Source: Paenibacillus sp. BIC5C1
GTDB taxonomy: Bacteria > Bacillota > Bacilli > Paenibacillales > Paenibacillaceae
NCBI RefSeq assembly: GCF_032399705.1
Contig: NZ_CP135922.1
Span: forward strand, 5,084,001 to 5,148,000
DNA: 64,000 nucleotides
Reading direction: 5' to 3'
Both the position numbers and the translations under genes were made by a program. Below the pieces are notes generated by a model. The model was not told the origin of the DNA, ran no database searches, and was given only the letters and a program-made list of their open reading frames with translations. This document shows positions 1 to 64,000 of the stretch, piece after piece. The stretch's first letter is position 1; every line of letters starts with the position of its first letter.

Positions 1-876
1 ACTATCTCCGGTGATCAGTGCAAGCGCGCGCTCACGTTCAGCCAGCTTGGTTGCAATACGTAACATAGAGCGGCGCATCAGTGTGATGATCAAGTTATCC
101 TGCCCCAGTTGGGTAAATGCAGTTTGAATTTCCGTAAAAGGAACCAGATGCAGCTTAATTGTGCCTGCATGATCAGCAAGTGCACGCGCCAAATCAATGA
201 CCTTTTCTTTGGCTCGCTGGCTTGTGAACGGGTAACTGTAAAAGTGTACACATTCCACTTCCAGGCCTCTACGCATCGAAGACCATGCCGCTACAGGGCT
301 GTCTATACCACCCGATAATAACAGCATCGCTTTTCCATTTGTACCCAAGGGGAATCCACCTACGGCTGGAATCACCTCACTGAAGATATACGTGCCCTGA
401 TCCCGAATCTCCACACGCAGTTCAATGTTAGGTTGGCGCACGTCTACACTTAACTGCTGGAATTTCCGAAGAATCGGGGAACCTACCAAATGGTTCATTT
501 CATGCGAAGAATTGGGGAACTCTTTCCATACACGCCTTGCATTAACTTTGAATGTGGTACCGTCTTTGAATTCAGACTCTCTCTCATCCATAAAAGCAAT
601 GGCTGTCTCCACGATTTGGTCAGTTTCAGATGGAGTCACTTTAACAGGACTGATCGATGTAACACCGAATACTCGTTTCAGCACAGCAATCAGTTCTGTA
701 TGAGATTCACCACCCAGATCGACATACAACCTCCCAAACTCCTTCCGAAGACTTGCCCCTGGATAAGGTTTGAGCAGGGAACGCACCTGGGTGATAATCG
801 TTTTTTCGAACCGGGCACGGTTTTTTCCTTTTAACATAAACTCTCCGAAACGGAGAAGCAGCATATCATATTTCAT
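1..876 (-). CDS. thiI: tRNA 4-thiouridine synthase ThiI (3' part cut by window edge)
   Basis: ThiI adenylates U8 of tRNA and transfers sulfur from a cysteine desulfurase persulfide to make 4-thiouridine; it can also feed thiazole synthesis. The translated 292 residues begin MKYDMLLLRFGEFMLKGKNR, continue through a THUMP-like region and reach the PP-loop motif SGGIDSP, which binds ATP. The C-terminus, including any rhodanese domain, lies outside the window. The ATG at 876 is 6 bp downstream of the cysteine desulfurase stop, so the two are almost certainly co-transcribed and probably work as sulfur donor and acceptor, as nifZ-thiI do in Bacillus subtilis. Confidence 0.95.
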   Translation of the reverse strand, partial: MKYDMLLLRFGEFMLKGKNRARFEKTIITQVRSLLKPYPGASLRKEFGRLYVDLGGESHTELIAVLKRVFGVTSISPVKVTPSETDQIVETAIAFMDERESEFKDGTTFKVNARRVWKEFPNSSHEMNHLVGSPILRKFQQLSVDVRQPNIELRVEIRDQGTYIFSEVIPAVGGFPLGTNGKAMLLLSGGIDSPVAAWSSMRRGLEVECVHFYSYPFTSQRAKEKVIDLARALADHAGTIKLHLVPFTEIQTAFTQLGQDNLIITLMRRSMLRIATKLAERERALALITGDS

Positions 877-882
877 CTAAAA

Positions 883-2031
883 TCACATCCGCCTTTCCAA
901 CGGGCGCAGCTGCGCCATCATCTGATGTAAAGCCTGCTCCAGCAGAGCCACATCTTCTTCTGTATGTTCATCTCCAAGACTAATACGCAATCCACCAGCA
1001 GCACAAGCATTATCCCTGCCCATGGCAAGCAATACCCTGCTCGGTTCAGCCGATCGCGAAGAGCAGGCAGATTGTGTAGAAACAGTTACTCCAAGTTGTT
1101 CGAGGGTATGCAGCGCTACTTCTGCCTTCATTCCAGGATAGGAAAAATGAACAATGTGCGGCGCCCCCTCTTTATGACTATTTAACACAAGTCCGGGAAT
1201 CGTATCTATGACCTCCATAATACGATCTCTCAAAATCGTTGTACGTTGCGCAAATTCAGCCTGACGTTCCGCAGAGAGACGCATCGCCTTCGCCATACCC
1301 ACAAGCAAAGGTACATTTTCAGTTCCCGCTCTAAATCCCTGTTCTTGAGACCCCCCTGACAATAAAGGGGTTAGCTCCACCCCACTTCGTACGTAGAGAA
1401 GTCCAGCTCCTTTGGGACCACGAATCTTGTGAGCAGACAAGCTGTACAGATCCGCGCCCCATGCCGCAGGTTTAGCCTCCATCTTGCCAAAACCCTGCAC
1501 GCCATCTACATGAAAAAGCACCTTTGGTGTTTCCCTTTTCAGTCGTGCACCGATTTCAGCAATTGGGTGTATCGCTCCTGTTTCATTGTTTACATGCATC
1601 AAGCTCACAAGCACCGTATCAGATCTTATGGCATCCATTACCTGCTGGGCGCTAACCAGACCACTGGAATCCACGGGAAGCCAAGTGACTTCCCATCCCC
1701 ACTGCTGTAGCTGCACAAAACTCTCGTATACCGAAGCATGTTCTGTTCCAGTTGTAATAATGTGTTTGCCCCTAGACTGATACTGTAAAGCCGCCCCTTT
1801 AATAGCAAGATTGTTGCTCTCGGTTGCGCCGGAGGTAAATACGATTTCTTCCGGTTTCACATCAATAGCGGCAGCACAACCAGCTCGCGCTCGGCGTAAC
1901 AATTGATGGGCTCGCTCACCGTACCCATGGATTGATGACGGATTCCCATATTGCGCCTCCATAATCTCGGCCATTGTACGAACGACATCTGGATGAGGAG
2001 GCGTTGTTGCAGCATAATCAAAATATTTCAA
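883..2031 (-). CDS. nifZ: Cysteine desulfurase, NifZ/IscS-like
   Basis: PLP enzyme that removes sulfur from cysteine and carries it as a persulfide. I chose the TTG at 2031 because AAGGAGG sits just upstream and the protein then starts LKYFDYAATTPPHPDVV, the usual family N-terminus; a longer open frame reaches 2187 but its extra 52 residues look non-homologous. With this start the protein is 382 aa, the PLP lysine is in SAHKIRGPKG (about K202) and the persulfide cysteine in TQSACSSRS (about C323). The short loop before that cysteine is typical of class II-like NifS/IscS proteins. Immediate linkage to thiI suggests it supplies sulfur for tRNA thiolation rather than general Fe-S assembly; that is inference from context. 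Confidence 0.93.
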   Translation of the reverse strand: MKYFDYAATTPPHPDVVRTMAEIMEAQYGNPSSIHGYGERAHQLLRRARAGCAAAIDVKPEEIVFTSGATESNNLAIKGAALQYQSRGKHIITTGTEHASVYESFVQLQQWGWEVTWLPVDSSGLVSAQQVMDAIRSDTVLVSLMHVNNETGAIHPIAEIGARLKRETPKVLFHVDGVQGFGKMEAKPAAWGADLYSLSAHKIRGPKGAGLLYVRSGVELTPLLSGGSQEQGFRAGTENVPLLVGMAKAMRLSAERQAEFAQRTTILRDRIMEVIDTIPGLVLNSHKEGAPHIVHFSYPGMKAEVALHTLEQLGVTVSTQSACSSRSAEPSRVLLAMGRDNACAAGGLRISLGDEHTEEDVALLEQALHQMMAQLRPLERRM

Positions 2032-2205
2032 ATGAGGTTCCCCTCCTTGTCTGTTCGTTGTGGAATCTACAGTGAGCATTGTAACACGATCCCCGCTCAA
2101 CACAAAAAGACCAAACAGGAACCAAGCACATTTAAGGCTGCTGTTCCCGCGTTTGATCTCTTCCTGGACGTACTGTTGTGTTGCCATTTTTGTGGTTTAT
2201 ACCAT

Positions 2206-2967
2206 TTATACCGTATATTTCGACTGTGCTTTCTCCACTTTGGAGATATAAGCCTGTGTTTCCAATGGGAGGCGGTTAAGTACACTCATCAGTTCAGCGT
2301 CGCTCGATACACCCAGACTCGAAACTCGTCCGGGTCCGCCATTGTAAGCAGCAAGTGCCATCTTCACCTCGCCACCAAAACGCTGAAGCTGGAGAGACAG
2401 GTATTTGGTTCCACCATCTATATTTTGAGCGGGATCATAAGCGTTACTAACTCCCAACCCTGCTGCCGTCCCATCCATCAACTGCATTAGTCCTTTGGCA
2501 CCTGCCGAAGACACTACATTCGGATTGAAACCGGATTCTGTGTCAATGACCGCCTTGATCAATGATTCAGGCACCCCATATTTGGTGCTCGCCGAAGCAA
2601 TCAAAGATTCAAAATCTGTAGGTACAGATGCACCCGAATCCACTGCTCCTGTGTTTAGCAGAGAAGATAAAGAAACCACATTACTGTTCGAGGAAGAAAC
2701 AGAACTTGTGTCCGGGTTATACATGCTACCTAGTTGCAACCACAACAGACCGTCACTGGATCGTTTGGAGATCGCAGCAGAATTCACGTCTTCGCCAACG
2801 GTACCAGTATTGTTCAACGTATTTGAATTCGTCCCGAGCAGCCCGTCCATCATACTGGCAAAATCCACTGTTGAAGCGGAGTTTCCATCCGATGCATTGG
2901 TTTCGTTGAGACTATTGGACAATTGCGGTTCCAGCAACTGCCGCGACGCGCGCGGATCAATCTGCAT
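2206..2967 (-). CDS. Lytic transglycosylase (SLT) domain protein
   Basis: A 253-aa protein whose C-terminal half is a goose-lysozyme-like SLT domain that would cleave peptidoglycan glycan strands. Visible motifs are ESGFNP (catalytic Glu about E144), AKGLMQLM (about 157-164) and AYNGGPG (about 207-213). The first 115 residues are Ser/Asn/Thr-rich and low complexity. There is no signal peptide or membrane segment, as in B. subtilis YjbJ, so the export route is unclear. It ends about 175 bp before the nifZ start and may read into that operon. Start ATG at 2967 fits the first in-frame Met; the ribosome binding site is not outstanding. Confidence 0.88.
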   Translation of the reverse strand: MQIDPRASRQLLEPQLSNSLNETNASDGNSASTVDFASMMDGLLGTNSNTLNNTGTVGEDVNSAAISKRSSDGLLWLQLGSMYNPDTSSVSSSNSNVVSLSSLLNTGAVDSGASVPTDFESLIASASTKYGVPESLIKAVIDTESGFNPNVVSSAGAKGLMQLMDGTAAGLGVSNAYDPAQNIDGGTKYLSLQLQRFGGEVKMALAAYNGGPGRVSSLGVSSDAELMSVLNRLPLETQAYISKVEKAQSKYTV

Positions 2968-3090
2968 GAGTTATATTCACTCCCGTATAATGTAAACGTA
3001 GATTATGACTTTATTCTACATTATTTTACAGGGAGGTTCCATTGTTTTCAAAAAAATAGACCGATCATACAACTTTATTACGCAAATGCG

Positions 3091-3134
3091 AAAAAACCTT
3101 CTGTAATCCCCCTTTAGAAGGCGGGAGCAGAAGG
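3091..3134 (-). terminator. Rho-independent terminator, minus strand
   Basis: CCTTCTG at 3097-3103 pairs with CAGAAGG at 3128-3134, and the minus strand then runs into six T residues (3096-3091). It lies about 80 bp past the stop of the membrane protein gene at 3217-3639. Confidence 0.75.
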
Positions 3135-3216
3135 CTGAAAATAATAAGCTCATATCCTGTTCGTTAAGCACTTGTTTAGTGCTAAAAAGATTAGATCATG
3201 TTTGTGCTTTGCTTTA

Positions 3217-3639
3217 TTAACGGGCGAATGGGATCATGAAGAAATAGCTGAGTGTTGCCACTGCCCCAAGTCCGATGGACCACGCACCCGCCGTTTTCCG
3301 GCCATTGACGTAAGCATAGTAACCAAGTACGGCTGCAGCTGGACCAAGGACAATGGACCACATAAATAAGGATGCGATACCAAAGGCCAGCCCCATATAT
3401 CCAGAGATACGGCCAGTAGATTTCATAACACCGTCACCGTCATCTTCACGCTTAACAGGAGTATGATCTGTTCTTTCCGTAGGTTCTGTTCGAATAGAAC
3501 TTGTTGGGGGCGCTACCTCTGCGCCATACTCTTCTCTGTGGCTACGTCTTGGATAGTCTACACGTTGACGCTGCTTTTCATCTAACGGAGTCGATTTTGG
3601 ACGTTGGAACGATTGATCATCTCTACGGTCATTATTCAA
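3217..3639 (-). CDS. Small DUF4190-like membrane protein
   Basis: 140-aa protein of unknown function. The N-terminal 75 or so residues are charged and hydrophilic (Arg, Asp, Pro-rich), followed by two hydrophobic segments, around GYMGLAFGIASLFMWSIVLG and the C-terminal GAWSIGLGAVATLSYFFMI, with an AAVLGYYAYVNGRKTAG linker. This layout resembles DUF4190 proteins, which are small two-helix membrane proteins. The start is a TTG at 3639: GGAGGTG lies 7 nt upstream, whereas the open frame extends further back to 3801 across the neighbouring DUF1540 gene without a plausible ribosome site. Confidence 0.75.
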   Translation of the reverse strand: MNNDRRDDQSFQRPKSTPLDEKQRQRVDYPRRSHREEYGAEVAPPTSSIRTEPTERTDHTPVKREDDGDGVMKSTGRISGYMGLAFGIASLFMWSIVLGPAAAVLGYYAYVNGRKTAGAWSIGLGAVATLSYFFMIPFAR

Positions 3640-3673
3640 TGCAAAGCACCTCCATATAAATGGGAATGACTGC

Positions 3674-3892
3674 TCATTTCGGTCTGAATGTGTGACAGCA
3701 AGTCGCAGATGAAGTACGGGCATGATCGTGATGATCGGAATCAAAAGTCTCTCCGGCAAATTCCTCATGTAAACGACGGGTGGCATGTTGGTCAATGTCA
3801 ATCATGATGGCATCAGCCTGGCAGAAATTGTTTTCTCCCCAAAAGTGGCAGTTAGCAACACTGCATTTGACGATCGGCTTCTCTTGGCTCAT
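3674..3892 (-). CDS. DUF1540 domain protein (small Cys-rich)
   Basis: 72-aa protein carrying the spaced cysteines CSVANCHFWGENNFC near its N-terminus and a second Cys near the C-terminus, the pattern of DUF1540 proteins, which are thought to bind metal. Function is not known. GAGGTG is 6 nt upstream of the ATG at 3892; a GTG three codons earlier lies inside that ribosome site and is less likely. It is followed 34 bp later by the small membrane protein gene, so the two are probably one transcript ending at the terminator near 3091. Confidence 0.82.
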   Translation of the reverse strand: MSQEKPIVKCSVANCHFWGENNFCQADAIMIDIDQHATRRLHEEFAGETFDSDHHDHARTSSATCCHTFRPK

Positions 3893-4002
3893 TTTTATCA
3901 CCTCGACATCTATTGTCTCCGCACCGTAAATCGGCTATTCTCCAACGAAATGCCAGATGATGACATGATCCTTTATCTACAAATGCCAGTTGAAGAAAAC
4001 GC

Positions 4003-4030
4003 AAAAAAACCGCCCACAAGGGCGGTTTTG
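4003..4030 (-). terminator. Rho-independent terminator
   Basis: Compact hairpin AACCGCCC / GGGCGGTT with a four-base loop; seven A residues on the plus strand give the U tract for minus-strand transcripts leaving the YpuI-like gene. The plus side has only four Ts, so it may act weakly in both directions. Confidence 0.85.
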
Positions 4031-4059
4031 TCCAATTCGTATATAAGTTGAAAATGTAA

Positions 4060-4566
4060 TTACGCGTGATTGCGTTGGTTTTGCATCCGACGCTGCGTTA
4101 GATAGTCACTTTCATAAAAGGCCAAATCATCGCGCAATTCTTCGTACGTTTTTGATATCTCAAGAATGACATCACGTACTGCACGAATTGGTTTATCACG
4201 GAAACGGATTGCATCCTGACCAGTGTAAGCATATCTTCCATCTTCGGAGTAACATTCATTTTTGGGATAAAAAAAGCTGTTTATACTTTGATGATATGTG
4301 TTATAGAGAGCCTTTTCGGCAAAATCGACATCAAAATTGGCACGACGCAGCACAACGCCAAGTTTTTCGTAAGAAACTTCAGAAAAAACGAGCAAATGAC
4401 GGAGATCCGAAAGAAATCCTTTGTAGAAGGCTGATGACTCCTCCGTCTGATTCTGATCCAGTTCAGGCAAGGCATTTTCATTCAAAAATTTTTCGATCCG
4501 ATCGATAGCCGGTTTTAACTTTTCCCTAGTTGACTCACATGTTTTCTGTACATTGGCTGCTGACAT
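4060..4566 (-). CDS. ypuI: DUF3907 / YpuI-like protein
   Basis: 168-aa soluble protein resembling YpuI of Bacillus (DUF3907), a family of unknown function. It is predicted mostly helical with no signal peptide, membrane segment or catalytic motif I can point to. The middle contains FYPKNECYSEDGRYAYTG, which looks like the most conserved stretch, and the C-terminus is basic and hydrophilic. The ATG at 4566 has a GGGGGAG-type ribosome site. It stands alone between the divergent protease gene and its own terminator. The family assignment rests on recall of the sequence rather than on a search. Confidence 0.7.
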   Translation of the reverse strand: MSAANVQKTCESTREKLKPAIDRIEKFLNENALPELDQNQTEESSAFYKGFLSDLRHLLVFSEVSYEKLGVVLRRANFDVDFAEKALYNTYHQSINSFFYPKNECYSEDGRYAYTGQDAIRFRDKPIRAVRDVILEISKTYEELRDDLAFYESDYLTQRRMQNQRNHA

Positions 4567-4853
4567 AAAGGTAGCTCCCCCTTAAATAAGTCCTTACATA
4601 TAGATCGGCCAACGGGAGGTTCTCCCCTGACCTTGAATTCTCAGGTACTATCCTACCATAAAAAGATGACGAGCGGTATCCCTTAATCAGGCTTTCCCTT
4701 TCTGTTCCTGAACATGCCCTTTATACATTGCTCACCTGATGTTCATCTGCATAAAAATAACCGCTTTTCCTAACGATAGATATATCCAGTGACAACGATG
4801 ATATCAGAGCACTGTAAGATGATTTTCAAAATAAACGAGGAGGTTCCATCCTT
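4567..4853. other. Divergent intergenic region before the S8 protease gene
   Basis: This 287 bp separates the ypuI-like gene from the plus-strand protease and must hold both promoters. I found no confident -35/-10 pair, repeat or structured RNA. A good ribosome site (GAGGAGG, about 4838-4844) precedes the protease ATG. Confidence 0.5.
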
Positions 4854-6731
4854 ATGTCCAGACCGAAATGGGTTAACTGGGCCATTGCCGCGGGTGCGGG
4901 CGCACTTGCCTTGACGCTTTTGCTTCCAACGTCCAATCGCCCTGTTCCTGCTCCAAGTGCCATGCCCGATTCTCCACACGAGGAACATGCGAGCAAACAA
5001 CGTCTTAAAGTCCAGGATGTAAAGTCAACCGATCTGCTGACCCGTGCAGATGCCAAACAGCACCTTAGCATCATGCTAGAGAAGACCTCCAAAATGAATG
5101 ATGTGCAAATAAGCCAATACGTTAAAGAGCTACAAAAAACACATGATCATATACGATCTATTGATGTAATGAATACCAAAGGATTACGCAGTCGGCACTT
5201 TGACAAAACAGCAGCAAAAGGAAGCAAAATGGAACAGCAAAAGCTGGAGCATTCTCTCGCCTTAGCCAAGAAAGCAGTGAGCAAACGTCAAAGCTTCGAA
5301 TCTTCTTCCTTTCCTCTCGGCAAGGAAAAGTTTTTTGTTATGGCGCAGCCCTCCAAGGATGGAGAACGTGCCGTCATTGCTCTGTTTAGCCAAAATGTAC
5401 TGAATGCCGTGGAACAGCATCAGCGCAAAAATTTGCGCATGATCCCTTATCCTCGTGAAGGTAAATTTAAAATCGAGTCAGTGCACCCTGACACCCTTAA
5501 AGAAATCACTGTAAAAACAGGACATGATAATGCCAATGCCAGCCATTTTTACGAAAATGAAATCGTTATCCGGTTCCGTCAGGATCCAGGTGAACGGGAT
5601 ATGCGCATCATTAAATCTGACCTGCGGACGCAATCGGCACGCAAGCTGGGATACACGTATGTTTTTCGGTCGGAACATATGAATTATGAACAATTACATG
5701 CTTATTTCGAACGTAAATGGAATCCGCTGTATATGGAACCCCACTACATGTATTTAACCAATGAGACCGTTCCTGAACAAAAAGATGTAACCGTGCCCAA
5801 TGATATTTTGTTTTCCGATTACCAATGGAACCTGCCCGCCATTGAGACTAACCGTGGCTGGAATATTACGAAGGGCAACAAGGATGTTATCGTTGCGGTG
5901 GTAGACACCGGCGTTGATCTGACTCATCCCGATCTGAAGGGTAAGCTACTGAAAGGTTATAACGTTGTCGATCCGGCGAGCCAACCGCTTGATGACGTAG
6001 GCCATGGTACACATGTAGCAGGCATCATTGGCGCTGTTGTGAATAACAACGAAGGTGTAGCAGGCATGAGCTGGTATAACAAGGTACTGCCTGTTAAAGT
6101 GCTGGATAATTCGGGTTCAGGCACAACCTATGCTGTGGCCGAAGGCATCATTTGGGCTGCTGATCATGGAGCCAAGGTCATTAATATGAGTCTGGGTAAC
6201 TATGCCGATGCCCAATTTCTTCATGATGCTATCAAATACGCTTTTGATCGCGACATTGTATTAATTGCAGCGACCGGTAACGATAATACGGAGCGTCCGG
6301 GATACCCTGCCGCTTATCCAGAAGTATTTGCGGTATCCGCTACGGATGCTGACATGAACAAAGCTTCCTATTCCAACTACGGGGATTACGTCGATGTGAC
6401 GGCTCCAGGGACCAGCATTGCAAGTACGTATCCGAACAACCAATATGCAGCCTTGTCCGGAACGTCGATGGCCAGCCCCCATGTGGCGGCACTTGCAGGC
6501 TTGATTCGCTCACTCAACCCTGATTTGACGAACACAGAAGTCATGGATCTCATGCGTCAAAGCGTCATAGATCTGGGAGACCCAGGTCATGACAAGTATT
6601 TCGGTTATGGTCAGATCGATGTGTTTAAAGCATTGGAGGCGGCCTCTGGCAACAGTGCCCCACTTCAATTCTGGCCACAACATGTGAGACAACAAATGGA
6701 CAATACAATGAAAAGGTACATCAAACAATAA
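4854..6731 (+). CDS. S8 family (subtilisin-like) serine protease
   Basis: 625-aa membrane-anchored or exported subtilase. The N-terminus has one hydrophobic helix (WAIAAGAGALALTLLLP, residues 8-24) after a short basic stretch; no lipobox is evident. Residues about 30-320 form a long N-terminal region that may serve as propeptide or sensor domain. The catalytic domain follows with Asp351 in VDTGVDLTHPDL, His384 in GHGTHVAG and Ser538 in GTSMASPH, and the oxyanion region around AATGNDN. It is one of few plus-strand genes here. It may act on cell-surface or exported proteins; substrate unknown. Confidence 0.93.
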   Translation: MSRPKWVNWAIAAGAGALALTLLLPTSNRPVPAPSAMPDSPHEEHASKQRLKVQDVKSTDLLTRADAKQHLSIMLEKTSKMNDVQISQYVKELQKTHDHIRSIDVMNTKGLRSRHFDKTAAKGSKMEQQKLEHSLALAKKAVSKRQSFESSSFPLGKEKFFVMAQPSKDGERAVIALFSQNVLNAVEQHQRKNLRMIPYPREGKFKIESVHPDTLKEITVKTGHDNANASHFYENEIVIRFRQDPGERDMRIIKSDLRTQSARKLGYTYVFRSEHMNYEQLHAYFERKWNPLYMEPHYMYLTNETVPEQKDVTVPNDILFSDYQWNLPAIETNRGWNITKGNKDVIVAVVDTGVDLTHPDLKGKLLKGYNVVDPASQPLDDVGHGTHVAGIIGAVVNNNEGVAGMSWYNKVLPVKVLDNSGSGTTYAVAEGIIWAADHGAKVINMSLGNYADAQFLHDAIKYAFDRDIVLIAATGNDNTERPGYPAAYPEVFAVSATDADMNKASYSNYGDYVDVTAPGTSIASTYPNNQYAALSGTSMASPHVAALAGLIRSLNPDLTNTEVMDLMRQSVIDLGDPGHDKYFGYGQIDVFKALEAASGNSAPLQFWPQHVRQQMDNTMKRYIKQ

Positions 6732-6744
6732 CCGTACACTGTAT

Positions 6745-6792
6745 AAAAAAAAAAAAAAAGCAGCTGCGCCCCGGGGCGTATGCTGCTCTTTG
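6745..6792. terminator. Bidirectional terminator
   Basis: AGCAGC (6759-6764) pairs with GCTGCT (6782-6787) around a GC-rich CGCCCCGGGGCG core. A run of 14 or more A residues upstream gives a very strong U tract for minus-strand transcripts; the plus side has a weaker T-rich tail. It sits between convergent genes, the protease and the CotD-like gene. Confidence 0.85.
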
Positions 6793-6828
6793 GTATATTT
6801 ACCTATTCCCCCGGGGCACCCGCTGCGA

Positions 6829-7086
6829 CTAGCGTTTGCGGGATGTTGTGCGGGATTTGCTTGATTTTTTCACGGATTTTTTCTTCCCGTTGTAGCTTGA
6901 AACATAACAAGGATCTTCTTCTTTGACCACGACAGGATACATGTGATGATGGATTGGCACACAGTGATGTTTTTTGATGACTTCAATCGGGTGAATTACG
7001 GGTACGATTTGTGGGATGTAGTAATCTTCAACAACCTGGATTGGGTCACATACAATCGGACAAAGCGGTGGACAGAAATGGTTCAT
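6829..7086 (-). CDS. CotD-like spore coat protein
   Basis: 85-aa His/Cys/Pro/Val-rich protein. The segment FCPPLCPIVCDPIQVVEDYY followed by IVPVIHPIEVIKKHHCVPIHHH recalls inner spore coat protein D, whose family repeats a P-x-IHP...HH pattern. The C-terminus is strongly basic with repeated Ser-Lys-Arg (KKSVKKSSKSRTTSRKR), which suits cross-linking into coat layers. I chose the ATG at 7086 because AAGGGAG lies about 10 nt upstream; an ATG seven codons earlier overlaps that site. Expression in the mother cell late in sporulation would be expected, but I could not identify a sigma-K promoter. Confidence 0.65.
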   Translation of the reverse strand: MNHFCPPLCPIVCDPIQVVEDYYIPQIVPVIHPIEVIKKHHCVPIHHHMYPVVVKEEDPCYVSSYNGKKKSVKKSSKSRTTSRKR

Positions 7087-7171
7087 TTCAAACCAACTCC
7101 CTTTCAAGTGATACTATAACGTATTGCACTGGGTCCGATGTGGATTGGATGTATGTCCGTGTTCCGAAAAA

Positions 7172-8692
7172 TTATATAAGCGGGAGCCTGTCCGCCGATG
7201 TCCCACCCTGTTGCGGTGTAATGTTCTTAATGACCATGCATAATACCCGCAGCCCTTCACATAACAGCTCCTGATTCGTAACCGTGAAGCAAATCCTTAG
7301 ACTCGCCGTATCCGTTTCCCCCACATAACAAGCAGAGCCCGGCAAAAAAGAAACACCTGCAGAAAGTGACTGGCGATGCAGCTCACGCATATCCAAACCA
7401 TCTGGCAATTGCAGCCACAAGTTTAGTCCTCCATCAGGCAAAGTCCAGTACATCCCGGGAGAACCATGTTCCTCCAGTACCGCTGATGCGGCCAGCAGCC
7501 GGGAATATAACTCATCTCTCAATCGCGCTGTATACGCACTGTATTGATGTTGTATAAACGATTGCAAGGCCTTTTGTGTAAGCAGCGGACTCCCGAGATC
7601 TGCAGTGGATTTGGCTGCAACAAGTCGGGTGAGCACACTTCCGTCTGCAACTGCACACGCCACACGGCAGCCAGGAGACAGTACTTTGCTGAAGCTTTTA
7701 ATATATATCACATGGCCCGTCCCATCCATCGATTTAATGGAAGCAGGTGGAGGATCACGGAAATACAGATCGGCGAACGGATCATCCTCCAGGATGAGAC
7801 AATGATAACTCTGAGCAAGGTTAAGCAGTTGCGCACGCCGTTTGGCACTCATCGTAATGCCCGTCGGATTGTGAAACGTAGGAATCGTGTATATCAACTT
7901 TGGCGGGTATGTATCACACAATCGGGTTAACAAATCAATACGCATACCATCGTCATCCATCGGCACCGTAATAATCTTCGCTCCTCTGCTTGTGAACACA
8001 TCAATGGCTCCCGTATAGCTCGGTGCTTCCATGTAAACGACGTCACCAGGACCAACAAAGGTACGCGCGACAAGATCGATCCCCTGCTGGGTACCGCTCG
8101 TAATCAGCATTCGTTCAGGCATTACCCGCAAACCTCTTTCTGCAAAATGCCCAGAAAACGTCTGACGCAATTCCCTATCTCCCTGAAAGGACCCGTAGGC
8201 AGCCATGCGCTCTGGATGATTCGAGGAAAGTCGGTATGCACTATCGATAATCTCTCGCGTTGGCAACAATTCAGGCTGAATTGCCGACATATGCAGCTCA
8301 TATTTAACTTGTGGAGATGCGTCAAAATGTCTCCAGAGCTGAGCTCGGGGCAAATAATCCACAAGAGCCATCTGCCAGTTCCAAGGTGTGCTGGATTCAT
8401 TCTTTGCATGAGTACGGTGATTTCTCTCCATATCCTCCGTTTTCTCCAGTTCTTGCGCCCCCCGTACGTAACATCCCTTCCCCTGGGAACATGTAACCAG
8501 CTGTATGGCTTCGAGCTCGGCATAAGCTTTGGACACGGTGACCAGGCTGACGCCCAGATCAGTCGTCATTTTACGAACCGACGGCAGACGGGTTCCAGGC
8601 TCAATTAGTCCAGACCTTATTCGGTCAGCAAGTGTAAGGGCGATCTGAACATACAATTTGGTGCTGCTTCCCCGTTTCAATTCAATATGCAC
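7172..8692 (-). CDS. MocR-type PLP-dependent transcriptional regulator
   Basis: 506-aa fusion of an N-terminal GntR winged helix-turn-helix (about residues 10-75, with RLPSVRKMTTDLGVSLVTVS) and a C-terminal fold-type I aminotransferase-like domain (about 130-490). The PLP lysine is in SFSK (about K336); the Asn and Asp/Tyr ligand contexts (TFHNPTG, EDDPFADLY) are kept. MocR proteins bind DNA as dimers and sense amino acids or PLP through the aminotransferase domain. It is divergent from an aminotransferase gene and the shared 109-bp region carries repeated ACTGTTAT boxes, so it very likely controls that gene and itself. The start appears to be a GTG. Confidence 0.92.
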   Translation of the reverse strand: MHIELKRGSSTKLYVQIALTLADRIRSGLIEPGTRLPSVRKMTTDLGVSLVTVSKAYAELEAIQLVTCSQGKGCYVRGAQELEKTEDMERNHRTHAKNESSTPWNWQMALVDYLPRAQLWRHFDASPQVKYELHMSAIQPELLPTREIIDSAYRLSSNHPERMAAYGSFQGDRELRQTFSGHFAERGLRVMPERMLITSGTQQGIDLVARTFVGPGDVVYMEAPSYTGAIDVFTSRGAKIITVPMDDDGMRIDLLTRLCDTYPPKLIYTIPTFHNPTGITMSAKRRAQLLNLAQSYHCLILEDDPFADLYFRDPPPASIKSMDGTGHVIYIKSFSKVLSPGCRVACAVADGSVLTRLVAAKSTADLGSPLLTQKALQSFIQHQYSAYTARLRDELYSRLLAASAVLEEHGSPGMYWTLPDGGLNLWLQLPDGLDMRELHRQSLSAGVSFLPGSACYVGETDTASLRICFTVTNQELLCEGLRVLCMVIKNITPQQGGTSADRLPLI

Positions 8693-8705
8693 ACCTGCAC
8701 CCTCC

Positions 8706-8790
8706 CAACTGTTATGATCAGCATTTTACTGTTATACTGCATTCCGTCTATTATAGTTTATAATATCAGTATAACAGTGAATAACAGGAG
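8706..8790. promoter_or_regulatory. Putative MocR operator region (repeated ACTGTTAT boxes)
   Basis: Between the divergent regulator and aminotransferase genes, ACTGTTATACTG (8728-8739) is repeated as its exact reverse complement CAGTATAACAGT (8767-8778). A further half-site ACTGTTAT occurs at 8709-8716, and AATAACAG at 8780-8787 resembles another in the opposite orientation. Spacing between the two perfect boxes is 39 bp centre to centre, about four helical turns, which would place them on the same face of the DNA. Confidence 0.75.
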
Positions 8791-8801
8791 ATGAGAATAA
8801 T

Positions 8802-10031
8802 ATGAATATCCCTTGGTCCAAAATGGCACAAAATACCCCGTCCTCTGTCGTTCGCGACATGTTACAGGCTGCACAGGCGCCTGGAATGATTTCTCTGGCC
8901 GGCGGTTTACCCGCCCAGTCATCATTCCCGCTTGAGGCCATCCGTGACGCATACGAAAAGGTATTCATGGGTGGTTCGGCTGCTCTTCAATATGCAGAAA
9001 CAGAAGGTTTCCGACCATTACGTGCCAAAATTGCAGAACGTCTTGAGTCCAAGGGCATTCCCGCTTCACCTGACCATATGCTTCTGACTACCGGTTCCCA
9101 GCAATCCATTGACTTGGTATGCCGAATTTTGCTCGATCCAGGCGACAGCGTACTGGTTGAATCACCAACCTATCTGGCTGCTCTTCAAGTCATTCATTCC
9201 TATCAGGCTGAGGCGCACGGTGTTACCTGTGATGATGACGGAATGTTACCTGAATCCCTGGAGGAACAGCTACAACTGCATCGACCAAAGCTCGTTTACA
9301 TTAACCCTACGTTCTCCAACCCGTCAGGTAAAGTATGGAGTCGCACCAGACGGCAACAAGCCGTGGATCTGTGCCGGAAATATGGCGTACTGATTCTGGA
9401 AGACGATCCTTATGGTGAAATCCGCTTTAAACCGGAACAACTGGATGCCCCTGCACTGGCGCAATTGGATGCGGAATCCTATGAGGGTCCATCCAATGTC
9501 ATCTATACCAGCACATTCTCCAAAACAGTAGCACCAGGTCTCCGCACAGGCTGGATACTGGCTGCTCCGGATGTTATCAAAATTGCTGCACGGGCCAAAC
9601 AAGGGGCAGATTTGCACTCCAGCAGCATCGACCAAAGAGCACTTCATGCACTACTGGAGTCTTTCGATCTGGACGTTCATATTCGCACTATCTCACAGGA
9701 TTATGAACAACGGATGAAAAAAATGACCACTCTCATGGCTGCAAAATCGTGGGAAGGCATCTCTTGGAACTCACCTCAGGGCGGAATGTTCCTATGGCTG
9801 CAACTGCCTGAGGGTATGCTGGCCAGCAACCTGTTTACCTATGGAATTCAAGAGAAAGTATGTATTGTACCAGGGGATTCCTTCTATGCGGGTACACCAG
9901 AGCTGAACCGTATGCGAATCAACTTTACTCATACTGATCCAGATCTGCTTCCCGAAGCTGTAGAGCGTATGGATCGTGCCATTCAACGCTGGCATGCATC
10001 ATTACAGTCGGACAGTGTAGTTACACTGTAA
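8802..10031 (+). CDS. PLP-dependent aminotransferase (2-aminoadipate/aromatic-like)
   Basis: 409-aa fold-type I aminotransferase of the MocR-like subgroup, without the DNA-binding domain. Motifs are SLAGGLP at the N-terminus, TTGSQQSIDLV for phosphate binding, NPTFSNPSG, LEDDPYGEIRF and STFSKTVAPGLRTGW with the Schiff-base lysine at about K241. The best characterised relatives are 2-aminoadipate transaminases (LysN) and broad-range aromatic or branched-chain transaminases; the exact substrate cannot be read from sequence. The divergent MocR gene suggests substrate-responsive control. ACAGGAG precedes the ATG. A strong terminator follows at 10088. Confidence 0.9.
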   Translation: MNIPWSKMAQNTPSSVVRDMLQAAQAPGMISLAGGLPAQSSFPLEAIRDAYEKVFMGGSAALQYAETEGFRPLRAKIAERLESKGIPASPDHMLLTTGSQQSIDLVCRILLDPGDSVLVESPTYLAALQVIHSYQAEAHGVTCDDDGMLPESLEEQLQLHRPKLVYINPTFSNPSGKVWSRTRRQQAVDLCRKYGVLILEDDPYGEIRFKPEQLDAPALAQLDAESYEGPSNVIYTSTFSKTVAPGLRTGWILAAPDVIKIAARAKQGADLHSSSIDQRALHALLESFDLDVHIRTISQDYEQRMKKMTTLMAAKSWEGISWNSPQGGMFLWLQLPEGMLASNLFTYGIQEKVCIVPGDSFYAGTPELNRMRINFTHTDPDLLPEAVERMDRAIQRWHASLQSDSVVTL

Positions 10032-10087
10032 CGAACTGTCATCCACTGTATCATTAGGAACAATTTCTCATTCTTGAATAACTACAA

Positions 10088-10136
10088 AAATAAGGCGCCA
10101 GATTCGAGCAATCTCGAAGTCTGACGCCTTATTTAT
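10088..10136. terminator. Bidirectional terminator
   Basis: AAATAAGGCG (10088-10097) pairs with CGCCTTATTT (10125-10134); an inner stem TCGAG/CTCGA extends it. It can end the aminotransferase mRNA on the plus strand and RNase P RNA precursor on the minus strand. Confidence 0.88.
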
Positions 10137-10271
10137 ATGACCTGCTGTGCAGGAATTCTTTTGAAGTTTAGTTTAATCGCGTCCTTCTGATCAGTCAGGC
10201 ACATCAGGTACAATTGATCTGTTTGCCCGTGACTGATAGTGGACTGTACTTGTTACTGTTGTGTTGTAGTT

Positions 10272-10684
10272 AGGAAAGCTTACCGTAAGCCGGGTTCTGT
10301 GCTCTTCGTGGTTCAGACGGGAACTACCCTCCCACCACAAGCGACAATCATCTATCTAGGCCATACATTGCTGCACAGCTCAAGCGACCAACCTAGACAC
10401 ACCTCGGGCTAAGGCTGCCTTCTCTGAAGAGTTGACTGTGTCCCATTAGGTCTTGCTCCAGATGGGGTTTACCAGGAACGAAGTCACCAGCGTTCCTCGG
10501 GGTCTCTTACACCTCGGTTCCATCCTTGCCTGTGCCGGAAAATCCGGCCATCGGCGGTCCATTTCTGTGGCACTATCCTTCAACTCGCGCTGACTGGACG
10601 TTATCCAGCATCCTGCCCTGTGGAGCCCGGACTTTCCTCTCGTGGCAACGAGGCCACCAGCGATTGTCTGTCAAGCTTTCCGAA
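10272..10684 (-). ncRNA. rnpB: RNase P RNA, bacterial type A architecture
   Basis: Catalytic RNA that matures tRNA 5' ends. On the minus strand it begins with GGAAAGCTT, which pairs with AAGCTTTCC at the 3' end to make P1. Conserved blocks seen are GAGGAAAGTCCGGGCTCC, ACAGGGCAG, ACCGCCGATGGCC, GGTAAACCCC, GGAGCAAGACC, TGGCCTAGATAGATGATTG and ACAGAACCCGGCTTA. GCTGGATAACGTCCAG, the GGAGCAAG-CC segment and GCTTGAG match the Escherichia coli type A layout rather than the B. subtilis type B layout. Ends are approximate. A promoter at 10696-10724 directs it. Confidence 0.96.
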
Positions 10685-10695
10685 CAACATTACAT

Positions 10696-10724
10696 AGTAT
10701 ACAGGCATTTGAGTTTACAAACAA
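10696..10724 (-). promoter_or_regulatory. rnpB promoter (sigma-A type)
   Basis: On the minus strand, -35 TTGTTT (10719-10724) and -10 TATACT (10696-10701) are 17 bp apart, placing the start near 10687-10690, a few bases before the P1 stem of RNase P RNA. Confidence 0.65.
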
Positions 10725-10760
10725 GCTTAATCTTACTGGAAGCAATAAACTCGAGTGCTT

Positions 10761-11876
10761 TTAGATAAACTGGAAAACTTCCGTATTTACCTCGGATGCG
10801 GTCACTTGCGTGTCATAACGTTTGTCTTCCAAGCGTAAACGCAGCCAGTCCGCAGTTTTTGGTTTCATGATTTTCTCGGCATTATGCCCGGCGTCAATAA
10901 TACACATGCCCGCCATCAGCGCATCGTGAGCCGTATGATAATCAATGTCTCCAGTTACGATAACATCGGCACCTTTGAACCGAGCTGGAAGGGTATATCG
11001 ACTGCCCGAACCGCCAAGCACTGCTGCTTTTTTGATTTGCCGATTGAGATCGCCTACTACCCTAACGTATGGCACATTCAGTTGGGCCTTAACGACCTCC
11101 ACCAGCTCACCGAGTGTCTTTGGTTGTTTGAGTGGTCCCAAGCGCCCTAGACCAAGCGTACGGCCTTTTAAATCCATTGCATATAGGTCATAGGCCACTT
11201 CCTCATATGGATGAGCCTTAAGCATCGCTTGTACAACCTTGCTGCGCAGACTCTGCGGTACGATGGTCTCAATCCGCATTTCCTCTACACGCTCCATCTG
11301 TCCCTCTGTACCGATGAAAGGTTGTGTCCCCTCTCCCGGTACAAAAGTACCTGTGCCCTCCGTATTGAAGCTGCACTTGTTGTACTGCCCAATACTGCCA
11401 GCGCCGGCTTCGAGAATCGCCTGGAGTACCTGCTCATGATGGGTGCGAGGTACAAATACAGCCAGTTTGAACAAATGATCTGTATGTACATCCTCAAGTG
11501 ATTCCTTGCTCTCAATTCCAATTGCCTCGGCCATCCAGTCATTCATGCCGCCTTCAGCCACATCCAGATTGGTATGACTGATGTACACCGCAATATCATG
11601 CTTGATTAGCTTCTCGTACAGTTTTCCCATGGGTGTGTCTGTGTTTAGCGATTTGACCGGGCGGAAAATGATGGCATGGTGCGCAATAATCAGATTGGCT
11701 CCAATCCGAATGGCCTCGTCTACAACTTCGTTCGTAACATCAAGCGCGATAAGAACGTGCGTAATTTCCTTTTGCAAACTGCCAAGTTGAAGACCGATCC
11801 GATCGTCCGGCACGGCCAGATGTTTGGGAGCAAGCTGCTCCATCAATTGAATTACAGTTTGACCTTTGGCAAACAT
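10761..11876 (-). CDS. yqfO: Nif3-like dinuclear metal centre protein (YqfO)
   Basis: 371-aa member of the Nif3/GTP cyclohydrolase I type 2 family, which forms hexamers with a two-metal site; the in vivo role is unresolved. IIAHHAIIF (His66-His67) and the late motif DAGHNAEK supply metal ligands. The central region (about 125-230) is the PII-like insert seen in Bacillus YqfO, and total length matches that form. The ATG at 11876 has AAGGAGG upstream and lies 25 bp inside the trmK gene, so translation of the two is probably coupled, as for yqfN-yqfO in B. subtilis. Confidence 0.93.
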   Translation of the reverse strand: MFAKGQTVIQLMEQLAPKHLAVPDDRIGLQLGSLQKEITHVLIALDVTNEVVDEAIRIGANLIIAHHAIIFRPVKSLNTDTPMGKLYEKLIKHDIAVYISHTNLDVAEGGMNDWMAEAIGIESKESLEDVHTDHLFKLAVFVPRTHHEQVLQAILEAGAGSIGQYNKCSFNTEGTGTFVPGEGTQPFIGTEGQMERVEEMRIETIVPQSLRSKVVQAMLKAHPYEEVAYDLYAMDLKGRTLGLGRLGPLKQPKTLGELVEVVKAQLNVPYVRVVGDLNRQIKKAAVLGGSGSRYTLPARFKGADVIVTGDIDYHTAHDALMAGMCIIDAGHNAEKIMKPKTADWLRLRLEDKRYDTQVTASEVNTEVFQFI

Positions 11877-12610
11877 GAGAGTACCTCCTTCAAGTTCACA
11901 ATAAGACCTTCCACCTCAGCCGCCTTGTCCCGTGAAGACTCCTGATCGGATTTGGAGATGGACTGCACTACACTTTGCAGCTTGACGATTTCGCTTTCCC
12001 ATTTGGCAAAAAACACATCCGTTGGACGGTCAGTTAAATAAGGCCCCATGCGGAGCAGCAAATCTGAAGTCAATTCCACTCCGCCTTCAAGCGGTCGTGC
12101 CCGATACACTTCCTCATTGGCAATCGGACTGAGTTCTTGCGGCATTGCTGTAATAATCTCGTACACTTTGCCATCTTCCTCAAGCAGCTGTTCTGCAACA
12201 ACCACCCAGTGATGCTCCAACAACCAACGTCTGAGAATATCCTCACCAACATTAGGCTGCAAAATAAGGAGCTTGACCTCATCCAGTTTGGAGAGGCCAC
12301 GATCCAGAATGGAGGCAATGAGAGCCCCTCCCATACCGGCAATGGTGATAACATCGACTTCTCCCGCAGAGATGACATCCAAGCCATCTCCACGACGTAC
12401 TGTAATTCGTTCCTTCAGGCCTGCATCGCTGACTTGCTTGCGTGCAGCTTCATAAGGGCCAGGATTGACTTCTCCGGCTACTGCACCTGCTGCTTTCCCG
12501 CTGCGTACTGCCGCTACCGGAAGCAAAGCGTGGTCTGAGCCAATGTCAGCCAAACGGCTGCCTTCGGGAATTTGATCATGTATCCGCTGTAATCGATTCG
12601 AAAGTTTCAT
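11852..12610 (-). CDS. trmK: tRNA (adenine22-N1)-methyltransferase TrmK
   Basis: 252-aa SAM-dependent enzyme that methylates N1 of A22 in tRNA. The N-terminal Rossmann domain shows LADIGSDHALLPVAA (SAM-binding loop), AGEVNPGPYEAA and TIAGMGGALIASIL; the C-terminal part (about 160-252) is a helical, coiled-coil-like domain. The ATG at 12610 gives the standard N-terminus MKLSNRLQRIHDQI with GTAGGTG upstream; an open frame continues 28 codons further back but without homology. It overlaps the yqfO start. Order sigA-trmK-yqfO matches B. subtilis, except that no cccA gene is present between. Confidence 0.93.
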   Translation of the reverse strand: MKLSNRLQRIHDQIPEGSRLADIGSDHALLPVAAVRSGKAAGAVAGEVNPGPYEAARKQVSDAGLKERITVRRGDGLDVISAGEVDVITIAGMGGALIASILDRGLSKLDEVKLLILQPNVGEDILRRWLLEHHWVVVAEQLLEEDGKVYEIITAMPQELSPIANEEVYRARPLEGGVELTSDLLLRMGPYLTDRPTDVFFAKWESEIVKLQSVVQSISKSDQESSRDKAAEVEGLIVNLKEVLSCLPKVKL

Positions 12611-12732
12611 GAAGCACCTACACCATTCATTTAATTTATTGATTTGCATTGAACAACAAAAAGCGATAAAATGAAATCCAATAAAACATTTCAAGGATGA
12701 ATTACCAAAACCAAGAAATTCAGATATTCAAT

Positions 12733-12786
12733 TTAAAAATAAAGGAGACCCCGCCGCCGCTTAAGCGTCTTGCGGAAAGTCTCCCA
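12733..12786 (-). terminator. sigA terminator
   Basis: Minus-strand hairpin GGAGAC...GTCTCC with a GC-rich GCCGCCGCTTAAGCG interior, followed by TTTATTTTTAAA. It lies directly after the sigA stop at 12794. Confidence 0.8.
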
Positions 12787-12793
12787 TAGTGAT

Positions 12794-13933
12794 TTATTCG
12801 AGGAAATCTTTAAGCCGTTTACTGCGGCTAGGGTGACGCAATTTACGAAGAGCCTTGGCTTCAATTTGACGAATACGCTCACGCGTAACACCAAATACCT
12901 TGCCCACTTCTTCCAGCGTTCTTGTACGTCCGTCGTCCAGACCAAAACGCAGACGAAGCACGTTCTCTTCACGCTCAGTCAATGTATCCAGGACATCCTC
13001 GAGCTGTTCTTTCAGCAACTCATAAGCAGCAGCATCCGCCGGAGCCAATGCTTCCTGATCCTCGATGAAATCACCCAGATGAGAATCATCTTCCTCACCA
13101 ATTGGTGTTTCCAGGGAAACCGGTTCCTGAGCAATCTTCGTAATCTCACGAACTTTCTCCACACTCAGATCCATCTCGGCAGCGATTTCTTCTGGTGTCG
13201 GTTCACGCCCAAGTTCCTGCAACAGCTGACGGGATACCCGGATCAGCTTATTGATCGTCTCCACCATGTGCACAGGGATACGAATCGTACGTGCTTGGTC
13301 CGCAATTGCACGGGTGATCGCTTGGCGAATCCACCATGTCGCATACGTACTGAATTTATAACCCTTTTTATGGTCGAACTTCTCAACCGCTTTGATCAGA
13401 CCCATGTTACCTTCCTGAATCAGATCCAGGAACAACATTCCACGTCCAACATAACGCTTGGCGATACTGACCACGAGACGAAGGTTAGCTTCAGCCAAAC
13501 GACGTTTCGCTTCTTCATCCCCGTTTTCAATCCGTTTAGCCAGTTCTACTTCGTCATCCGCAGACAACAAAGGCACACGACCAATTTCTTTGAGATACAT
13601 ACGAACAGGGTCGTTAATTTTGATTCCTGGTGGAAGGCTCAGATCATCATCAAAGTGGAATTCATCGTCTCCCTCTCTGGTGTTGTTCTCGGAATCTTCA
13701 CTAGGGCGAAGGGTTACCTCTTCATCATTTTCGTTCACGACATCAATACCCAGGTCGCTCAGTTGTTCATAGAACTCATCCATCTGCTCTGCATCTTGCT
13801 CAAATGGGGAGAGTTTTTCTATAATTTCCTTGTAGTTCAATGAAGCTCTTTTCTTACCTGATTCAATCAATTGATCCTTAACCTGATCCAGTGTCAATTC
13901 TGTTTCTAGTTCAGTATGCTGATCATTCGCCAT
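12794..13933 (-). CDS. sigA: RNA polymerase primary sigma factor SigA
   Basis: 379-aa housekeeping sigma-70 factor. After a short acidic region 1.1 come region 1.2 ([16 protein letters not shown]), region 2 ([17 protein letters not shown] and [17 protein letters not shown], which melts and reads the -10 box), region 3 ([12 protein letters not shown]) and region 4.2 ([20 protein letters not shown], helix-turn-helix for the -35 box), ending [17 protein letters not shown]. Length matches Bacillus SigA. It follows dnaG by 43 bp, the classic macromolecular synthesis operon without rpsU, which is located elsewhere in this window (32314). Confidence 0.98.
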
Positions 13934-13976
13934 AACTCGACTCCCTCCTCCCTAGAAACATCCAACATTCAGACGT

Positions 13977-15797
13977 TCACTGTCTCTCTAGGGCAATCAT
14001 TTCAATTGCAATTTGTGCCGCGCGTACAGAATCACCTGCCCGCTCTGCAGCAATCATTTCTTCTTTTTTCAGGTCGTACTCTTTCTTACGCGGATATTTC
14101 AGCACTTCCCTGATGCAATCGTCGAGCACCTGAATATTCCAATCACCTGGACCATCCATCATCGAGATTGAACTGACCGTCTTTTCCAGTCGGTCGTCAT
14201 GCAGTGAAGACATAAAACGGCTTGTATCCGACGGTTTGCCTTGCGCATAATAGGCATATAGATAAGCAGCAATAGCTGCATGATCATCCAAGTTAAAAGC
14301 TTCACCAAGATGCTCATTCACGTACTGGGCAGCCTCATCATCCTGAAGCATCCAGGCGAGCAGTTTGCGTTCAGCAGCGTGGTAAGCCGGCAACAGATTG
14401 GGTGTAGGCACCTGCCTATTTTGTTGCCTACCATTATTCCACCTTTTCGGGTTATTATCCCCAAACTGGAGGTTATTTTTCATGGCCTCCCGTTCTTCAT
14501 TGCACTCCTGCTTCAGTGTTTCAAATGATACATCCACTTCTGCAGCCAGTTCCCGCAGATATACTTCCCGTTCTGTAGGAGAAGACAAAGGAGCAATAAG
14601 TTTGACCGCTTCCTTGGAATAAGCGATCTGTCCGCCGCCTTCTAGCAGTATATGGTTTTTTTTAAGGTTTATAAGCTTAAATTTTGTAGTCGTTACGGCG
14701 CCGTCCACAATCTGGTTTCGGAACCGCTCGCCACCATGCTTGCGGATAAAATCATCAGGGTCGAGCCCATCCGGTATCAGAGCAATTTTGACCTGCAATC
14801 CCGCTTCCTCAAGAATAGGGAAGTTTTTGAGTGCCGCAGCCTGTCCGGCTCGATCGCCGTCATAACATACGATAACTTCATCACACATGCCTTTAAGCAT
14901 CAATGCCTGATTTTCAGTAAGCGCGGTACCCATTGCCGCTACACCATTCTGAATATCCTGATCCCAGGCGGAGATAACATCGCCATACCCTTCGAACAAT
15001 ATGGCCTGCCTTTGTTTGCGAATTGCATTTTTGGCATGATGCAGATTGTAGAGAACACGGCTTTTGTTAAATAACCGGGTTTCCGGTGAATTTAGATACT
15101 TCGGTTGCCCGTCTCCCAAAATGCGACCTGCAAATGCAATCGGCTTTCCGCTCCTGCCATTGATCGGAAACATGACCCTGTCCCGAAAACGGTCCACATA
15201 CCCCTGACCTTCGTTTCGCGGTGACAGTAAACCACCCTTTTCCATCTCTTCAAGCGGAAATTCGCGCTTTTCCAGAAATTGTACCAAGGTATCCCAGCGA
15301 TTAGGCGCATAGCCAATCTGGAATTGATCAATGAGTTTGTCGCTAAACCCACGTGAGCGTAAATATTCCATAGCCACTTTACCATGCTCTGTATTTTTCA
15401 ATAAGAAATGATACAGCTTTGCGGTAAGCTCATATGCTTCCAATAAACGTTCGGTTTCTGGATTAACATGAGCCGATTCCCTCCCTTGCCAGTCCCCCAT
15501 TGAAATGTGGCTTTCTTCTGCCATCGTCTTGACAGCCTCGGGAAAGGATAACCCTTCGATTTCCATCCTGAATTTGATGGCATTTCCACCCGTGCCGCAA
15601 CCGTAGCAATAGAAAATTTGTTTCTCAGGCGTTACTGTAAACGAAGGCGTCTTCTCAGAATGAAAAGGACAGAGGCCTTTCATATATTTCCCCTGTTTGG
15701 TCAGATGTACAAATCGGCTCACCGTATCGACGATATCATGCTGCTGTAACACCGATTCAATAATGCTTTCGGGTATACCGCCTTGTCCGGTACTCAT
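13977..15797 (-). CDS. dnaG: DNA primase DnaG
   Basis: 606-aa primase that lays RNA primers for the replisome. The N-terminal CHC2 zinc ribbon uses C43, H46, C64 and C67 (CPFHSEKTPSF, FYCYGCG). The catalytic core includes the TOPRIM signature EGYGDVISAWDQ and YDGDRAGQAA. The C-terminal helicase-binding domain (about 450-606) is the variable, helical part. ATG at 15797. It sits 47 bp behind yqxD and 43 bp ahead of sigA. The N- and C-terminal domains are joined by a Gln/Asn/Pro-rich linker near residues 445-470. Confidence 0.98.
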   Translation of the reverse strand: MSTGQGGIPESIIESVLQQHDIVDTVSRFVHLTKQGKYMKGLCPFHSEKTPSFTVTPEKQIFYCYGCGTGGNAIKFRMEIEGLSFPEAVKTMAEESHISMGDWQGRESAHVNPETERLLEAYELTAKLYHFLLKNTEHGKVAMEYLRSRGFSDKLIDQFQIGYAPNRWDTLVQFLEKREFPLEEMEKGGLLSPRNEGQGYVDRFRDRVMFPINGRSGKPIAFAGRILGDGQPKYLNSPETRLFNKSRVLYNLHHAKNAIRKQRQAILFEGYGDVISAWDQDIQNGVAAMGTALTENQALMLKGMCDEVIVCYDGDRAGQAAALKNFPILEEAGLQVKIALIPDGLDPDDFIRKHGGERFRNQIVDGAVTTTKFKLINLKKNHILLEGGGQIAYSKEAVKLIAPLSSPTEREVYLRELAAEVDVSFETLKQECNEEREAMKNNLQFGDNNPKRWNNGRQQNRQVPTPNLLPAYHAAERKLLAWMLQDDEAAQYVNEHLGEAFNLDDHAAIAAYLYAYYAQGKPSDTSRFMSSLHDDRLEKTVSSISMMDGPGDWNIQVLDDCIREVLKYPRKKEYDLKKEEMIAAERAGDSVRAAQIAIEMIALERQ

Positions 15798-15844
15798 CTT
15801 GGTCCACCTTCATCTCTTTAACACGTAAATATTATTCGATAAAC

Positions 15845-16312
15845 TTACACATTCTCCTGCAAATCTTTCAAAAGTTTTGTCAGTTTATGTTGAAAAATTT
15901 CCCGATCCTGCTCTGTGAAAGGCTTTGGGCCTTTTCCATAATGCCCTCTTTTTCGTGCTTTGGCCGCAGTATGACGGGAATCCAGCATGAAATCAATGTC
16001 ACGATCATTAAATTCACGACCACGAAATGATAAAACATAACAACGTTTGCCAAGTGCGAGCGCCGCCAGTCCATAATCCTGTGTAATGACCACATCGTAT
16101 GGCTTGATGTGATTGGCAATGTAAAGGTCTGCACTCTGATCACTTCGATCCACCTGAACGGTGCGTACTCCTTCTCCGCCTTGAAGAAAATGGTCAAATG
16201 AAGAAACCATCAATACAGGAACTTTGAATCGGAGAGCTGTTTCTGCGATCTCAGCCTTGACCGGGCAAGCATCACCATCCACAACAATATGGCGTACATT
16301 CAACTCACTCAA
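15845..16312 (-). CDS. yqxD: YaiI/YqxD family protein (DUF188)
   Basis: About 155-aa member of UPF0178, thought to be a PIN-like nuclease fold but biochemically uncharacterised. Conserved signatures are VVDGDACPVK at the N-terminus, VITQDYGLAALAL in the middle and FMLDSRHTAAKARKRGHYGKGPK near the end (quoted in two overlapping parts of the same stretch). The start is uncertain: a TTG at 16312 has GGTGG 7 nt upstream, while the ATG at 16333 adds seven residues with no ribosome site. It heads the yqxD-dnaG-sigA cluster, as in B. subtilis. Confidence 0.85.
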   Translation of the reverse strand: MSELNVRHIVVDGDACPVKAEIAETALRFKVPVLMVSSFDHFLQGGEGVRTVQVDRSDQSADLYIANHIKPYDVVITQDYGLAALALGKRCYVLSFRGREFNDRDIDFMLDSRHTAAKARKRGHYGKGPKPFTEQDREIFQHKLTKLLKDLQENV

Positions 16313-16409
16313 AGCCAGACCACCCGGTTTCATAAAATATCTGCATATTGTAATATACGACCCCAGCCAGTCAAAATCCTTCTGACTGGTCTATGGAAAT
16401 CAAAGGCTA

Positions 16410-16461
16410 AAATACGGAACGGCTGTAAATATAAATTTTTCACAATCCGTTCCGTATATTT
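16410..16461 (-). terminator. glyQS terminator
   Basis: ATACGGAACGG (16412-16422) pairs with CCGTTCCGTAT (16447-16457) and the minus strand continues TTTTA. It lies about 80 bp after the glyS stop, separating glyQS from yqxD-dnaG-sigA. Confidence 0.8.
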
Positions 16462-16540
16462 ATACCCTCATATATCCTTCTTTAATACTGAATTTATGCT
16501 TTGCCGCAGATCTGTCCACTCGGAGCAGAAAAGGACTCGA

Positions 16541-18616
16541 CTACCAGACCAATTTGGAGAAATCAGCAAAAGCTTTCAGATCACGGTCAATGGCTGCAAG
16601 CAGTGCCAGACGATTCGCCCGTACAGCCTCATCTTCAGCCATAACCATAACCGAATCGAAGAATACAGTGATAGCTTCCTTCCAAGCCGATGCAATCGCG
16701 AGCGCTTCAGCAGCAGCATGCTGAGACAATACCTGACGATATTCCTCATTGGTTTTACTCCATGCCTCATGCAGCTGGCGTTCCCCTTCTTCTGTGAAAA
16801 GTTCTGCATGAACCGAAGCATTGGATGCTTTGGCAGCCAGATTACCGACACGGTTGAAGGATTCGACAGTTGTTTTGAAGGCATCTCCCGTTTGGACAGC
16901 TGCCATAAGTGCTTCACCTTTTGGAACTACCGCGCTGATATCATCAAATCCGGAAGAAATCACTGCGTCCACAACATCATAACGAACCGTTTCCGACAAC
17001 AGTTTTTTCACTCGAAGACCAAAGAAGTCCTGTAAATCTTTACGCACCTCTTCATCCGCACGTTTCAACAGGTTCATCTGAGCATGAACTTGAAGTGCAA
17101 CGCCGAATACATCGGACAATGTCAGCGGAAGATTGTGATCCAGCAAAATTTGTACGATACCTGCTGCCTGACGACGCAGTGCGTATGGATCTTGAGAACC
17201 TGTAGGAATGATATTGATCGAGAAACAACCTACAATTGTATCCATTTTATCCGCAGCACTCACAATAGCACCAACGAGGGAAGCAGGAGATTGATCCCCG
17301 GCGAAACGTGGCTGATAGTGCTCAAACACCGCTTTGGCAACTTCTTCTTTTTCACCAGCTTTACGGGCATAATCCTCACCCATCACACCTTGCAGCTCAG
17401 GGAATTCTCCCACCATAAGTGTAACCAGGTCGAATTTGCAGATATCCGCAGAACGATTCACCGCTTCGGCTACATCAGCTGGTACTTGCAGCTTGCTAGC
17501 CAGACCATCCGCAATTTTGCGAATACGGCGAACTTTATCTCCAACCGTTCCCAGCTCTTCCTGGAAGACGATACTTTCCAATTTCGATAATGCATCCTTG
17601 ATCTCCAGCTTCTGGTCTTCCTCGTAGAAGAACTTGGCATCAGACAGACGTGCACGAAGTACCTTTTCGTTCCCTTTTGCAATGACATCCAGTGAATCGT
17701 TGCCGCCATTGCGAACCGTAACGAAGTATGGCAACAATTGTCCATCATTATCAAGCACAGGGAAGTAGCGTTGATGCTCGCGCATCGAAGTAATCAGTAC
17801 CTCTTGTGGAATATTCAAAAATGAAGATTCGAATGTTCCAAATAGCACCGTTGGTGTTTCAACCAGGAACAGAACCTCTTCCAGCAAATCTTCCTTGATC
17901 GCAATATCCCATTTTTTCTCGGCAGCCAGTGCCTGGATCTGGGATACAATCATCTGCTCACGTTCTTTGATATGCGCAATGACGTGCTCGGAACGAAGCA
18001 CTTCCACATACGAAGCGGGATCCGAAATAACCGCCTCTTTTCCGAGGAAACGATGTCCACGTGTTACATTGCCAGACTTTACGCCTGCAACTTCCAACTC
18101 AATCACATCGCTGCCCAGCAGAGCAACAATCCAGCGAATCGGACGTACAAATTTGAAATCATACGAAGCCCAACGCATGAATTTCGGGAACGTCATGGCA
18201 TGCAGTATAGCCAGCAAACCCTGACCGATTACAGAGGAAGTTTCCACGCCTTTGCTGCTCTTGGTCGCATAGATATATTCCACGCCGCTCAGTTCCTTGA
18301 ATGTGAACTGATCCGGTTCAACACCCTGGCTGCGGGCAAATCCGAGTGCAGCTTTACTCCAGTTGCCACTGTCGTCCAGTGCAATTTTACGGGAAGGTCC
18401 TTTAACTTCTTCCTCCACGTCCTCCTGCTTCTCGGCAACATCTTTAATCAAAACAGCCAGTCGACGTGGTGTCGCATAGGCATTCACTTCACCATAAGCA
18501 ATACGGGATGCATCCAGCCATTTCACGACACGGTCTTGCAGCTGTTCAATTGCTGCTCGCATGAAGCGTGCAGGCACTTCTTCCAGACCAATTTCAAATA
18601 ACAGATCCTTAGACAT
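16541..18616 (-). CDS. glyS: Glycyl-tRNA synthetase beta subunit
   Basis: 691-aa beta subunit of the bacterial alpha2-beta2 GlyRS, which binds tRNA-Gly. It starts [20 protein letters not shown], the standard N-terminus, contains the HD-like domain (around [11 protein letters not shown] and [10 protein letters not shown]) and ends with an anticodon-binding DALR-type domain near [18 protein letters not shown]. It overlaps glyQ by 8 bp, which favours coupled translation and equal subunit amounts. A hairpin terminator follows at 16410. In B. subtilis ccpN and yqfL come next; neither is present here. Confidence 0.97.
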
Positions 18617-19496
18617 GCTCAGCTCCCCCTTTCTTGATCAGCGGGAAGCCGAGCTTCTCACGCTCTTCCACATATGTTGCAGCCACTTGACGAGCCAGAT
18701 TACGGACACGGGTAATGTACCCGGTACGCTCCGTTACACTGATTGCTCCGCGGGCATCCAACAGGTTGAACGTATGTGAACATTTCAACACATAGTCATA
18801 TGCCGGGAAAACCAGATTCTGTGCCATAGCCTTGTTGGCTTCCTCTTCATGCATGTTGAAGAGCGTAAACAACATTTTGACATCAGATACTTCAAACGTA
18901 TATTTGGAGTGTTCGAATTCAGGCTGACGGAACACATCACCATATGTAATGCCGTCTACCCATTCCAGTTCAAACACATTTTCTTTTTCCTGAATGTATG
19001 AAGCAAGACGCTCCATACCATACGTAATTTCAACCGCTACCGGATTCGTCTCGATTCCGCCGACTTGTTGGAAATACGTAAATTGGGTGATTTCCATACC
19101 GTCCAGCCATACTTCCCAGCCGAGACCAGCACAGCCAAGAGAAGGGTTCTCCCAGTTGTCTTCAACAAACCGGATATCATGCTTGAGCGGATCAATGCCC
19201 AACTGTTTCAGACTTTCCAGGTAAATCTCCTGAATATTGTCCGGAGAAGGCTTGATAATAACCTGGAATTGATGATGCTGATAGAGACGGTTTGGATTTT
19301 CTCCATAACGGCCATCCGAAGGACGGCGGGAAGGCTCTACATAAGCTACTTTCCAAGGCTCGGGTCCAAGCGAACGCAAAAAGGTCATCGGGTTCATCGT
19401 ACCTGCCCCTTTTTCCGTATCATAAGGTTGAACAATAATACAGTTGTGCTCGGCCCAGAATTGTTGCAGCGTGAGAATCATCTGCTGAAAATTCAT
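18609..19496 (-). CDS. glyQ: Glycyl-tRNA synthetase alpha subunit
   Basis: 295-aa catalytic subunit of tetrameric GlyRS; it makes glycyl-adenylate and charges tRNA-Gly together with GlyS. The class II core is plain: [60 protein letters not shown] (each a separate motif) and [20 protein letters not shown]. Two ATGs are available; the second, at 19496, is chosen because AGGAG is 7 nt from it but only 1 nt from the first. Expression is controlled by the T-box leader immediately upstream. Confidence 0.97.
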
Positions 19497-19547
19497 AATC
19501 ATGCTCCTTTTCGATGGTTTGTGATGAACAAGCCTAGAACGGTACAG

Positions 19548-19840
19548 ACAATAAAAAGCCCCCGTCCTACGCCTGTTATACAGACATAGGGACGAGAGCT
19601 ATTCCCGCGGTTCCACCCTACTTGGCTTAGATATAAACAGGAGATCCTGTCATTCAAGCCCACTTTTCCGTGTCATTCATGCTCCCAAGTGCCATTTCAA
19701 AGACCGATTCAACCCGGCTCCCACCATCCCCGGCTCGCTCACACAAGATTAGTAAGGTCAATTGACCTTCTCTGCTCTTGAATGTAATAAATCAAGTCTC
19801 CTACTTTCTCGTTCAATGCATGTCTCAAAAAGAGAAATTA
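19548..19840 (-). promoter_or_regulatory. Glycine T-box riboswitch leader of glyQS
   Basis: Transcribed leader that reads uncharged tRNA-Gly. The diagnostic T-box sequence GGGTGGAACCGCGGGAA is on the minus strand at 19603-19619. It is followed by the competing terminator, AGCTCTCGTCC...GGACGGGGGCT with TTTTT (19602-19553). Stem I begins near 19815 and a likely specifier GGC followed by A is at 19691-19693, which reads as glycine; that specifier placement is my inference. When tRNA-Gly is uncharged, its acceptor end pairs with the TGGA bulge and the antiterminator forms. Confidence 0.93.
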
Positions 19841-19846
19841 TAGTCC

Positions 19847-19875
19847 ATAATATATAAAAATAAGTACGAAGTCAA
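19847..19875 (-). promoter_or_regulatory. glyQS promoter (sigma-A type)
   Basis: Minus strand -35 TTGACT (19870-19875), 17-bp spacer, -10 TATTAT (19847-19852). This puts the start close to 19840, just ahead of T-box stem I and 30 bp after the recO stop. Confidence 0.7.
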
Positions 19876-19905
19876 GATATATTCCTTATTTCACATCAAG
19901 ACGAC

Positions 19906-20658
19906 TCAAATCCCGTACTTTTCCATTTGATCAAGAAAAGAACGGGATTTTAGATTCAAGCCAAGCTGATGATCCATAAAGGCCCGCATGATCTTTTTAA
20001 TCTCATCCCGGGTGCCTTCACTCACCGATATATTACCAAGCCTTTGCAGATCCAGCTGTGCAAACAGACGTAAGAGCTTCAATGCTTTCGGACTCACGGA
20101 CATCGCCGGAGGATCAAAGTGTTTGCAAGCACGACACAAAACGCCCCCAAGCCTTGGACTAACAAATAACTGTTCATCCGGACGCTCGTGACCGCAAGAA
20201 ATGCAATCATCCAGCTGAGGTCCATACCCGGCTGCCTGTAATATTTTCATTTCATACAGGCTTGTAATGACGACCGGATCCTTCTCTTCCTTCAACGCCT
20301 GAAGACAGGCTTTCAACTGTTTGAACCAGAACGTACCTGTCTCTTCATCCTGCAACACACGATCCAGCAGTTCACAAGCATAAGATGCATAAGAAGCTTT
20401 AATTAGATCTTCACGCAGCTCATGATAAGATTCGATAATCTCACCTGCGTTGAGTGTTCCCAGACCAGTGTTACGAAAATATACATATTGACCGTACGTA
20501 AATGGCTGCACCAGTGCAGCATGTCGGCTTTTGGGCTTTTTGGCACCGCGGACGAGCACCCCTACTTTCCCGCCGCTTTCGGTGCAAAGCGTAATGATTT
20601 TGTTTCCCTCGCCGTAGTCCATGCTGCGGATGACAATCCCTTCCACCCTGTATAGCAT
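19906..20658 (-). CDS. recO: DNA repair protein RecO
   Basis: 250-aa mediator that loads RecA onto SSB-coated DNA with RecR and anneals strands. The N-terminal OB fold starts MLYRVEGIVIRSMDYGEGNK; the middle is helical; a zinc site CISCGHERPD ... LCRACKHFD lies at about residues 150-185. It follows yqzL closely (33 bp) in the era-yqzL-recO order conserved across Bacillales. ATG at 20658. Confidence 0.96.
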   Translation of the reverse strand: MLYRVEGIVIRSMDYGEGNKIITLCTESGGKVGVLVRGAKKPKSRHAALVQPFTYGQYVYFRNTGLGTLNAGEIIESYHELREDLIKASYASYACELLDRVLQDEETGTFWFKQLKACLQALKEEKDPVVITSLYEMKILQAAGYGPQLDDCISCGHERPDEQLFVSPRLGGVLCRACKHFDPPAMSVSPKALKLLRLFAQLDLQRLGNISVSEGTRDEIKKIMRAFMDHQLGLNLKSRSFLDQMEKYGI

Positions 20659-20691
20659 GCCTCGTCACCTAACCATTCCCGAATTAGCCAA

Positions 20692-20832
20692 TTAACCTTC
20701 GGCTTCTTCATCTTCAATCACTTCCCTTGCAGGTTCCGACTCCTGTCCCACCGAGTTACATGCCTCGGAATACAACAAATAGGATTCCACATCCCCCGTC
20801 ATCGCAAAAACCTTCCACGAAAAATCTCGCAT
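20692..20832 (-). CDS. yqzL: YqzL family small protein
   Basis: 46-aa protein starting MRDFSWKVFAMTGDVESYLL, matching YqzL, a tiny conserved protein of unknown function always found between era and recO in Bacillales. The C-terminal half is acidic (EVIEDEEAEG). GAGGATG precedes the ATG at 20832; a longer open frame to 20895 exists but its extra residues do not look like the family. Confidence 0.85.
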   Translation of the reverse strand: MRDFSWKVFAMTGDVESYLLYSEACNSVGQESEPAREVIEDEEAEG

Positions 20833-20933
20833 CGGAATTTCATCCTCTCTTCGGAAATGACGTCTGCTTCTACCAGATAGGATGGAGTCTTGCAAGGTAA
20901 ACTATGTGTTGCAATTACTGGATACTACATTTA

Positions 20934-21833
20934 TTATTCACGTCCGAAGCCAAGGTCGCGTAGTACACGCTCCTGGTTTCTCCAATCTTTCTTCACTTTA
21001 ACCCACAGGTCCATGAAGATTTTGGAACCTAACAGGTTTTGAATATCCTGGCGGGCACGTTTCCCCACTTCTTTGAGCAAGGCACCCTGTTTACCGATAA
21101 TGATTCCTTTTTGCGAATCACGCTCCACAAAAATGACAGCTGAAATATAAACGACGCCATTGTCCTGCACTTTCATATCCTCAATCGTTACAGCAATGGA
21201 GTGAGGCACTTCTTCGCGTGTCATTTGCAAAATCTTCTCCCGAATCAACTCGGCACAAACGAACTGCTCCGGATGGTCTGTAACCTGGTCATCTGGATAG
21301 TACTGCGGACCTTCCGGCAAATACTTGCCAAGCTGTTCAAGCAACGTGCTTACATTGCTGCCGAGCATGGCAGAAACAGGTACGATTTCAGCGAAATTGT
21401 GCAGTTTGCGATATTCCTCAATCAGCGGAAGCAGTGCTTCCGGCTCAATTTTATCAATTTTGTTCATGACAAGAATGACAGGCGTCCGTACATTTTTCAG
21501 TTGTTCTGCAATATAACGGTCACCACCGCCCATGCCTTCCGAGGCATCGATCAGGAACAGAGCAGCTTCAACTTCTCCGAGCGTGTTCAAAGCGGTCTGG
21601 TTCATGTAATCGCCCAGCTTGGATTGACGTTTGTGAATCCCTGGCGTATCCAGGAAAACGATTTGTTGTTGTTCCGACGTATATACACCATGTATCTTAT
21701 TACGCGTCGTTTGTGGCTTGTCCGACATGATCGCAATTTTCTGTCCAATGACTTGGTTCATCAGTGTGGATTTACCTACATTGGGACGTCCAATAATGGC
21801 TACAAAACCGGATTTGAATGCTTGTTTTTTCAT
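20934..21833 (-). CDS. era: GTPase Era
   Basis: 299-aa GTPase that binds the 3' end of 16S rRNA and helps mature the 30S subunit. G1 is GRPNVGKST (about 16-24), G2/G3 include [11 protein letters not shown] and [10 protein letters not shown]4 is MNKIDK, G5 VSAMLGSN. The C-terminal KH domain contains [18 protein letters not shown]. The end, [13 protein letters not shown], is typical. AGGAGG is upstream of the ATG at 21833. It follows cdd by 41 bp. Confidence 0.98.
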
Positions 21834-21874
21834 ATGTTCCTCCTCAGGCGCCTAGGCCTGGAATGTATTGGTTT

Positions 21875-22288
21875 TTACTTTTTAGCAGAGTTCAGATCAG
21901 ATGGTCCAAAAGCCCATGGCAATAGTTCGGCAACTGTAGTCTCCTGAAGATCGCCTTTCATGTTACCCAGAATAACTTTCATATCCGGTTCACACAGTTC
22001 ATACATGACTTGACGACATACGCCGCATGGAGCAATCGGGCCATCTGTATCTCCTACAATGGCAATGGCTTTGAAACTGCGTGGTTGCTTACCTCCTGCA
22101 ATCGCGCTGAACATAGCTGTGCGCTCAGCACAGTTACCTGGCGTGTATGCAGCATTCTCAATATTACAACCATGATGCACATGTCCCTCACTGTCAAGCA
22201 AAGCTGCACCTACACCAAAATGAGAATAAGGCGTATACGCTTTCGTACGTGCCTTAATTGCTTCTTGCATCAACAAACCATTATCCAT
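21875..22288 (-). CDS. cdd: Cytidine deaminase
   Basis: 137-aa homotetrameric zinc enzyme that converts cytidine and deoxycytidine to uridine forms for pyrimidine salvage. Zinc and catalytic motifs are GNCAERTAMF (Cys and the proton-shuttling Glu) and APCGVCRQVMYEL (two Cys). The N-terminus with TPYSHFGVGAAL is standard. I use the ATG at 22288, which has AAGGGAG upstream; a further 13 codons are open but unlike the family. The 294 bp before it holds repeat copy A. Confidence 0.96.
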   Translation of the reverse strand: MDNGLLMQEAIKARTKAYTPYSHFGVGAALLDSEGHVHHGCNIENAAYTPGNCAERTAMFSAIAGGKQPRSFKAIAIVGDTDGPIAPCGVCRQVMYELCEPDMKVILGNMKGDLQETTVAELLPWAFGPSDLNSAKK

Positions 22289-22354
22289 AATTAATCTCTC
22301 CCTTTGGGGTGTACTATAAAGTTGCACTCAATGAGTTAAATTCAACTTAAAACA

Positions 22355-22504
22355 TTTGCACTGGCCTCTCCGCTGTCAGAACAACCTTACGATCGCTATT
22401 ATCCCCAGATTTTATTGATTCTCTTTTCCAAAGTGAAAATCCGGGGATAAAGGCGAACGCTTCGCTTCTACAGGTTATTTCTGACCTCTCCGTTATTGTG
22501 CAAA
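22355..22504 (-). repeat. 150-bp palindromic intergenic repeat, copy A
   Basis: Ends TTTGCAC (22355-22361) and GTGCAAA (22498-22504) are exact complements. Moving inward, TCAGAA pairs with TTCTGA and AACCT with AGGTT; the inner stem TATCCCCAGATTTT faces AAAATCCGGGGATA. A small hairpin GCGAA-CGC-TTCGC sits on the right side. It lies between dgkA and cdd, in a stretch with no gene. The same architecture recurs at 48168 and 54858. Strand is set to minus because mismatches in the inner stem become G-U pairs only in minus-strand RNA. Confidence 0.85.
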
Positions 22505-22582
22505 CCAGAAGTCCAACTTAAAAACGAGTCCAACTTTATAATTAGTGTGTAATATTAAAATCAAAACAAAAACAAAACAAAA

Positions 22583-22954
22583 TCAGAGCAAACTCAGCCA
22601 GCTCATCACCGGCTTAATGAAAACGACACACCCAATGATGACGGCGAACACCGCAGCCAGCAAAACTGCACCGGCCGCGGTGTCCTTCGCCGCTTTTGCC
22701 AGCGGATGTATATGCGGATGCGCCAGATCCACAGCAGCTTCCACCGCTGTATTCATCAGCTCCGTCACAAGCACCAGAAAAACGGCTGTCAGTACAAACA
22801 TCCAATCCGTTCTGGAAATCCCGAAAAAAAAGCCGGCTGCACACATCAAAATGGCGACTCCTGTATGAACTCTTACATTCCGCTGAGTCCGCAGCCCGTA
22901 TACGATTCCTTCCGCAGCATTGCGGAATACCATCCCCCAGGAGCGCCTTTTCAT
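22583..22954 (-). CDS. dgkA: Diacylglycerol/undecaprenol kinase family protein
   Basis: 123-aa integral membrane kinase with three hydrophobic helices. In Gram-positives this family phosphorylates undecaprenol, recycling the cell-wall lipid carrier. The signature is LVTELMNTAVEAAVDL followed by HPLAKAAKDTAAGAVLL, which carries the acidic catalytic and Mg-binding residues. Its ATG overlaps the ybeY stop by one base (ATGA type), so it is translationally coupled. Order ybeY-dgkA-cdd-era matches Bacillus. Confidence 0.94.
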   Translation of the reverse strand: MKRRSWGMVFRNAAEGIVYGLRTQRNVRVHTGVAILMCAAGFFFGISRTDWMFVLTAVFLVLVTELMNTAVEAAVDLAHPHIHPLAKAAKDTAAGAVLLAAVFAVIIGCVVFIKPVMSWLSLL

Positions 22955-23451
22955 TATCGTGTCAACCCGGCTTGGGCGAGTACCGCTTCCTGTTTGCCCA
23001 TCATTTCGGCTTCGCTGGCTTCATCCTGATGATCATATCCAAGCAGGTGCAAGAAGCCATGAACAAACAGGAACCCCAGCTCACGTTCAAAAGAATGGCC
23101 ATATTCTTCACTCTGAAGAATGGTCCGTGGAACAGAAATAATAATATCACCGAGTACATCCGGCATTTCTTCCATTTCTTCATCCTCGTCCAACTCGTAG
23201 ATAATATCCAGTTCCTCATCCACAGTCTCATTCATTGCAAAAGACAATACATCTGTTGGACGATCAATGCCGCGATAGTCGCGGTTCAGCTCATGAATCT
23301 GCTCATCATTTACGAAAGTCAGGGCCACTTCCCCGTCCGCAACACCCTCTGCTTCCCCTGCAAGGTTCAGCAGTTGCTCCAGCATTGCAATCATCGGTTC
23401 GGTGATTTCTTTATCCTGTTGTTCATTATTCCATGCTAGGTTAAGACTCAT
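22954..23451 (-). CDS. ybeY: Endoribonuclease/rRNA maturation factor YbeY
   Basis: 165-aa metal-dependent protein needed for 16S rRNA 3' maturation and ribosome quality control. The zinc signature HGFLHLLGYDHQ (three His) is near the C-terminus, and the conserved RPTDVLSFAM lies in the middle. The region after it is rich in Asp and Glu. I chose the ATG at 23451 (MSLNLAWNNEQ) with ACAGGAG upstream, rather than eight codons further back. It is 33 bp after pgpH and overlaps dgkA. Confidence 0.95.
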   Translation of the reverse strand: MSLNLAWNNEQQDKEITEPMIAMLEQLLNLAGEAEGVADGEVALTFVNDEQIHELNRDYRGIDRPTDVLSFAMNETVDEELDIIYELDEDEEMEEMPDVLGDIIISVPRTILQSEEYGHSFERELGFLFVHGFLHLLGYDHQDEASEAEMMGKQEAVLAQAGLTR

Positions 23452-23484
23452 TCTTTCATACTCCTGTCTTCTCATATTAGCGAA

Positions 23485-25734
23485 TCAACCCGCTTCAGGC
23501 GAGGTTGGCTTCGGTTTCTTCATTTCTTCCGGATATTCAATCCTGGAGTGGAATATACCCATAACGGTTTCCTTAAGGGTCTTAGCGACGATATCCAGCT
23601 CCCGCATTGTCAGATCACAGTCGTTAAACTGATGATCGTCCAGTCGACCTTTAATAATTTTTTCGATCATTGACTCCACTTGCTCCACAGTAGGCTTCCG
23701 CAAGGAACGGACCGCAGCTTCCACGCTGTCAGCAATACCAACAATTGCCGACTCTTTGGACTGAGCCTTGGGACCCGGATAACGGAAATCATCTTCCGTG
23801 AAATCAGGTTCCACTCCTGCTTCCTCAGCCTGACGCAATGCTTTGTGATAGAAGTAATGCAGGAAAGTTGTTCCATGATGCTGCTCAGCAATATCTCGAA
23901 TAGGCCTTGGCAGCTTGTAGTCCTTCTGCATTTCCACACCATCGCGTGCGTGAGCAACGATTATCGACTTGCTCAGCTTTGGATCGATAGAATCATGCGG
24001 ATTTTCCATATTGTTTTGATTTTCAATAAAATAAATCGGTCGCTTGGTCTTGCCAATATCATGGTAATACGAGCCGACCCGACATAACAACCCATTGGCA
24101 CCGATCGCCTCCGCAGCGGCTTCTGACAGGTTTCCTACCATCACACTGTGGTGATATGTGCCTGGTGTTTCTGTTAGCAATTTGCGCAATAGCGGGTGAT
24201 TGGGATTAGACAGTTCTACCAGTTTCAGTGCAGACAAAATGCCAAATGAAGTTTCGAAAAATGGCATAAGTCCAATGACCAATATGGCGGTCAGTACGCC
24301 ACCGGCAAACGCAAATCCAATGCCATACAGCGTTGTTGTCCGGTTCCAGTCACTTGAGTCAATCAGAGCCAACGTGAAGACTGCGATCGATCCGAACAGA
24401 CAGACCATAATGGCACCTTTCAGGATCGTAGACCGCTGACTTGCCCGATGGGTGGCGAAGATCGCAACAAACGATACCAACACCGCGAAGAACCCAAGTT
24501 CAAAATCAAAAATTTGACCCTGATGCGTATTCAAAATAATGCTCGACAGCATGCCGATAATAATCGAGCAGACAAAGGCAAGCGATGTATCCAGCAGCAA
24601 TGCAATTAACATGGCTCCTACGGCAACTGGGGCAAGAAAGCCTACGTATGAATTCTCACTGGTCTGGAGTATCGCTGTAACATGCATAACCACAATCGTA
24701 ATAATAAATATGAGAACTAGCATCAGCAGTTGAGCATTATTATATTTAAAATGCGTTCCGCTGAATTGCTGAATATACATGAGAATCGCTGCCGACAACA
24801 GACAGGACAGCATAAGCAGTCCAAGTTGAGGCCAATAGTTCACTTCGTTTTTCAGCAAATCGTTCTCGCCCAGAAGGGTGTACATCTCCGGGGTAATCAT
24901 CTCACCCTTGGCAACAAGTGTATCTCCTTGCTTGATAAAGACCGTTTGAGTGTTCTCACGAGCCTGTACTTTAGCTTCCTTGGTACCCTCTTCATCGTAG
25001 AAGCGGTTCGACGTCACTACAAGACGTGCAAGCTCCTGCACAACCTCACGCTGCGTACGCTTGCTTAGAGAGCTCACACTGACCATCTCGGCCACTTTGG
25101 CACGAGCTGTTGTAGCCTCGCTAATCTGGTCGGTCATTAATCTGGAGACGATATCCCGAGCAACAGCCTTCATCTCCTGAATATCATCCGAAGTCAGACG
25201 TGAAATTTTGATATATGTCTCTTCCGGAATACGGTAGCTTTGCTCCTGTACCACATTTCTGATCTCTTCCAAAAGAGTTTCGGAGTATGTACCCGCTTTC
25301 CGGTTGTTGTTGATAAAATTGGAAACAAAGTCTTTCTGACGCTGCGGTATTTCATCACGATAGATGTCAATCTTGTCCTGACTGGAAATCTGATCATCCT
25401 GATTCAGTCGATCAATACGATCTAGCAGAGTGGTCATCAGATTTTCGTTCCGCATCTGCACGATCTGAAACATCGGCTGTACACGTTCAGCAGCTTCTTC
25501 TTGCGCTTTCAGCGTAGCCTTGGTATTCGGAATCTGCATTGGCGCAGCAATATTCACTTCACTTCGTGTGCCTTCCTGAATATCATACCGCTCTGGGAGC
25601 AGCTTGGAAGCAAGACTCACGTAGAAGAGGATCACCAGAAACAAAAACAGAAGATAGCGTGCCCACACGCTATACTTCCATCCTGTAGCTCTATTTTGAA
25701 AAGATTTGCCTTTTGACAGTTCCTTCGAGGTCAT
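23485..25734 (-). CDS. pgpH: Cyclic-di-AMP phosphodiesterase PgpH (7TM-HD)
   Basis: 749-aa membrane enzyme that hydrolyses c-di-AMP. After one N-terminal membrane helix (VWARYLLFLFLVILFYVSLA region) comes an extracytoplasmic 7TMR-HDED domain (about 60-300), then seven membrane helices (about 310-500) and a cytoplasmic HD domain with HHSVMVGNLSEAAA and YYHDIGKTKRP, DIAEQHHGTTF. This matches B. subtilis YqfF. Located between phoH and ybeY as in that species. ATG at 25734 with AAGGGA upstream. Confidence 0.95.
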   Translation of the reverse strand: MTSKELSKGKSFQNRATGWKYSVWARYLLFLFLVILFYVSLASKLLPERYDIQEGTRSEVNIAAPMQIPNTKATLKAQEEAAERVQPMFQIVQMRNENLMTTLLDRIDRLNQDDQISSQDKIDIYRDEIPQRQKDFVSNFINNNRKAGTYSETLLEEIRNVVQEQSYRIPEETYIKISRLTSDDIQEMKAVARDIVSRLMTDQISEATTARAKVAEMVSVSSLSKRTQREVVQELARLVVTSNRFYDEEGTKEAKVQARENTQTVFIKQGDTLVAKGEMITPEMYTLLGENDLLKNEVNYWPQLGLLMLSCLLSAAILMYIQQFSGTHFKYNNAQLLMLVLIFIITIVVMHVTAILQTSENSYVGFLAPVAVGAMLIALLLDTSLAFVCSIIIGMLSSIILNTHQGQIFDFELGFFAVLVSFVAIFATHRASQRSTILKGAIMVCLFGSIAVFTLALIDSSDWNRTTTLYGIGFAFAGGVLTAILVIGLMPFFETSFGILSALKLVELSNPNHPLLRKLLTETPGTYHHSVMVGNLSEAAAEAIGANGLLCRVGSYYHDIGKTKRPIYFIENQNNMENPHDSIDPKLSKSIIVAHARDGVEMQKDYKLPRPIRDIAEQHHGTTFLHYFYHKALRQAEEAGVEPDFTEDDFRYPGPKAQSKESAIVGIADSVEAAVRSLRKPTVEQVESMIEKIIKGRLDDHQFNDCDLTMRELDIVAKTLKETVMGIFHSRIEYPEEMKKPKPTSPEAG

Positions 25735-25749
25735 CGAGACAATCCCTTT

Positions 25750-26721
25750 CTATTCTTGATTTTCTGCGGCGTGGTTATAGGCAACGATAATTTTCTGGAC
25801 GAGGGAGTGACGTACAACGTCTTGCTCGGCAAAATAGACAAATCCAATCTCTTCCACTTGTCCCAGTATTGTATTTGCTTCCACAAGCCCCGACTTTTTG
25901 CCGCGCGGTAAATCAATTTGTGTCACGTCACCGGTAATGACCATTTTGGAACCAAAACCGAGACGGGTCAGAAACATTTTCATCTGCTCCGGTGTCGTAT
26001 TCTGGGCTTCATCCAGGATAATAAACGAATCATCAAGTGTACGTCCCCGCATATAGGCTAGAGGTGCAATTTCAATCAAACCGCGCTCGAGTGCTTTCGC
26101 AGTCTGTTCTTGTCCCATAACATCGTACAAGGCGTCATACAGGGGCCGCAAATAAGGATCAACTTTTTCCTGAAGATCACCAGGCAAGAAACCAAGACTC
26201 TCTCCCGCTTCAACAGCAGGTCTTGTAAGCACGATCCGCTTGACGCTTCCTTCCTTAAGCGCTGCCACAGCCAGCACAACAGCAAGATACGTTTTACCCG
26301 TACCGGCAGGGCCGATACCAAATACAACATCACGTTTTTTAATTGTAGTTACATAGTGCTTCTGTCCAATCGTTTTAACCCGAATCGGCTTCCCACGGTA
26401 CGTCGTTGTAATCTCGCCTTTGAACAGATCCAGAAGCTGGTCTGCACGCAGTTCCTTTGCAAGCTCAATGGCATACATAACGTCCCTTTCGGTTAACACA
26501 TATCCGTTACGTACCAATTGCAACAACACATCAAATAATTGTTCAAGCGATTCCACATTCTGAATGTTGCCATGGATCACAATCTCCGCTTCGCGGGATG
26601 CGATCTGGGCAGGAATCTCGGATTCAATCAGTTTCAGAAAAATATCTTGGGGTCCAAAAAGAGATTGACCCTCTCCCGCACTTTGGAGGGAGATTCGTAT
26701 GCTGCGTGTTTGCTCTGACAA
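25750..26721 (-). CDS. phoH: PhoH family ATPase (PhoH-like protein)
   Basis: 323-aa P-loop ATPase of the PhoH family, linked to RNA metabolism though its exact task is unclear. Walker A is GPAGTGKTY (about 138-146), Walker B DSFIILDEAQNTTPEQM; VITGDVTQIDLP and the C-terminal VVRHSLVQKIIVAY are conserved. The N-terminal 100 residues include a KH-like segment. It begins 6 bp after the yqfD stop and is followed within 15 bp by pgpH, so it is part of the yqfC-yqfD-phoH-pgpH-ybeY operon. Confidence 0.96.
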   Translation of the reverse strand: MSEQTRSIRISLQSAGEGQSLFGPQDIFLKLIESEIPAQIASREAEIVIHGNIQNVESLEQLFDVLLQLVRNGYVLTERDVMYAIELAKELRADQLLDLFKGEITTTYRGKPIRVKTIGQKHYVTTIKKRDVVFGIGPAGTGKTYLAVVLAVAALKEGSVKRIVLTRPAVEAGESLGFLPGDLQEKVDPYLRPLYDALYDVMGQEQTAKALERGLIEIAPLAYMRGRTLDDSFIILDEAQNTTPEQMKMFLTRLGFGSKMVITGDVTQIDLPRGKKSGLVEANTILGQVEEIGFVYFAEQDVVRHSLVQKIIVAYNHAAENQE

Positions 26722-26727
26722 ATAGCC

Positions 26728-27921
26728 TCATTCTCCTTGACTATGGACTAACGGAAGTTCTTCCGCAATGCTTTCTTCCACTTCAAATAATACTTTCATA
26801 TAAACTTTACCATTCTCTTTCTTCTCATGCAAAATTTTTTCGCTTAAAATTTTCGTTCCTTTGCCGTTTTTAGCGATAATATCGTTTCTTGCTCCTTCCA
26901 ATCCTTTCGTTCTAGCCCATTCAACCGTGTGCTGCTCCTCTTGTTCCCGAGTTTCCAGATCTTTCTCTGTCAGCCAACCCATGGGAAGAGTGAAGGATCT
27001 CCAGGTCAGCGGTTTATGATCACTTTCGGTATCAAATGTGGTAAAAGGCGTATTCCCGTATCCCCAGAGTTGTACTGCCCATTTTCCCAACACAATGTAA
27101 AAACGTTCCTTGCTATCTCCAGTCATCGTATTATGTTTCTGTACAAGGGGGACTTCAACCTGATATTCACGCCATACCAGTCCGCGCACTTCCCCTTTGG
27201 CTACAATGGTCTTTGTATTCTCTTCATCTCCCAAAATACCGGATATCAGCACCTGTCCCTTCTTAACGCGCATGTCCTTCTGCACGACAGGGCGACCCTG
27301 CTCCGCGTAGATTTGAGTGATTACAGCGTCTGCTTTACTGACCAGATGTCTCGGGTTCAACAGCGGCTCACGCTTTGGCTGTGCTGACTCCACAACCTGG
27401 ATGGTGATGGTTGTCCCTTCTTTGCTCACCCCTATCCAGGTTACATCTGGTAGAGCCAGCGCGAGCTGCCTGGAGAGCTTGTCCTGACTTTGCAGCCGGA
27501 ATCCCCACTGAAAGGGATAGATGCCTTCTTTTTTCGCTGCTGCGAGCACTTCATCCGTGGGAATCGTCACATTTCCTTTGACCTCTACATTCCAAACCAT
27601 CGACGACAACGCAAACAGAGCTGCTACAAAAAACAGCATGCCGCCCAGAAAGAACTTCCTTCTTAACAAACGGGCTGCAAAAAAGGGAAATCCACTACGG
27701 TGCGTCACTTTTACACGGCAGCCTGTCCGTTTCAGCAAAGGACGCAGCTTGAAAAAATGCGGCAGCAGAATATTCATTTCTGCCTTGCGTCCGTCATGGG
27801 CACGCAGGTCCCATACTTCCAGTCCCTGCTCTGCCACCGTATTGATTAATGCTTCAATGTCCCCCCCAGTGACCGTGATTCGGACTGCTCCGCGCAGTTT
27901 GTACAGACTGGGCTGCTTCAT
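26728..27921 (-). CDS. yqfD: Sporulation protein YqfD
   Basis: 397-aa protein of the YqfD family, made in the mother cell and needed for efficient sporulation in Bacillus. One membrane helix (FFLGGMLFFVAALFALSSMV, about 90-109) follows a cytoplasmic N-terminal region; the bulk is predicted outside, with TWIGVSKEGTTITIQVVE and a VKKGQVLISGILGD segment that looks like a biotinyl-lipoyl-like fold. It overlaps yqfC by four bases. Confidence 0.93.
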   Translation of the reverse strand: MKQPSLYKLRGAVRITVTGGDIEALINTVAEQGLEVWDLRAHDGRKAEMNILLPHFFKLRPLLKRTGCRVKVTHRSGFPFFAARLLRRKFFLGGMLFFVAALFALSSMVWNVEVKGNVTIPTDEVLAAAKKEGIYPFQWGFRLQSQDKLSRQLALALPDVTWIGVSKEGTTITIQVVESAQPKREPLLNPRHLVSKADAVITQIYAEQGRPVVQKDMRVKKGQVLISGILGDEENTKTIVAKGEVRGLVWREYQVEVPLVQKHNTMTGDSKERFYIVLGKWAVQLWGYGNTPFTTFDTESDHKPLTWRSFTLPMGWLTEKDLETREQEEQHTVEWARTKGLEGARNDIIAKNGKGTKILSEKILHEKKENGKVYMKVLFEVEESIAEELPLVHSQGE

Positions 27922-28211
27922 CCGTTCCCCTCCGCTCCATTCATATGAATATCCAGAATTGTTCCTTCAACAGCCACTTCATCCGGCAAAATATTGCGAA
28001 TCATCAGTTCAGTTCCTTTGATCTCCAGTTGGCCTTGAGAAAGAGCCAGAACAATGCGATCCGGTGTAAAATGAATGACACCACGATGATTCTCTATATA
28101 CAATTGCTTTGTGCCGATCAGGGTTAACCGAGGCATATCGTAAAGCACGTCCTGCGGCAGATCCAAAACTTCACTGGTCCATCTGCGCAGCTTGCGGCTG
28201 ATCCGGGTCAT
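27918..28211 (-). CDS. yqfC: Sporulation protein YqfC
   Basis: 97-aa member of the YabP/YqfC family, small beta-rich proteins used in sporulation. The sequence LPQDVLYDMPRLTLIGTKQL, then IENHRGVIHFTPDRI and LMIRNILPDEVAVEGTILDI are the family hallmarks. It heads the operon and overlaps yqfD (ATGA). GGGGGAAG precedes the ATG at 28211. A possible sigma-E promoter is at 28242-28270. Confidence 0.93.
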   Translation of the reverse strand: MTRISRKLRRWTSEVLDLPQDVLYDMPRLTLIGTKQLYIENHRGVIHFTPDRIVLALSQGQLEIKGTELMIRNILPDEVAVEGTILDIHMNGAEGNG

Positions 28212-28241
28212 TCGAAGGTCTTCCCCCTTCCTCTACAGTTC

Positions 28242-28270
28242 AATTTATGCGCAGATTCCTGAAATTATGA
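28242..28270 (-). promoter_or_regulatory. Possible sigma-E promoter of yqfCD
   Basis: Minus strand TCATAATT (28263-28270), 13-bp spacer, CATAAATT (28242-28249), close to the sigma-E pattern of ATA-type -35 and CATAnAnT -10. B. subtilis yqfC and yqfD are sigma-E dependent, which makes the match more credible; on sequence alone it is modest. Confidence 0.4.
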
Positions 28271-28320
28271 AAACTACGGACCGTGTTAGATGTGAAATGT
28301 GAGAAAAAGATGATGAACGC

Positions 28321-28364
28321 AAAAAAAGCCGTCTCCGGCTTATTGCTCACCAGAAACGGCTTAT
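28321..28364 (-). terminator. Rho-independent terminator
   Basis: AAGCCGT and ACGGCTT arms with a run of seven A residues on the plus strand (U tract for the minus strand). It lies about 20 bp after the stop of the 206-aa gene and closes the nfeD-floA group. Confidence 0.8.
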
Positions 28365-28385
28365 ACCTTCTAAATACTTAGATTG

Positions 28386-29006
28386 TTACAGTTTCCCTCT
28401 TGAACCGAAAGGGCGCTTGGATCGGGGAGCACCCAGTACTTCTGCCCATAAAACACCAGTACGAATATCTTCCGGACGAAGCTGGGAATTTCCCGATTCA
28501 ATTGATTCCATTTGATCCCAACTGGAATCAGCCACAACAGGTTTGTTTGAAGAAGAAAAGCGATTTAGCCTTTCTTGAATCAGACGTTGTTGCCTTTCGA
28601 ATTCTTTCTTTTGTTGGTCAAGCGAACGTTCCATCTCGCCACTAAAGTTTCGGCTACCTACTTCATCTGAAGGACGTGAGGAAGCTTCAGGTCCTGAATA
28701 TGGCTGGTCATAACGAGCTTCATCATACTGGTTCTCATATGGTTCATCGTACTGGTTCTCGTAGGGTTCATCATAACGAGTTTCACCAGCAGTCTCAGTT
28801 CTGGCAGTTTTCATTGGAGAAGTCTGCGCTGGTGAACGGTCGGACTGATCAGAGTCACCAGTGCCTCCAAAGGTAGGCATTCCATTGTTCTGACGCCTTT
28901 TGTTTGGATCAGATGATTTAGCTGCTTTTCCAAGAAAAGAAAAGAGCGCAAAACCGATGACAGCCACGATATATAGATTATTAAAAATCCATTCAAATAG
29001 GCCCAT
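28386..29006 (-). CDS. Hypothetical membrane-anchored protein with acidic/Tyr repeats
   Basis: 206-aa protein of unknown function. Residues 6-25 (WIFNNLYIVAVIGFALFSFL) form one membrane helix; the rest is hydrophilic and looks disordered. An eight-residue repeat DEPYENQY occurs twice in tandem and a third copy has decayed to DEARYDQP; at DNA level the unit is 24 bp (28725-28748 and 28749-28772). A coiled-coil-like Gln/Arg stretch (DQQKKEFERQQRLIQERLNR) follows, and the basic C-terminus ends PRSKRPFGSRGKL. It starts 13 bp after floA, so it may serve the flotillin membrane assembly; that is inference from position. Confidence 0.75.
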   Translation of the reverse strand: MGLFEWIFNNLYIVAVIGFALFSFLGKAAKSSDPNKRRQNNGMPTFGGTGDSDQSDRSPAQTSPMKTARTETAGETRYDEPYENQYDEPYENQYDEARYDQPYSGPEASSRPSDEVGSRNFSGEMERSLDQQKKEFERQQRLIQERLNRFSSSNKPVVADSSWDQMESIESGNSQLRPEDIRTGVLWAEVLGAPRSKRPFGSRGKL

Positions 29007-29019
29007 ATATACTCACCGC

Positions 29020-30030
29020 CTATCTTCCGTTTTTGGAATCACCCTGATCGTTAGAATTCGAGCCCTCAGCAGGTTTTCCCAGTGTGCTACGCATTTGAGT
29101 ATCAGCTTCAATATTTTTGAGGTTCATGTAATCCATAACACCGATTTTACCACTGCGTAGAGCCTCTGCCATTGCAAGCGGTACTGCGGATTCTGACTCA
29201 ACAACACGCGCTCTCATTTCTACAACGCGCGCTTTCATCTCTTGCTCTTGAGCTACGGCCATTGCACGACGCTCTTCCGCTTTTGCCTGAGCGATCCGCT
29301 TGTCAGCTTCTGCTTGCTCGGTTTGCAGGAAGGCACCAATATTTTTACCTACATCTACGTCCGCAATATCAATGGACAGGATTTCAAAAGCAGTCCCGGA
29401 ATCCAGACCTTTGGACAAGACAGTACGGGAAATCAGATCCGGATTTTCCAAAACTTCTTTGTGGGAGTCTGCTGAACCGTTCGTACTTACAATACCTTCA
29501 CCAACCCGGGCAATAATCGTCTCTTCACCCGCACCACCAACAAGTCGATCAATATTGGCACGAACTGTAATTCTTGCTCGTACGTTGACTTCAATACCAT
29601 CTTTGGCTACAGCAGATACTACAGGAGTTTCGATTACACGTGGATTAACACTCATTTGTACAGCTTGCAATACATCACGTCCTGCAAGGTCAATCGCAGC
29701 AGCGCGTTCGAATTCGAGGGGAATATTTGCGCGTTGAGCAGCAATCAGAGCATTTACAACACGGTCCACGTTACCACCAGCAAGGAAGTGACTCTCGAGT
29801 TGGTTCATTGATAATTGTAGACCTGCTTTAGTTGCTTTGATCATAGGATTTACGATCCGGCTAGGTGTTACACGTCTGAGTCTCATCGCTACCAGTGTAA
29901 TAATACTAACACGTACACCGGATGCAATTGCCGAGATCCATAGCATCACTGGGAAGAAGCTGAAGAATACGCTCAATACGATAATTGCAACTACCGCAAT
30001 GAGCAAAACCGTAATCATGGTTGGTTCCAT
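29020..30030 (-). CDS. floA: Flotillin-like protein FloA
   Basis: 336-aa flotillin that organises fluid membrane microdomains. The N-terminal hairpin/helix is [20 protein letters not shown], followed by a PHB-type domain ([21 protein letters not shown] region, separately [15 protein letters not shown]) and a charged helix rich in Ala-Glu-Lys ([20 protein letters not shown]). The ATG at 30030 has TGGAGGAA upstream and gives the standard [10 protein letters not shown] start; upstream in-frame Mets lack ribosome sites. It belongs to the nfeD-floA pair; B. subtilis YqfA is the orthologue and is controlled by sigma-W. Confidence 0.95.
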
Positions 30031-30192
30031 AGTATAAATTCCTCCATTTGCAATTTGATTTTTGTAAGAAACATGATAAAAACGGTGTGGAACTATGCTG
30101 CTGTGCATTGATTCACACCACTCCACTAGCAGCCTCCGTAGAATGGTTATGTACATTGCCGAAGCTTTAATCAACTCCGGCAACAGAGCGGG

Positions 30193-31554
30193 CTACACCG
30201 GTAACGCTTGTTGAACCACTATCCGGGTACCTTCCGCTTTGATCACAATAATTGGTGTATCAATCGGAATGAAATCTCCATCCGACACCACATCGACACG
30301 CTCTCCGTTAAACATCGCTGTTCCCGAAGGACGAAGAGGAGTCAGACTGATGCCCTGCAAACCGATCAACTCTTTGCGTTCTGTCGCCGAAGAGTATCCT
30401 TGATCAGCAGACAGCCTGTCACTTAATATGAATCGATTCCATATGCCTCGATCCTTAAATAGAATAACAACGATTGCAATGACTACCAGCGCGGCTCCAA
30501 AAGCAATACCTAACGATATAAATGCATCACTTGTATCATAGGCGGCTCGCACGACACCAGCGACAAGCGCAATCGACCCCAAAATACCCAGAATACCGAA
30601 ACTTGGGATAAACATCTCCAGAATCATCATGATGAGTCCGACAGTGAATAACACCCATGTCTCCGCTCCAGCAAAACCGGCAATGTAGTTACCTGAGAAA
30701 TAAAGTACAAAGCACACAATACCAACAATACCCGGCACTCCGAACCCAGGTACAATTAACTCAATGATCACACCGGCTATTCCGAGGAATAACAATACCG
30801 TCATGACGACAGGATTGGTTAGAAATGTAGATATGTTCTCTGCGGCTGTTCTCTGAACGGTGAACACATCATCCTGACTGTAACCAAGCCAGGCTGCAGC
30901 TTCTTCCGGCGTGTTGCTGATATGGTCCGCATAACCCACTTTCAGCGCTTCTTCAGCCGAGAGAGCAATAATTTCACCTTTTTCCTTGGTTTTATTAATT
31001 TCAGGCATCTCCACGACCATGTTAACATCCGTCATTCCGGCTGCAATTTTACCATCACGGCCACTTTTCTCAGCCGCACCCTGCATCTTGCTCTTCCAGA
31101 ATGCAACCAACTTCGGATCATCGACATGTTTACCCGTGCTGTCCACCATCGCTGCCGCACCAATCATACTGCCTGGCGACATTACGATCTTATCTGCATT
31201 CAAAGCCAGAAAACTTCCGGCCGAAGCAGCATCTCCACGGACAAATGCAACGGTTTCAACTGGGCTTTGCTTAATTAAGTTACCCAGTTCTTCTGCCGTG
31301 TCGACACGCCCTCCCGGCGTATTGATATCCAGAACAATCAGGCCAGCATTCATCTCTTCCGCTTCCTTGAACCCGCGTTCCATAAACTTGCCAAGTCCCT
31401 GCTCGATTGGTTTATCCACCGGAATGATATATACGGCGCCACTTTTCTCAGCTGCATGCGCTGACGGTGATCCAATCCAGACAGGAAGCAGCAGCGTCAG
31501 TAGCATCATGAGCATCAATGGCCCCGTAAGCTTCTTCCGGCGCTTTCCCTTCAC
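30193..31554 (-). CDS. yqeZ: NfeD family membrane protease-like protein (YqeZ)
   Basis: 453-aa protein combining an N-terminal ClpP/SppA-like serine protease domain with four membrane helices and a C-terminal NfeD OB fold. A signal peptide ends near GSPSAHA. GLIVLDINTPGGRVDTAEEL, RGDAASAGSFLALNADKI and SPGSMIGAA mark the protease part (Ser in SAGS). Helices lie at about 265-390 and the OB domain (LTPLRPSGTAMFNGERVDVV) at the end. The GTG at 31554 is preferred because AAAGGGGGG lies 7 nt before it. It partners FloA, encoded 162 bp downstream. A sigma-W-type promoter precedes it. Confidence 0.92.
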   Translation of the reverse strand: MKGKRRKKLTGPLMLMMLLTLLLPVWIGSPSAHAAEKSGAVYIIPVDKPIEQGLGKFMERGFKEAEEMNAGLIVLDINTPGGRVDTAEELGNLIKQSPVETVAFVRGDAASAGSFLALNADKIVMSPGSMIGAAAMVDSTGKHVDDPKLVAFWKSKMQGAAEKSGRDGKIAAGMTDVNMVVEMPEINKTKEKGEIIALSAEEALKVGYADHISNTPEEAAAWLGYSQDDVFTVQRTAAENISTFLTNPVVMTVLLFLGIAGVIIELIVPGFGVPGIVGIVCFVLYFSGNYIAGFAGAETWVLFTVGLIMMILEMFIPSFGILGILGSIALVAGVVRAAYDTSDAFISLGIAFGAALVVIAIVVILFKDRGIWNRFILSDRLSADQGYSSATERKELIGLQGISLTPLRPSGTAMFNGERVDVVSDGDFIPIDTPIIVIKAEGTRIVVQQALPV

Positions 31555-31607
31555 AAATAGTCCCCCCTTTTCCATTAATGTTATACTGTCCAGCTTATGG
31601 TATTTAT

Positions 31608-31633
31608 TACGTACAATGCAACATTTCGTTTCA
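31608..31633 (-). promoter_or_regulatory. Sigma-W (ECF) type promoter of nfeD-floA
   Basis: Minus strand TGAAAC (31628-31633), exactly 16 bp, then CGTA (31608-31611). This is the sigma-W consensus with its canonical spacing, 54 bp before the GTG start. In B. subtilis the orthologous yqeZ-yqfA-yqfB operon is a known sigma-W target, answering cell-envelope stress and some antimicrobial peptides. Confidence 0.75.
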
Positions 31634-31643
31634 AAATCTTAAA

Positions 31644-31672
31644 ATTATATTTGAAACCGGAAGCAATTGCAA
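31644..31672 (-). promoter_or_regulatory. Possible sigma-A promoter of nfeD-floA
   Basis: Minus strand TTGCAA (31667-31672), 17 bp, TATAAT (31644-31649). A second, housekeeping start just upstream of the ECF-type promoter would give basal expression. Confidence 0.5.
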
Positions 31673-31810
31673 CATTTTAAATCCATAATCATATATATTA
31701 TCCATTTAAAAGCAATATTTGTGAATTTCCTTGAACAATGTGGACAAATCCCAAGCATGCTTCAAGTTACTTCTGGAACCGAGGCATGTATCACGAATAA
31801 TGTAAAACGG

Positions 31811-31843
31811 AAAAAACACCCCCTGACAAGTCAGGAGGTGTTT
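31811..31843 (-). terminator. yqeY terminator
   Basis: Hairpin AACACCCCCTGA / TCAGGAGGTGTT with the loop CAAG; six As on the plus strand give the minus-strand U tract. It is 12 bp past the yqeY stop. Confidence 0.88.
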
Positions 31844-31854
31844 ATTGATTTGCT

Positions 31855-32298
31855 TTATTGCAGAAATTGTTGAACTGCTTGATTTACCAGTTTGCCATCC
31901 GCTTTGCCTTTGACTTTCGGCATAAGGGCAGACATGACTTTCCCCATCTCGGCTTTCGAAGAAGCACCGGTTTCCTGGATGGTCTGCTGTACAATAACTT
32001 TAATTTCTTCTTCGGTAAGCTGTGCGGGAAGGTACTGACTGAGTAATTCAATTTCCGCTTTTGCATTTGCCGCGAGGTCTTCACGGCCCGCTTTGTCAAA
32101 TTCTTGGAGGGCATCTTTGCGCTGTTTGATTTCACGACTCAGAATATCAAGCACTTCGTTATCATCCAAATCTCTTTTCAAATCTATTTCAAGATTCTTG
32201 ATCGTCGAACGAATCAACCGAATGTTGGAGAGCTTGAACTTGTCCTTGCTCTTCATCGCTTGCTTCATATCTTCGTTCAATCGTTCGCTAAGATTCAT
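31855..32298 (-). CDS. yqeY: GatB/YqeY domain protein
   Basis: 147-aa helical protein sharing the C-terminal domain of GatB, suggesting a tRNA-binding role; function unproven. It starts MNLSERLNEDMKQAMKSKDK and includes LRLIRSTIKNLEID-like (NIRLIRSTIKNLEI) and LLSQYLPAQLTEEEI, all typical. It follows rpsU by 15 bp, the arrangement conserved in Bacillus, and ends at a strong terminator. AGGAGG precedes the ATG. Confidence 0.95.
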   Translation of the reverse strand: MNLSERLNEDMKQAMKSKDKFKLSNIRLIRSTIKNLEIDLKRDLDDNEVLDILSREIKQRKDALQEFDKAGREDLAANAKAEIELLSQYLPAQLTEEEIKVIVQQTIQETGASSKAEMGKVMSALMPKVKGKADGKLVNQAVQQFLQ

Positions 32299-32313
32299 GT
32301 AGTTAAAATCCTC

Positions 32314-32487
32314 CTAAAACTTTCTCTTACGAGCAGCCTCGGACTTTTTCTTGCGCTTTACGCTTGGCTTCTCATAATGCTTACGTTTCTTCACCTCAGC
32401 CAATACGCCATCTTTTGCGATGGAACGTTTAAAGCGACGAAGTGCAGCATCAATAGTCTCGTTTTTGCGAACTTTAGTTTCAGACAC
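32314..32487 (-). CDS. rpsU: 30S ribosomal protein S21
   Basis: 57-aa basic protein of the small subunit: [20 protein letters not shown] is the standard start and [14 protein letters not shown] the usual end. The GTG at 32487 is the start, with GGAGGG 8-9 nt upstream; the open frame extends to 32541 but the extra residues are not S21. S21 helps mRNA-16S base pairing at initiation. A clean sigma-A promoter lies at 32547-32576. Confidence 0.96.
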
Positions 32488-32546
32488 CAGTTTTCCCTCC
32501 CTCCGACCAGACCGTCCAAGAGCAATAACACGGTTCATCACCTTTC

Positions 32547-32576
32547 ATTATAGGCGAAAGGTAATAAAGGTGTCAA
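32547..32576 (-). promoter_or_regulatory. rpsU-yqeY promoter (sigma-A)
   Basis: Minus strand -35 TTGACA (32571-32576) and -10 TATAAT (32547-32552), both perfect consensus, with an 18-bp spacer, about 60 bp before the S21 start codon. Confidence 0.88.
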
Positions 32577-32676
32577 CCTTAACGTAATGATCATTTATTT
32601 TATGTGAACTTCAGCTCCATATTCATGCCTTTTATGCATATATGAGTCAGTCCTGATTTAGAGTAACTTGGATCGT

Positions 32677-33036
32677 TTATTTGTGTGAGTCTGACAAACT
32701 TGTCAACACGCCAAGTCGGGTCCCACCAAGTAAATGATAATGCAGATGATGAACGGTTTGTTCTCCATCCTTGCCGCAGTTATTAATCAGTCGATAACCT
32801 GTTTCTTCCACGCCGAGACGCTTGGCCGCTTCCTGCGCAGCCAAATGAATCTCACCAATCAACGGCAAGTCTTCCGCCGTTACTTCATTCATGGAAGCAA
32901 TATGTTTCTTGGGAATAACGAGTACATGGGTCGGTGCAGCGGGCTGGATGTCATGAAAGACGATGACATGGTCATTCTCCAGTACCTTATTGGAGGGAAT
33001 GCTGCCCTCTACAATTTTGCAAAATAAGCAATCCAT
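32677..33036 (-). CDS. hit: HIT family nucleotide-binding protein
   Basis: 119-aa histidine triad protein of the HINT branch, nucleoside phosphoramidase-like. CLFCKIVEGSIPSN at the start carries the zinc-type Cys pair, THVLVIPKKHI is conserved, and the triad HHLHYHLLGG (H-x-H-x-H) is near the C-terminus. AGGAGG lies before the ATG at 33036. It is monocistronic by appearance and sits upstream of the rpsU promoter. Confidence 0.94.
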   Translation of the reverse strand: MDCLFCKIVEGSIPSNKVLENDHVIVFHDIQPAAPTHVLVIPKKHIASMNEVTAEDLPLIGEIHLAAQEAAKRLGVEETGYRLINNCGKDGEQTVHHLHYHLLGGTRLGVLTSLSDSHK

Positions 33037-33151
33037 TGTTCACACCCTCCTTTGAATTAAAAATTATGTATACCCTTCTATCATACCGGAACTGAAAACT
33101 CACGTCCAATTTAACCTGTTCAGCTATGTGACTGAGATCGGATTTATCCAC

Positions 33152-33208
33152 AAAAAAACCTTTCACATCTTGGTGGACTGCTCAGCATTCACCACAGATG
33201 AGAAAGGT
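33152..33208 (-). terminator. Rho-independent terminator
   Basis: ACCTTT...AAAGGT with inner CATCT/AGATG and GGTG/CACC arms makes a long stem; the minus strand then runs into seven Ts. It follows the stop of the 112-aa gene at 33250. Confidence 0.82.
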
Positions 33209-33249
33209 CATTATTTGCAGCACACGCATTACTCCATCACACAATTCTA

Positions 33250-33588
33250 TCAATAATAAGGTAATAATGTTAAGGCAGTGAGACCAATCAGAGGAAGTAC
33301 CAGCCTATTAAAACGTCTGCGACCATAACCATAGTAAGGATATGGATATCCATATCCCGGGAAAAATCCCCGTGAATGCGCTGGATAAGTAACTGGCATC
33401 ATATTTGGTCCCCAGTTTGCATTTGCATGATTAACTGCAGCTTCATGCCCTACGGGAACAGCCAAATAAATCATGTCATCATCCACATGTTCCACAATGC
33501 CATCATAATGGGCACCGTCATGCATCTGTATACATACATAGCGATGCATGTGTTCCTTACACAGTTTCTTCGCTTCTACCTTTTCCAC
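33250..33588 (-). CDS. Hypothetical protein with small-barrel-like core and Tyr-rich C-terminus
   Basis: 112-aa protein I cannot assign to a function. Residues 17-45 (YVCIQMHDGAHYDGIVEHVD and DDMIYLAVP) have the alternating pattern of a short Sm/SH3-like beta barrel; this is a fold guess. The middle holds GFFPGYGYPYPYYGYGRRRF, a Gly/Tyr/Pro-rich stretch common in spore surface proteins, and the C-terminus LVLPLIGLTALTLLPYY is hydrophobic enough for one membrane or surface anchor. It is monocistronic, with its own terminator. Confidence 0.65.
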   Translation of the reverse strand: MEKVEAKKLCKEHMHRYVCIQMHDGAHYDGIVEHVDDDMIYLAVPVGHEAAVNHANANWGPNMMPVTYPAHSRGFFPGYGYPYPYYGYGRRRFNRLVLPLIGLTALTLLPYY

Positions 33589-34058
33589 GTTCGATCGCCT
33601 CCCGAATCTGTTCTGCTCTTCATCACCCTTTCATGGTATTCAGATCTGGGCGAAATGACACTGTCAATGACAAGAGTTTCAAGATAAGTGCCTAAGGAGT
33701 GATATAGGTATAGAAGTTGTACCCCTGTGAATTAAAAAACGAAAAAAGAAGCACCCCGTTGCAGTTTCCATACGGAAGTCTGCTGTCGCGGGCGTCTAAC
33801 CAGGATGATTCCTGATCAGACGTCCGCCGGGGTGCTTAACATAAAGTTTGTCGGCTTAACTGTAGTATAACAACAGGATGAACCTGTATCTGTGAGCAAT
33901 CTCACTCAACTGTCACAACGAATATATATAAATGAGATTCAGACTAACAAACCTCAATTATTCAGGAGCTTCCCCTTAGGATCAAACTTTAAAGATTAGT
34001 TTATGAGAAGAATCACAATTGGGAATCATTCAATCATATGTGTTCTGTGTTCAAATCC
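33589..34058. other. Gene-free region with one structured element
   Basis: This 470 bp between the 112-aa gene and sbcC has no convincing coding sequence on either strand. Its only clear structure is the branched hairpin at 33742-33837. The remainder is AT-rich with stop codons in all frames. Confidence 0.6.
33742..33837 (-). terminator. Branched (three-way) hairpin, probable sbcC terminator or small RNA 3' end
   Basis: Outer arms AAGCACCCC and GGGGTGCTT are perfect complements and enclose two hairpins: GCAG-TTTCC-ATAC-GGAA-CTGC and GGCGTCT...AGACGTC with CAGGA/TCCTG inside. On the minus strand the closing arm is followed by CTTTTTTCGTTTTTT, a strong U tract. It would therefore stop transcripts leaving sbcC, but the branched top is more elaborate than a plain terminator. 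Confidence 0.65.
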
Positions 34059-37000
34059 CTATAATGTTTCCAATACTACGCGAGAGCCAGCTCCGGCTTC
34101 ACCCGCTGGAATAACTACAAGTTTGCGTGGCAAGCGTGCTCGCAGCTCTGGAACGTGACTAATAATACCGACGGCAAGACGGTCATCATGCAGTTTTTCT
34201 AATGATGTAATGACGGTATCCAGCAATTCAGGGTCCAATGTGCCAAAGCCTTCATCCAGGAAGAAGAATTGCAGTGGGTACTGACCACGCAACTGAATCT
34301 GGGCAGACAGAGCCAGTGCCAGTGACAACGAAGTCAGGAACGTCTCTCCACCGGACAAGGTGGACACCGGACGTTTAACCCCACCGTTTGCATCATCACA
34401 GATGACGAAGCCGCCGCCCGAATCCACCTCAAGTGAGTAACGTTGTTTGGTCAGGAAGCGCAGACGCTGTGAAGCAGCCTGACTAACCTGCATCAGTTGT
34501 TCTTCTGCAATATACTCGACAAATGCATTACCTCTGAAAGCTGCTTGCAGTTTGCTAAGCATTTCACCTTGTCGGCTCACTTCCACCCGTTTGTTCTCTA
34601 ACTCGGTCCAACGAACGTGTCGCTGTTGCACATCTTCCAGATCCCGTTCTGCACGCGCCTTGGCTCTAAGAGCCGCTTCATCCTCTGCACGAGACTGCTG
34701 GAGTCGCTCTGTGCATGCCAGCCATTGTTCCTCGGATACAACAGCTCCGCCCAGTTTTTGTTCCAGCTCACGCAATTGAGATACAAGTTCACGATCACGC
34801 TCCCGATGCTGCTGAATTTCCGCCACCATCCGCTCTGCTTCTTGGGAAGGAAGGGCTGCTTCCACAACGGCATTCTCGGAGTCAAATGGCGATTGATCCA
34901 GCAATTGCTTCCAGCGTTCCTGTGCCTGCTGCAAATGCTCTGCTGCCGAAGCTGCTGCTTGATGAGCCATGACATCCTTTTTGGCTGATTCCTGTTTTAG
35001 CGCATCTGCTTCTTTGTAACGCTGTGCTGAATCGGAAGCAATTTTCCGCAGCCCATCCAGTCGTGTCTGGGCCGCAGCAATCAAGTCCTCGACCCGCTGC
35101 TCGCCAACCCATTGGCGCAGACGTTCTTCCTTCTCGGCGAGCTGTTTGCTGTTTCCTTGCCATTCCGTTTGCCACTGAATCAGCTGTTTGTCCAACTCAA
35201 CCAGCTTCTGCTGTAGGGACTGTACCAGCTGTTCCTTTTCTTCAAGGAACGTCACGCTCTTGTTCAGTCGTTCCTTGATGTCTTCTGCGCGCGCGTCGCG
35301 CTCCTGCATCGCCTGATGAAGGGCCATGGCCTGCTCTTGAGCGATGCCTGGCAGTTCCGCGGCCCAGCGGCCGTGCAATGCGGTTGCGGCGGCCTCACTC
35401 TCGGCCAACCGGCGCTCCGCCTGGGCGAGTCCGGCTTGGCCGGCCTCCTGCGCAGCAGCCGCTTCCATGCGGCGCTGCTGCGCGCCCACAGCCGCCTGCT
35501 GCAACGCGGCGGCTTCCGCTTGCAGCGGCGCTGCGGCTGCGGCCAGTGCCCGCGCGGCTTCGCGCAGTGCGGCGGCACGCTCCGCCCAGTCCGCCGGGGA
35601 GCGCCCGTGTACGGGCGACCCGGCGGGCTCCGGCTCCGCTGCCGCAGGCGCGGCCTCGGCTGCGGCCGGGGCTTCGACGGCCGCAGCACCAAGCTGCGTC
35701 AGCAGGCTGCGACGTTCGTGCAGCTGCTGGCGCAGCCCAAAGCGCAGCTCCTGCAGCTCTGCATGCAGGCTGCGCAGCAGTTCCAGGTCCGCATCGCCTG
35801 CGGGCGGACCTTCTCCCGGCGGCGCAGCCGGGAGTGGGTGGTGTGCGGAGCCGCACACCGGGCATGGCTCGCCGTCGCGCAGCTCGGCGCGCAAGGCGGA
35901 GGAGAGCCGGTGCAGCTCCTGCTCACGCATGGTTCCGCGCAGCTGCTCCTCCGCCCTGGCCAGCAGGCTCTGTTCGCGGCCAATGTCCTGTTCACAGGCA
36001 AGCAAGGCCTCAAGACCCGTTGCCGCCTGTTCAATCAGATGCTGACGCTGTTCACTCAGACGGCTCTCTTCCTGGGTAGCCAGCTTCAGCCTGTCTGCAC
36101 CCTGTTCAGCCGACTGCTTATTGGCTTCCATCTCAGCCTTGTTCAGGCGCAATTGCTCCGCAGCAGTATCCAGACGATGCTTCAATTCCAGTGCAGCCTG
36201 CAGCTGCCTGCGTTCTTCGGACTTCACTTCATTCGGCTTCAGACTTTCCTGTAATTCTTCCCGCCGTTTGCGGCCACGTTGCTGTAATTCTTTCTCCTTC
36301 TCCAGCTGTTGTCCGATGACGCTCTGTTCTGCCTGTCCTTTGTCCAAAAGCTGCTTAAGGCGGGTACTATCCTCTCGTAGCCCGTCCCGTTCTCGTTGTA
36401 ACTCCTTGGCCTGTTCCAGCTGTTCCAATCGAAGCAGCAGCTTGGGTTCTTCCTCAGCCATCTGTACACGGGCCGTTTCGGCCTTCTCGGCTTCCAGTAC
36501 AGCCAGCCGTTCATGTTCCGCAGCTTGCTGGTGAGCAATCTCGGCTGCATCCTCACGTAACTTCTGCTGTGCTGCTGCGTCACGCATCGTCTGCAAAGAA
36601 GGGAGTATCGCGTCTGCCGCCCCAGCCAGTTTCAGCCGTTGTTCCCCAGCTTCGATCTGTGGTGCACGTGCTTTCAGCTTTTCGTGTTCCTCAATACGAG
36701 CCTGGCGTTCATGGCTTAACTCACGGACTTTGCCGAGCTGTTCGGCTTCGGTCATCGCTTCATCAAGCGTTTTGCGTGACAATTCAGACTGTTTCACAGC
36801 AGCTTGAAGAAGAAGCTCCGTTTCCGCCAACGTCTCTTTGCTGGCATTGCCGAGCCCCTGCTGCTCCGCAGCCAGTGACTGATGAACCATATCATTGTCC
36901 TTCACCCGCCGGCTGAGCTTGATGGCAAGCTGATCTCCATACTTCTCCAGATGGAATAAGCGTTGCAGCATCTGGCGTCGTTCACTGCCTTTCAGCGACA

Positions 37001-37478
37001 GAAACTCAGCGAATTTCCCTTGTGGAAGCACAACGGCTCGCGTAAAATCATCCATTTTCAACCCAATGACATCTTCAACGCAGCGGTTTACGTCTGCCAA
37101 TTTATCAGCCAGCACCTGTTCCTCTCCGTTGACGGTCTCAATGAATTTGCTGATGGTGTTGCTCACCGAAACCTCATTGTTTCGTTTGAAACGTCGTTCC
37201 ACCCGAAATCTTCTTGTACCTTCCGCCGATACAAGTTCAAACGTAAAAGAAACGGACAACGAATCCTCAGCGTGATTCATGATTCCCTGGGTACCGTTAA
37301 CCGCACGTTCCACTTTTCCGTACATCGCCAGCGTAATCGCGTCGAGCAAAGAAGATTTCCCGCTGCCTGTAGGGCCAAAAATGCCGAACAGTCCCGTTTC
37401 CGTCAATACGGTAAAATCAATCTCCTGAGTCTCCCGATAACTTTGCAGACCTGCAACTTTCAATAAAATCGGCTTCAA
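34059..37478 (-). CDS. sbcC: Exonuclease subunit SbcC (SMC-like ATPase)
   Basis: 1139-aa Rad50-type ATPase that with SbcD opens hairpins and protein-blocked DNA ends. Walker A is GPTGSGKSSLLDAIT (about 35-49); the Q-loop region follows. Two long coiled coils flank a zinc hook CPVCG (Cys539 and Cys542) that dimerises the heads. The C-terminal head has TLSGGETFLTSLSLALALS (signature) and FFLDEGFGTLDPELL (Walker B). Past the hook, residues about 595-740 are extremely Ala/Pro/Glu-rich and encoded by GC-rich DNA (35290-35700). Overlaps sbcD by four bases. Confidence 0.95.
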   Translation of the reverse strand: MKPILLKVAGLQSYRETQEIDFTVLTETGLFGIFGPTGSGKSSLLDAITLAMYGKVERAVNGTQGIMNHAEDSLSVSFTFELVSAEGTRRFRVERRFKRNNEVSVSNTISKFIETVNGEEQVLADKLADVNRCVEDVIGLKMDDFTRAVVLPQGKFAEFLSLKGSERRQMLQRLFHLEKYGDQLAIKLSRRVKDNDMVHQSLAAEQQGLGNASKETLAETELLLQAAVKQSELSRKTLDEAMTEAEQLGKVRELSHERQARIEEHEKLKARAPQIEAGEQRLKLAGAADAILPSLQTMRDAAAQQKLREDAAEIAHQQAAEHERLAVLEAEKAETARVQMAEEEPKLLLRLEQLEQAKELQRERDGLREDSTRLKQLLDKGQAEQSVIGQQLEKEKELQQRGRKRREELQESLKPNEVKSEERRQLQAALELKHRLDTAAEQLRLNKAEMEANKQSAEQGADRLKLATQEESRLSEQRQHLIEQAATGLEALLACEQDIGREQSLLARAEEQLRGTMREQELHRLSSALRAELRDGEPCPVCGSAHHPLPAAPPGEGPPAGDADLELLRSLHAELQELRFGLRQQLHERRSLLTQLGAAAVEAPAAAEAAPAAAEPEPAGSPVHGRSPADWAERAAALREAARALAAAAAPLQAEAAALQQAAVGAQQRRMEAAAAQEAGQAGLAQAERRLAESEAAATALHGRWAAELPGIAQEQAMALHQAMQERDARAEDIKERLNKSVTFLEEKEQLVQSLQQKLVELDKQLIQWQTEWQGNSKQLAEKEERLRQWVGEQRVEDLIAAAQTRLDGLRKIASDSAQRYKEADALKQESAKKDVMAHQAAASAAEHLQQAQERWKQLLDQSPFDSENAVVEAALPSQEAERMVAEIQQHRERDRELVSQLRELEQKLGGAVVSEEQWLACTERLQQSRAEDEAALRAKARAERDLEDVQQRHVRWTELENKRVEVSRQGEMLSKLQAAFRGNAFVEYIAEEQLMQVSQAASQRLRFLTKQRYSLEVDSGGGFVICDDANGGVKRPVSTLSGGETFLTSLSLALALSAQIQLRGQYPLQFFFLDEGFGTLDPELLDTVITSLEKLHDDRLAVGIISHVPELRARLPRKLVVIPAGEAGAGSRVVLETL

Positions 37479-38659
37479 TTTCCCTCGACCTCCTCACGCA
37501 CACCCGGCTCGTCCTCATCGACGAGTTCCAGGAACAGTTGAACCAGACTGTCTTCGGGTAATGCCCCACCTGTCTGACGCTGATAAAATTTGCGGAAAAG
37601 CTCATGTACTGGAAGCTCGGATCGTTGTTCCAAAAGCCCAGCAGCTGCCATCTCGGGATACACCGGACGGATATGAATAATTCCGTCATGCGACTTACGT
37701 AGCTGCTGAATTTCTTTCAGAGACATGGCGTCATCCAGCCAGACTTCCATATCTATATAAGCCTGAGGATCACGCCCTTCATCAAGCCACCGATAAACTT
37801 CAGCCAGACCGCCACGCGCCTTCCAGCGTACAAGTGGACGTCCGGAGGTCAACAGCACTTCTTCCACGTTTGCGGCTCCTCCTGGTGCCAGATCAACCAT
37901 GGTGACGGACTTGCTCTGCCCCGCTTCAGAGAAACTGTAGGCCAGTGGAGAACCACTATACCGAATCACACCGTCCCCTTTAACTGCCTGCGCACGATGG
38001 AGATGCCCCAGTGCTGTATATTGGGCACCAGTCGACAATGCAGAAGGGTCAACCGTATAGGCGCCCCCTACCTGAATGGGACGTTCCGAATCACTTTCCA
38101 CACCGCCCAGAACATAAATATGACTCATTGCCAAATTCACCGTATCCGCACGAAAAGAAGCAGCCAGACGCTGCATTAACATGCCGACCCGGCGACTGTA
38201 TGCCTGGCGAAGCACATTCTCATCCCCATCCGTTGTCAGCAATTCGTTCAGTCTCGCTTCCGAGGGATATGGCAATGCAGCAATCTGCGCAGTCTCTCCC
38301 GTTCGCTTGGCATGGATCGTAACTGCTTCTGAAGTAGGCATGCCTACAAGTGTGATTCCCTGTCTGTTCACAAGCGGGGTCACCGAAGCCACTCGCTCCG
38401 GCTGATCATGATTCCCGGCAATCACCACAAGTGGTCTCCCTTGTTCTTTCAGACGCGCCGCAGCCTCATAAAAAAGCTGTTCCGCCGATGCAGGCGGATT
38501 TACAGAATCGTACACGTCTCCAGCCATCAATATGGCATCTGCCTGCTGCTCATCCGCGAGTCTAACAAGCTCATCCACAAAATCCTCCTGCTCTCGCAGC
38601 CGGCTCCGTCCCTCCAGCGTTTTCCCCAGATGCCAGTCCCCTGTGTGCAAAATCCGCAT
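37475..38659 (-). CDS. sbcD: Exonuclease subunit SbcD
   Basis: 394-aa Mre11-type nuclease. The calcineurin-like phosphoesterase motifs appear in order: HTGDWHLGK, LMAGDVYDSVNP, VIAGNHDQPER, MSHIYVLGG and TALGHLHRAQ, which bind two Mn ions. The C-terminal part contacts SbcC. It is 71 bp after addA and overlaps sbcC (ATGA), so addB-addA-sbcD-sbcC form one repair operon by appearance. Confidence 0.96.
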   Translation of the reverse strand: MRILHTGDWHLGKTLEGRSRLREQEDFVDELVRLADEQQADAILMAGDVYDSVNPPASAEQLFYEAAARLKEQGRPLVVIAGNHDQPERVASVTPLVNRQGITLVGMPTSEAVTIHAKRTGETAQIAALPYPSEARLNELLTTDGDENVLRQAYSRRVGMLMQRLAASFRADTVNLAMSHIYVLGGVESDSERPIQVGGAYTVDPSALSTGAQYTALGHLHRAQAVKGDGVIRYSGSPLAYSFSEAGQSKSVTMVDLAPGGAANVEEVLLTSGRPLVRWKARGGLAEVYRWLDEGRDPQAYIDMEVWLDDAMSLKEIQQLRKSHDGIIHIRPVYPEMAAAGLLEQRSELPVHELFRKFYQRQTGGALPEDSLVQLFLELVDEDEPGVREEVEGN

Positions 38660-38730
38660 CGTCCGTTCAACCCCTCTCTCATGCCAAATCCAATGATAAA
38701 AATTCCATCCGGCCGTTTTAAAATTTCACT

Positions 38731-41700
38731 TTATAGTTTCACAGCATGTCCGCCATCAAAAAAGTACAGCCACTTCCGGTCGACTTTCCGACCCAGAATA
38801 TCTTCAATAGCCCGGCCGTACAGCTCTAGCTGGAAACGATAGTTTTCCGTCAGTTTATCCAGTCCGCCCCGATGCTCCAACACCCGATCTGTCTTGTAAT
38901 CGAGCAAAACAAGCTCCTCATCCACTTCATACAGGCAGTCAATAATCCCCTGTACCAGCACCGTCTCATTTTCTAGCGATGCCTGCATCTTACCGTCTTC
39001 CTCCAACGTTTGCATACCTGCATCTGGTGACAGACTATGAAGCCATTCGTCAGGAGAATGATGTGCAGGAAGTCCATAAATAAACGGGATCTCCCGTTTC
39101 ACCCACTCCGCACGCAACAATTCTGTCCCAGGCTCTGTATTGAAGAATCCGGCCAGTTGTTCAGACTCAATAACCTCTGCCTGATGGGGGAGCAAAATCT
39201 GGAGCTCAACTAACCGCAAAAGTGTCTGCTCAACGATTTGCGAATCAACAGGTGAACCATCTACAGGAAGATGCTGCATCAACGTATGATACACCGTTCC
39301 CCGCTCGGCTCCAGTCAATTGTTTCTCCTCCATGAATTTGGGACGACGGAGATGCAATTTAAAGAACGAGCCTCCATCCTTCGCTTCACGGCCCTCATAA
39401 TCCACAGAAGACTCAGATTGTTCTTCAACTTCCTCCATCATCTGTAACGGTTGTTGTTCCTGCATGGCAAGCAATGTCTTCAGTTCGGTAACCGATGTGC
39501 TGGCAGCTACTTGCGTTGCTGCTTGATGAGGATATGTCCATGAAAGCCGTTTATCTACTTCACGAAGCAGCTGCACGCCCTCTTGATCACCTATTGATAA
39601 TACAGCTTCCTCACTGATGTCTCGTGGTGTTGAATCATGTGTATCCTCGATCATCTCTTCTTCAGATGAGGAAGGATACAGCTCCACAGGCTGAACTGCT
39701 TTTAGGGCAGCAATTCGATGTTTCCGCACTTCTGTCATGCCGTCTTCTTCACCAAGCGACTGATCCACAAATATCTCCCGGGATACTTGATCAGCAGAAA
39801 TGACGGAAATGCCCCAACGTGATTCATCATCCACAAGGCAGGCAGCATACGAATCAGTGCCTCCCGCAAGTTCACGCAGCAAAGCCGCGTCCGGATGTCT
39901 CATCAAGGAGGGGCCGATCCAGTCCAGGTAACTCCGTCCTGCTGCAAGCAGATAGTCAGGCAATACCCGTTCCGGGCTGTCCTTAATCTGAGACCAGGCC
40001 ACTGCCTTTTTAACAACATCTTTTACCGTACCAACCAAAATCATTTTCTCTTTTGGACGGGTCAGAGCCACATAGAGTACCCGCATTTCTTCGGCAAGCA
40101 GCTCAAAATGGGCACGACGACGAATCGCCAGATTAGCCAACGTTGGATAGGCAACCCGATTCTCACGATCTACAAACCTCGGACCAAACCCCAACTCCTT
40201 ATGCATCAGAAACGGCGAATTCAGATCCTGCTGATTGAACATTTTGGATATGCCCCCTACAAAAACAATAGGGAATTCCAAGCCCTTACTCCGGTGAATC
40301 GTCATGATGCGTACCGCATTGTCCTGCTCACCAGAACCACTTGCTACGGTGCCAAGATCTCCCCCGTTCTCACGTAGTCTGGATACATAGGTCAGGAAGC
40401 GGAACAACCCACGATTGGCCGTTGCCTCTTCATATTGCCGAGCGCGATCATATAGAGCCTTCAAATTACTTTGACGCTGCATGCCTCCCGGCAGGCCGCC
40501 AACCCAGTCCAGATAACCCGTTTCCCGATACATTCGCCAAATGAGTTCACTCAGACTGCCTTGTCTGGCTTCAAGCCGCCATTGTTCCAACTGACGCATA
40601 AAGCGAATTAACTTTTGTTGCAGCTCTGAGTCGGTATCGTTCTCCCTATGCGTATCTTCGCTTATACCTACACCCATACTTGCATCTATACCAGCATCCA
40701 GGATCTCGTCTTTATTTGCATGTACAGAGGATTCCTGTACACGTTCGATAACATCTGCTTCGGCGGATACAGCCGACTCCCGCTGCCCCTGTTCCATTTC
40801 CGACCAGGCTTCCGGCCATACCAGCTGGATTGCAGATGAATCCGGATTCGAAACTTTCTCACCATGCAGTCTGGAAACATTCAACGAACTATTGAATGCT
40901 CCTGCAGCTGATACAACAGCATCATAGAAAGACTGTCGCTTGTCCCCAAGACGAATCTGCGCCAGCTCTTCTTCATCCAAACCGACAATCGGCGAACGAA
41001 GCACGGAAGCAAGTGGGATATCCTGTCTTGGATTATCCACAATCTGAAGCAAGGACAACATCACTTCCACTTCGGTGGCCTGAAAATACCCTTTGCTTTG
41101 CTCCCCTCCGGCAGGAATACCCTGCTGTCTGAACTCCTCAATCATGAGTGGAGCCCACATCAGGGCAGAACGCAGCAAAATGACAATGTCTCCGTAACGC
41201 GCAGGTCGCATGGATTTGAGGGCTTTATCATAAACATTGAGGGCTGGTTTATCCGTATCTCCAACCATTTCACGAATACGTCGAGCCATGGCCCGAGCTT
41301 CCAGCTGAGCGGTTTCCAGCTCGGCACTCTCCAGCTCAGCAGAAGGCAACGCGTCCCCGTTTTCGTCCGTGCTTTCCGTGAGATCAGGTCCTCCGCCTTG
41401 ACGATCAATCAACATGAGTTCAGGTGTGTATACCTCATCTCCAAGCGTCTCTTCCGGGAAAGTAGCCCCATAAGCGAGCTGCGCTCGTTCATCATAGGCA
41501 ATCTCAGCTACCCCTTCATTCATGAGCTGCTTGAATAACATGTTGACCGAATGGACGACTTCTGCACGACTACGGAAGTTGCGGGCAAGATCAATACGTC
41601 TTCCTGCATGCAATGAATCTCTCTCTTCGTCCAATTCCATATCCGAATTCGCTGCGTATTGACGATACTTGTTCAGAAACAGACCGGGTTCCGCCAGACG

Positions 41701-43050
41701 AAAACGGTAAATACTCTGTTTTACATCACCAACCATGAATCGGTTTCCTGGATTTTCTCTAGAAATCAGTCTGACGATATCTTCCTGCACCGTATTGGTA
41801 TCCTGATATTCATCCAGCAGCACTTCATCGAAACGTGCCCGGTATTCCATTGCAGCATCCGAAGGCATGGACAGTCCAGGGGTTGAATCCTCATGACGCA
41901 AAATATGAAGACAGTAATGCTCCAAGTCACTGAAATCAACCTGACTGCGTTCCTGCTTGGCCTGTCGATATCGCTCTCCAAATGCGCTGACCAGCTTGGA
42001 CAGTTCCTGCATTAGGGGTGCAGCCTGCTCCAGCTCCTGCCAAAACGAAAACGCACTTCTTCCAAACAACGACCCTTTCAGGTCCGTAACAGCTTTTTTC
42101 GCCGCCTCACGCAGTTCCTTGACCTGTTCTTGTAACCCCGGGTCCGTCTGGTCCTTTTTGCAAGGTTTCAGCTTGCCAAAAGCTGCTGGCTGAAACACTT
42201 CAGGCAATCTTTCCCACGGCATGACCTCTACAGCTGACAGAAGCTCTTCGACCATTGCCAGATCTTCTTTTAATGTATCTGCATAAGGTTTCGGACCTTC
42301 CGGCTGCATCGATATGCTGATCCCTTGACGCAGCAGACCAGCAGCTCCACTCAGGGCAAGCGCGGCATCTCGCAAAATACTCTGAACCCATGCAGAATGC
42401 CCAAGTGCCTCGACACTTTCCACCTGAAAAGCAGATGCCATCTCCGCAAGCCAATGATCCGGCCAGGAATGACTGCGTGAGAAATCATACAAACGCTGCA
42501 CAAGTCGATGCATGGCATCATCGTTTCGTTCCCCACTGAACCAATCCACCAATTCGCGGAATGTACTGCCTTCGTCTTCTTCCCCATACTTTTCCTCAAA
42601 CAACTGCTCCAGCAATTCCTGCCGCATAATTTCAGCTTCATTTTCATTCAGAATCCGGAAAGCCGGGTTTAATGGGATTTGCTGATAATAACGACGAATG
42701 ACCTCCATACAGAATGAATGCAGAGTCGTAATGGATGCCCGCCCAAGTAGAGAAAGTTGTTTGCGCAAATGTTCTTCGGCAGGCTGCTCTTCAAGTGCAC
42801 GTTCCAGTGCTTCCCGTATCCGTTGCTTCATCTCGGCCGCAGCAGCTTTCGTAAATGTTGCAACCAGCAAACGATCTACGCTGAATCCGCGGGAAGGGTC
42901 TGCAATCTTACGAATAATCCGTTCAACCAAAACAGCCGTCTTCCCCGAACCCGCAGCAGCAGCAACCAGAATGTCTTCCCCACTTTGTGAGATGGCACTC
43001 CATTGGTCATCACTCCAGAAGCTTCCCTCCGGTTTTGGCATATTCGTCAT
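38731..43050 (-). CDS. addA: ATP-dependent helicase/nuclease subunit AddA
   Basis: 1439-aa helicase-nuclease of the AddAB complex, which resects double-strand breaks up to Chi-like sites and loads RecA. Walker A is AAAAGSGKTAVLVERII, Walker B-type motif LLDEYQDTN, and later helicase motifs include MTIHRSKGLEFPIVF and VALTRPKEKM. The C-terminal RecB-type nuclease has VLLDYKTDRV. It is about 200 aa longer than B. subtilis AddA; one obvious extra stretch, acidic and polar, is at about residues 730-810. AAAGGAGG lies before the ATG; overlaps addB by four bases. Confidence 0.96.
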   Translation of the reverse strand: MTNMPKPEGSFWSDDQWSAISQSGEDILVAAAAGSGKTAVLVERIIRKIADPSRGFSVDRLLVATFTKAAAAEMKQRIREALERALEEQPAEEHLRKQLSLLGRASITTLHSFCMEVIRRYYQQIPLNPAFRILNENEAEIMRQELLEQLFEEKYGEEDEGSTFRELVDWFSGERNDDAMHRLVQRLYDFSRSHSWPDHWLAEMASAFQVESVEALGHSAWVQSILRDAALALSGAAGLLRQGISISMQPEGPKPYADTLKEDLAMVEELLSAVEVMPWERLPEVFQPAAFGKLKPCKKDQTDPGLQEQVKELREAAKKAVTDLKGSLFGRSAFSFWQELEQAAPLMQELSKLVSAFGERYRQAKQERSQVDFSDLEHYCLHILRHEDSTPGLSMPSDAAMEYRARFDEVLLDEYQDTNTVQEDIVRLISRENPGNRFMVGDVKQSIYRFRLAEPGLFLNKYRQYAANSDMELDEERDSLHAGRRIDLARNFRSRAEVVHSVNMLFKQLMNEGVAEIAYDERAQLAYGATFPEETLGDEVYTPELMLIDRQGGGPDLTESTDENGDALPSAELESAELETAQLEARAMARRIREMVGDTDKPALNVYDKALKSMRPARYGDIVILLRSALMWAPLMIEEFRQQGIPAGGEQSKGYFQATEVEVMLSLLQIVDNPRQDIPLASVLRSPIVGLDEEELAQIRLGDKRQSFYDAVVSAAGAFNSSLNVSRLHGEKVSNPDSSAIQLVWPEAWSEMEQGQRESAVSAEADVIERVQESSVHANKDEILDAGIDASMGVGISEDTHRENDTDSELQQKLIRFMRQLEQWRLEARQGSLSELIWRMYRETGYLDWVGGLPGGMQRQSNLKALYDRARQYEEATANRGLFRFLTYVSRLRENGGDLGTVASGSGEQDNAVRIMTIHRSKGLEFPIVFVGGISKMFNQQDLNSPFLMHKELGFGPRFVDRENRVAYPTLANLAIRRRAHFELLAEEMRVLYVALTRPKEKMILVGTVKDVVKKAVAWSQIKDSPERVLPDYLLAAGRSYLDWIGPSLMRHPDAALLRELAGGTDSYAACLVDDESRWGISVISADQVSREIFVDQSLGEEDGMTEVRKHRIAALKAVQPVELYPSSSEEEMIEDTHDSTPRDISEEAVLSIGDQEGVQLLREVDKRLSWTYPHQAATQVAASTSVTELKTLLAMQEQQPLQMMEEVEEQSESSVDYEGREAKDGGSFFKLHLRRPKFMEEKQLTGAERGTVYHTLMQHLPVDGSPVDSQIVEQTLLRLVELQILLPHQAEVIESEQLAGFFNTEPGTELLRAEWVKREIPFIYGLPAHHSPDEWLHSLSPDAGMQTLEEDGKMQASLENETVLVQGIIDCLYEVDEELVLLDYKTDRVLEHRGGLDKLTENYRFQLELYGRAIEDILGRKVDRKWLYFFDGGHAVKL

Positions 43051-46000
43051 GATGATTCCCCTCCTTTGTCATGAGACAGCATGTCCCAGATTTGCTGTTT
43101 GCCCGGTTTGGACAACAGATTATATTCATTGCCTTCGATATTTTCATCAAATTGACAGACTGGCTTGTATGGACAGAAGGTGCATGCAACCTCCTGCTGG
43201 ATACGGTAAGGTTCAATCGCCACATCCCCGTCTGTAATCCGGGTGCCAATCTCACGTATATTGCTGCGAACTGAAGCCAGCAAAGTATCCCATTGCTCTG
43301 GCGTAGCTACAGCAGCACTGCTATAAAAGCTGCCATCAGCCTTAAGCGCAACCGGAATAATAGCTGAATAGCCTTTGTCCAGGGTATTGTCCATTTGAGC
43401 GATCGCATCCCGGTCCGCGAGCAGCAAGCCTTTCATTTTGAACCTTTTCAGCAGTTCTTGTCCTGCCTGCTCAGAAGTCATGCCATTCGCCGATTGAAGC
43501 AACGGGTTATGCACATGGAAATAGAGTGTTCCTCCAGGCATCGCCGATTCTCCAAGCCACTCCTCGGCAGCACTAAGCAGCACCTCCAGGTACGTGAGCA
43601 TCTGTAATGATAGGCCATAATATACTTCATGCAGCTTGAGATCGGTCTGGCTCGATTTGTAATCAATAACCCGCAACAGCAGGCCGTTCTCTCCTTCAGC
43701 CACATCCACACGGTCGATCCGTCCCACGATCTCCATCACACAGCCATTTTCCAATTCGAAGCGCAGCGGTGGCAGGGGTTTGCCTGGTCCAAAATCAAGC
43801 TCCAGCCCAATCGGTTCAAAGCTTCCCCGTCTGGACTGTTCACCCAAAATAACCGATGCCCGGCTAACGATATCCTTCAGCTTGCGGAAAATGTAACCAT
43901 ACCGTTTCGTGCTAAGCAAAATCTCTCCCTGCAACTGTGGTGCAATTTGCTCCACGGTGTGTTCCGCTTCCTTTCGACATTCATCCGGAGACAGACTGCC
44001 CCAGCTGCGATTCTGCTCACGCAAACGTATGGCAAGCTGACTCAAGGCAGCATGGAACAATTGTCCAATATCAGGGGCTTGCAAGCGGTACAACTGGCGC
44101 TCTTTCAATCGCAGCCCATGGGATGCAAAATGGGAGAACGCACATGCCACAAAACGCTCCATTCGAGAGACACTCGTCCTTACCTCTGTACCATATAATC
44201 TACGACTGGTAGCCGTACGCAGAGGTAACGCCCGATTGCGATAAAAGACCGATCCAAGCAATTGTTCCAGCTGAGGTCTGCTCGCCTCCCGAGAGACATG
44301 CCAGTTATAGATCGCCCACCACATTTCAGGAATATCTTCTCCACGACGCCATCTGCGCAATTGTCCGATGAGATAAGAGAGGCTCTGACCAGGATGGTTA
44401 ACATAAGACCAGTGTATCTCTTCAGCATTGGTAACCGGCGGCTGGGCAAGCAATGGCTGCTCATGCAGACCGAACATCTTCCGTACATGTCGTACAATTT
44501 CCGAGGGCAGTAATGTTTTCCCTTCATCATCTGCAACGGGATAACTCAGCCATAACTGCTTGCTCGCCGCTGTCAGGGCTGTATAGATCAGAAAGCGTTC
44601 ATCCAGCATTTGTCTTGTTGCTCCTGGCCCAAGTCCCAGTCCTCTCTCTGTCAATAACAGCCGTTCCTGCTCAGTTAACACACCATCATCCTGAGGCACA
44701 GCAGGAAGTTCACCATCAACTGCACCAAGAATAAATACGTAATTGATACCCTGAAGACGTGTACGATCCATCGATCCAACCAACACTTGATCAAGCGCTG
44801 GAGGAACAAGTCCCAACTTCAGTTCGGTTAATCCGGTCTCCATCAGCCCGGCAAACAGATCAATATCCAGCCGTTCGGCACCCATCATATCAACCATCTG
44901 ATCTAATAGATCTAGGACGGCACCCCACATTTGACGATGCTCTCTTGACCGTTCCGGATCCCCCTGGTCCTTGGCTTCTGCAGACATCTGATCCAGCTTC
45001 CAAGGAATCTCGGCATCTTCCAGTAATCTGTATAGCGCCGCACATTGGTCTTTGGCTGTCTTTGCCTTGCTCATTCGTTTCTCAAAAGCACCCAGTGGAT
45101 CAACAATTACCGTACGGCATTTTTCCATTAAGGACAGCATTTGTTCCCGGCCCCGGCTGCGGACTTCCTGATCGTTGTCTTCCAGGGAAAGGCTGGGTAC
45201 ATACTTCCATGGCTTTCCATCTGTCCAGCGGTATCCGTGAATTCCGCATGCCAATATATAATTTTCGAGCTGGTCCATATCTTCACGTTTGATGGAACCG
45301 TCCCGCGGTAGAAGCAGATCCGTTTTCACACAACGAAACACATCCTCATAACGCCAGCGACGGCGAACGATATCGAGTGCAGAACGAATAAATTCCGCTA
45401 ATGGATGATGTAGTTCATTTCTTCTCCGATCCAGAAAGACAGGCACACCATAGTCCCTGAATAGGGGCTCAGCAATATCGGCATATGTATCCAACTGACG
45501 AACAAGCACTGCCATATCTCGATAACGCGCACCTTCATCTTGCGCCAAACGACGCATCTCACGAAGTGCTCCTTCCATCTCAGCCCGGCGGTTCTCCGCG
45601 GTGTAAAGTCGGACACCTGCATCGCGCCCTTCACTCTTCCAGCGAACTCTGCGATCAAAGCCAGCCTCCAAATGCGCCAGTCCAGGACTGCCTTCATATC
45701 TTGGCAAAACTTCCGGTTGAAGCAAGGTTGTCTCATTAAGAACACCCAGATCTTCAGCCATGCCTTTGAGACGTGCGTATGCACTCGCTGTGGGATGGAA
45801 CAGCTCCAATTCTCCTGGAAGTGCGCCGTGGTCGTAAGCTCGATCCAACGTCAATGTAATTGTAACGGAAGAAGCTTGCAGCATCAGTCTTCCAATGACA
45901 CTCATTTCCTGCGGGGTAAATCCCTGAAATCCATCGATCCAGATCTGTGCATCTTGCAGCAACATGCTTTCTGGCAATCGCTCTGTCAGTTCAGTCAACG

Positions 46001-46550
46001 TGTCTTCATCATCGATATATAGCTCGGTTAATTCCTTTTCATAGTCACGGTATATAAGAAGCAAGTCATGCAGCTTGTCTCCCAGAATCGGTGCAGAAGA
46101 GGAAGTATTCCATGTGGAAAGTCCTTCTTCCAGTGAAGCAGGGTCAAGTTCATAACGTTTAAACTCACTGTATAAATCATTTAAGTCTCCTATAAATCCC
46201 AGCTGACTGCCCGATGCTCCAAATAGCTTCAATTCTTCCTTTCGACGCTGGAGCACTTTGTAGAGCAGCATTTTTTTGCCTTCAGCTCCAATGGGAATAC
46301 GTGCAGAACCACCTGCCTCCTGCATTACCCGATAGGCCAATCGGCGAAAACCAAGCACTTCAGCGCGCATGGTACCTTTAATAGCCCCTGAAGAAACCAG
46401 TGACTGTTCGGTTCGAAACGAACTCTGTTCCGGGACCAGAAGAATCAGTGGTTTACCTTGCGGTTCCTTTTGAAGCAGGGATGTGATTTCCCGGGTAATC
46501 AGCGCACTCTTGCCGCTGCCTGCCCGGCCAATAACAAAGCGTACGGACAT
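43047..46550 (-). CDS. addB: ATP-dependent helicase/nuclease subunit AddB
   Basis: 1167-aa partner of AddA; it recognises Chi and carries the second nuclease. Walker A GRAGSGKSALITREI opens the protein; the helicase core is largely degenerate. The C-terminal nuclease has LRVIDYKSSQTDLKL. The Fe-S cluster cysteines seem to be in VACAFSHFASHG and CTFCPYKPVC, the one-plus-three spacing known for AddB. It is the first gene of the addBA-sbcDC run; GAGG lies 7-8 nt before the ATG. Confidence 0.96.
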   Translation of the reverse strand: MSVRFVIGRAGSGKSALITREITSLLQKEPQGKPLILLVPEQSSFRTEQSLVSSGAIKGTMRAEVLGFRRLAYRVMQEAGGSARIPIGAEGKKMLLYKVLQRRKEELKLFGASGSQLGFIGDLNDLYSEFKRYELDPASLEEGLSTWNTSSSAPILGDKLHDLLLIYRDYEKELTELYIDDEDTLTELTERLPESMLLQDAQIWIDGFQGFTPQEMSVIGRLMLQASSVTITLTLDRAYDHGALPGELELFHPTASAYARLKGMAEDLGVLNETTLLQPEVLPRYEGSPGLAHLEAGFDRRVRWKSEGRDAGVRLYTAENRRAEMEGALREMRRLAQDEGARYRDMAVLVRQLDTYADIAEPLFRDYGVPVFLDRRRNELHHPLAEFIRSALDIVRRRWRYEDVFRCVKTDLLLPRDGSIKREDMDQLENYILACGIHGYRWTDGKPWKYVPSLSLEDNDQEVRSRGREQMLSLMEKCRTVIVDPLGAFEKRMSKAKTAKDQCAALYRLLEDAEIPWKLDQMSAEAKDQGDPERSREHRQMWGAVLDLLDQMVDMMGAERLDIDLFAGLMETGLTELKLGLVPPALDQVLVGSMDRTRLQGINYVFILGAVDGELPAVPQDDGVLTEQERLLLTERGLGLGPGATRQMLDERFLIYTALTAASKQLWLSYPVADDEGKTLLPSEIVRHVRKMFGLHEQPLLAQPPVTNAEEIHWSYVNHPGQSLSYLIGQLRRWRRGEDIPEMWWAIYNWHVSREASRPQLEQLLGSVFYRNRALPLRTATSRRLYGTEVRTSVSRMERFVACAFSHFASHGLRLKERQLYRLQAPDIGQLFHAALSQLAIRLREQNRSWGSLSPDECRKEAEHTVEQIAPQLQGEILLSTKRYGYIFRKLKDIVSRASVILGEQSRRGSFEPIGLELDFGPGKPLPPLRFELENGCVMEIVGRIDRVDVAEGENGLLLRVIDYKSSQTDLKLHEVYYGLSLQMLTYLEVLLSAAEEWLGESAMPGGTLYFHVHNPLLQSANGMTSEQAGQELLKRFKMKGLLLADRDAIAQMDNTLDKGYSAIIPVALKADGSFYSSAAVATPEQWDTLLASVRSNIREIGTRITDGDVAIEPYRIQQEVACTFCPYKPVCQFDENIEGNEYNLLSKPGKQQIWDMLSHDKGGESS

Positions 46551-46670
46551 GTTTAATCCTCCAAACCATCACGAACAAGATTTTAATTCCCAGTATAACA
46601 TATCTGACTTGGTTCGGAACATACGTTTGCCACTATCCGGCAATTCCAGAGAGCTTTTGCATGAGCATAG

Positions 46671-46703
46671 CAAAAAGCCCGCAGCTTATGAAAACTGTGG
46701 ACT
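46671..46703 (-). terminator. Terminator after the RlmI-type gene
   Basis: Minus strand AGTCCACAG pairs with CTGCGGGCT (one G-U, one A-C mismatch) and continues TTTTTG. It separates the methyltransferase gene from addB. Confidence 0.65.
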
Positions 46704-46745
46704 CTTTACGTAAATGTGTGTTCCATTTAATTGGAAATCGCTCAA

Positions 46746-48122
46746 TTAATTCTTTTTGCTGCGTACTTCGAAGATGGCAAATTTCAGGTAATGACCTTCG
46801 TCTACACCCAAAATTTGAGGGTGATCCTTACCAGCTGCTTTCCAGTCGATTAAACGTAGCACTTTGCCTGCATCCTCGGCTGCATCCGCAATGGTTTCCA
46901 GGAAGAGATCCGGACGCATGTGGTATGAACAGCTTGCGGTTACGAGATACCCGCCCTCATTCACCAGCTTCATTCCTTGCAGATTGATATCCTTATACCC
47001 ACGGCATGCGCCTTTGACTGCTGATTTCGTTTTGGCAAAGGCTGGTGGATCGAGGATAACCACATCAAATGTTTTACCACCAGCTGCAAGCGCTTTGGAC
47101 GTATCCACTTTCTGTTCGCCAGCACGGGCACGTACGTTACGCTCATCGAGGCCTTTCACCTGCTCACGCAAATATTGGAATGCATCCGCAACGACAAATT
47201 CTACCCGGTCAGTGAAACCATTCAGCTCTACGTTAGTACGTGCACTTTCAATTGCATGCTCTGAGATATCAAGGCATGTTACTTTTTTGGCTCCATATTT
47301 GCAGGCGTTCAATGTGAAGCTACCTGTATGGGAGAAACATTCCAGCACAGTGGCCCCATCCCAATAAGGGAACGTCACAACCTTGCCACTTTTATTCACA
47401 GGAAGCAACTGCTGCGTACCATCCTGCTCAGTCTGTTGGAGCGTAATGCCACTCTTGTACCCCCAACCCTTCATAAGTGGTTCGATGGCTGCACGATTCT
47501 CGCGCTGGTCGAAGAAATACCCTGTCTTTTGGCCTTCCACGATGTCCACCTTAATGAGCAATCCGTTCTCGGTTACCGTGACATGACGCGGGCAATCCCC
47601 GTACAATGGTCCCTTCGTCTGCTCCAAACCTTCCAGTTCACGAATGGATACATCACTGCGTTCATAGATGCCTTCTGGCTGCATCACTTCAATTAGAGCT
47701 TGTACAATCGCTTCACGACAACGGTCCATGCCCAATGTGAGCAACTGAACAACAAGGATGCTGCCAAAACGGTCAACTATCAGTCCTGGCAGGAAATCAG
47801 CTTCCCCATAAACGAGACGGTATGCCTCTCCATCCTGGATAAAACGCTCCCGGTGGCGCAAGCAATCACGGAAACGCGCTGCAAAAAACGCGGTGTCCAT
47901 CTGTTCAAACTCCAAAGGTTGATAGGCCACAACTCGAACCGTGATCTGAGATGCAGGATTATAGTATCCCGTCGCAAGATAGCGACCTTGGTGGTTCAAT
48001 ACGTTGACGAGATCTCCCGGCTCGGGATTTCCTTCAACAGAGGCGATTTCATTGTTATATATCCATGGGTGTGCATGTTCAAGCCGCTTTTTGCGGCTAC
48101 GTTCCAGTGTAACTGATGGCAA
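46746..48122 (-). CDS. Class I rRNA methyltransferase, RlmI type (COG1092)
   Basis: 458-aa SAM-dependent methyltransferase related to RlmI, which makes m5C1962 in 23S rRNA. An N-terminal PUA domain (LERSRKKRLEHAHPWIYNNE and the YYNPASQITVRVV segment) is followed by an EEHEI-like linker and a Rossmann domain with CFSHTGSFTLNACKYGAKKV and VILDPPAFAKTK, GYKDINLQGMKLV. Extra loops (about 235-255 and 325-350) make it longer than Escherichia coli RlmI (396 aa). The start is a TTG at 48122 with GGAAGTG upstream. The target base in this organism is inferred from family only. Confidence 0.88.
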   Translation of the reverse strand: MPSVTLERSRKKRLEHAHPWIYNNEIASVEGNPEPGDLVNVLNHQGRYLATGYYNPASQITVRVVAYQPLEFEQMDTAFFAARFRDCLRHRERFIQDGEAYRLVYGEADFLPGLIVDRFGSILVVQLLTLGMDRCREAIVQALIEVMQPEGIYERSDVSIRELEGLEQTKGPLYGDCPRHVTVTENGLLIKVDIVEGQKTGYFFDQRENRAAIEPLMKGWGYKSGITLQQTEQDGTQQLLPVNKSGKVVTFPYWDGATVLECFSHTGSFTLNACKYGAKKVTCLDISEHAIESARTNVELNGFTDRVEFVVADAFQYLREQVKGLDERNVRARAGEQKVDTSKALAAGGKTFDVVILDPPAFAKTKSAVKGACRGYKDINLQGMKLVNEGGYLVTASCSYHMRPDLFLETIADAAEDAGKVLRLIDWKAAGKDHPQILGVDEGHYLKFAIFEVRSKKN

Positions 48123-48167
48123 GATAGATCCACTTCCTTTAATTTATTGTTCAAAAGATAGGCTTGG

Positions 48168-48318
48168 TGCAAAAGAGACCGCTGCGGTGATGGATTGGAC
48201 TTCGATCGCTGTTGTCTCCAGATTTTTCTGATTCCCTTTCTCAAAAGGGAAAATCCGGAGACAAAGGCGAACGCTTCGCTTCTACAGTTCCAATTCCATC
48301 ACCTCCGCTACGTTTGCA
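48168..48318 (-). repeat. 151-bp palindromic intergenic repeat, copy B
   Basis: TGCAAA (48168-48173) and TTTGCA (48313-48318) close the element. The inner stem TGTCTCCAGATTTT / AAAATCCGGAGACA replaces the TATCCCC / GGGGATA arms of copy A base pair for base pair. The core CGATCGCTGT and the side hairpin GCGAACGCTTCGC are the same as in copies A and C, but the outer arms (GGTGATGGATTGGACT facing AGTTCCAATTCCATCACC) are a different, still complementary sequence. It lies upstream of the RlmI-type gene. Confidence 0.85.
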
Positions 48319-48444
48319 GAATCTCCGTATCTTTTGATTGGGGGTGCGGTAATTGGGTGACCGCTACGATGATAGTTTCAATCGCTGTTATTCCTATGGA
48401 TCGGGCTTTCAATCCCTGTTACGTCGTTGTACAGATGAATCTCA

Positions 48445-48495
48445 AATTTCACACTTGCCACTGCAATGACAGAACAATCTTCCGATCGCTGTTGA
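48445..48495 (-). repeat. Truncated half-copy of the palindromic repeat (copy D)
   Basis: Only the left arm and core remain: TTTCACAC, then ATGACAGAACAA, then CTTCCGATCGCTGTT, matching the left half of copy C. No right arm follows. A second weak match to the core, TTTCAATCGCTGTTATTCC, occurs at about 48387-48405, so this intergenic stretch may hold several decayed pieces. Confidence 0.6.
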
Positions 48496-48583
48496 CTTCA
48501 GAATTCCGTTAGCCTGTCATGGTTGTCCTTATTTACTCATAGGATGGGAATAAGGATACGCACGGAAGGAATGATGTTAACTC

Positions 48584-49585
48584 ATGTTTAGAGATGTTGT
48601 GCTGCCCCTGTTGTACGGGCTTCTTATCTTTTTTGGCGGGATGAAGCTGATGGAAACAGCCTTGCAGCGGATGGCGGGGCCCATGCTGGCTGGATGGTTG
48701 GGCCGGGCTACCTCTGCTCCCTGGAAAGGCATGGCTTTCAGCGCGGGCGCTACTGCCCTGCTGCAAAGCAGTACTGCCGTCACCGTATTAACCATTGGGC
48801 TGGCGAACACCAGATTAATTACCTACGGACGCACACTTGGCATTATTCTCGGCACCAACATCGGGACGTGCCTGACCACCGAGCTGGTCGGACTGCAGAT
48901 CGGACGGTTTTCCCTGCCTCTGCTTGCCTTCTCTCTGACAGGCTGGGCCGTCTTTGTTGTGCTTGGCGAACGAAATCAGTTCGCTCCTGAACGCACACGC
49001 CGGACGCTATTTACCATGCAATACAGCTTTCTCGCTTCAGCCGGATTTGCCCTAGTCATGACAGGTATTCAAGTGATGCAATCCATTGCCGTCCCCCTGC
49101 GAAGTATGGGTGTTTTCCAGTGGTTTCTGGATCGCTCAGCCGACAGCTTATGGTGGGGCTTTCTGGCTGGTGCCTGTCTGACGGCGCTCATTCATAGCAG
49201 CGCAGCCGTCATCAGCATGGCCATTACGCTTGCAGCCACAGGTGTACTGCCTGTGGAGATCGGCATCGCTATTGTGATCGGGTCGAACGTGGGGACCTGT
49301 ATCACCGCCGTGATTGCTGCGGCAGGCGGAGCATCCGCAGGCAAATTTGTCGCAGCCTCCCATGTTGTACTAAACATTGCGGGAGCGCTGCTATTTATGC
49401 CGCTGATCGGCCAGCTGCATGCAGTTTCGGCCTGGCTGTCAGCGGATAACGGGGCACAGATTGCGCATGCCCAGACCCTTTTTAACGTCACCAGTTCACT
49501 GCTTGCCTTGCCATTTTGCTACTTGCCGATTTGGCACAAAAAACCACCGGTCTCCACCCCAGTAGCGAAGTCACCCGTGGCTTGA
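48584..49585 (+). CDS. yqeW: Na/Pi-cotransporter family protein (YqeW-like)
   Basis: 333-aa integral membrane protein with about eight to nine hydrophobic segments. The Na/Pi-cotransporter II signature appears twice as an inverted-type repeat: GATALLQSSTAVTVLTIGLA with GTNIGTCLTT, then HSSAAVISMAITLA with GSNVGTCITA. It would import phosphate with sodium. B. subtilis yqeW sits between yqeV (mtaB) and rpsU on the same strand; here the gene is on the opposite strand to its neighbours. Ends KKPPVSTPVAKSPVA. Ribosome site GGAAGGAA is somewhat far from the ATG. Confidence 0.88.
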   Translation: MFRDVVLPLLYGLLIFFGGMKLMETALQRMAGPMLAGWLGRATSAPWKGMAFSAGATALLQSSTAVTVLTIGLANTRLITYGRTLGIILGTNIGTCLTTELVGLQIGRFSLPLLAFSLTGWAVFVVLGERNQFAPERTRRTLFTMQYSFLASAGFALVMTGIQVMQSIAVPLRSMGVFQWFLDRSADSLWWGFLAGACLTALIHSSAAVISMAITLAATGVLPVEIGIAIVIGSNVGTCITAVIAAAGGASAGKFVAASHVVLNIAGALLFMPLIGQLHAVSAWLSADNGAQIAHAQTLFNVTSSLLALPFCYLPIWHKKPPVSTPVAKSPVA

Positions 49586-49638
49586 TGCTCAAAACGCTCT
49601 CAACAAACAGTAGCGATACGTCACTCAATAGAAAATAG

Positions 49639-50073
49639 CTATACGTTAATGCCTAATTTGTTCAGCGCCACACGTAAAATATCATCGTTATTATCGTATC
49701 CACTTTGCAGCTGTCTGGACCAAGCTTCTTCCGGAGCGTACCAATCCACACCTTTGATTTCTTCAATCTGAGGCTGCAGATCGCCGCTTTCCGCTTCAAC
49801 AAGATAATAATGAACTTCCTTATCCACCGGTCCAAACTCAGCATGCTGATACGTATAGGCAATGATATCGACGGGTTCTACAATTCGGCCGACCATGCCT
49901 GTCTCTTCCAGAATTTCACGCAATGCGGTCTGTTCCACCGTTTCTCCATCTTCCATTTTGCCCTTGGCGAGGGTCGTTTTGCCGTAGCGATCTACAATCA
50001 GTTGAATTTGAAGTTTTCCGTCTTCTCCCGTGCGGTAGACGACTCCGCCTGCCGAAATTTCTTTTCTGTTCAT
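49639..50073 (-). CDS. NUDIX hydrolase
   Basis: 144-aa Nudix protein. The box runs GKMEDGETVEQTALREILEE and TG, fitting G-x5-E-x7-REUxEExGU. Substrate cannot be told; bacterial relatives hydrolyse dinucleoside polyphosphates or oxidised nucleotides. I chose the ATG at 50073 (MNRKEISAGGVVYR), since GGGGGAG lies before it and the ATG five codons earlier overlaps that site. It faces yqeW tail to tail with only 53 bp between and no clear terminator. Confidence 0.9.
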   Translation of the reverse strand: MNRKEISAGGVVYRTGEDGKLQIQLIVDRYGKTTLAKGKMEDGETVEQTALREILEETGMVGRIVEPVDIIAYTYQHAEFGPVDKEVHYYLVEAESGDLQPQIEEIKGVDWYAPEEAWSRQLQSGYDNNDDILRVALNKLGINV

Positions 50074-50187
50074 GTTGCTCTCCCCCATTACGTGGAATTG
50101 TCTTTATCTTTTTTTTGGAAAAAGAAGGACCTCATCTCCACGGGTACGCTCCCCAAGGAAATGAAATCCTTGTTTCTGACGCCTCGA

Positions 50188-51534
50188 TTACATCGCTGCG
50201 GACTTGAGATTTTCTTCCAACACACGAACCAGTGTAGCCTGACTTTCATTCACACCCGCCTCGGTTACTTTGACACGGCATACTTTGCCGACCATATCCA
50301 TGGAACCATCAAAGACCAGCTGAATGTAATTGTCACTGTAACCGTGCAGTTTACCACTGCCTTCACGGCCCTTGGCTTCACCTTCAGGAATGACATCCAG
50401 TACTTGCCCCACAAATTGCTTGGCGTATGCCAGCTGCATTTGCTCGGATAGATCAATCAGTTCATGCACGCGTGCATTTTTAACTTCCTCATCCACCTGA
50501 TCCTCCATACGCGCTGCCGGTGTTCCGGTCCGCTTGGAATATGGGAATACGTGCATTTCGGAAAAACCGATTTTCTTCATCAGTTCGTAGCCGTTACGGA
50601 ACATCTCATCCGTCTCACCCGGGAACCCAACAATAACGTCGGTTGTAATCGCTACATCCGGCATCGCTTCCCGAATGCGAAGCATTTTATTGTAGAACTC
50701 TTCGGTCGTATATTTACGACGCATGCGTTTCAGTACGGTATCATCGCCCGCTTGCAGCGGAATATGGAAGTGGCGCACAAGTTTGTCTGAACGTTTGATC
50801 ACATCCAGCATCCGATCATCAATCTGACTGGCTTCAATCGAACTGATCCGAATACGCTCCAGGCCCTCTACTTTATCCAAGTCCCACAGCAGGTCCGTCA
50901 GATCGTAATTCTCCATGTCATCCCCGTATCCACCAGTATGAATGCCTGTCAGAACAATTTCCTTATATCCGGCGTGCACGAGTTGATGAGCCTGTTGAAT
51001 GATGCTATTTGCTTCCCGACTACGGGAAAGTCCACGCGACCACGGAATAATGCAGAACGTACAGAAATTATTGCAGCCATCCTGAATTTTGAGAAACGCA
51101 CGGGTACGATCGGCAAAATCCGGTACGTCCATCTCTTCAAATACCCGCGTTTTCATGATGTTGCGCACTGCATTGACGGGCTGACGAGATTCCTGAATTT
51201 CATTGACATATGGCAAAATTTTGTCCCGATCCTGTGTACCGATAACTAGATCCACGCCAGGGATGTCCAAAATCTCTGCTGGAGAAGTTTGCGCATAACA
51301 GCCTGTAACGGCTACAATTGCTTCCGGGTTGCGCCGTATGGCACGACGGATAATCTGGCGGCTCTTTTTGTCGCCGGTATTGGTTACTGTACAAGTATTA
51401 ATCAAATATACATCTGCTGTCTGTTCATCGAAGTCTACCTGATCGTATCCTTCGTTTTTGAACAATTGCCAAATCGCCTCTGTATCATAAAAATTAACTT
51501 TGCAGCCTAAGGTGTAAAACGCCACGGATGGCAT
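50188..51534 (-). CDS. mtaB: tRNA t6A37 methylthiotransferase MtaB
   Basis: 448-aa radical SAM enzyme that converts t6A37 to ms2t6A37 in ANN-decoding tRNAs. The N-terminal UPF0004 domain has LGCKVNFYDTEAIWQ and further Cys (INTCTVTN, VTGCYAQ) for the auxiliary cluster; the radical SAM motif is CNNFCTFCIIPWSRG. A TRAM domain is at the C-terminus (about 380-445). It starts 2 bp after the rsmE stop, in the prmA-M50-rsmE-mtaB run. Confidence 0.95.
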   Translation of the reverse strand: MPSVAFYTLGCKVNFYDTEAIWQLFKNEGYDQVDFDEQTADVYLINTCTVTNTGDKKSRQIIRRAIRRNPEAIVAVTGCYAQTSPAEILDIPGVDLVIGTQDRDKILPYVNEIQESRQPVNAVRNIMKTRVFEEMDVPDFADRTRAFLKIQDGCNNFCTFCIIPWSRGLSRSREANSIIQQAHQLVHAGYKEIVLTGIHTGGYGDDMENYDLTDLLWDLDKVEGLERIRISSIEASQIDDRMLDVIKRSDKLVRHFHIPLQAGDDTVLKRMRRKYTTEEFYNKMLRIREAMPDVAITTDVIVGFPGETDEMFRNGYELMKKIGFSEMHVFPYSKRTGTPAARMEDQVDEEVKNARVHELIDLSEQMQLAYAKQFVGQVLDVIPEGEAKGREGSGKLHGYSDNYIQLVFDGSMDMVGKVCRVKVTEAGVNESQATLVRVLEENLKSAAM

Positions 51535-51536
51535 AA

Positions 51537-52301
51537 TTACATTCCCCCCATTTCTCCGGATTCATATAAGACACAAGTTAGCGCCGCCATTCCAGCTGTC
51601 TCGGCCCGCAAGATGCGTTTGCCCAGTCCAACGGATACAGCACCCGCCTGATCGGCTTCAATCGTTTCCCTCTCCGAGAATCCGCCCTCAGGTCCAACAA
51701 CGATCAACACTTCTGCACTCGCACCAGGTGCAAGCTGCTCCACAAACGGCTTCAAAGCGTCTCTTAACTGCTTGCCGTTTTCCTTTTCATAACAATAACA
51801 TACCAGACTGTAACCCTCAAAAGAAGATAGCAGCCCTTTCCAGGAAAGTGGCTGCTCGACGGATGGAATGCGGTTTCGATGGCTTTGTTCAGCGGCTTCC
51901 TTCGCGATTTTCCGCCACCGCTCCAACCGTTTGCCTTCTTTCTTGGCATCATATTGTACAATCGTACGCTCAGACAAGAAAGGAACAAATGAAACTGCTC
52001 CGATCTCTGTACATCTTTGGATGACCGTCTCCATCTTATCGCCTTTTGGCAAGCTTTGAGCCACGGTTACACGTATCCGTGCTTCATGGTCCATTTCGAG
52101 GGGTTCCACAATATTCGCTGTTACTTGCTGGGCTTCGATGCTTTCAATCTCCACCAAAGCTTCTTTGGAGTTTCCGTCACTGACAATCAGTTTATCTCCA
52201 GGTTTACCACGCATTACTTTGCCGATATGGCGCGCATCATCACCCGTGATGACCACGGAATGTTCATTAAACTGTTCTGCAGATACAAAATAACGCTGCA
52301 T
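51537..52301 (-). CDS. rsmE: 16S rRNA (uracil1498-N3)-methyltransferase RsmE
   Basis: 254-aa SPOUT-class methyltransferase. The N-terminal PUA-like part starts MQRYFVSAEQFNEHSVVITG and contains DARHIGKVMRGKPGD; the knot is marked by LIVVGPEGGFSERE and LGKRILRAETAGMAAL, where SAM binds. The ATG at 52301 gives the normal N-terminus; the frame is open to 52427 but that part is not homologous. Ends 2 bp before mtaB. Confidence 0.95.
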   Translation of the reverse strand: MQRYFVSAEQFNEHSVVITGDDARHIGKVMRGKPGDKLIVSDGNSKEALVEIESIEAQQVTANIVEPLEMDHEARIRVTVAQSLPKGDKMETVIQRCTEIGAVSFVPFLSERTIVQYDAKKEGKRLERWRKIAKEAAEQSHRNRIPSVEQPLSWKGLLSSFEGYSLVCYCYEKENGKQLRDALKPFVEQLAPGASAEVLIVVGPEGGFSERETIEADQAGAVSVGLGKRILRAETAGMAALTCVLYESGEMGGM

Positions 52302-52440
52302 TAGTCTATCCACCCATTCTATCCTGTTATGACTGGAATTCACCCCGCCTGATGGCAGGGCGTGAATCCAATCGCCACAGATGATCATACAACTTTTATG
52401 TCCTTCTGACCAGTATTTCAGTCCCATACACTATACGCTT

Positions 52441-53118
52441 CTAACGATATAAACCGATGATTAGCCTTGCCAGATCCAGATACATATTCTGGGCAAATTG
52501 ATATAAAGGTTGAATCGTCGCATTTTGCAATGGAGGAATAACAAGGATCAACAGGAAAATAAATATGGACCATTGCTCTACCCCTTGCAGTTTGCGGCTG
52601 ATTGAAGGCGGCAGAATATCCTCCAGAATTCGATATCCGTCCAATGGAGGCAACGGAATAAGATTAAAGAGAAAAAGGAAAAAGTTCGTCAGATTAAATA
52701 TGGAGAAAAACATGGAGATTGCCGTAAGCAACCTTTCATTCTCAATGCCACCCAATGCCCCCGAACCAACCAGGGACGCATAGATGATCGTACCGATGAT
52801 CGCAAGCAGCAAGTTACTCACAGGCCCTGCTACAGATACAATGACACCCATTAATCTCGGTTTGTCGAAGTTCGCCCGATTTACTGGAACAGGACGTGCC
52901 CAACCAAAACCGGCAATAAGGAGCAGCAACACACCAAACAAGTCAAAATGCACAACCGGATTGAGTGTAACCCTACCCAACAGCTTGGCTGTTGGATCGC
53001 CGAATTTGTTGGCAAAATAGGCATGAGAAAATTCATGGACCGTAAAAGCAATCAGGATCGCCAACAGGAAAAACGGCAGTTGATCCAGCGGATAACGAAA
53101 GAACGAGTTTAAGTCCAT
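52441..53118 (-). CDS. Site-2 protease family (M50) membrane metalloprotease
   Basis: 225-aa intramembrane protease-like protein. The zinc motif is HEFSH (HExxH) in a first helix (ILIAFTVHEFSHAYFANKFG), and the third ligand lies in NLIPLPPLDGYRILED. About five to six membrane helices are predicted. Substrate unknown; relatives include YwhC and stage IV FB-like enzymes. It starts 3 bp after the prmA stop. A 139-bp gap with no recognisable feature separates it from rsmE. Confidence 0.92.
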   Translation of the reverse strand: MDLNSFFRYPLDQLPFFLLAILIAFTVHEFSHAYFANKFGDPTAKLLGRVTLNPVVHFDLFGVLLLLIAGFGWARPVPVNRANFDKPRLMGVIVSVAGPVSNLLLAIIGTIIYASLVGSGALGGIENERLLTAISMFFSIFNLTNFFLFLFNLIPLPPLDGYRILEDILPPSISRKLQGVEQWSIFIFLLILVIPPLQNATIQPLYQFAQNMYLDLARLIIGLYR

Positions 53119-53121
53119 CGA

Positions 53122-54087
53122 TTACCTCTTTCTGGCCACAAACGCGATCCAGTCCTCATCGCGATGCACCGAACTTATTTCGAAGCCGGAAGCAACGAGC
53201 GCATCATGGACAAGCTGCTCTTTATTTTTCCAGATGCCTGAAGTAATATAAACGCCGCCAGATTCAAGCGCATGATAGACATCATCCACAAACAGCATAA
53301 TAATTTCGGCCAAAATGTTGGCAACAATAACTTTCACCGGAAGCTTCACGCCCAGCGCAGGGTCCTGACTACCCAGAACAGACAACAGATCACTCTCTTT
53401 AACCGTAATTTGTTGTCCCAGGCCATTAAGTTCCACATTTTCCTTGGCACTTGCAACAGCAACCGGATCAAGGTCCAGCGCCAGTACATGTTTTGCACCT
53501 AGGTGGACAGCTCCAATGGCCAAAATACCAGAGCCTGTACCTACGTCAATAACTTCCTCGCCACCCTGAATGACCGATTCGAGTGTACGCAGACAAAGTG
53601 AAGTGGTTGGATGTGTTCCTGTACCAAACGCCATGCCTGGATCAAGCTCAATAATTTTCTCATTTGGGCTTTCCGGTGTATACTCTTCCCATGTCGGTTT
53701 AATGGTTAGACGTTCCGAGACACGTACTGGCTTGAAATATTGTTTCCAGGCGTTAGCCCAGTCATTTTCATCCACTGTCCGAGTCTCAAAACGAACCTCA
53801 CCCGTCTGGATATCGAATTCGGAAAGTTGCTCAATGCGTGGACTTACTTCAGATTGCAATGCATCCATGTCTGTACCTTCCGAGAAGTATCCTTTAATGA
53901 CCGCAAAGCCTTCAGGAATATCATTCAATGGAAACTCGTACAACTCGCCATACGTCGTATCCCGTTTTTTATTTAAAGTACCGGACTCTTCAATCGAGAC
54001 CCCTCCAGCACCCGCTTCATGTAAAAAATTCGAAATCATCTCCACAGCTTCTTCTGTGGTATGTATTGTTAGTTCATGCCATAACAT
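53122..54087 (-). CDS. prmA: Ribosomal protein L11 methyltransferase PrmA
   Basis: 321-aa enzyme that trimethylates several lysines and the N-terminus of L11. The N-terminal substrate domain is about residues 1-120; the SAM domain shows IELDPGMAFGTGTHPTTSLC, EEVIDVGTGSGILAIGAVHL and KVIVANILAEIIM. Start ATG 54087 (MLWHELTIHTTEEA) with GAGGAAA upstream. In B. subtilis prmA follows dnaJ directly; here a three-gene insertion with a repeat separates them. Confidence 0.95.
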   Translation of the reverse strand: MLWHELTIHTTEEAVEMISNFLHEAGAGGVSIEESGTLNKKRDTTYGELYEFPLNDIPEGFAVIKGYFSEGTDMDALQSEVSPRIEQLSEFDIQTGEVRFETRTVDENDWANAWKQYFKPVRVSERLTIKPTWEEYTPESPNEKIIELDPGMAFGTGTHPTTSLCLRTLESVIQGGEEVIDVGTGSGILAIGAVHLGAKHVLALDLDPVAVASAKENVELNGLGQQITVKESDLLSVLGSQDPALGVKLPVKVIVANILAEIIMLFVDDVYHALESGGVYITSGIWKNKEQLVHDALVASGFEISSVHRDEDWIAFVARKR

Positions 54088-54180
54088 ACTTCGTTTTTCC
54101 TCCTCATTTTTCAAACATCCCAACCATTGTACTACACAAGCACGCAGGAGTACAAAACGGCAGCAGTAAAAGAAACAACA

Positions 54181-54224
54181 AAAACAGGATACCCGCAGCC
54201 TGACTGCTCGAATACCCTGTTTTA
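54181..54224 (-). terminator. Rho-independent terminator
   Basis: AAACAGG and CCTGTTT arms enclose a second stem GCAG/CTGC. The minus strand then reads TTTTTGTTG. It is about 25 bp after the stop of the 130-aa gene and upstream of prmA. Confidence 0.75.
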
Positions 54225-54249
54225 ATTATGAATACACTCGATTAACTTG

Positions 54250-54642
54250 TTAGCAAAAGCGTCCACCATTCTGTGTAATCATCTCTGCAGCTTGCGGGAG
54301 AGAGTCACTGGATACGGATACGGTCAGCAAGATTTCTTGCTTGGACCTACCTTCAGAGCCAGCATGCGGATCGTCATAAACTTGTCCACCCGACAACATC
54401 TCGGTCTCATCGCTTATAAGGGAAAGTACATTCAGCTCACCACTGAATCCCCCAATCACGGCCATGGTTGAGTTATCAGTGCTCTCATCCGCTCCCGGAT
54501 TTACTGAAGACGATGAGTCATTCAGACTCTCTATACTCAACTGGTTTGGGTGCAGCAATTCCAGCGCTCTGCGTGCAGATTCAGCCTCGGACCAGCTTGT
54601 GAACACTGCTTCGATAATTACTGCAGAGCGATCTTCAGTCAT
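54250..54642 (-). CDS. Hypothetical protein, paralogue 1 of a small pair
   Basis: 130-aa protein without a name I recognise. It begins MTEDRSAVIIEAVFTSWSEA, and has AARRALELLHPNQLSIESL-type helix and strand (SARRALELL), a polar Ser/Asp/Gly-rich middle (about 40-95) and a closing EILLTVSVSSDSLPQAAEMI then NGGRF. The 122-aa gene at 55040 has the same plan and matching ends (DVLLTVVVD, IIEQAGGMI), so the two are diverged paralogues. GGGAG precedes the ATG at 54642, which lies inside the end of the upstream 59-aa gene. Confidence 0.72.
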   Translation of the reverse strand: MTEDRSAVIIEAVFTSWSEAESARRALELLHPNQLSIESLNDSSSSVNPGADESTDNSTMAVIGGFSGELNVLSLISDETEMLSGGQVYDDPHAGSEGRSKQEILLTVSVSSDSLPQAAEMITQNGGRFC

Positions 54643-54814
54643 GAATCTCCCGACCCTGACGACGATTGGCAGCTTCACTTCGGCGCAAAGCCTCTATATC
54701 TTCATGATCTGCAGCTTCGGCGCTGAATTCCACATCCTCATTTTTGGCGGACTGCATTCGCTTCATCTTTTCCGTTTTCGTCAAAATCTTGCCTGGACGT
54801 TCATGTTCTGCCAT
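54635..54814 (-). CDS. Short YfhD-like protein
   Basis: 59-aa acidic/basic hydrophilic protein read directly from the minus strand: MAEHERPGKILTKTEKMKRM, then QSAKNEDVEFSAEAADHEDI and EALRRSEAANRRQGREIHD. The DVEFS...A-x-D...A..R..AA.RRQ pattern resembles YfhD-family small proteins of Bacillales, whose function is unknown. A very strong AAGGAGG lies 9 nt before the ATG. It overlaps the next gene by 8 bp (ATGACTGA), implying coupled translation. Confidence 0.72.
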   Translation of the reverse strand: MAEHERPGKILTKTEKMKRMQSAKNEDVEFSAEAADHEDIEALRRSEAANRRQGREIHD

Positions 54815-54857
54815 CGTTATGTTCCTCCTTCAAATTGTATAAGTTCAACTAAGCGTA

Positions 54858-55007
54858 TTTACACTGGCACTCCGATGACAGAACAACCTTCCGATCGCTG
54901 TTATCCCCAGATTTTTTTGATTTCCTTTCTTAAAAGGGAAAATCCAGGGATAAAGGCGAACGCTTCGCTTCTCCAGGTTTTTTCTGTCCTCTCCGTTAAC
55001 GTGTAAA
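54858..55007 (-). repeat. 150-bp palindromic intergenic repeat, copy C
   Basis: TTTACAC (54858-54864) and GTGTAAA (55001-55007) close the element, against TTTGCAC/GTGCAAA in copy A. ACAGAA pairs with TTCTGT (TCAGAA with TTCTGA in copy A). The inner stem TATCCCCAGATTTT faces AAAATCCAGGGATA; its two imperfect positions are C-A and A-C, both G-U in minus-strand RNA. The hairpin GCGAACGCTTCGC is unchanged. It separates the two paralogous genes. Confidence 0.87.
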
Positions 55008-55039
55008 TGTTTTAGATGAAACTTATATAGATTTTAAAA

Positions 55040-55408
55040 CTAAATCATACCGCCGGCTTGTTCGATAATGGATAGGGCACGATGATGTACCGCCTCGTCT
55101 ACGACAACGGTCAGTAATACATCTCTGCCCGTCGGACCCTCTTGTCCGCCATCGCTCATACCGCTTGCAGAAGGATCTGCTGCGGCCATGATACCAGCGC
55201 TGGCATTTGTGCCTAGAGCACCTGGTACCCAGGAAGAAAAACTGCCTGATACGCCTGGTGTATAGGATGCTCCACTCGGCCCGACACCCGCATAACGACT
55301 GAATCGATTGATCGACAGGTCTTCCACTCGCAATGCCTCCAGTTTTTTGGCTGCCCCTTCCGCTTGCTCCGGGCTATGGAAATAAGCCAAAATATTTTTT
55401 TCGGTCAT
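55040..55408 (-). CDS. Hypothetical protein, paralogue 2 of a small pair
   Basis: 122-aa protein of unknown function starting MTEKNILAYFHSPEQAEGAA. A helix (EGAAKKLEALRVEDLSI) is followed by a Gly/Ser/Ala-rich low-complexity centre (about 35-90), then RDVLLTVVVDEAVHHRALSI and EQAGGMI. It matches the protein at 54250 at both ends, suggesting a two-lobed ferredoxin-like fold with a variable linker. AGGTG is 7 nt before the ATG at 55408; the longer frame to 55462 lacks a ribosome site. Confidence 0.72.
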   Translation of the reverse strand: MTEKNILAYFHSPEQAEGAAKKLEALRVEDLSINRFSRYAGVGPSGASYTPGVSGSFSSWVPGALGTNASAGIMAAADPSASGMSDGGQEGPTGRDVLLTVVVDEAVHHRALSIIEQAGGMI

Positions 55409-55498
55409 CCGGTTCACCTGCTTCCCTAGTTTCGGCACATCAGTAAACCACTGAATGCTCATGTCTGGTATCTTTCCGCAAGCGTGCCCATTTTATGC

Positions 55499-55543
55499 AA
55501 AAAAGGACACCCCCGCGGAAAAACCGCTGTGGTGTCCTTTTTT
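55499..55543. terminator. Terminator of the heat-shock operon (bidirectional)
   Basis: AAAAAAGGACACC and GGTGTCCTTTTTT arms with an inner CCGCGG/CCGCTG stem. It is 18 bp after the dnaJ stop on the minus strand and has U tracts in both directions. Confidence 0.9.
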
Positions 55544-55560
55544 AAATTAATGATTAAGAC

Positions 55561-56682
55561 TCAGTCTCCACGGAATGCCCGTTTCACCCGGTCAAAGAAG
55601 GATTGCTCATGCTCATGAGTTTGTTCTCCATCCAGCGCAGCGATTTGGCGAAGCAGATCTTTCTGCTCGTCATTCAGCTTGCTAGGCGTAACGACAACAA
55701 CTTTCACATGCTGATCCCCTTGCCCCATGCCGCGCAGGCGTGGTACGCCTTTTCCTTTAAGACGGAAATAAGTTCCAGTCTGTGTACCGGCAGGGACTTT
55801 CAGCTTCACTTTCTCGGACAGCGTTGGGATTTCAATCTCATCTCCCAATGCGGCCTGAGCAAAGGTAAGCGGAATTTCACAATAGATATCATCGCCTTCA
55901 CGCTCGAAGAAATCATGTGATTTCACACGAATGACAATATACAGATCTCCTGCTGGTCCTCCGCGCAAACCACCTTCACCTTCACCAGTCATACGCAGTT
56001 GAGCGCCGTCATCTACACCCGCTGGAATGCGAACATGAATTTTGCGTTGTTTTCGTACTTTACCGCTGCCGCTGCATGTTGTACATTTTTCCTTGATAAT
56101 TTGTCCAGAACCGTTACAGTTCGAACAAGCACGACGGTTGACCATACGGCCAAACGGTGTATTTTGAACCACTTCCTGTTGACCGCTACCTTGGCAGACA
56201 GAACAGGTCTCCGGTTTGGTTCCCGGTTTCGCACCTGAGCCATGACAAGTATCACAGCCTTCGGTACGAGGAATGGTAATGTCGGTTTCCTTACCAAATA
56301 CTGCTTCCTTGAACTCAATCGTCATGGTGTATTGCAGATCGTTCCCCCGTTGCGGAGCATTCGGATCACGTCGTCCACCGCCACCGCCAAAGAACATATC
56401 GAAGATGTCGCCAAAGCCGCCGCCGCCAAAATCGCCACCGCCGCCGAATCCGCCCTGATTTGGATCAATATGACCGTATTGATCATACTGTGCCCGCTTC
56501 TGGCCGTCACTGACTACATCATAAGCTTCTTTAACTTCCTTAAACTTGGCTTCCGCGTCAGCAGCCTTGTTTACGTCAGGGTGATACTGACGGGCAAGCT
56601 TGCGGTATGCCTTTTTGATTTCCTCGTCGCTGGCATTTTTGCCGACGCCGAGTACCTCATAATAATCACGTTTTTCAGCCAC
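55561..56682 (-). CDS. dnaJ: Chaperone DnaJ
   Basis: 373-aa co-chaperone that stimulates DnaK ATPase and holds unfolded clients. J domain (1-70) has [12 protein letters not shown] with the HPD triad; a Gly/Phe-rich stretch ([15 protein letters not shown]) follows; the zinc domain has four CxxCxGxG repeats ([32 protein letters not shown]); the client-binding beta domain fills the rest. It is the last gene of the hrcA-grpE-dnaK-dnaJ operon. Confidence 0.98.
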
Positions 56683-56811
56683 TCTTCCACCCCCATATCA
56701 TTCACCATATCGCACATCGTGACAAAAGGAAAGCCAAAGCACGGGAGCCCCGGCTATGACTTTCCCTTCGATCCGAACGTCACCGATGATTAATTCACTA
56801 AGAATCGTGAA

Positions 56812-58656
56812 TTAATTTTGTTTTTTATCTTCATCCACAACTTCGTAATCAGCGTCTACGACGTTGTCACGTTTTGCAGAACCTTGTTGCTCTTCAGCAC
56901 CTTGAGCTGCTTGCTCTTGAGCTTGTGCTTGCTCATACAGTTTTACAGACAGTTGTTGAACGATCTCTGTCAGTTCTTCTGTAGCGGCTTTGATGTCTTC
57001 CAGATTGTCGGAAGCCAGAACGCCTTGCAGTTTTTCTTTTGCAGCATTCGCTTTTTCAACTTCACCAGCGTCTGCTTTTTCGCCAAGATCTTTAATCGTT
57101 TTGTCAACAGAGTAGATCAGTTGATCTGCGCTGTTTTTCGCTTCAACGAGTTCTTTGCGTTTTTTATCTTCTTCCGCATGCAGCTCAGCATCTTTCATCA
57201 TTTGCTCAACTTCAGCATCGCTCAAACCGCTGGAAGAAGTGATGGTGATTTTTTGAGTTTTGTTTGTACCTTTGTCTGTTGCAGATACATTAACGATACC
57301 GTTGGCATCAATATCGAAGCTAACTTCGATTTGCGGAACGCCACGTGGAGCTGGAGGAATATCTCCCAGCATGAAGCGACCGAGGGATTTGTTACCCGCT
57401 GCCATCTCGCGCTCCCCTTGCAGAACGTGAATCTCAACGCTAGGTTGGTTGTCCGCATAAGTGGAGAATACTTGGGATTTGCTTGTAGGGATCGTTGTAT
57501 TGCGCTCGATCATTTTAGTGAATACGCCACCCGCAGTTTCAATACCCAGGGACAATGGAGTTACGTCAAGCAATACAACGTCTTTCACGTCACCTGTCAG
57601 TACGCCCGCTTGTACAGCAGCACCCAAAGCTACAACTTCATCCGGGTTAACCCCTTTATGAGGCTCTTTACCTGTCAGTTTTTTGATTGCTTCCTGTACT
57701 GCAGGAATACGTGTGGAACCACCAACCAATACGATCTTGTCGATATCGTTAGCTGTCATTCCAGCATCGCTCAATGCACGACGAGTTGGTTCAAGCGTAC
57801 GCTCAACCAGACCAGCAGAGATTTCTTCAAATTTCGCACGGCTCAGGTTCAACTCCAAATGTTGAGGAACGCCATCAGCCACAGTAATGAACGGCAGGGA
57901 AATGGTTGTAGTCAATACGCCGGAAAGTTCTTTTTTCGCTTTTTCCGCTGCATCTTTCAAACGTTGAACCGCTGCTTTATCTTTACTCAAGTCAATACCT
58001 TGATCTTTTTTGAACTCACTTACGAGATAATCAATGATTACTTGGTCGAAGTCATCGCCACCCAATTGGTTATCCCCACTAGTTGCTTTAACTTCGAAGA
58101 AGCCGTCACCCAGTTCAAGGATGGATACGTCGAATGTACCACCACCCAAGTCATATACGAGAATCGTTTGGTCTTCGGATTTCTCCATACCGTATGCCAA
58201 AGCAGCTGCTGTTGGCTCGTTGACGATACGCAGAACTTCCAGACCTGCGATTTTACCTGCATCCTTTGTTGCTTGACGCTGGCTGTCATTGAAGTAGGCT
58301 GGTACGGTGATAACCGCTTGAGTTACCGTTTGACCCAGATAAGCTTCAGCATCAGATTTCAGTTTTTGCAGGATGATTGCAGAGATCTCTTGTGCAGAGT
58401 AGTCTTTGCTATCGATTGTTTCTTTGTGGGATGTACCCATATGACGTTTGATCGACATGATCGTACGATCCGGATTTGTGATCGCTTGACGTTTAGCCGT
58501 TTCACCGACAACGCGTTCTCCATCTTTTTTGAAACCCACTACGGATGGGGTTGTACGTGCGCCTTCCGGATTTGGAATAACGACAGCCTCGCCGCCTTCC
58601 ATAACCGCTACGCATGAGTTTGTTGTTCCTAAGTCAATACCGATTACTTTGCTCAT
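56812..58656 (-). CDS. dnaK: Chaperone DnaK (Hsp70)
   Basis: 614-aa Hsp70. The ATPase domain begins [18 protein letters not shown], has [33 protein letters not shown] and [12 protein letters not shown]; the substrate domain follows [17 protein letters not shown]; the lid ends in a Gln/Glu-rich tail and [14 protein letters not shown]. It shows the Gram-positive deletion in the first ATPase subdomain, as far as length suggests. GGAGGGAGG-type site upstream of the ATG. Confidence 0.98.
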
Positions 58657-58816
58657 CGGAAAATTTCCTCCCTCGACAATTTAAATGGATCAGATTGATC
58701 CTTATTTGTATTTGTTGTTCCTAATCGTGCTCTATGTGTGTACTAACCTTTATATTAAACTTCGGTGGCATCGTACAATCAAGAGTGAACTCAATTATTC
58801 ATTCTGTAATAGAAAT

Positions 58817-59392
58817 TTATGAGCTAACTTTGACCATAGCCGGACGAAGTACTTTATCCTTCAACATGTAGCCTTTTTGGACTTCCTCGACAACGGTACC
58901 TTCTTCATACTCGTCGCTCTCCACGGACATAATCGCCTGGTGGAATTCAGGATTAAACGGTTGTCCTACCGTATCCATTGACGTCAGACCTTCATTGTTA
59001 AGCACAGTCTCCAGTTGACGGAAGATCATTTCGATGCCTTTGGAGAAGGACTCGACTTCCGTACCTTCCGGTACAGTAGCCATGGCACGCTCGAAATTAT
59101 CAATAACCGGCACCAATTCGGTGACCAGCTTCATCGAAGCGTATTTCGCCAGTTCTTCTTTTTCTTTTTGTGTACGACGACGGAAGTTATCAAAATCAGC
59201 TTGCGCACGGACAAAACGTTGTTGATGTTCCTCAGCTTCCGCCTTCAAACGTGCGATCTCATCTTGCTCCTGATCTGTCATCTCTTCCGCCTGTGCTTCT
59301 GCAGCTCCGGCTTCGTTGACAGGCTCCTGTTCCGCTGCTGTAGTTGCTTGTTGTTCCTGTTCTTCTGCTGCGAATGATTGCTCCTCTTTCAA
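58817..59392 (-). CDS. grpE: Nucleotide exchange factor GrpE
   Basis: 191-aa dimeric factor that releases ADP from DnaK. The N-terminal 55 residues are Glu/Gln/Ala-rich and probably disordered; then a long coiled coil (AEEHQQRFVRAQADFDNFRR) and the beta-wing with TVGQPFNPEFHQAI and VEEVQKGYMLKDKVLRPAMV. The start looks like the TTG at 59392: AAGGAGGTG is 6 nt before it, whereas a GTG three codons earlier is part of that same site. Confidence 0.96.
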   Translation of the reverse strand: MKEEQSFAAEEQEQQATTAAEQEPVNEAGAAEAQAEEMTDQEQDEIARLKAEAEEHQQRFVRAQADFDNFRRRTQKEKEELAKYASMKLVTELVPVIDNFERAMATVPEGTEVESFSKGIEMIFRQLETVLNNEGLTSMDTVGQPFNPEFHQAIMSVESDEYEEGTVVEEVQKGYMLKDKVLRPAMVKVSS

Positions 59393-59432
59393 GATGTTCA
59401 CCTCCTTATAAGAATGAAATGCTTCAATTCCC

Positions 59433-60464
59433 TTATTTGAAGCGATGCGTTAGCATGGCCGTCAAATCACGGGATAATGTATTTAAAATATGAATGACAC
59501 GTGCGTAATCCATTCGCGTAGGTCCCAAAATTCCGATGGAGCCCAAAGCCTCTCCATCCAATGAATAGGATGCCGTTATCAGGCTGCAATTGGCGAAGGC
59601 TTCATGATCATTCTCGGTACCTATTCGCACCTGAATTCCAGATCCACCCTGCACGGGCATCATCAATTTCATGAGTGTTGGTGTCTCATCCAGCAGGTCA
59701 AGAATATCTTTTACCTTTTCAATATCTCTAAATTCTGGCTGAGTCAACATATTGGTGGCACCACTAAGGAACAGACGATTGTCATGCTCGTTGTCAAAGG
59801 CACTGTTCAGCACCTGCATGACTTCCTCATAACGTGTAATATGCCGTTCCATCTCTTGCCCAAGCTCGGTGTAGAGACGAGACTTTAGTTTGTAAATTGG
59901 CACGCCGACCAGCTTGGTGTTTAATAAGCGAACCACATTTTCCATCTCCGCTACCGAAATTTCGGGTGGAATCTGAACCGTCTTGTTCTCCACCTGACCC
60001 GTGTTCGTTACGATGATGGCTACAGCCTCGTTTTCATTAAGCGGAAGCAGCTGAAAATGACGAAGTGACGTGTGAAAAACTTCCGGTCCAAGCAGGATCG
60101 AAGTATAATTCGTCATATGCGACAAAATGACTGAGGCATGCTGAATAACTTGTTCCATCACGTTCAGCTTTTCTGCGAAAAATGACTTCAGGTCGTCCAG
60201 CTCTTGCGGCTCCACCTGATTCCAGGGAACCAAATGATCGACATAATATCGATAGCCTTTGTGCGAAGGTATGCGACCAGCCGATGTATGCGGCTGTTCC
60301 AGAAAGCCCATATCTTCAAGGTCCGCCATTTCATTACGGATCGTCGCCGGACTGTATCCAACATCTCCCCTTTTGGAAATGCTCCGGGACCCTACGGGCT
60401 CAGCTGAACGGATATAGTCATCCACTATGGCGTTCAGAATCATTCGTTGACGCTCTGTTAACAT
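59433..60464 (-). CDS. hrcA: Heat-inducible transcription repressor HrcA
   Basis: 343-aa repressor that binds the CIRCE operator and is stabilised by GroEL. The N-terminal winged helix has LTERQRMILNAIVDDYIRSA and YSPATIRNEMADLEDMGFLE; the middle contains a GAF-like domain and dimerisation regions; end SRDLTAMLTHRFK. Using the ATG at 60464 (GGAGGG about 11 nt before) gives 343 aa, the length of B. subtilis HrcA. It is first in its operon, 41 bp after the CIRCE element. Confidence 0.97.
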   Translation of the reverse strand: MLTERQRMILNAIVDDYIRSAEPVGSRSISKRGDVGYSPATIRNEMADLEDMGFLEQPHTSAGRIPSHKGYRYYVDHLVPWNQVEPQELDDLKSFFAEKLNVMEQVIQHASVILSHMTNYTSILLGPEVFHTSLRHFQLLPLNENEAVAIIVTNTGQVENKTVQIPPEISVAEMENVVRLLNTKLVGVPIYKLKSRLYTELGQEMERHITRYEEVMQVLNSAFDNEHDNRLFLSGATNMLTQPEFRDIEKVKDILDLLDETPTLMKLMMPVQGGSGIQVRIGTENDHEAFANCSLITASYSLDGEALGSIGILGPTRMDYARVIHILNTLSRDLTAMLTHRFK

Positions 60465-60504
60465 GGTGAGTATTCCCTCCTTCTGACTGTACTGTCCCAT
60501 GTCG

Positions 60505-60531
60505 TTAGCACTCCGGTTAGATGAGTGCTAA
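60505..60531. promoter_or_regulatory. CIRCE operator
   Basis: Perfect inverted repeat TTAGCACTC (60505-60513), 9-bp spacer, GAGTGCTAA (60523-60531). It lies between the promoter and the hrcA start, so HrcA represses its own heat-shock operon. Confidence 0.97.
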
Positions 60532-60542
60532 GCGGTAATACA

Positions 60543-60572
60543 AAAATACCAAAATGACGTGAGCATTGTCAA
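60543..60572 (-). promoter_or_regulatory. hrcA operon promoter (sigma-A)
   Basis: Minus strand -35 TTGACA (60567-60572) and -10 TATTTT (60543-60548) with an 18-bp spacer; the CIRCE element starts 12 bp further on. Confidence 0.75.
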
Positions 60573-60657
60573 GTCAGTTTGATGAGTACGCTCATCTATT
60601 TATAGTATAGACCAATGTCTCCAAGACATAACAACTTTACTGTGCATCTTATGAATT

Positions 60658-60708
60658 AAAAAGAACCGCAGGTGAGATAGAGTATACTCGGCTCAATCCA
60701 TACGGTTC
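60658..60708 (-). terminator. Rho-independent terminator
   Basis: GAACCG (60663-60668) and CGGTTC (60703-60708) with an inner TGAG/CTCA stem. The minus strand then reads TTTTTAA. It is about 10 bp after the stop of the acetyltransferase gene. Confidence 0.75.
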
Positions 60709-60717
60709 ATTCATTTA

Positions 60718-61188
60718 TCAGGCTGAAATATTCAACTCTTTTAATACAGCAATCTCATCACAGCAATCCTGTTTGCTGCAATGAACACAGTCGGTCCATA
60801 CTTTTTCCGGGAAAATCTCCTTATTCACAACGGCAAAACCGTTTTTGAGAAAAAAGGACACTTCATATGTCAATGCCATGACCTTGGGAATTTGCTGTTT
60901 CTCCGCTTCCTCTACCAGTCGGTCCAGCAGCAGTGAGCCAATGCCCATGCCTTTGTGACCTTCGGAGATGCCGAGCGATCTGACTTCCACCAGATCATTT
61001 CCCAGACGGCAGAGAGATCCACAGCCTACAACCTGACCATTCACTTCTGCTACAACAAAGTGCTCCAGCTGCCGTTGCAGTACTTCCCGTGAACGCGGAA
61101 GCATGATTCCACGCTCTGCATAGCCCTTAATCATTTCAAATAATGGTTCAACATCTTCCGGTACGGCTTTTCTGCATATGGCCGACAT
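60718..61188 (-). CDS. N-acetyltransferase, ArgA-like GNAT
   Basis: 156-aa GNAT enzyme. The acetyl-CoA loop is EGHKGMGIGSLLLDRLVEEA (R/Q-x-x-G-x-G/A type) and the late strand YEVSFFLKNGFAVV is conserved. The end KVWTDCVHCSKQDCCDEIAV, with four cysteines, matches the stand-alone ArgA-type N-acetylglutamate synthases of some bacteria. An ArgR-type box covers its promoter, which supports a role in the first step of arginine synthesis. Substrate is still inference. GGAGGA lies before the ATG. Confidence 0.85.
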   Translation of the reverse strand: MSAICRKAVPEDVEPLFEMIKGYAERGIMLPRSREVLQRQLEHFVVAEVNGQVVGCGSLCRLGNDLVEVRSLGISEGHKGMGIGSLLLDRLVEEAEKQQIPKVMALTYEVSFFLKNGFAVVNKEIFPEKVWTDCVHCSKQDCCDEIAVLKELNISA

Positions 61189-61267
61189 CCAGCTCTCCTC
61201 CTATAAGAAGCTTTCCAGAGGAAAGCCGACTTCGTAGTTGTATAAATCACACGCTCTGTAAAATCAA

Positions 61268-61285
61268 TATGAATAAATATACAAC
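61268..61285. promoter_or_regulatory. Putative ArgR operator (ARG box)
   Basis: TATGAATAAATATACAAC on the plus strand fits the B. subtilis ARG box CATGAATAAAAATKCAAK at about 15 of 18 positions. It overlaps the -10 element of the acetyltransferase promoter. Confidence 0.7.
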
Positions 61286-61304
61286 AGAGCGTATAGAATT
61301 TCAA
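61276..61304 (-). promoter_or_regulatory. Promoter of the ArgA-like acetyltransferase
   Basis: Minus strand -35 TTGAAA (61299-61304), 17-bp spacer, -10 TATATT (61276-61281). The -35 touches the hemW stop codon at 61306, so hemW and this gene are separate units. Confidence 0.68.
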
Positions 61305-61305
61305 G

Positions 61306-62490
61306 CTACGAATTCAGCGATATGGAACCGATAAACTCGGCAAAAACGTCATTTCCGAACAGGATGCCCTGTTCACTAAGCCGGAAGCCGTCTGGCGTCT
61401 TCTCCAGCAGTCCTGCATTCAACATTTTGCCCAAAGGCTTCGCAAACACTTCCTCCATAGGCTCCCCAAACTGATCACTAAACCGTGAGGATGAAGCACC
61501 TTCCAGCATTCTCAACCCAACCATCAGATAATCTTCCATTGCCTCGGCGCGGCTGATCTCAAAATGATCGAGACGCGGCAGACCTCCTTTGGAAGCTTCA
61601 ACATACGGGTTTATACCTTTTATATTCATATGGCGTTCGCGGCCTACATATCCATGCGCACCTGCACCCAGACCGTAGTAGTCCTCATTACGCCAGTACG
61701 TAATATTGTGACGGCTCTCGAAGCCGGGTTTGGCAAAGTTACTGATCTCGTATTGTCCGTAACCCGCTTCTTTCATACGCTTCATTAATAGAAGATACAT
61801 TTGCAACTCGTCGTCTTCATGAGGAAGCGGTAGCTGGTTCTTCTGATACAACGTGTGGAAAAGTGTATTTTCTTCCACCTTCAGGCTGTATATCGAATAA
61901 TGCGGCAGATCCAGTTCCAGCGCTTTGTCGATACTCTCGTTTAGGTTCTCAACCGTCTGGTTTGGCAAACCAAACATCAGGTCAATGGACAAGTTATGCA
62001 ATCCAGCTGCTCGGGCATTTTCCAAACTGCGGTATACATCATCTGTATTATGAATCCGGCCAATACCTGTCAACAGATCATTTTGAAAAGCCTGTACTCC
62101 AAAGCTGACACGGTTCACTCCGCCTTCTTTCATAACTGCGAGCTTCTCTGCATCGGTCGTGCCCGGGTTAGCTTCCATTGAAAACTCAATATCATCTGCC
62201 CAATTCGGAAAATAGGTTTTGACGGACTTCAGGAATACGGCCATTTCGTCCGGTTTCAGTGCAGTTGGCGTACCGCCGCCCACAAATATGGTCTTGATTT
62301 CTCCCGGCGGATTCGCTTTAACCGTATGTTCCATCTCCCGTTCCAGCGCTTCAAGGTACTGCATAACAGGCTGGTCCTTTAATACATAGGAGTTAAAATC
62401 GCAGTAAAAACATTTATTTGTGCAAAAAGGAATGTGAAGATACACCGCTTGGGGTGCACCTGTCTTCCGGCTGTGTGCTGCCAATGTCAT
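61306..62490 (-). CDS. hemW: Radical SAM protein HemW
   Basis: 394-aa HemN-like protein; HemW is now regarded as a heme chaperone rather than a coproporphyrinogen oxidase. The radical SAM motif is CTNKCFYCDFNSY (CxxxCxxC), preceded by AVYLHIPFC; IFVGGGTPTAL, SMEANPGTTD and RVSFGVQAFQND are conserved. The ATG at 62490 has GAGGGGG upstream; twelve more open codons lie before it. It follows lepA, as in B. subtilis lepA-hemW-hrcA, with the acetyltransferase inserted before hrcA. Confidence 0.95.
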   Translation of the reverse strand: MTLAAHSRKTGAPQAVYLHIPFCTNKCFYCDFNSYVLKDQPVMQYLEALEREMEHTVKANPPGEIKTIFVGGGTPTALKPDEMAVFLKSVKTYFPNWADDIEFSMEANPGTTDAEKLAVMKEGGVNRVSFGVQAFQNDLLTGIGRIHNTDDVYRSLENARAAGLHNLSIDLMFGLPNQTVENLNESIDKALELDLPHYSIYSLKVEENTLFHTLYQKNQLPLPHEDDELQMYLLLMKRMKEAGYGQYEISNFAKPGFESRHNITYWRNEDYYGLGAGAHGYVGRERHMNIKGINPYVEASKGGLPRLDHFEISRAEAMEDYLMVGLRMLEGASSSRFSDQFGEPMEEVFAKPLGKMLNAGLLEKTPDGFRLSEQGILFGNDVFAEFIGSISLNS

Positions 62491-62576
62491 GGCAAGTCCC
62501 CCTCTATTTGAAAAAAGGAAAGCCATCCGGCTTCCCTTTCAGCTTGGTTTATTGGTTATTCTGTAATCTAATTTGA

Positions 62577-62670
62577 ATACACACATTCTGTGTTGTACCC
62601 GCGTTTGCAAGCAAACGGCTTACAATTCAATTTTGATACACACATTCTGTGTTGTACCCAAAATTGAATT
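62577..62670. repeat. Duplicated 24-bp sequence, second copy inside a 12-bp inverted repeat
   Basis: A 24-bp unit beginning ATACACACATTCTGTGTTGT and ending ACCC occurs at 62577-62600 and identically at 62636-62659. The second copy is flanked by AATTCAATTTTG (62624-62635) and its perfect complement CAAAATTGAATT (62659-62670). Between the copies is CGTTTGCAAGCAAACG, itself a palindrome. It occupies the lepA-hemW gap and ends one base before the lepA stop. Confidence 0.85.
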
Positions 62671-62671
62671 A

Positions 62672-64000
62672 TTAATCATCAATTTTCAGCACCGCCATGA
62701 ACGCTTCCTGCGGAACCTCTACGTTACCAACCTGCTTCATCCGCTTCTTACCTTCCTTCTGCTTCTCGAGCAGTTTCCGTTTCCGCGAGATGTCACCGCC
62801 ATAACACTTGGCAAGTACGTTTTTACGCATTGCTTTTACCGTTTCACGAGCTACAACTTTGGTACCCACAGATGCTTGGATCGGCACCTCGAACATTTGC
62901 CGTGGAATCAGCTCGCGCAGCTTCTCACAGATAATGCGTCCGCGGTTATACGCACGGTCACGGTGAACGATGAAGGACAAGGCATCGACTTGCTCACCAT
63001 TAAGCAAGATATCCATTTTCGCCAGATTAGACTGACGATAACCGGACAGCTCGTAGTCGAAGGATGCATATCCTTTGGTGCTTGATTTCAATTGATCGAA
63101 GAAGTCATATACAATCTCGGACAACGGGATCTCATACGTAATGGTAACCCGAGTTGTGTCCAAATATTCCATATTCACATATTCACCGCGTTTATTCTGA
63201 CAAAGCTCCATAATGGTACCTACATAATCATTTGGTACGATAATCGAAGCTTTAACATACGGTTCTTCAACGTAATCAATTCTTCCCACCTCAGGATAGT
63301 TGGATGGGTTGTCAATCTGCATAACTTCACCATTGGTCAACGTCACGTGGTAAATTACGCTTGGTGCAGTCGTAATCAGTGGAATATTGAACTCACGCTC
63401 AATCCGCTCCTGGATAACATCCATGTGAAGCAATCCAAGGAATCCGCAACGGAATCCAAAACCGAGTGCACTGGAAGTCTCCGGCTCAAAGCTGAGTGAA
63501 GCATCGTTCAACTGCAATTTCTCCAACGCTTCACGCAGGTTAACATAATCCGATGTTTCAATCGGATAGAGACCGCAGTATACCATTGGATTAATTTTGC
63601 GGTAACCCGGCAAAGGTTCAGGTGTTGGATTTTTGGCATCTGTCACCGTATCCCCGACTTGTGTATCGCCTACATGACGGATACCTGCAACGATAAATCC
63701 AACATCACCGACGTTCAGCTCGTCCACGATAGTCATGCGAGGTTTGAACGCTCCAACCTCAATGACTTCAAAAGTTTTGCCTGTTGCCATCATTTTGATT
63801 TTGGAACCTGATTTGATCTTGCCGTCTACAACACGTACGTAAACAATTACCCCTTTGTACGGGTCATAGTGAGAGTCAAAAATCAGCGCTTTCAAAGGCT
63901 GGTCCGGATCACCTTGTGGAGCTGGTACACTTTGCACGACTTGCTCCAGAATCTCTTTGATACCAATTCCCGCTTTGGCTGAAGCCAAAACCGCATTGCT
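62672..64000 (-). CDS. lepA: Elongation factor 4 (LepA), N-terminal part outside window
   Basis: The window holds the C-terminal 443 residues or so of LepA, a ribosomal back-translocase-like GTPase. The G domain is beyond the edge except for its last part ([20 protein letters not shown]). Domain II ([20 protein letters not shown]), domain III ([20 protein letters not shown]), the EF-G-like domain V and the LepA-specific C-terminal domain ([20 protein letters not shown], then [20 protein letters not shown]) are present. The last 12 bp inverted repeat begins 2 bp past the stop. Confidence 0.97.

Follow-up and report, generated by a model that had tools for sequence, protein, structure and literature searches.

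A dispersed palindrome family of Paenibacillus and related genera, probably mobile, with a predicted structured 5′ leader transcript

Comparison of three intergenic palindromes of Paenibacillus sp. BIC5C1 with their many relatives points to a non-autonomous palindromic mobile element family whose predicted transcript would be a functional structured 5′ leader, a reading to which we assign a probability of roughly 0.62. The three copies, named A, B and C, lie in the window, that is, the whole 64,000-nucleotide stretch analysed (contig NZ_CP135922.1, positions 5,084,001 to 5,148,000). Judged by its sequence, the family is a hairpin of ~150 nt with a conserved unpaired core and covarying stems, and on this evidence it appears to be both mobile and constrained. 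The sequence features of a cis-regulatory leader RNA, namely a conserved covarying structure, sense orientation and a position before the start codon, were all found. Bacterial interspersed palindromes are often classed as parasites, and the single family described here presents two testable faces: one lineage has insertions with a duplicated hairpin, and in others the element evolves slowly at a fixed place in the leader of a core gene.

The first-pass annotation of the window had described three palindromes of 150, 151 and 150 bp with covarying arms, a common core and a side hairpin, and all of the motifs that it quoted were recovered at the positions listed below. The end arms are TTTGCAC/GTGCAAA in A, TGCAAA/TTTGCA in B and TTTACAC/GTGTAAA in C; the mid stem is TCAGAA/TTCTGA in A and ACAGAA/TTCTGT in C; and the inner stem is TATCCCC/GGGGATA in A and TGTCTCC/GGAGACA in B. 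The core CGATCGCT(A/G)T together with GCGAACGCTTCGC is common to all three copies (3/3), among which the mean column identity is 87%. The copies, their arms and the neighbouring genes are as follows.

21875-22288, minus strand: cdd, cytidine deaminase gene, downstream of copy A (NCBIfam)
22355..22504, sense on the minus strand: copy A, 66 nt before the cdd start (sequence, covariance model)
46746-48122, minus strand: rlmI-like 23S rRNA methyltransferase gene (NCBIfam match below the curated cut-off)
48152..48160: outer arm of B, CAAAAGATA, beyond the limits first drawn (sequence)
48168..48318, sense on the minus strand: copy B, 45 nt before the rlmI-like gene (sequence, covariance model)
48328..48336: outer arm of B, TATCTTTTG (sequence)
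54635-54814, minus strand: yfhD-like gene, downstream of copy C (Pfam)
54838..54852: outer arm of C, TATAAGTTCAACTAA, with similar arms in other copies (sequence)
54858..55007, sense on the minus strand: copy C, 43 nt before the yfhD-like gene (sequence, covariance model)
54890..54904, minus strand: conserved core of C, 3′ part on the sense strand, TAACAGCGATCGGAA, placed by eye and conserved in a 72-row alignment
54951..54974, minus strand: conserved core of C, 5′ part on the sense strand, GGAGAAGCGAAGCGTTCGCCTTTA, placed by eye and conserved in the 72-row alignment
55012..55029: outer arm of C, TTAGATGAAACTTATATA, complementary to TATAAGTTCAACTAA with mismatches (sequence)

The fold and the motifs hold within the 150-bp limits first drawn, but these limits are too narrow for B and C, in which the palindrome extends outward through extra arms; no good outer arms were seen for copy A. 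Arms of the type TATATAAGTTSAACTAAA / TTTAGTTSAACTTATAT occur in C and in many other copies; as judged by eye, the middle S of both arms alternates between C and G. The palindrome ends are TTGATAAAG.../...CTTTATCAACAAACT. The family unit is about 150-190 bp, longer than the 150 bp first given. The elements had been quoted on the plus strand, which is their antisense; the best-folding form, the one directed at genes, is on the minus strand of the window, and this is the meaningful strand. When A, B and C were folded on both strands (copy B as 48168-48317), none of 200 dinucleotide shuffles folded equally well, with z from -3.6 to -5.4.

From the paired changes it had been argued that a fold is kept rather than a sequence. 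Alignment A3 takes 97 rows from many genera (96 distinct, and including some antisense shadows), was made with the covariance model and is itself fitted to the structure. In it, standard pairs filled 95.6% of the pair cells, compared with 73.0% after shuffling and 33-45% after sliding; the covariation score of 0.541 fell to 0.171 on shuffling and to no more than 0.096 on sliding. In a MAFFT alignment of 26 own-genome copies made from sequence only, two-sided changes were counted in 16 pairs versus 3.2 after shuffling, the structure tested being derived from that same alignment. With pairing and covariation exceeding the shuffled and slid controls, the claim that the arms covary and the fold is kept was confirmed. 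The second half of the argument did not hold, as the sequence of the unpaired core is also conserved from genus to genus and reads roughly GGAG ... GnAGAAGCGnAGCGTTCGCCTTT - stem - AACAGCGATCGGAAG ... CGnAG in 72 rows. The side hairpin GCGAA-CGC-TTCGC is present as described, but some of its bases are, in the consensus, partners of the other arm, so that GCGAA/TTCGC competes with the pairing of CGTTCGCC to that arm and is an alternative to the long fold, not an addition.

The two strands were also compared. The sense strand folded at lower energy than the antisense strand in 72/85 and 83/95 rows, counts in which the copies are not independent and four antisense rows of the 85-row set count against. 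The share of G·U pairs was equal in both predicted folds (220/4073 vs 234/4108, and 290/4785 vs 293/4763), and one inner pair is G·U on the sense strand in 37/81 and 45/84 rows. Without this fixed inner pair, G·U against A·C stood at 68 vs 36 (p=0.002) in one alignment and 83 vs 73 (p=0.47) in the own-genome alignment. By post hoc hand sums, the inner helices without the fixed pair gave 27 vs 4 and 46 vs 21, and the outer helices were about even at 41 vs 32 and 37 vs 52.

A DNA search of the own genome returned 49 match rows (40 of 128 candidates scored), and covariance model R1, built from 26 own-genome copies, returned 129 matches in the 7.08-Mb genome (150 of 2627 candidates scored). Removal of 18 antisense shadows and seven weaker places left about 104 copies, each a sense place scoring 35 bits or more, with A, B and C among them. 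The genome search proposed by the first-pass annotation, for which an absence of other copies would have spoken against a family, thus found many more. At four loci (L026, L028, L029 and L030) an optional ~39-bp hairpin insert (around AGCTTTCTGAAAGAAAGCT) is carried in the side-hairpin region. Three GC-rich tandem copies, ~255 bp apart, precede one gene at L122 (G000:C1:755508-756174). The copy L004 (G000:C1:1488525-1488674) lies ~1 kb before a leuA-like gene (by eye), and the stretch after it (GGGTGGTGCAAC) resembles, by its motif, what we take to be a T-box leader.

Gene positions were taken from a purpose-made ORF caller, with approximate starts. A same-strand gene follows 89 of the 104 own-genome copies, and 70 of these 89 lie 25-130 nt before its start. 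By gap class, 78 copies are tandem sense, 8 tandem antisense, 11 divergent and 7 convergent, and the excess of sense over antisense in tandem gaps (78 vs 8) has p=1.5e-15 with the copies treated as independent. Tandem gaps hold 86/104 copies compared with 121/153 among background gaps from the same stretches (150 bp or longer), and convergent gaps 7/104 compared with 15/153; since the gap types match the background, it is the orientation that stands out and not the kind of gap. By raw counts the downstream starts are clustered, with 51/78 lying within 25-75 nt against 28/78 upstream gene ends; the medians of the two distances (56 downstream, 79 upstream) did not differ (p=0.34). Copy orientation is largely confounded with replication direction: 84/104 copies are co-directional with replication, on the assumption of an origin near base 1 and a terminus at 3.54 Mb, and the lagging-strand genes, with 7 sense vs 3 antisense copies, are too few to separate gene direction from replication direction.

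The genes after the own-genome copies are mixed and share no common pathway. Those checked by profile include eno, purC, purS, carA and argB (NCBIfam) and efp and trpE (Pfam), together with genes taken to be argD (class-III aminotransferase), sdhB (iron-sulfur protein) and fabZ (FabA-like); the remaining downstream names were assigned by eye. Some copies stand between genes inside apparent pur and arg operons. Masking of the Shine-Dalgarno sequence was rejected as the action of the leader, accessibility being unchanged in the predicted folds of 70 copies (0.46 vs 0.46), and on these modelled folds it is unlikely.

Beyond the own genome, the family was found in 26 of the 39 genomes first searched, own included, among them all of the other same-genus genomes (23/23), with a highest per-genome count of at least 79. 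Across the order it is present in 104/149 genomes (own included) and 21/38 genera. A class-wide search with model R2, built from 72 rows, was positive in 40/398 genomes, 38 of them in the order and two, weakly, elsewhere; two of the four loci outside the order resemble the family core. These weak matches, L230 and L236 (G194/G334), have the similar core CTGGAGG...CCGCCTTTA...AGAGCGGCCGTAAG and, to judge from that likeness, are possibly a distant relative of the family. Phages gave no match to the palindrome family, and the plasmid matches were two Paenibacillus cellulosilyticus records. The 20 copies from other genera of the host's family comprised 14 tandem sense, 0 tandem antisense, 3 convergent, 2 divergent and 1 undecided.

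Fixed loci came to light among the genomes with few copies. Thirty loci were read in 22 chosen low-copy genomes, and in genus g30, whose eight genomes have 1-3 matches each, copies precede leuA in seven genomes and icd in five, those before leuA at a distance of 40-51 nt; one leuA and one icd gene were confirmed by profile. An exact-pattern scan found 11 loci, 10 of which are leuA leaders of Paenibacillus species, the hosts including P. alba, P. chondroitinus, P. alginolyticus, P. silvestris and P. phytorum. The gene behind copy A, cdd, is present in 45/45 genus genomes searched, and among the best 30 cdd matches the element is in 19, which have the most similar cdd, and is absent from 11. A ~39-bp hairpin module is inserted in three cdd leaders (G063, G016 and G020) and is polymorphic between orthologous copies. 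The cdd leaders L206, L207 and L208 (G150, G010 and G167) hold 2-3 strong tandem copies ~222 bp apart, with an extra weak copy in two of them.

Sequence identity at the two best-sampled leaders was then set against that of fourfold sites. For leuA (10 species, 45 pairs) the element identity was 0.897, or 0.881 without the scan pattern, against 0.591 for fourfold sites; the element exceeded the fourfold sites in 44/45 pairs, and its flanks had identities of 0.753 and 0.705. For cdd, with 16 of the 19 element-bearing loci compared, the corresponding values were 0.856 and 0.596, the element being higher in 110/120 pairs; the upstream flank had an identity of 0.686, and the downstream flank, at 0.848 with 27% gaps, was alike to the element. 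By these identities the element appears to evolve more slowly than neutral sites, clearly so at leuA, and at cdd in relation to fourfold sites but not to the downstream flank. Because few other copies exist in the leuA-bearing genomes, conversion between copies is a poor explanation for slow evolution at leuA; it could contribute to the similarity at cdd. In a tree of copies, those from leuA (10/10), icd (4/4), G086 (20/20) and G088 (5/5) each formed their own clade. The cdd copies did not form a clean clade, making up 16 of the 21 in a split that also holds five own-genome copies from other loci, and the own-genome copies formed no single clade.

Signs of movement were clearest in genomes of another family, where the element is amplified to 83 (G088), 41 (G107), 44 (G086) and 29 (G100) matches and where 10/24 classified copies of these four genomes lie in convergent gaps. 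In G086, direct repeats above the 99% level of the null were found around 21 of the 26 examined copies (5/6 + 16/20), out of 44 matches. Of these flanking repeats, 14-48 bp long, 18/21 are hairpins by folding, and by eye they resemble transcription terminators. Repeats above the null surrounded 1/6 copies in G088, 1/7 in G107 and 0/6 in G100; they surrounded 2/104 copies in the own genome at the same 99% level, one of the two being a tandem array, and 0/20 copies in other genera of the host's family. With flanking repeats absent or rare outside G086, movement there is inferred from dispersal. By eye, the G088 copies L226, L246 and L249 appear to sit inside the loop of a terminator-like stem. 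At the L247 site of G086, ten relatives were viewed and the shared gene end was readable in eight; the 260 bases that follow lack the element in all eight and hold a single hairpin (by eye) in six, the gene order being common to one side only. No empty site was obtained for the G086 copy L239, as synteny is lost in three close relatives.

A duplicated palindromic target, as for an IS1182-type MITE, is thus present in G086 only. The sole IS1182-type gene over the cut-off in that genome (PF13751; IS1182 by NCBIfam) belongs to an element whose ends are unlike those of the palindrome, which makes this copy an unlikely mobiliser. At locus L317 of G086, an IS1182-type element (236-2000) directly abuts a palindrome copy (2012-2168), a neighbourhood that may reflect a shared taste for palindromes.

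Several other readings were weighed against these data. Template switching in palindromes is a form of DNA-level arm repair, and covariation could arise in this way without selection on RNA; locus-specific outer arms that stay complementary, as in copy B, and the even G·U and A·C counts of the outer helices would suit such an origin. It leaves unexplained the conserved unpaired core, the better folding of one strand, the G·U excess of the inner helices (post hoc) and the slow evolution at leuA, and we consider it very improbable as the source of the covariation. A single-ligand riboswitch or protein-controlled attenuator governing some 100 operons as one regulon would account for the leader position near the start codon, the conserved unpaired core and the many metabolic genes downstream (purC, purS, carA, cdd, argB, leuA and icd). 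Coherent targets and, as judged by Shine-Dalgarno accessibility, an expression platform were not found, however: efp, eno, the rlmI-like gene and others stand downstream without a common pathway, the predicted folds do not mask the Shine-Dalgarno sequence, and copies lie at gene 3′ ends in other lineages, which together make this reading quite unlikely.

Pure parasitism by a MITE with no function at the RNA level, in which the core would be needed by the mobilising enzyme and leaders would be tolerated insertion sites, agrees with the lineage-specific amplifications in G088, G107, G086 and G100, the direct hairpin repeats of G086, the 10/24 copies in convergent gaps of the four amplified genomes, the mixed downstream genes and the lack of a gap-type preference in the own genome. 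The constraint at leuA in a genus whose eight genomes have 1-3 matches each speaks against it, as does the sense bias in tandem gaps, 78 vs 8 in the own genome and 14 vs 0 in other genera; nor is there here the excess between convergent genes that is reported for BOX, RUP and SPRITE (PMC3049150). Parasitism alone is, on balance, an unlikely account. We favour the mobile element with a functional leader, and its proposed course has two steps. A transposase would attach the element by its ends at the base of target stem-loops, as in a branch of the IS1272 model, and sense copies before a ribosome-binding site would be retained because the folded leader acts on the mRNA.

As to what such a leader might do, we suggest, tentatively, that it sets a boundary for mRNA processing or stability, perhaps through a core-binding protein, because the hairpin is self-contained, stands before ribosome-binding sites and between operon genes, and leaves the site unmasked. 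More speculative still is a mobile regulatory RNA, a factor-binding leader transposed before ~100 genes per genome to form a post-transcriptional regulon in Paenibacillus, with few old sites (leuA, icd) in some sister lineages. If the leader does act on mRNA, ~100 genes per genome of this genus, with purine, arginine, central carbon and other functions, would be under a common, unannotated RNA control.

Comparison with known systems gave no established name for the family. Rfam matched only RNase P in the whole window, leaving the palindromes unmatched; the hit is an ordinary bacterial RNase P RNA of class A at 10271-10679 (minus strand, 260 bits). Copy C, searched up to E=1, gave two weak snoRNA matches far below cut-off, and 15 loci with distant copies gave no match, so that Rfam membership was rejected for want of any score above the gathering cut-off. 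The first-pass remark that no named Paenibacillus family with this core was known agrees with this for the window copies and the 15 distant-copy loci, and the literature searches turned up no recognised description of this palindrome family. Of the three identities that had been offered, two are supported, the structured RNA and the non-autonomous mobile palindrome; a bcr1-like repeat applies by analogy only.

REP sequences go with RAYT transposases, and a REP-like GTAG or GGAG followed by a hairpin is readable in some palindrome copies. The own genome has seven IS200-kind Y1 transposase matches (L031-L037), of which L037 has internal stops. A REP/RAYT origin was rejected, since none of these seven IS200-like Y1_Tnp loci (PF01797) holds the exact side hairpin within 1.5 kb (0/7). 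A likeness of the ends to attC was set aside, the attC pattern fitting one of the two arm types only. From the title of a 2004 report by Okstad, bcr1 is said to be specific to the B. cereus group; the present family occurs in Paenibacillus and related genera of the order. The repeats bcr1-bcr18 of the B. cereus group are likewise interspersed; they have other hosts and are set apart from the present family by description only, as far as the available part of PMC3446304 extends. That part calls bcr1-bcr3 MITE-like, places bcr repeats often in UTRs or operon intergenic regions and proposes bcr10 and bcr18 as 5′ UTR RNA elements; the sense-orientation bias and the hairpin repeats of the Paenibacillus family are not among the features it reports for them.

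The BOX elements of Streptococcus pneumoniae are likewise modular: they fold into a stem-loop and can carry an inner module (PMC3049150), whose counterpart here is the ~39-bp hairpin. One BOX copy lies beside T boxes before trp (PMC3049150), and one copy here precedes a T-box-like leader of leuA. BOX, like RUP and SPRITE, is reported to be enriched between convergent genes (PMC3049150), whereas the Paenibacillus family shows no such excess in the own genome and is mostly sense to tandem genes. A parallel in target choice is IS1272 of the IS1182 family, which also uses stem-loops; unlike it, the palindrome family has no internal transposase. According to PMC5678879, IS1272 recognises its stem-loop targets by structure and not by sequence, and in one branch of the published model the complete stem-loop is duplicated, the ends having joined at its 5′ foot. 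IS1272 replaces its target, whereas the palindrome copies of G086 are flanked by duplicated hairpins, and these hairpin repeats would represent many natural cases of a product that has so far been a branch of the IS1272 model.
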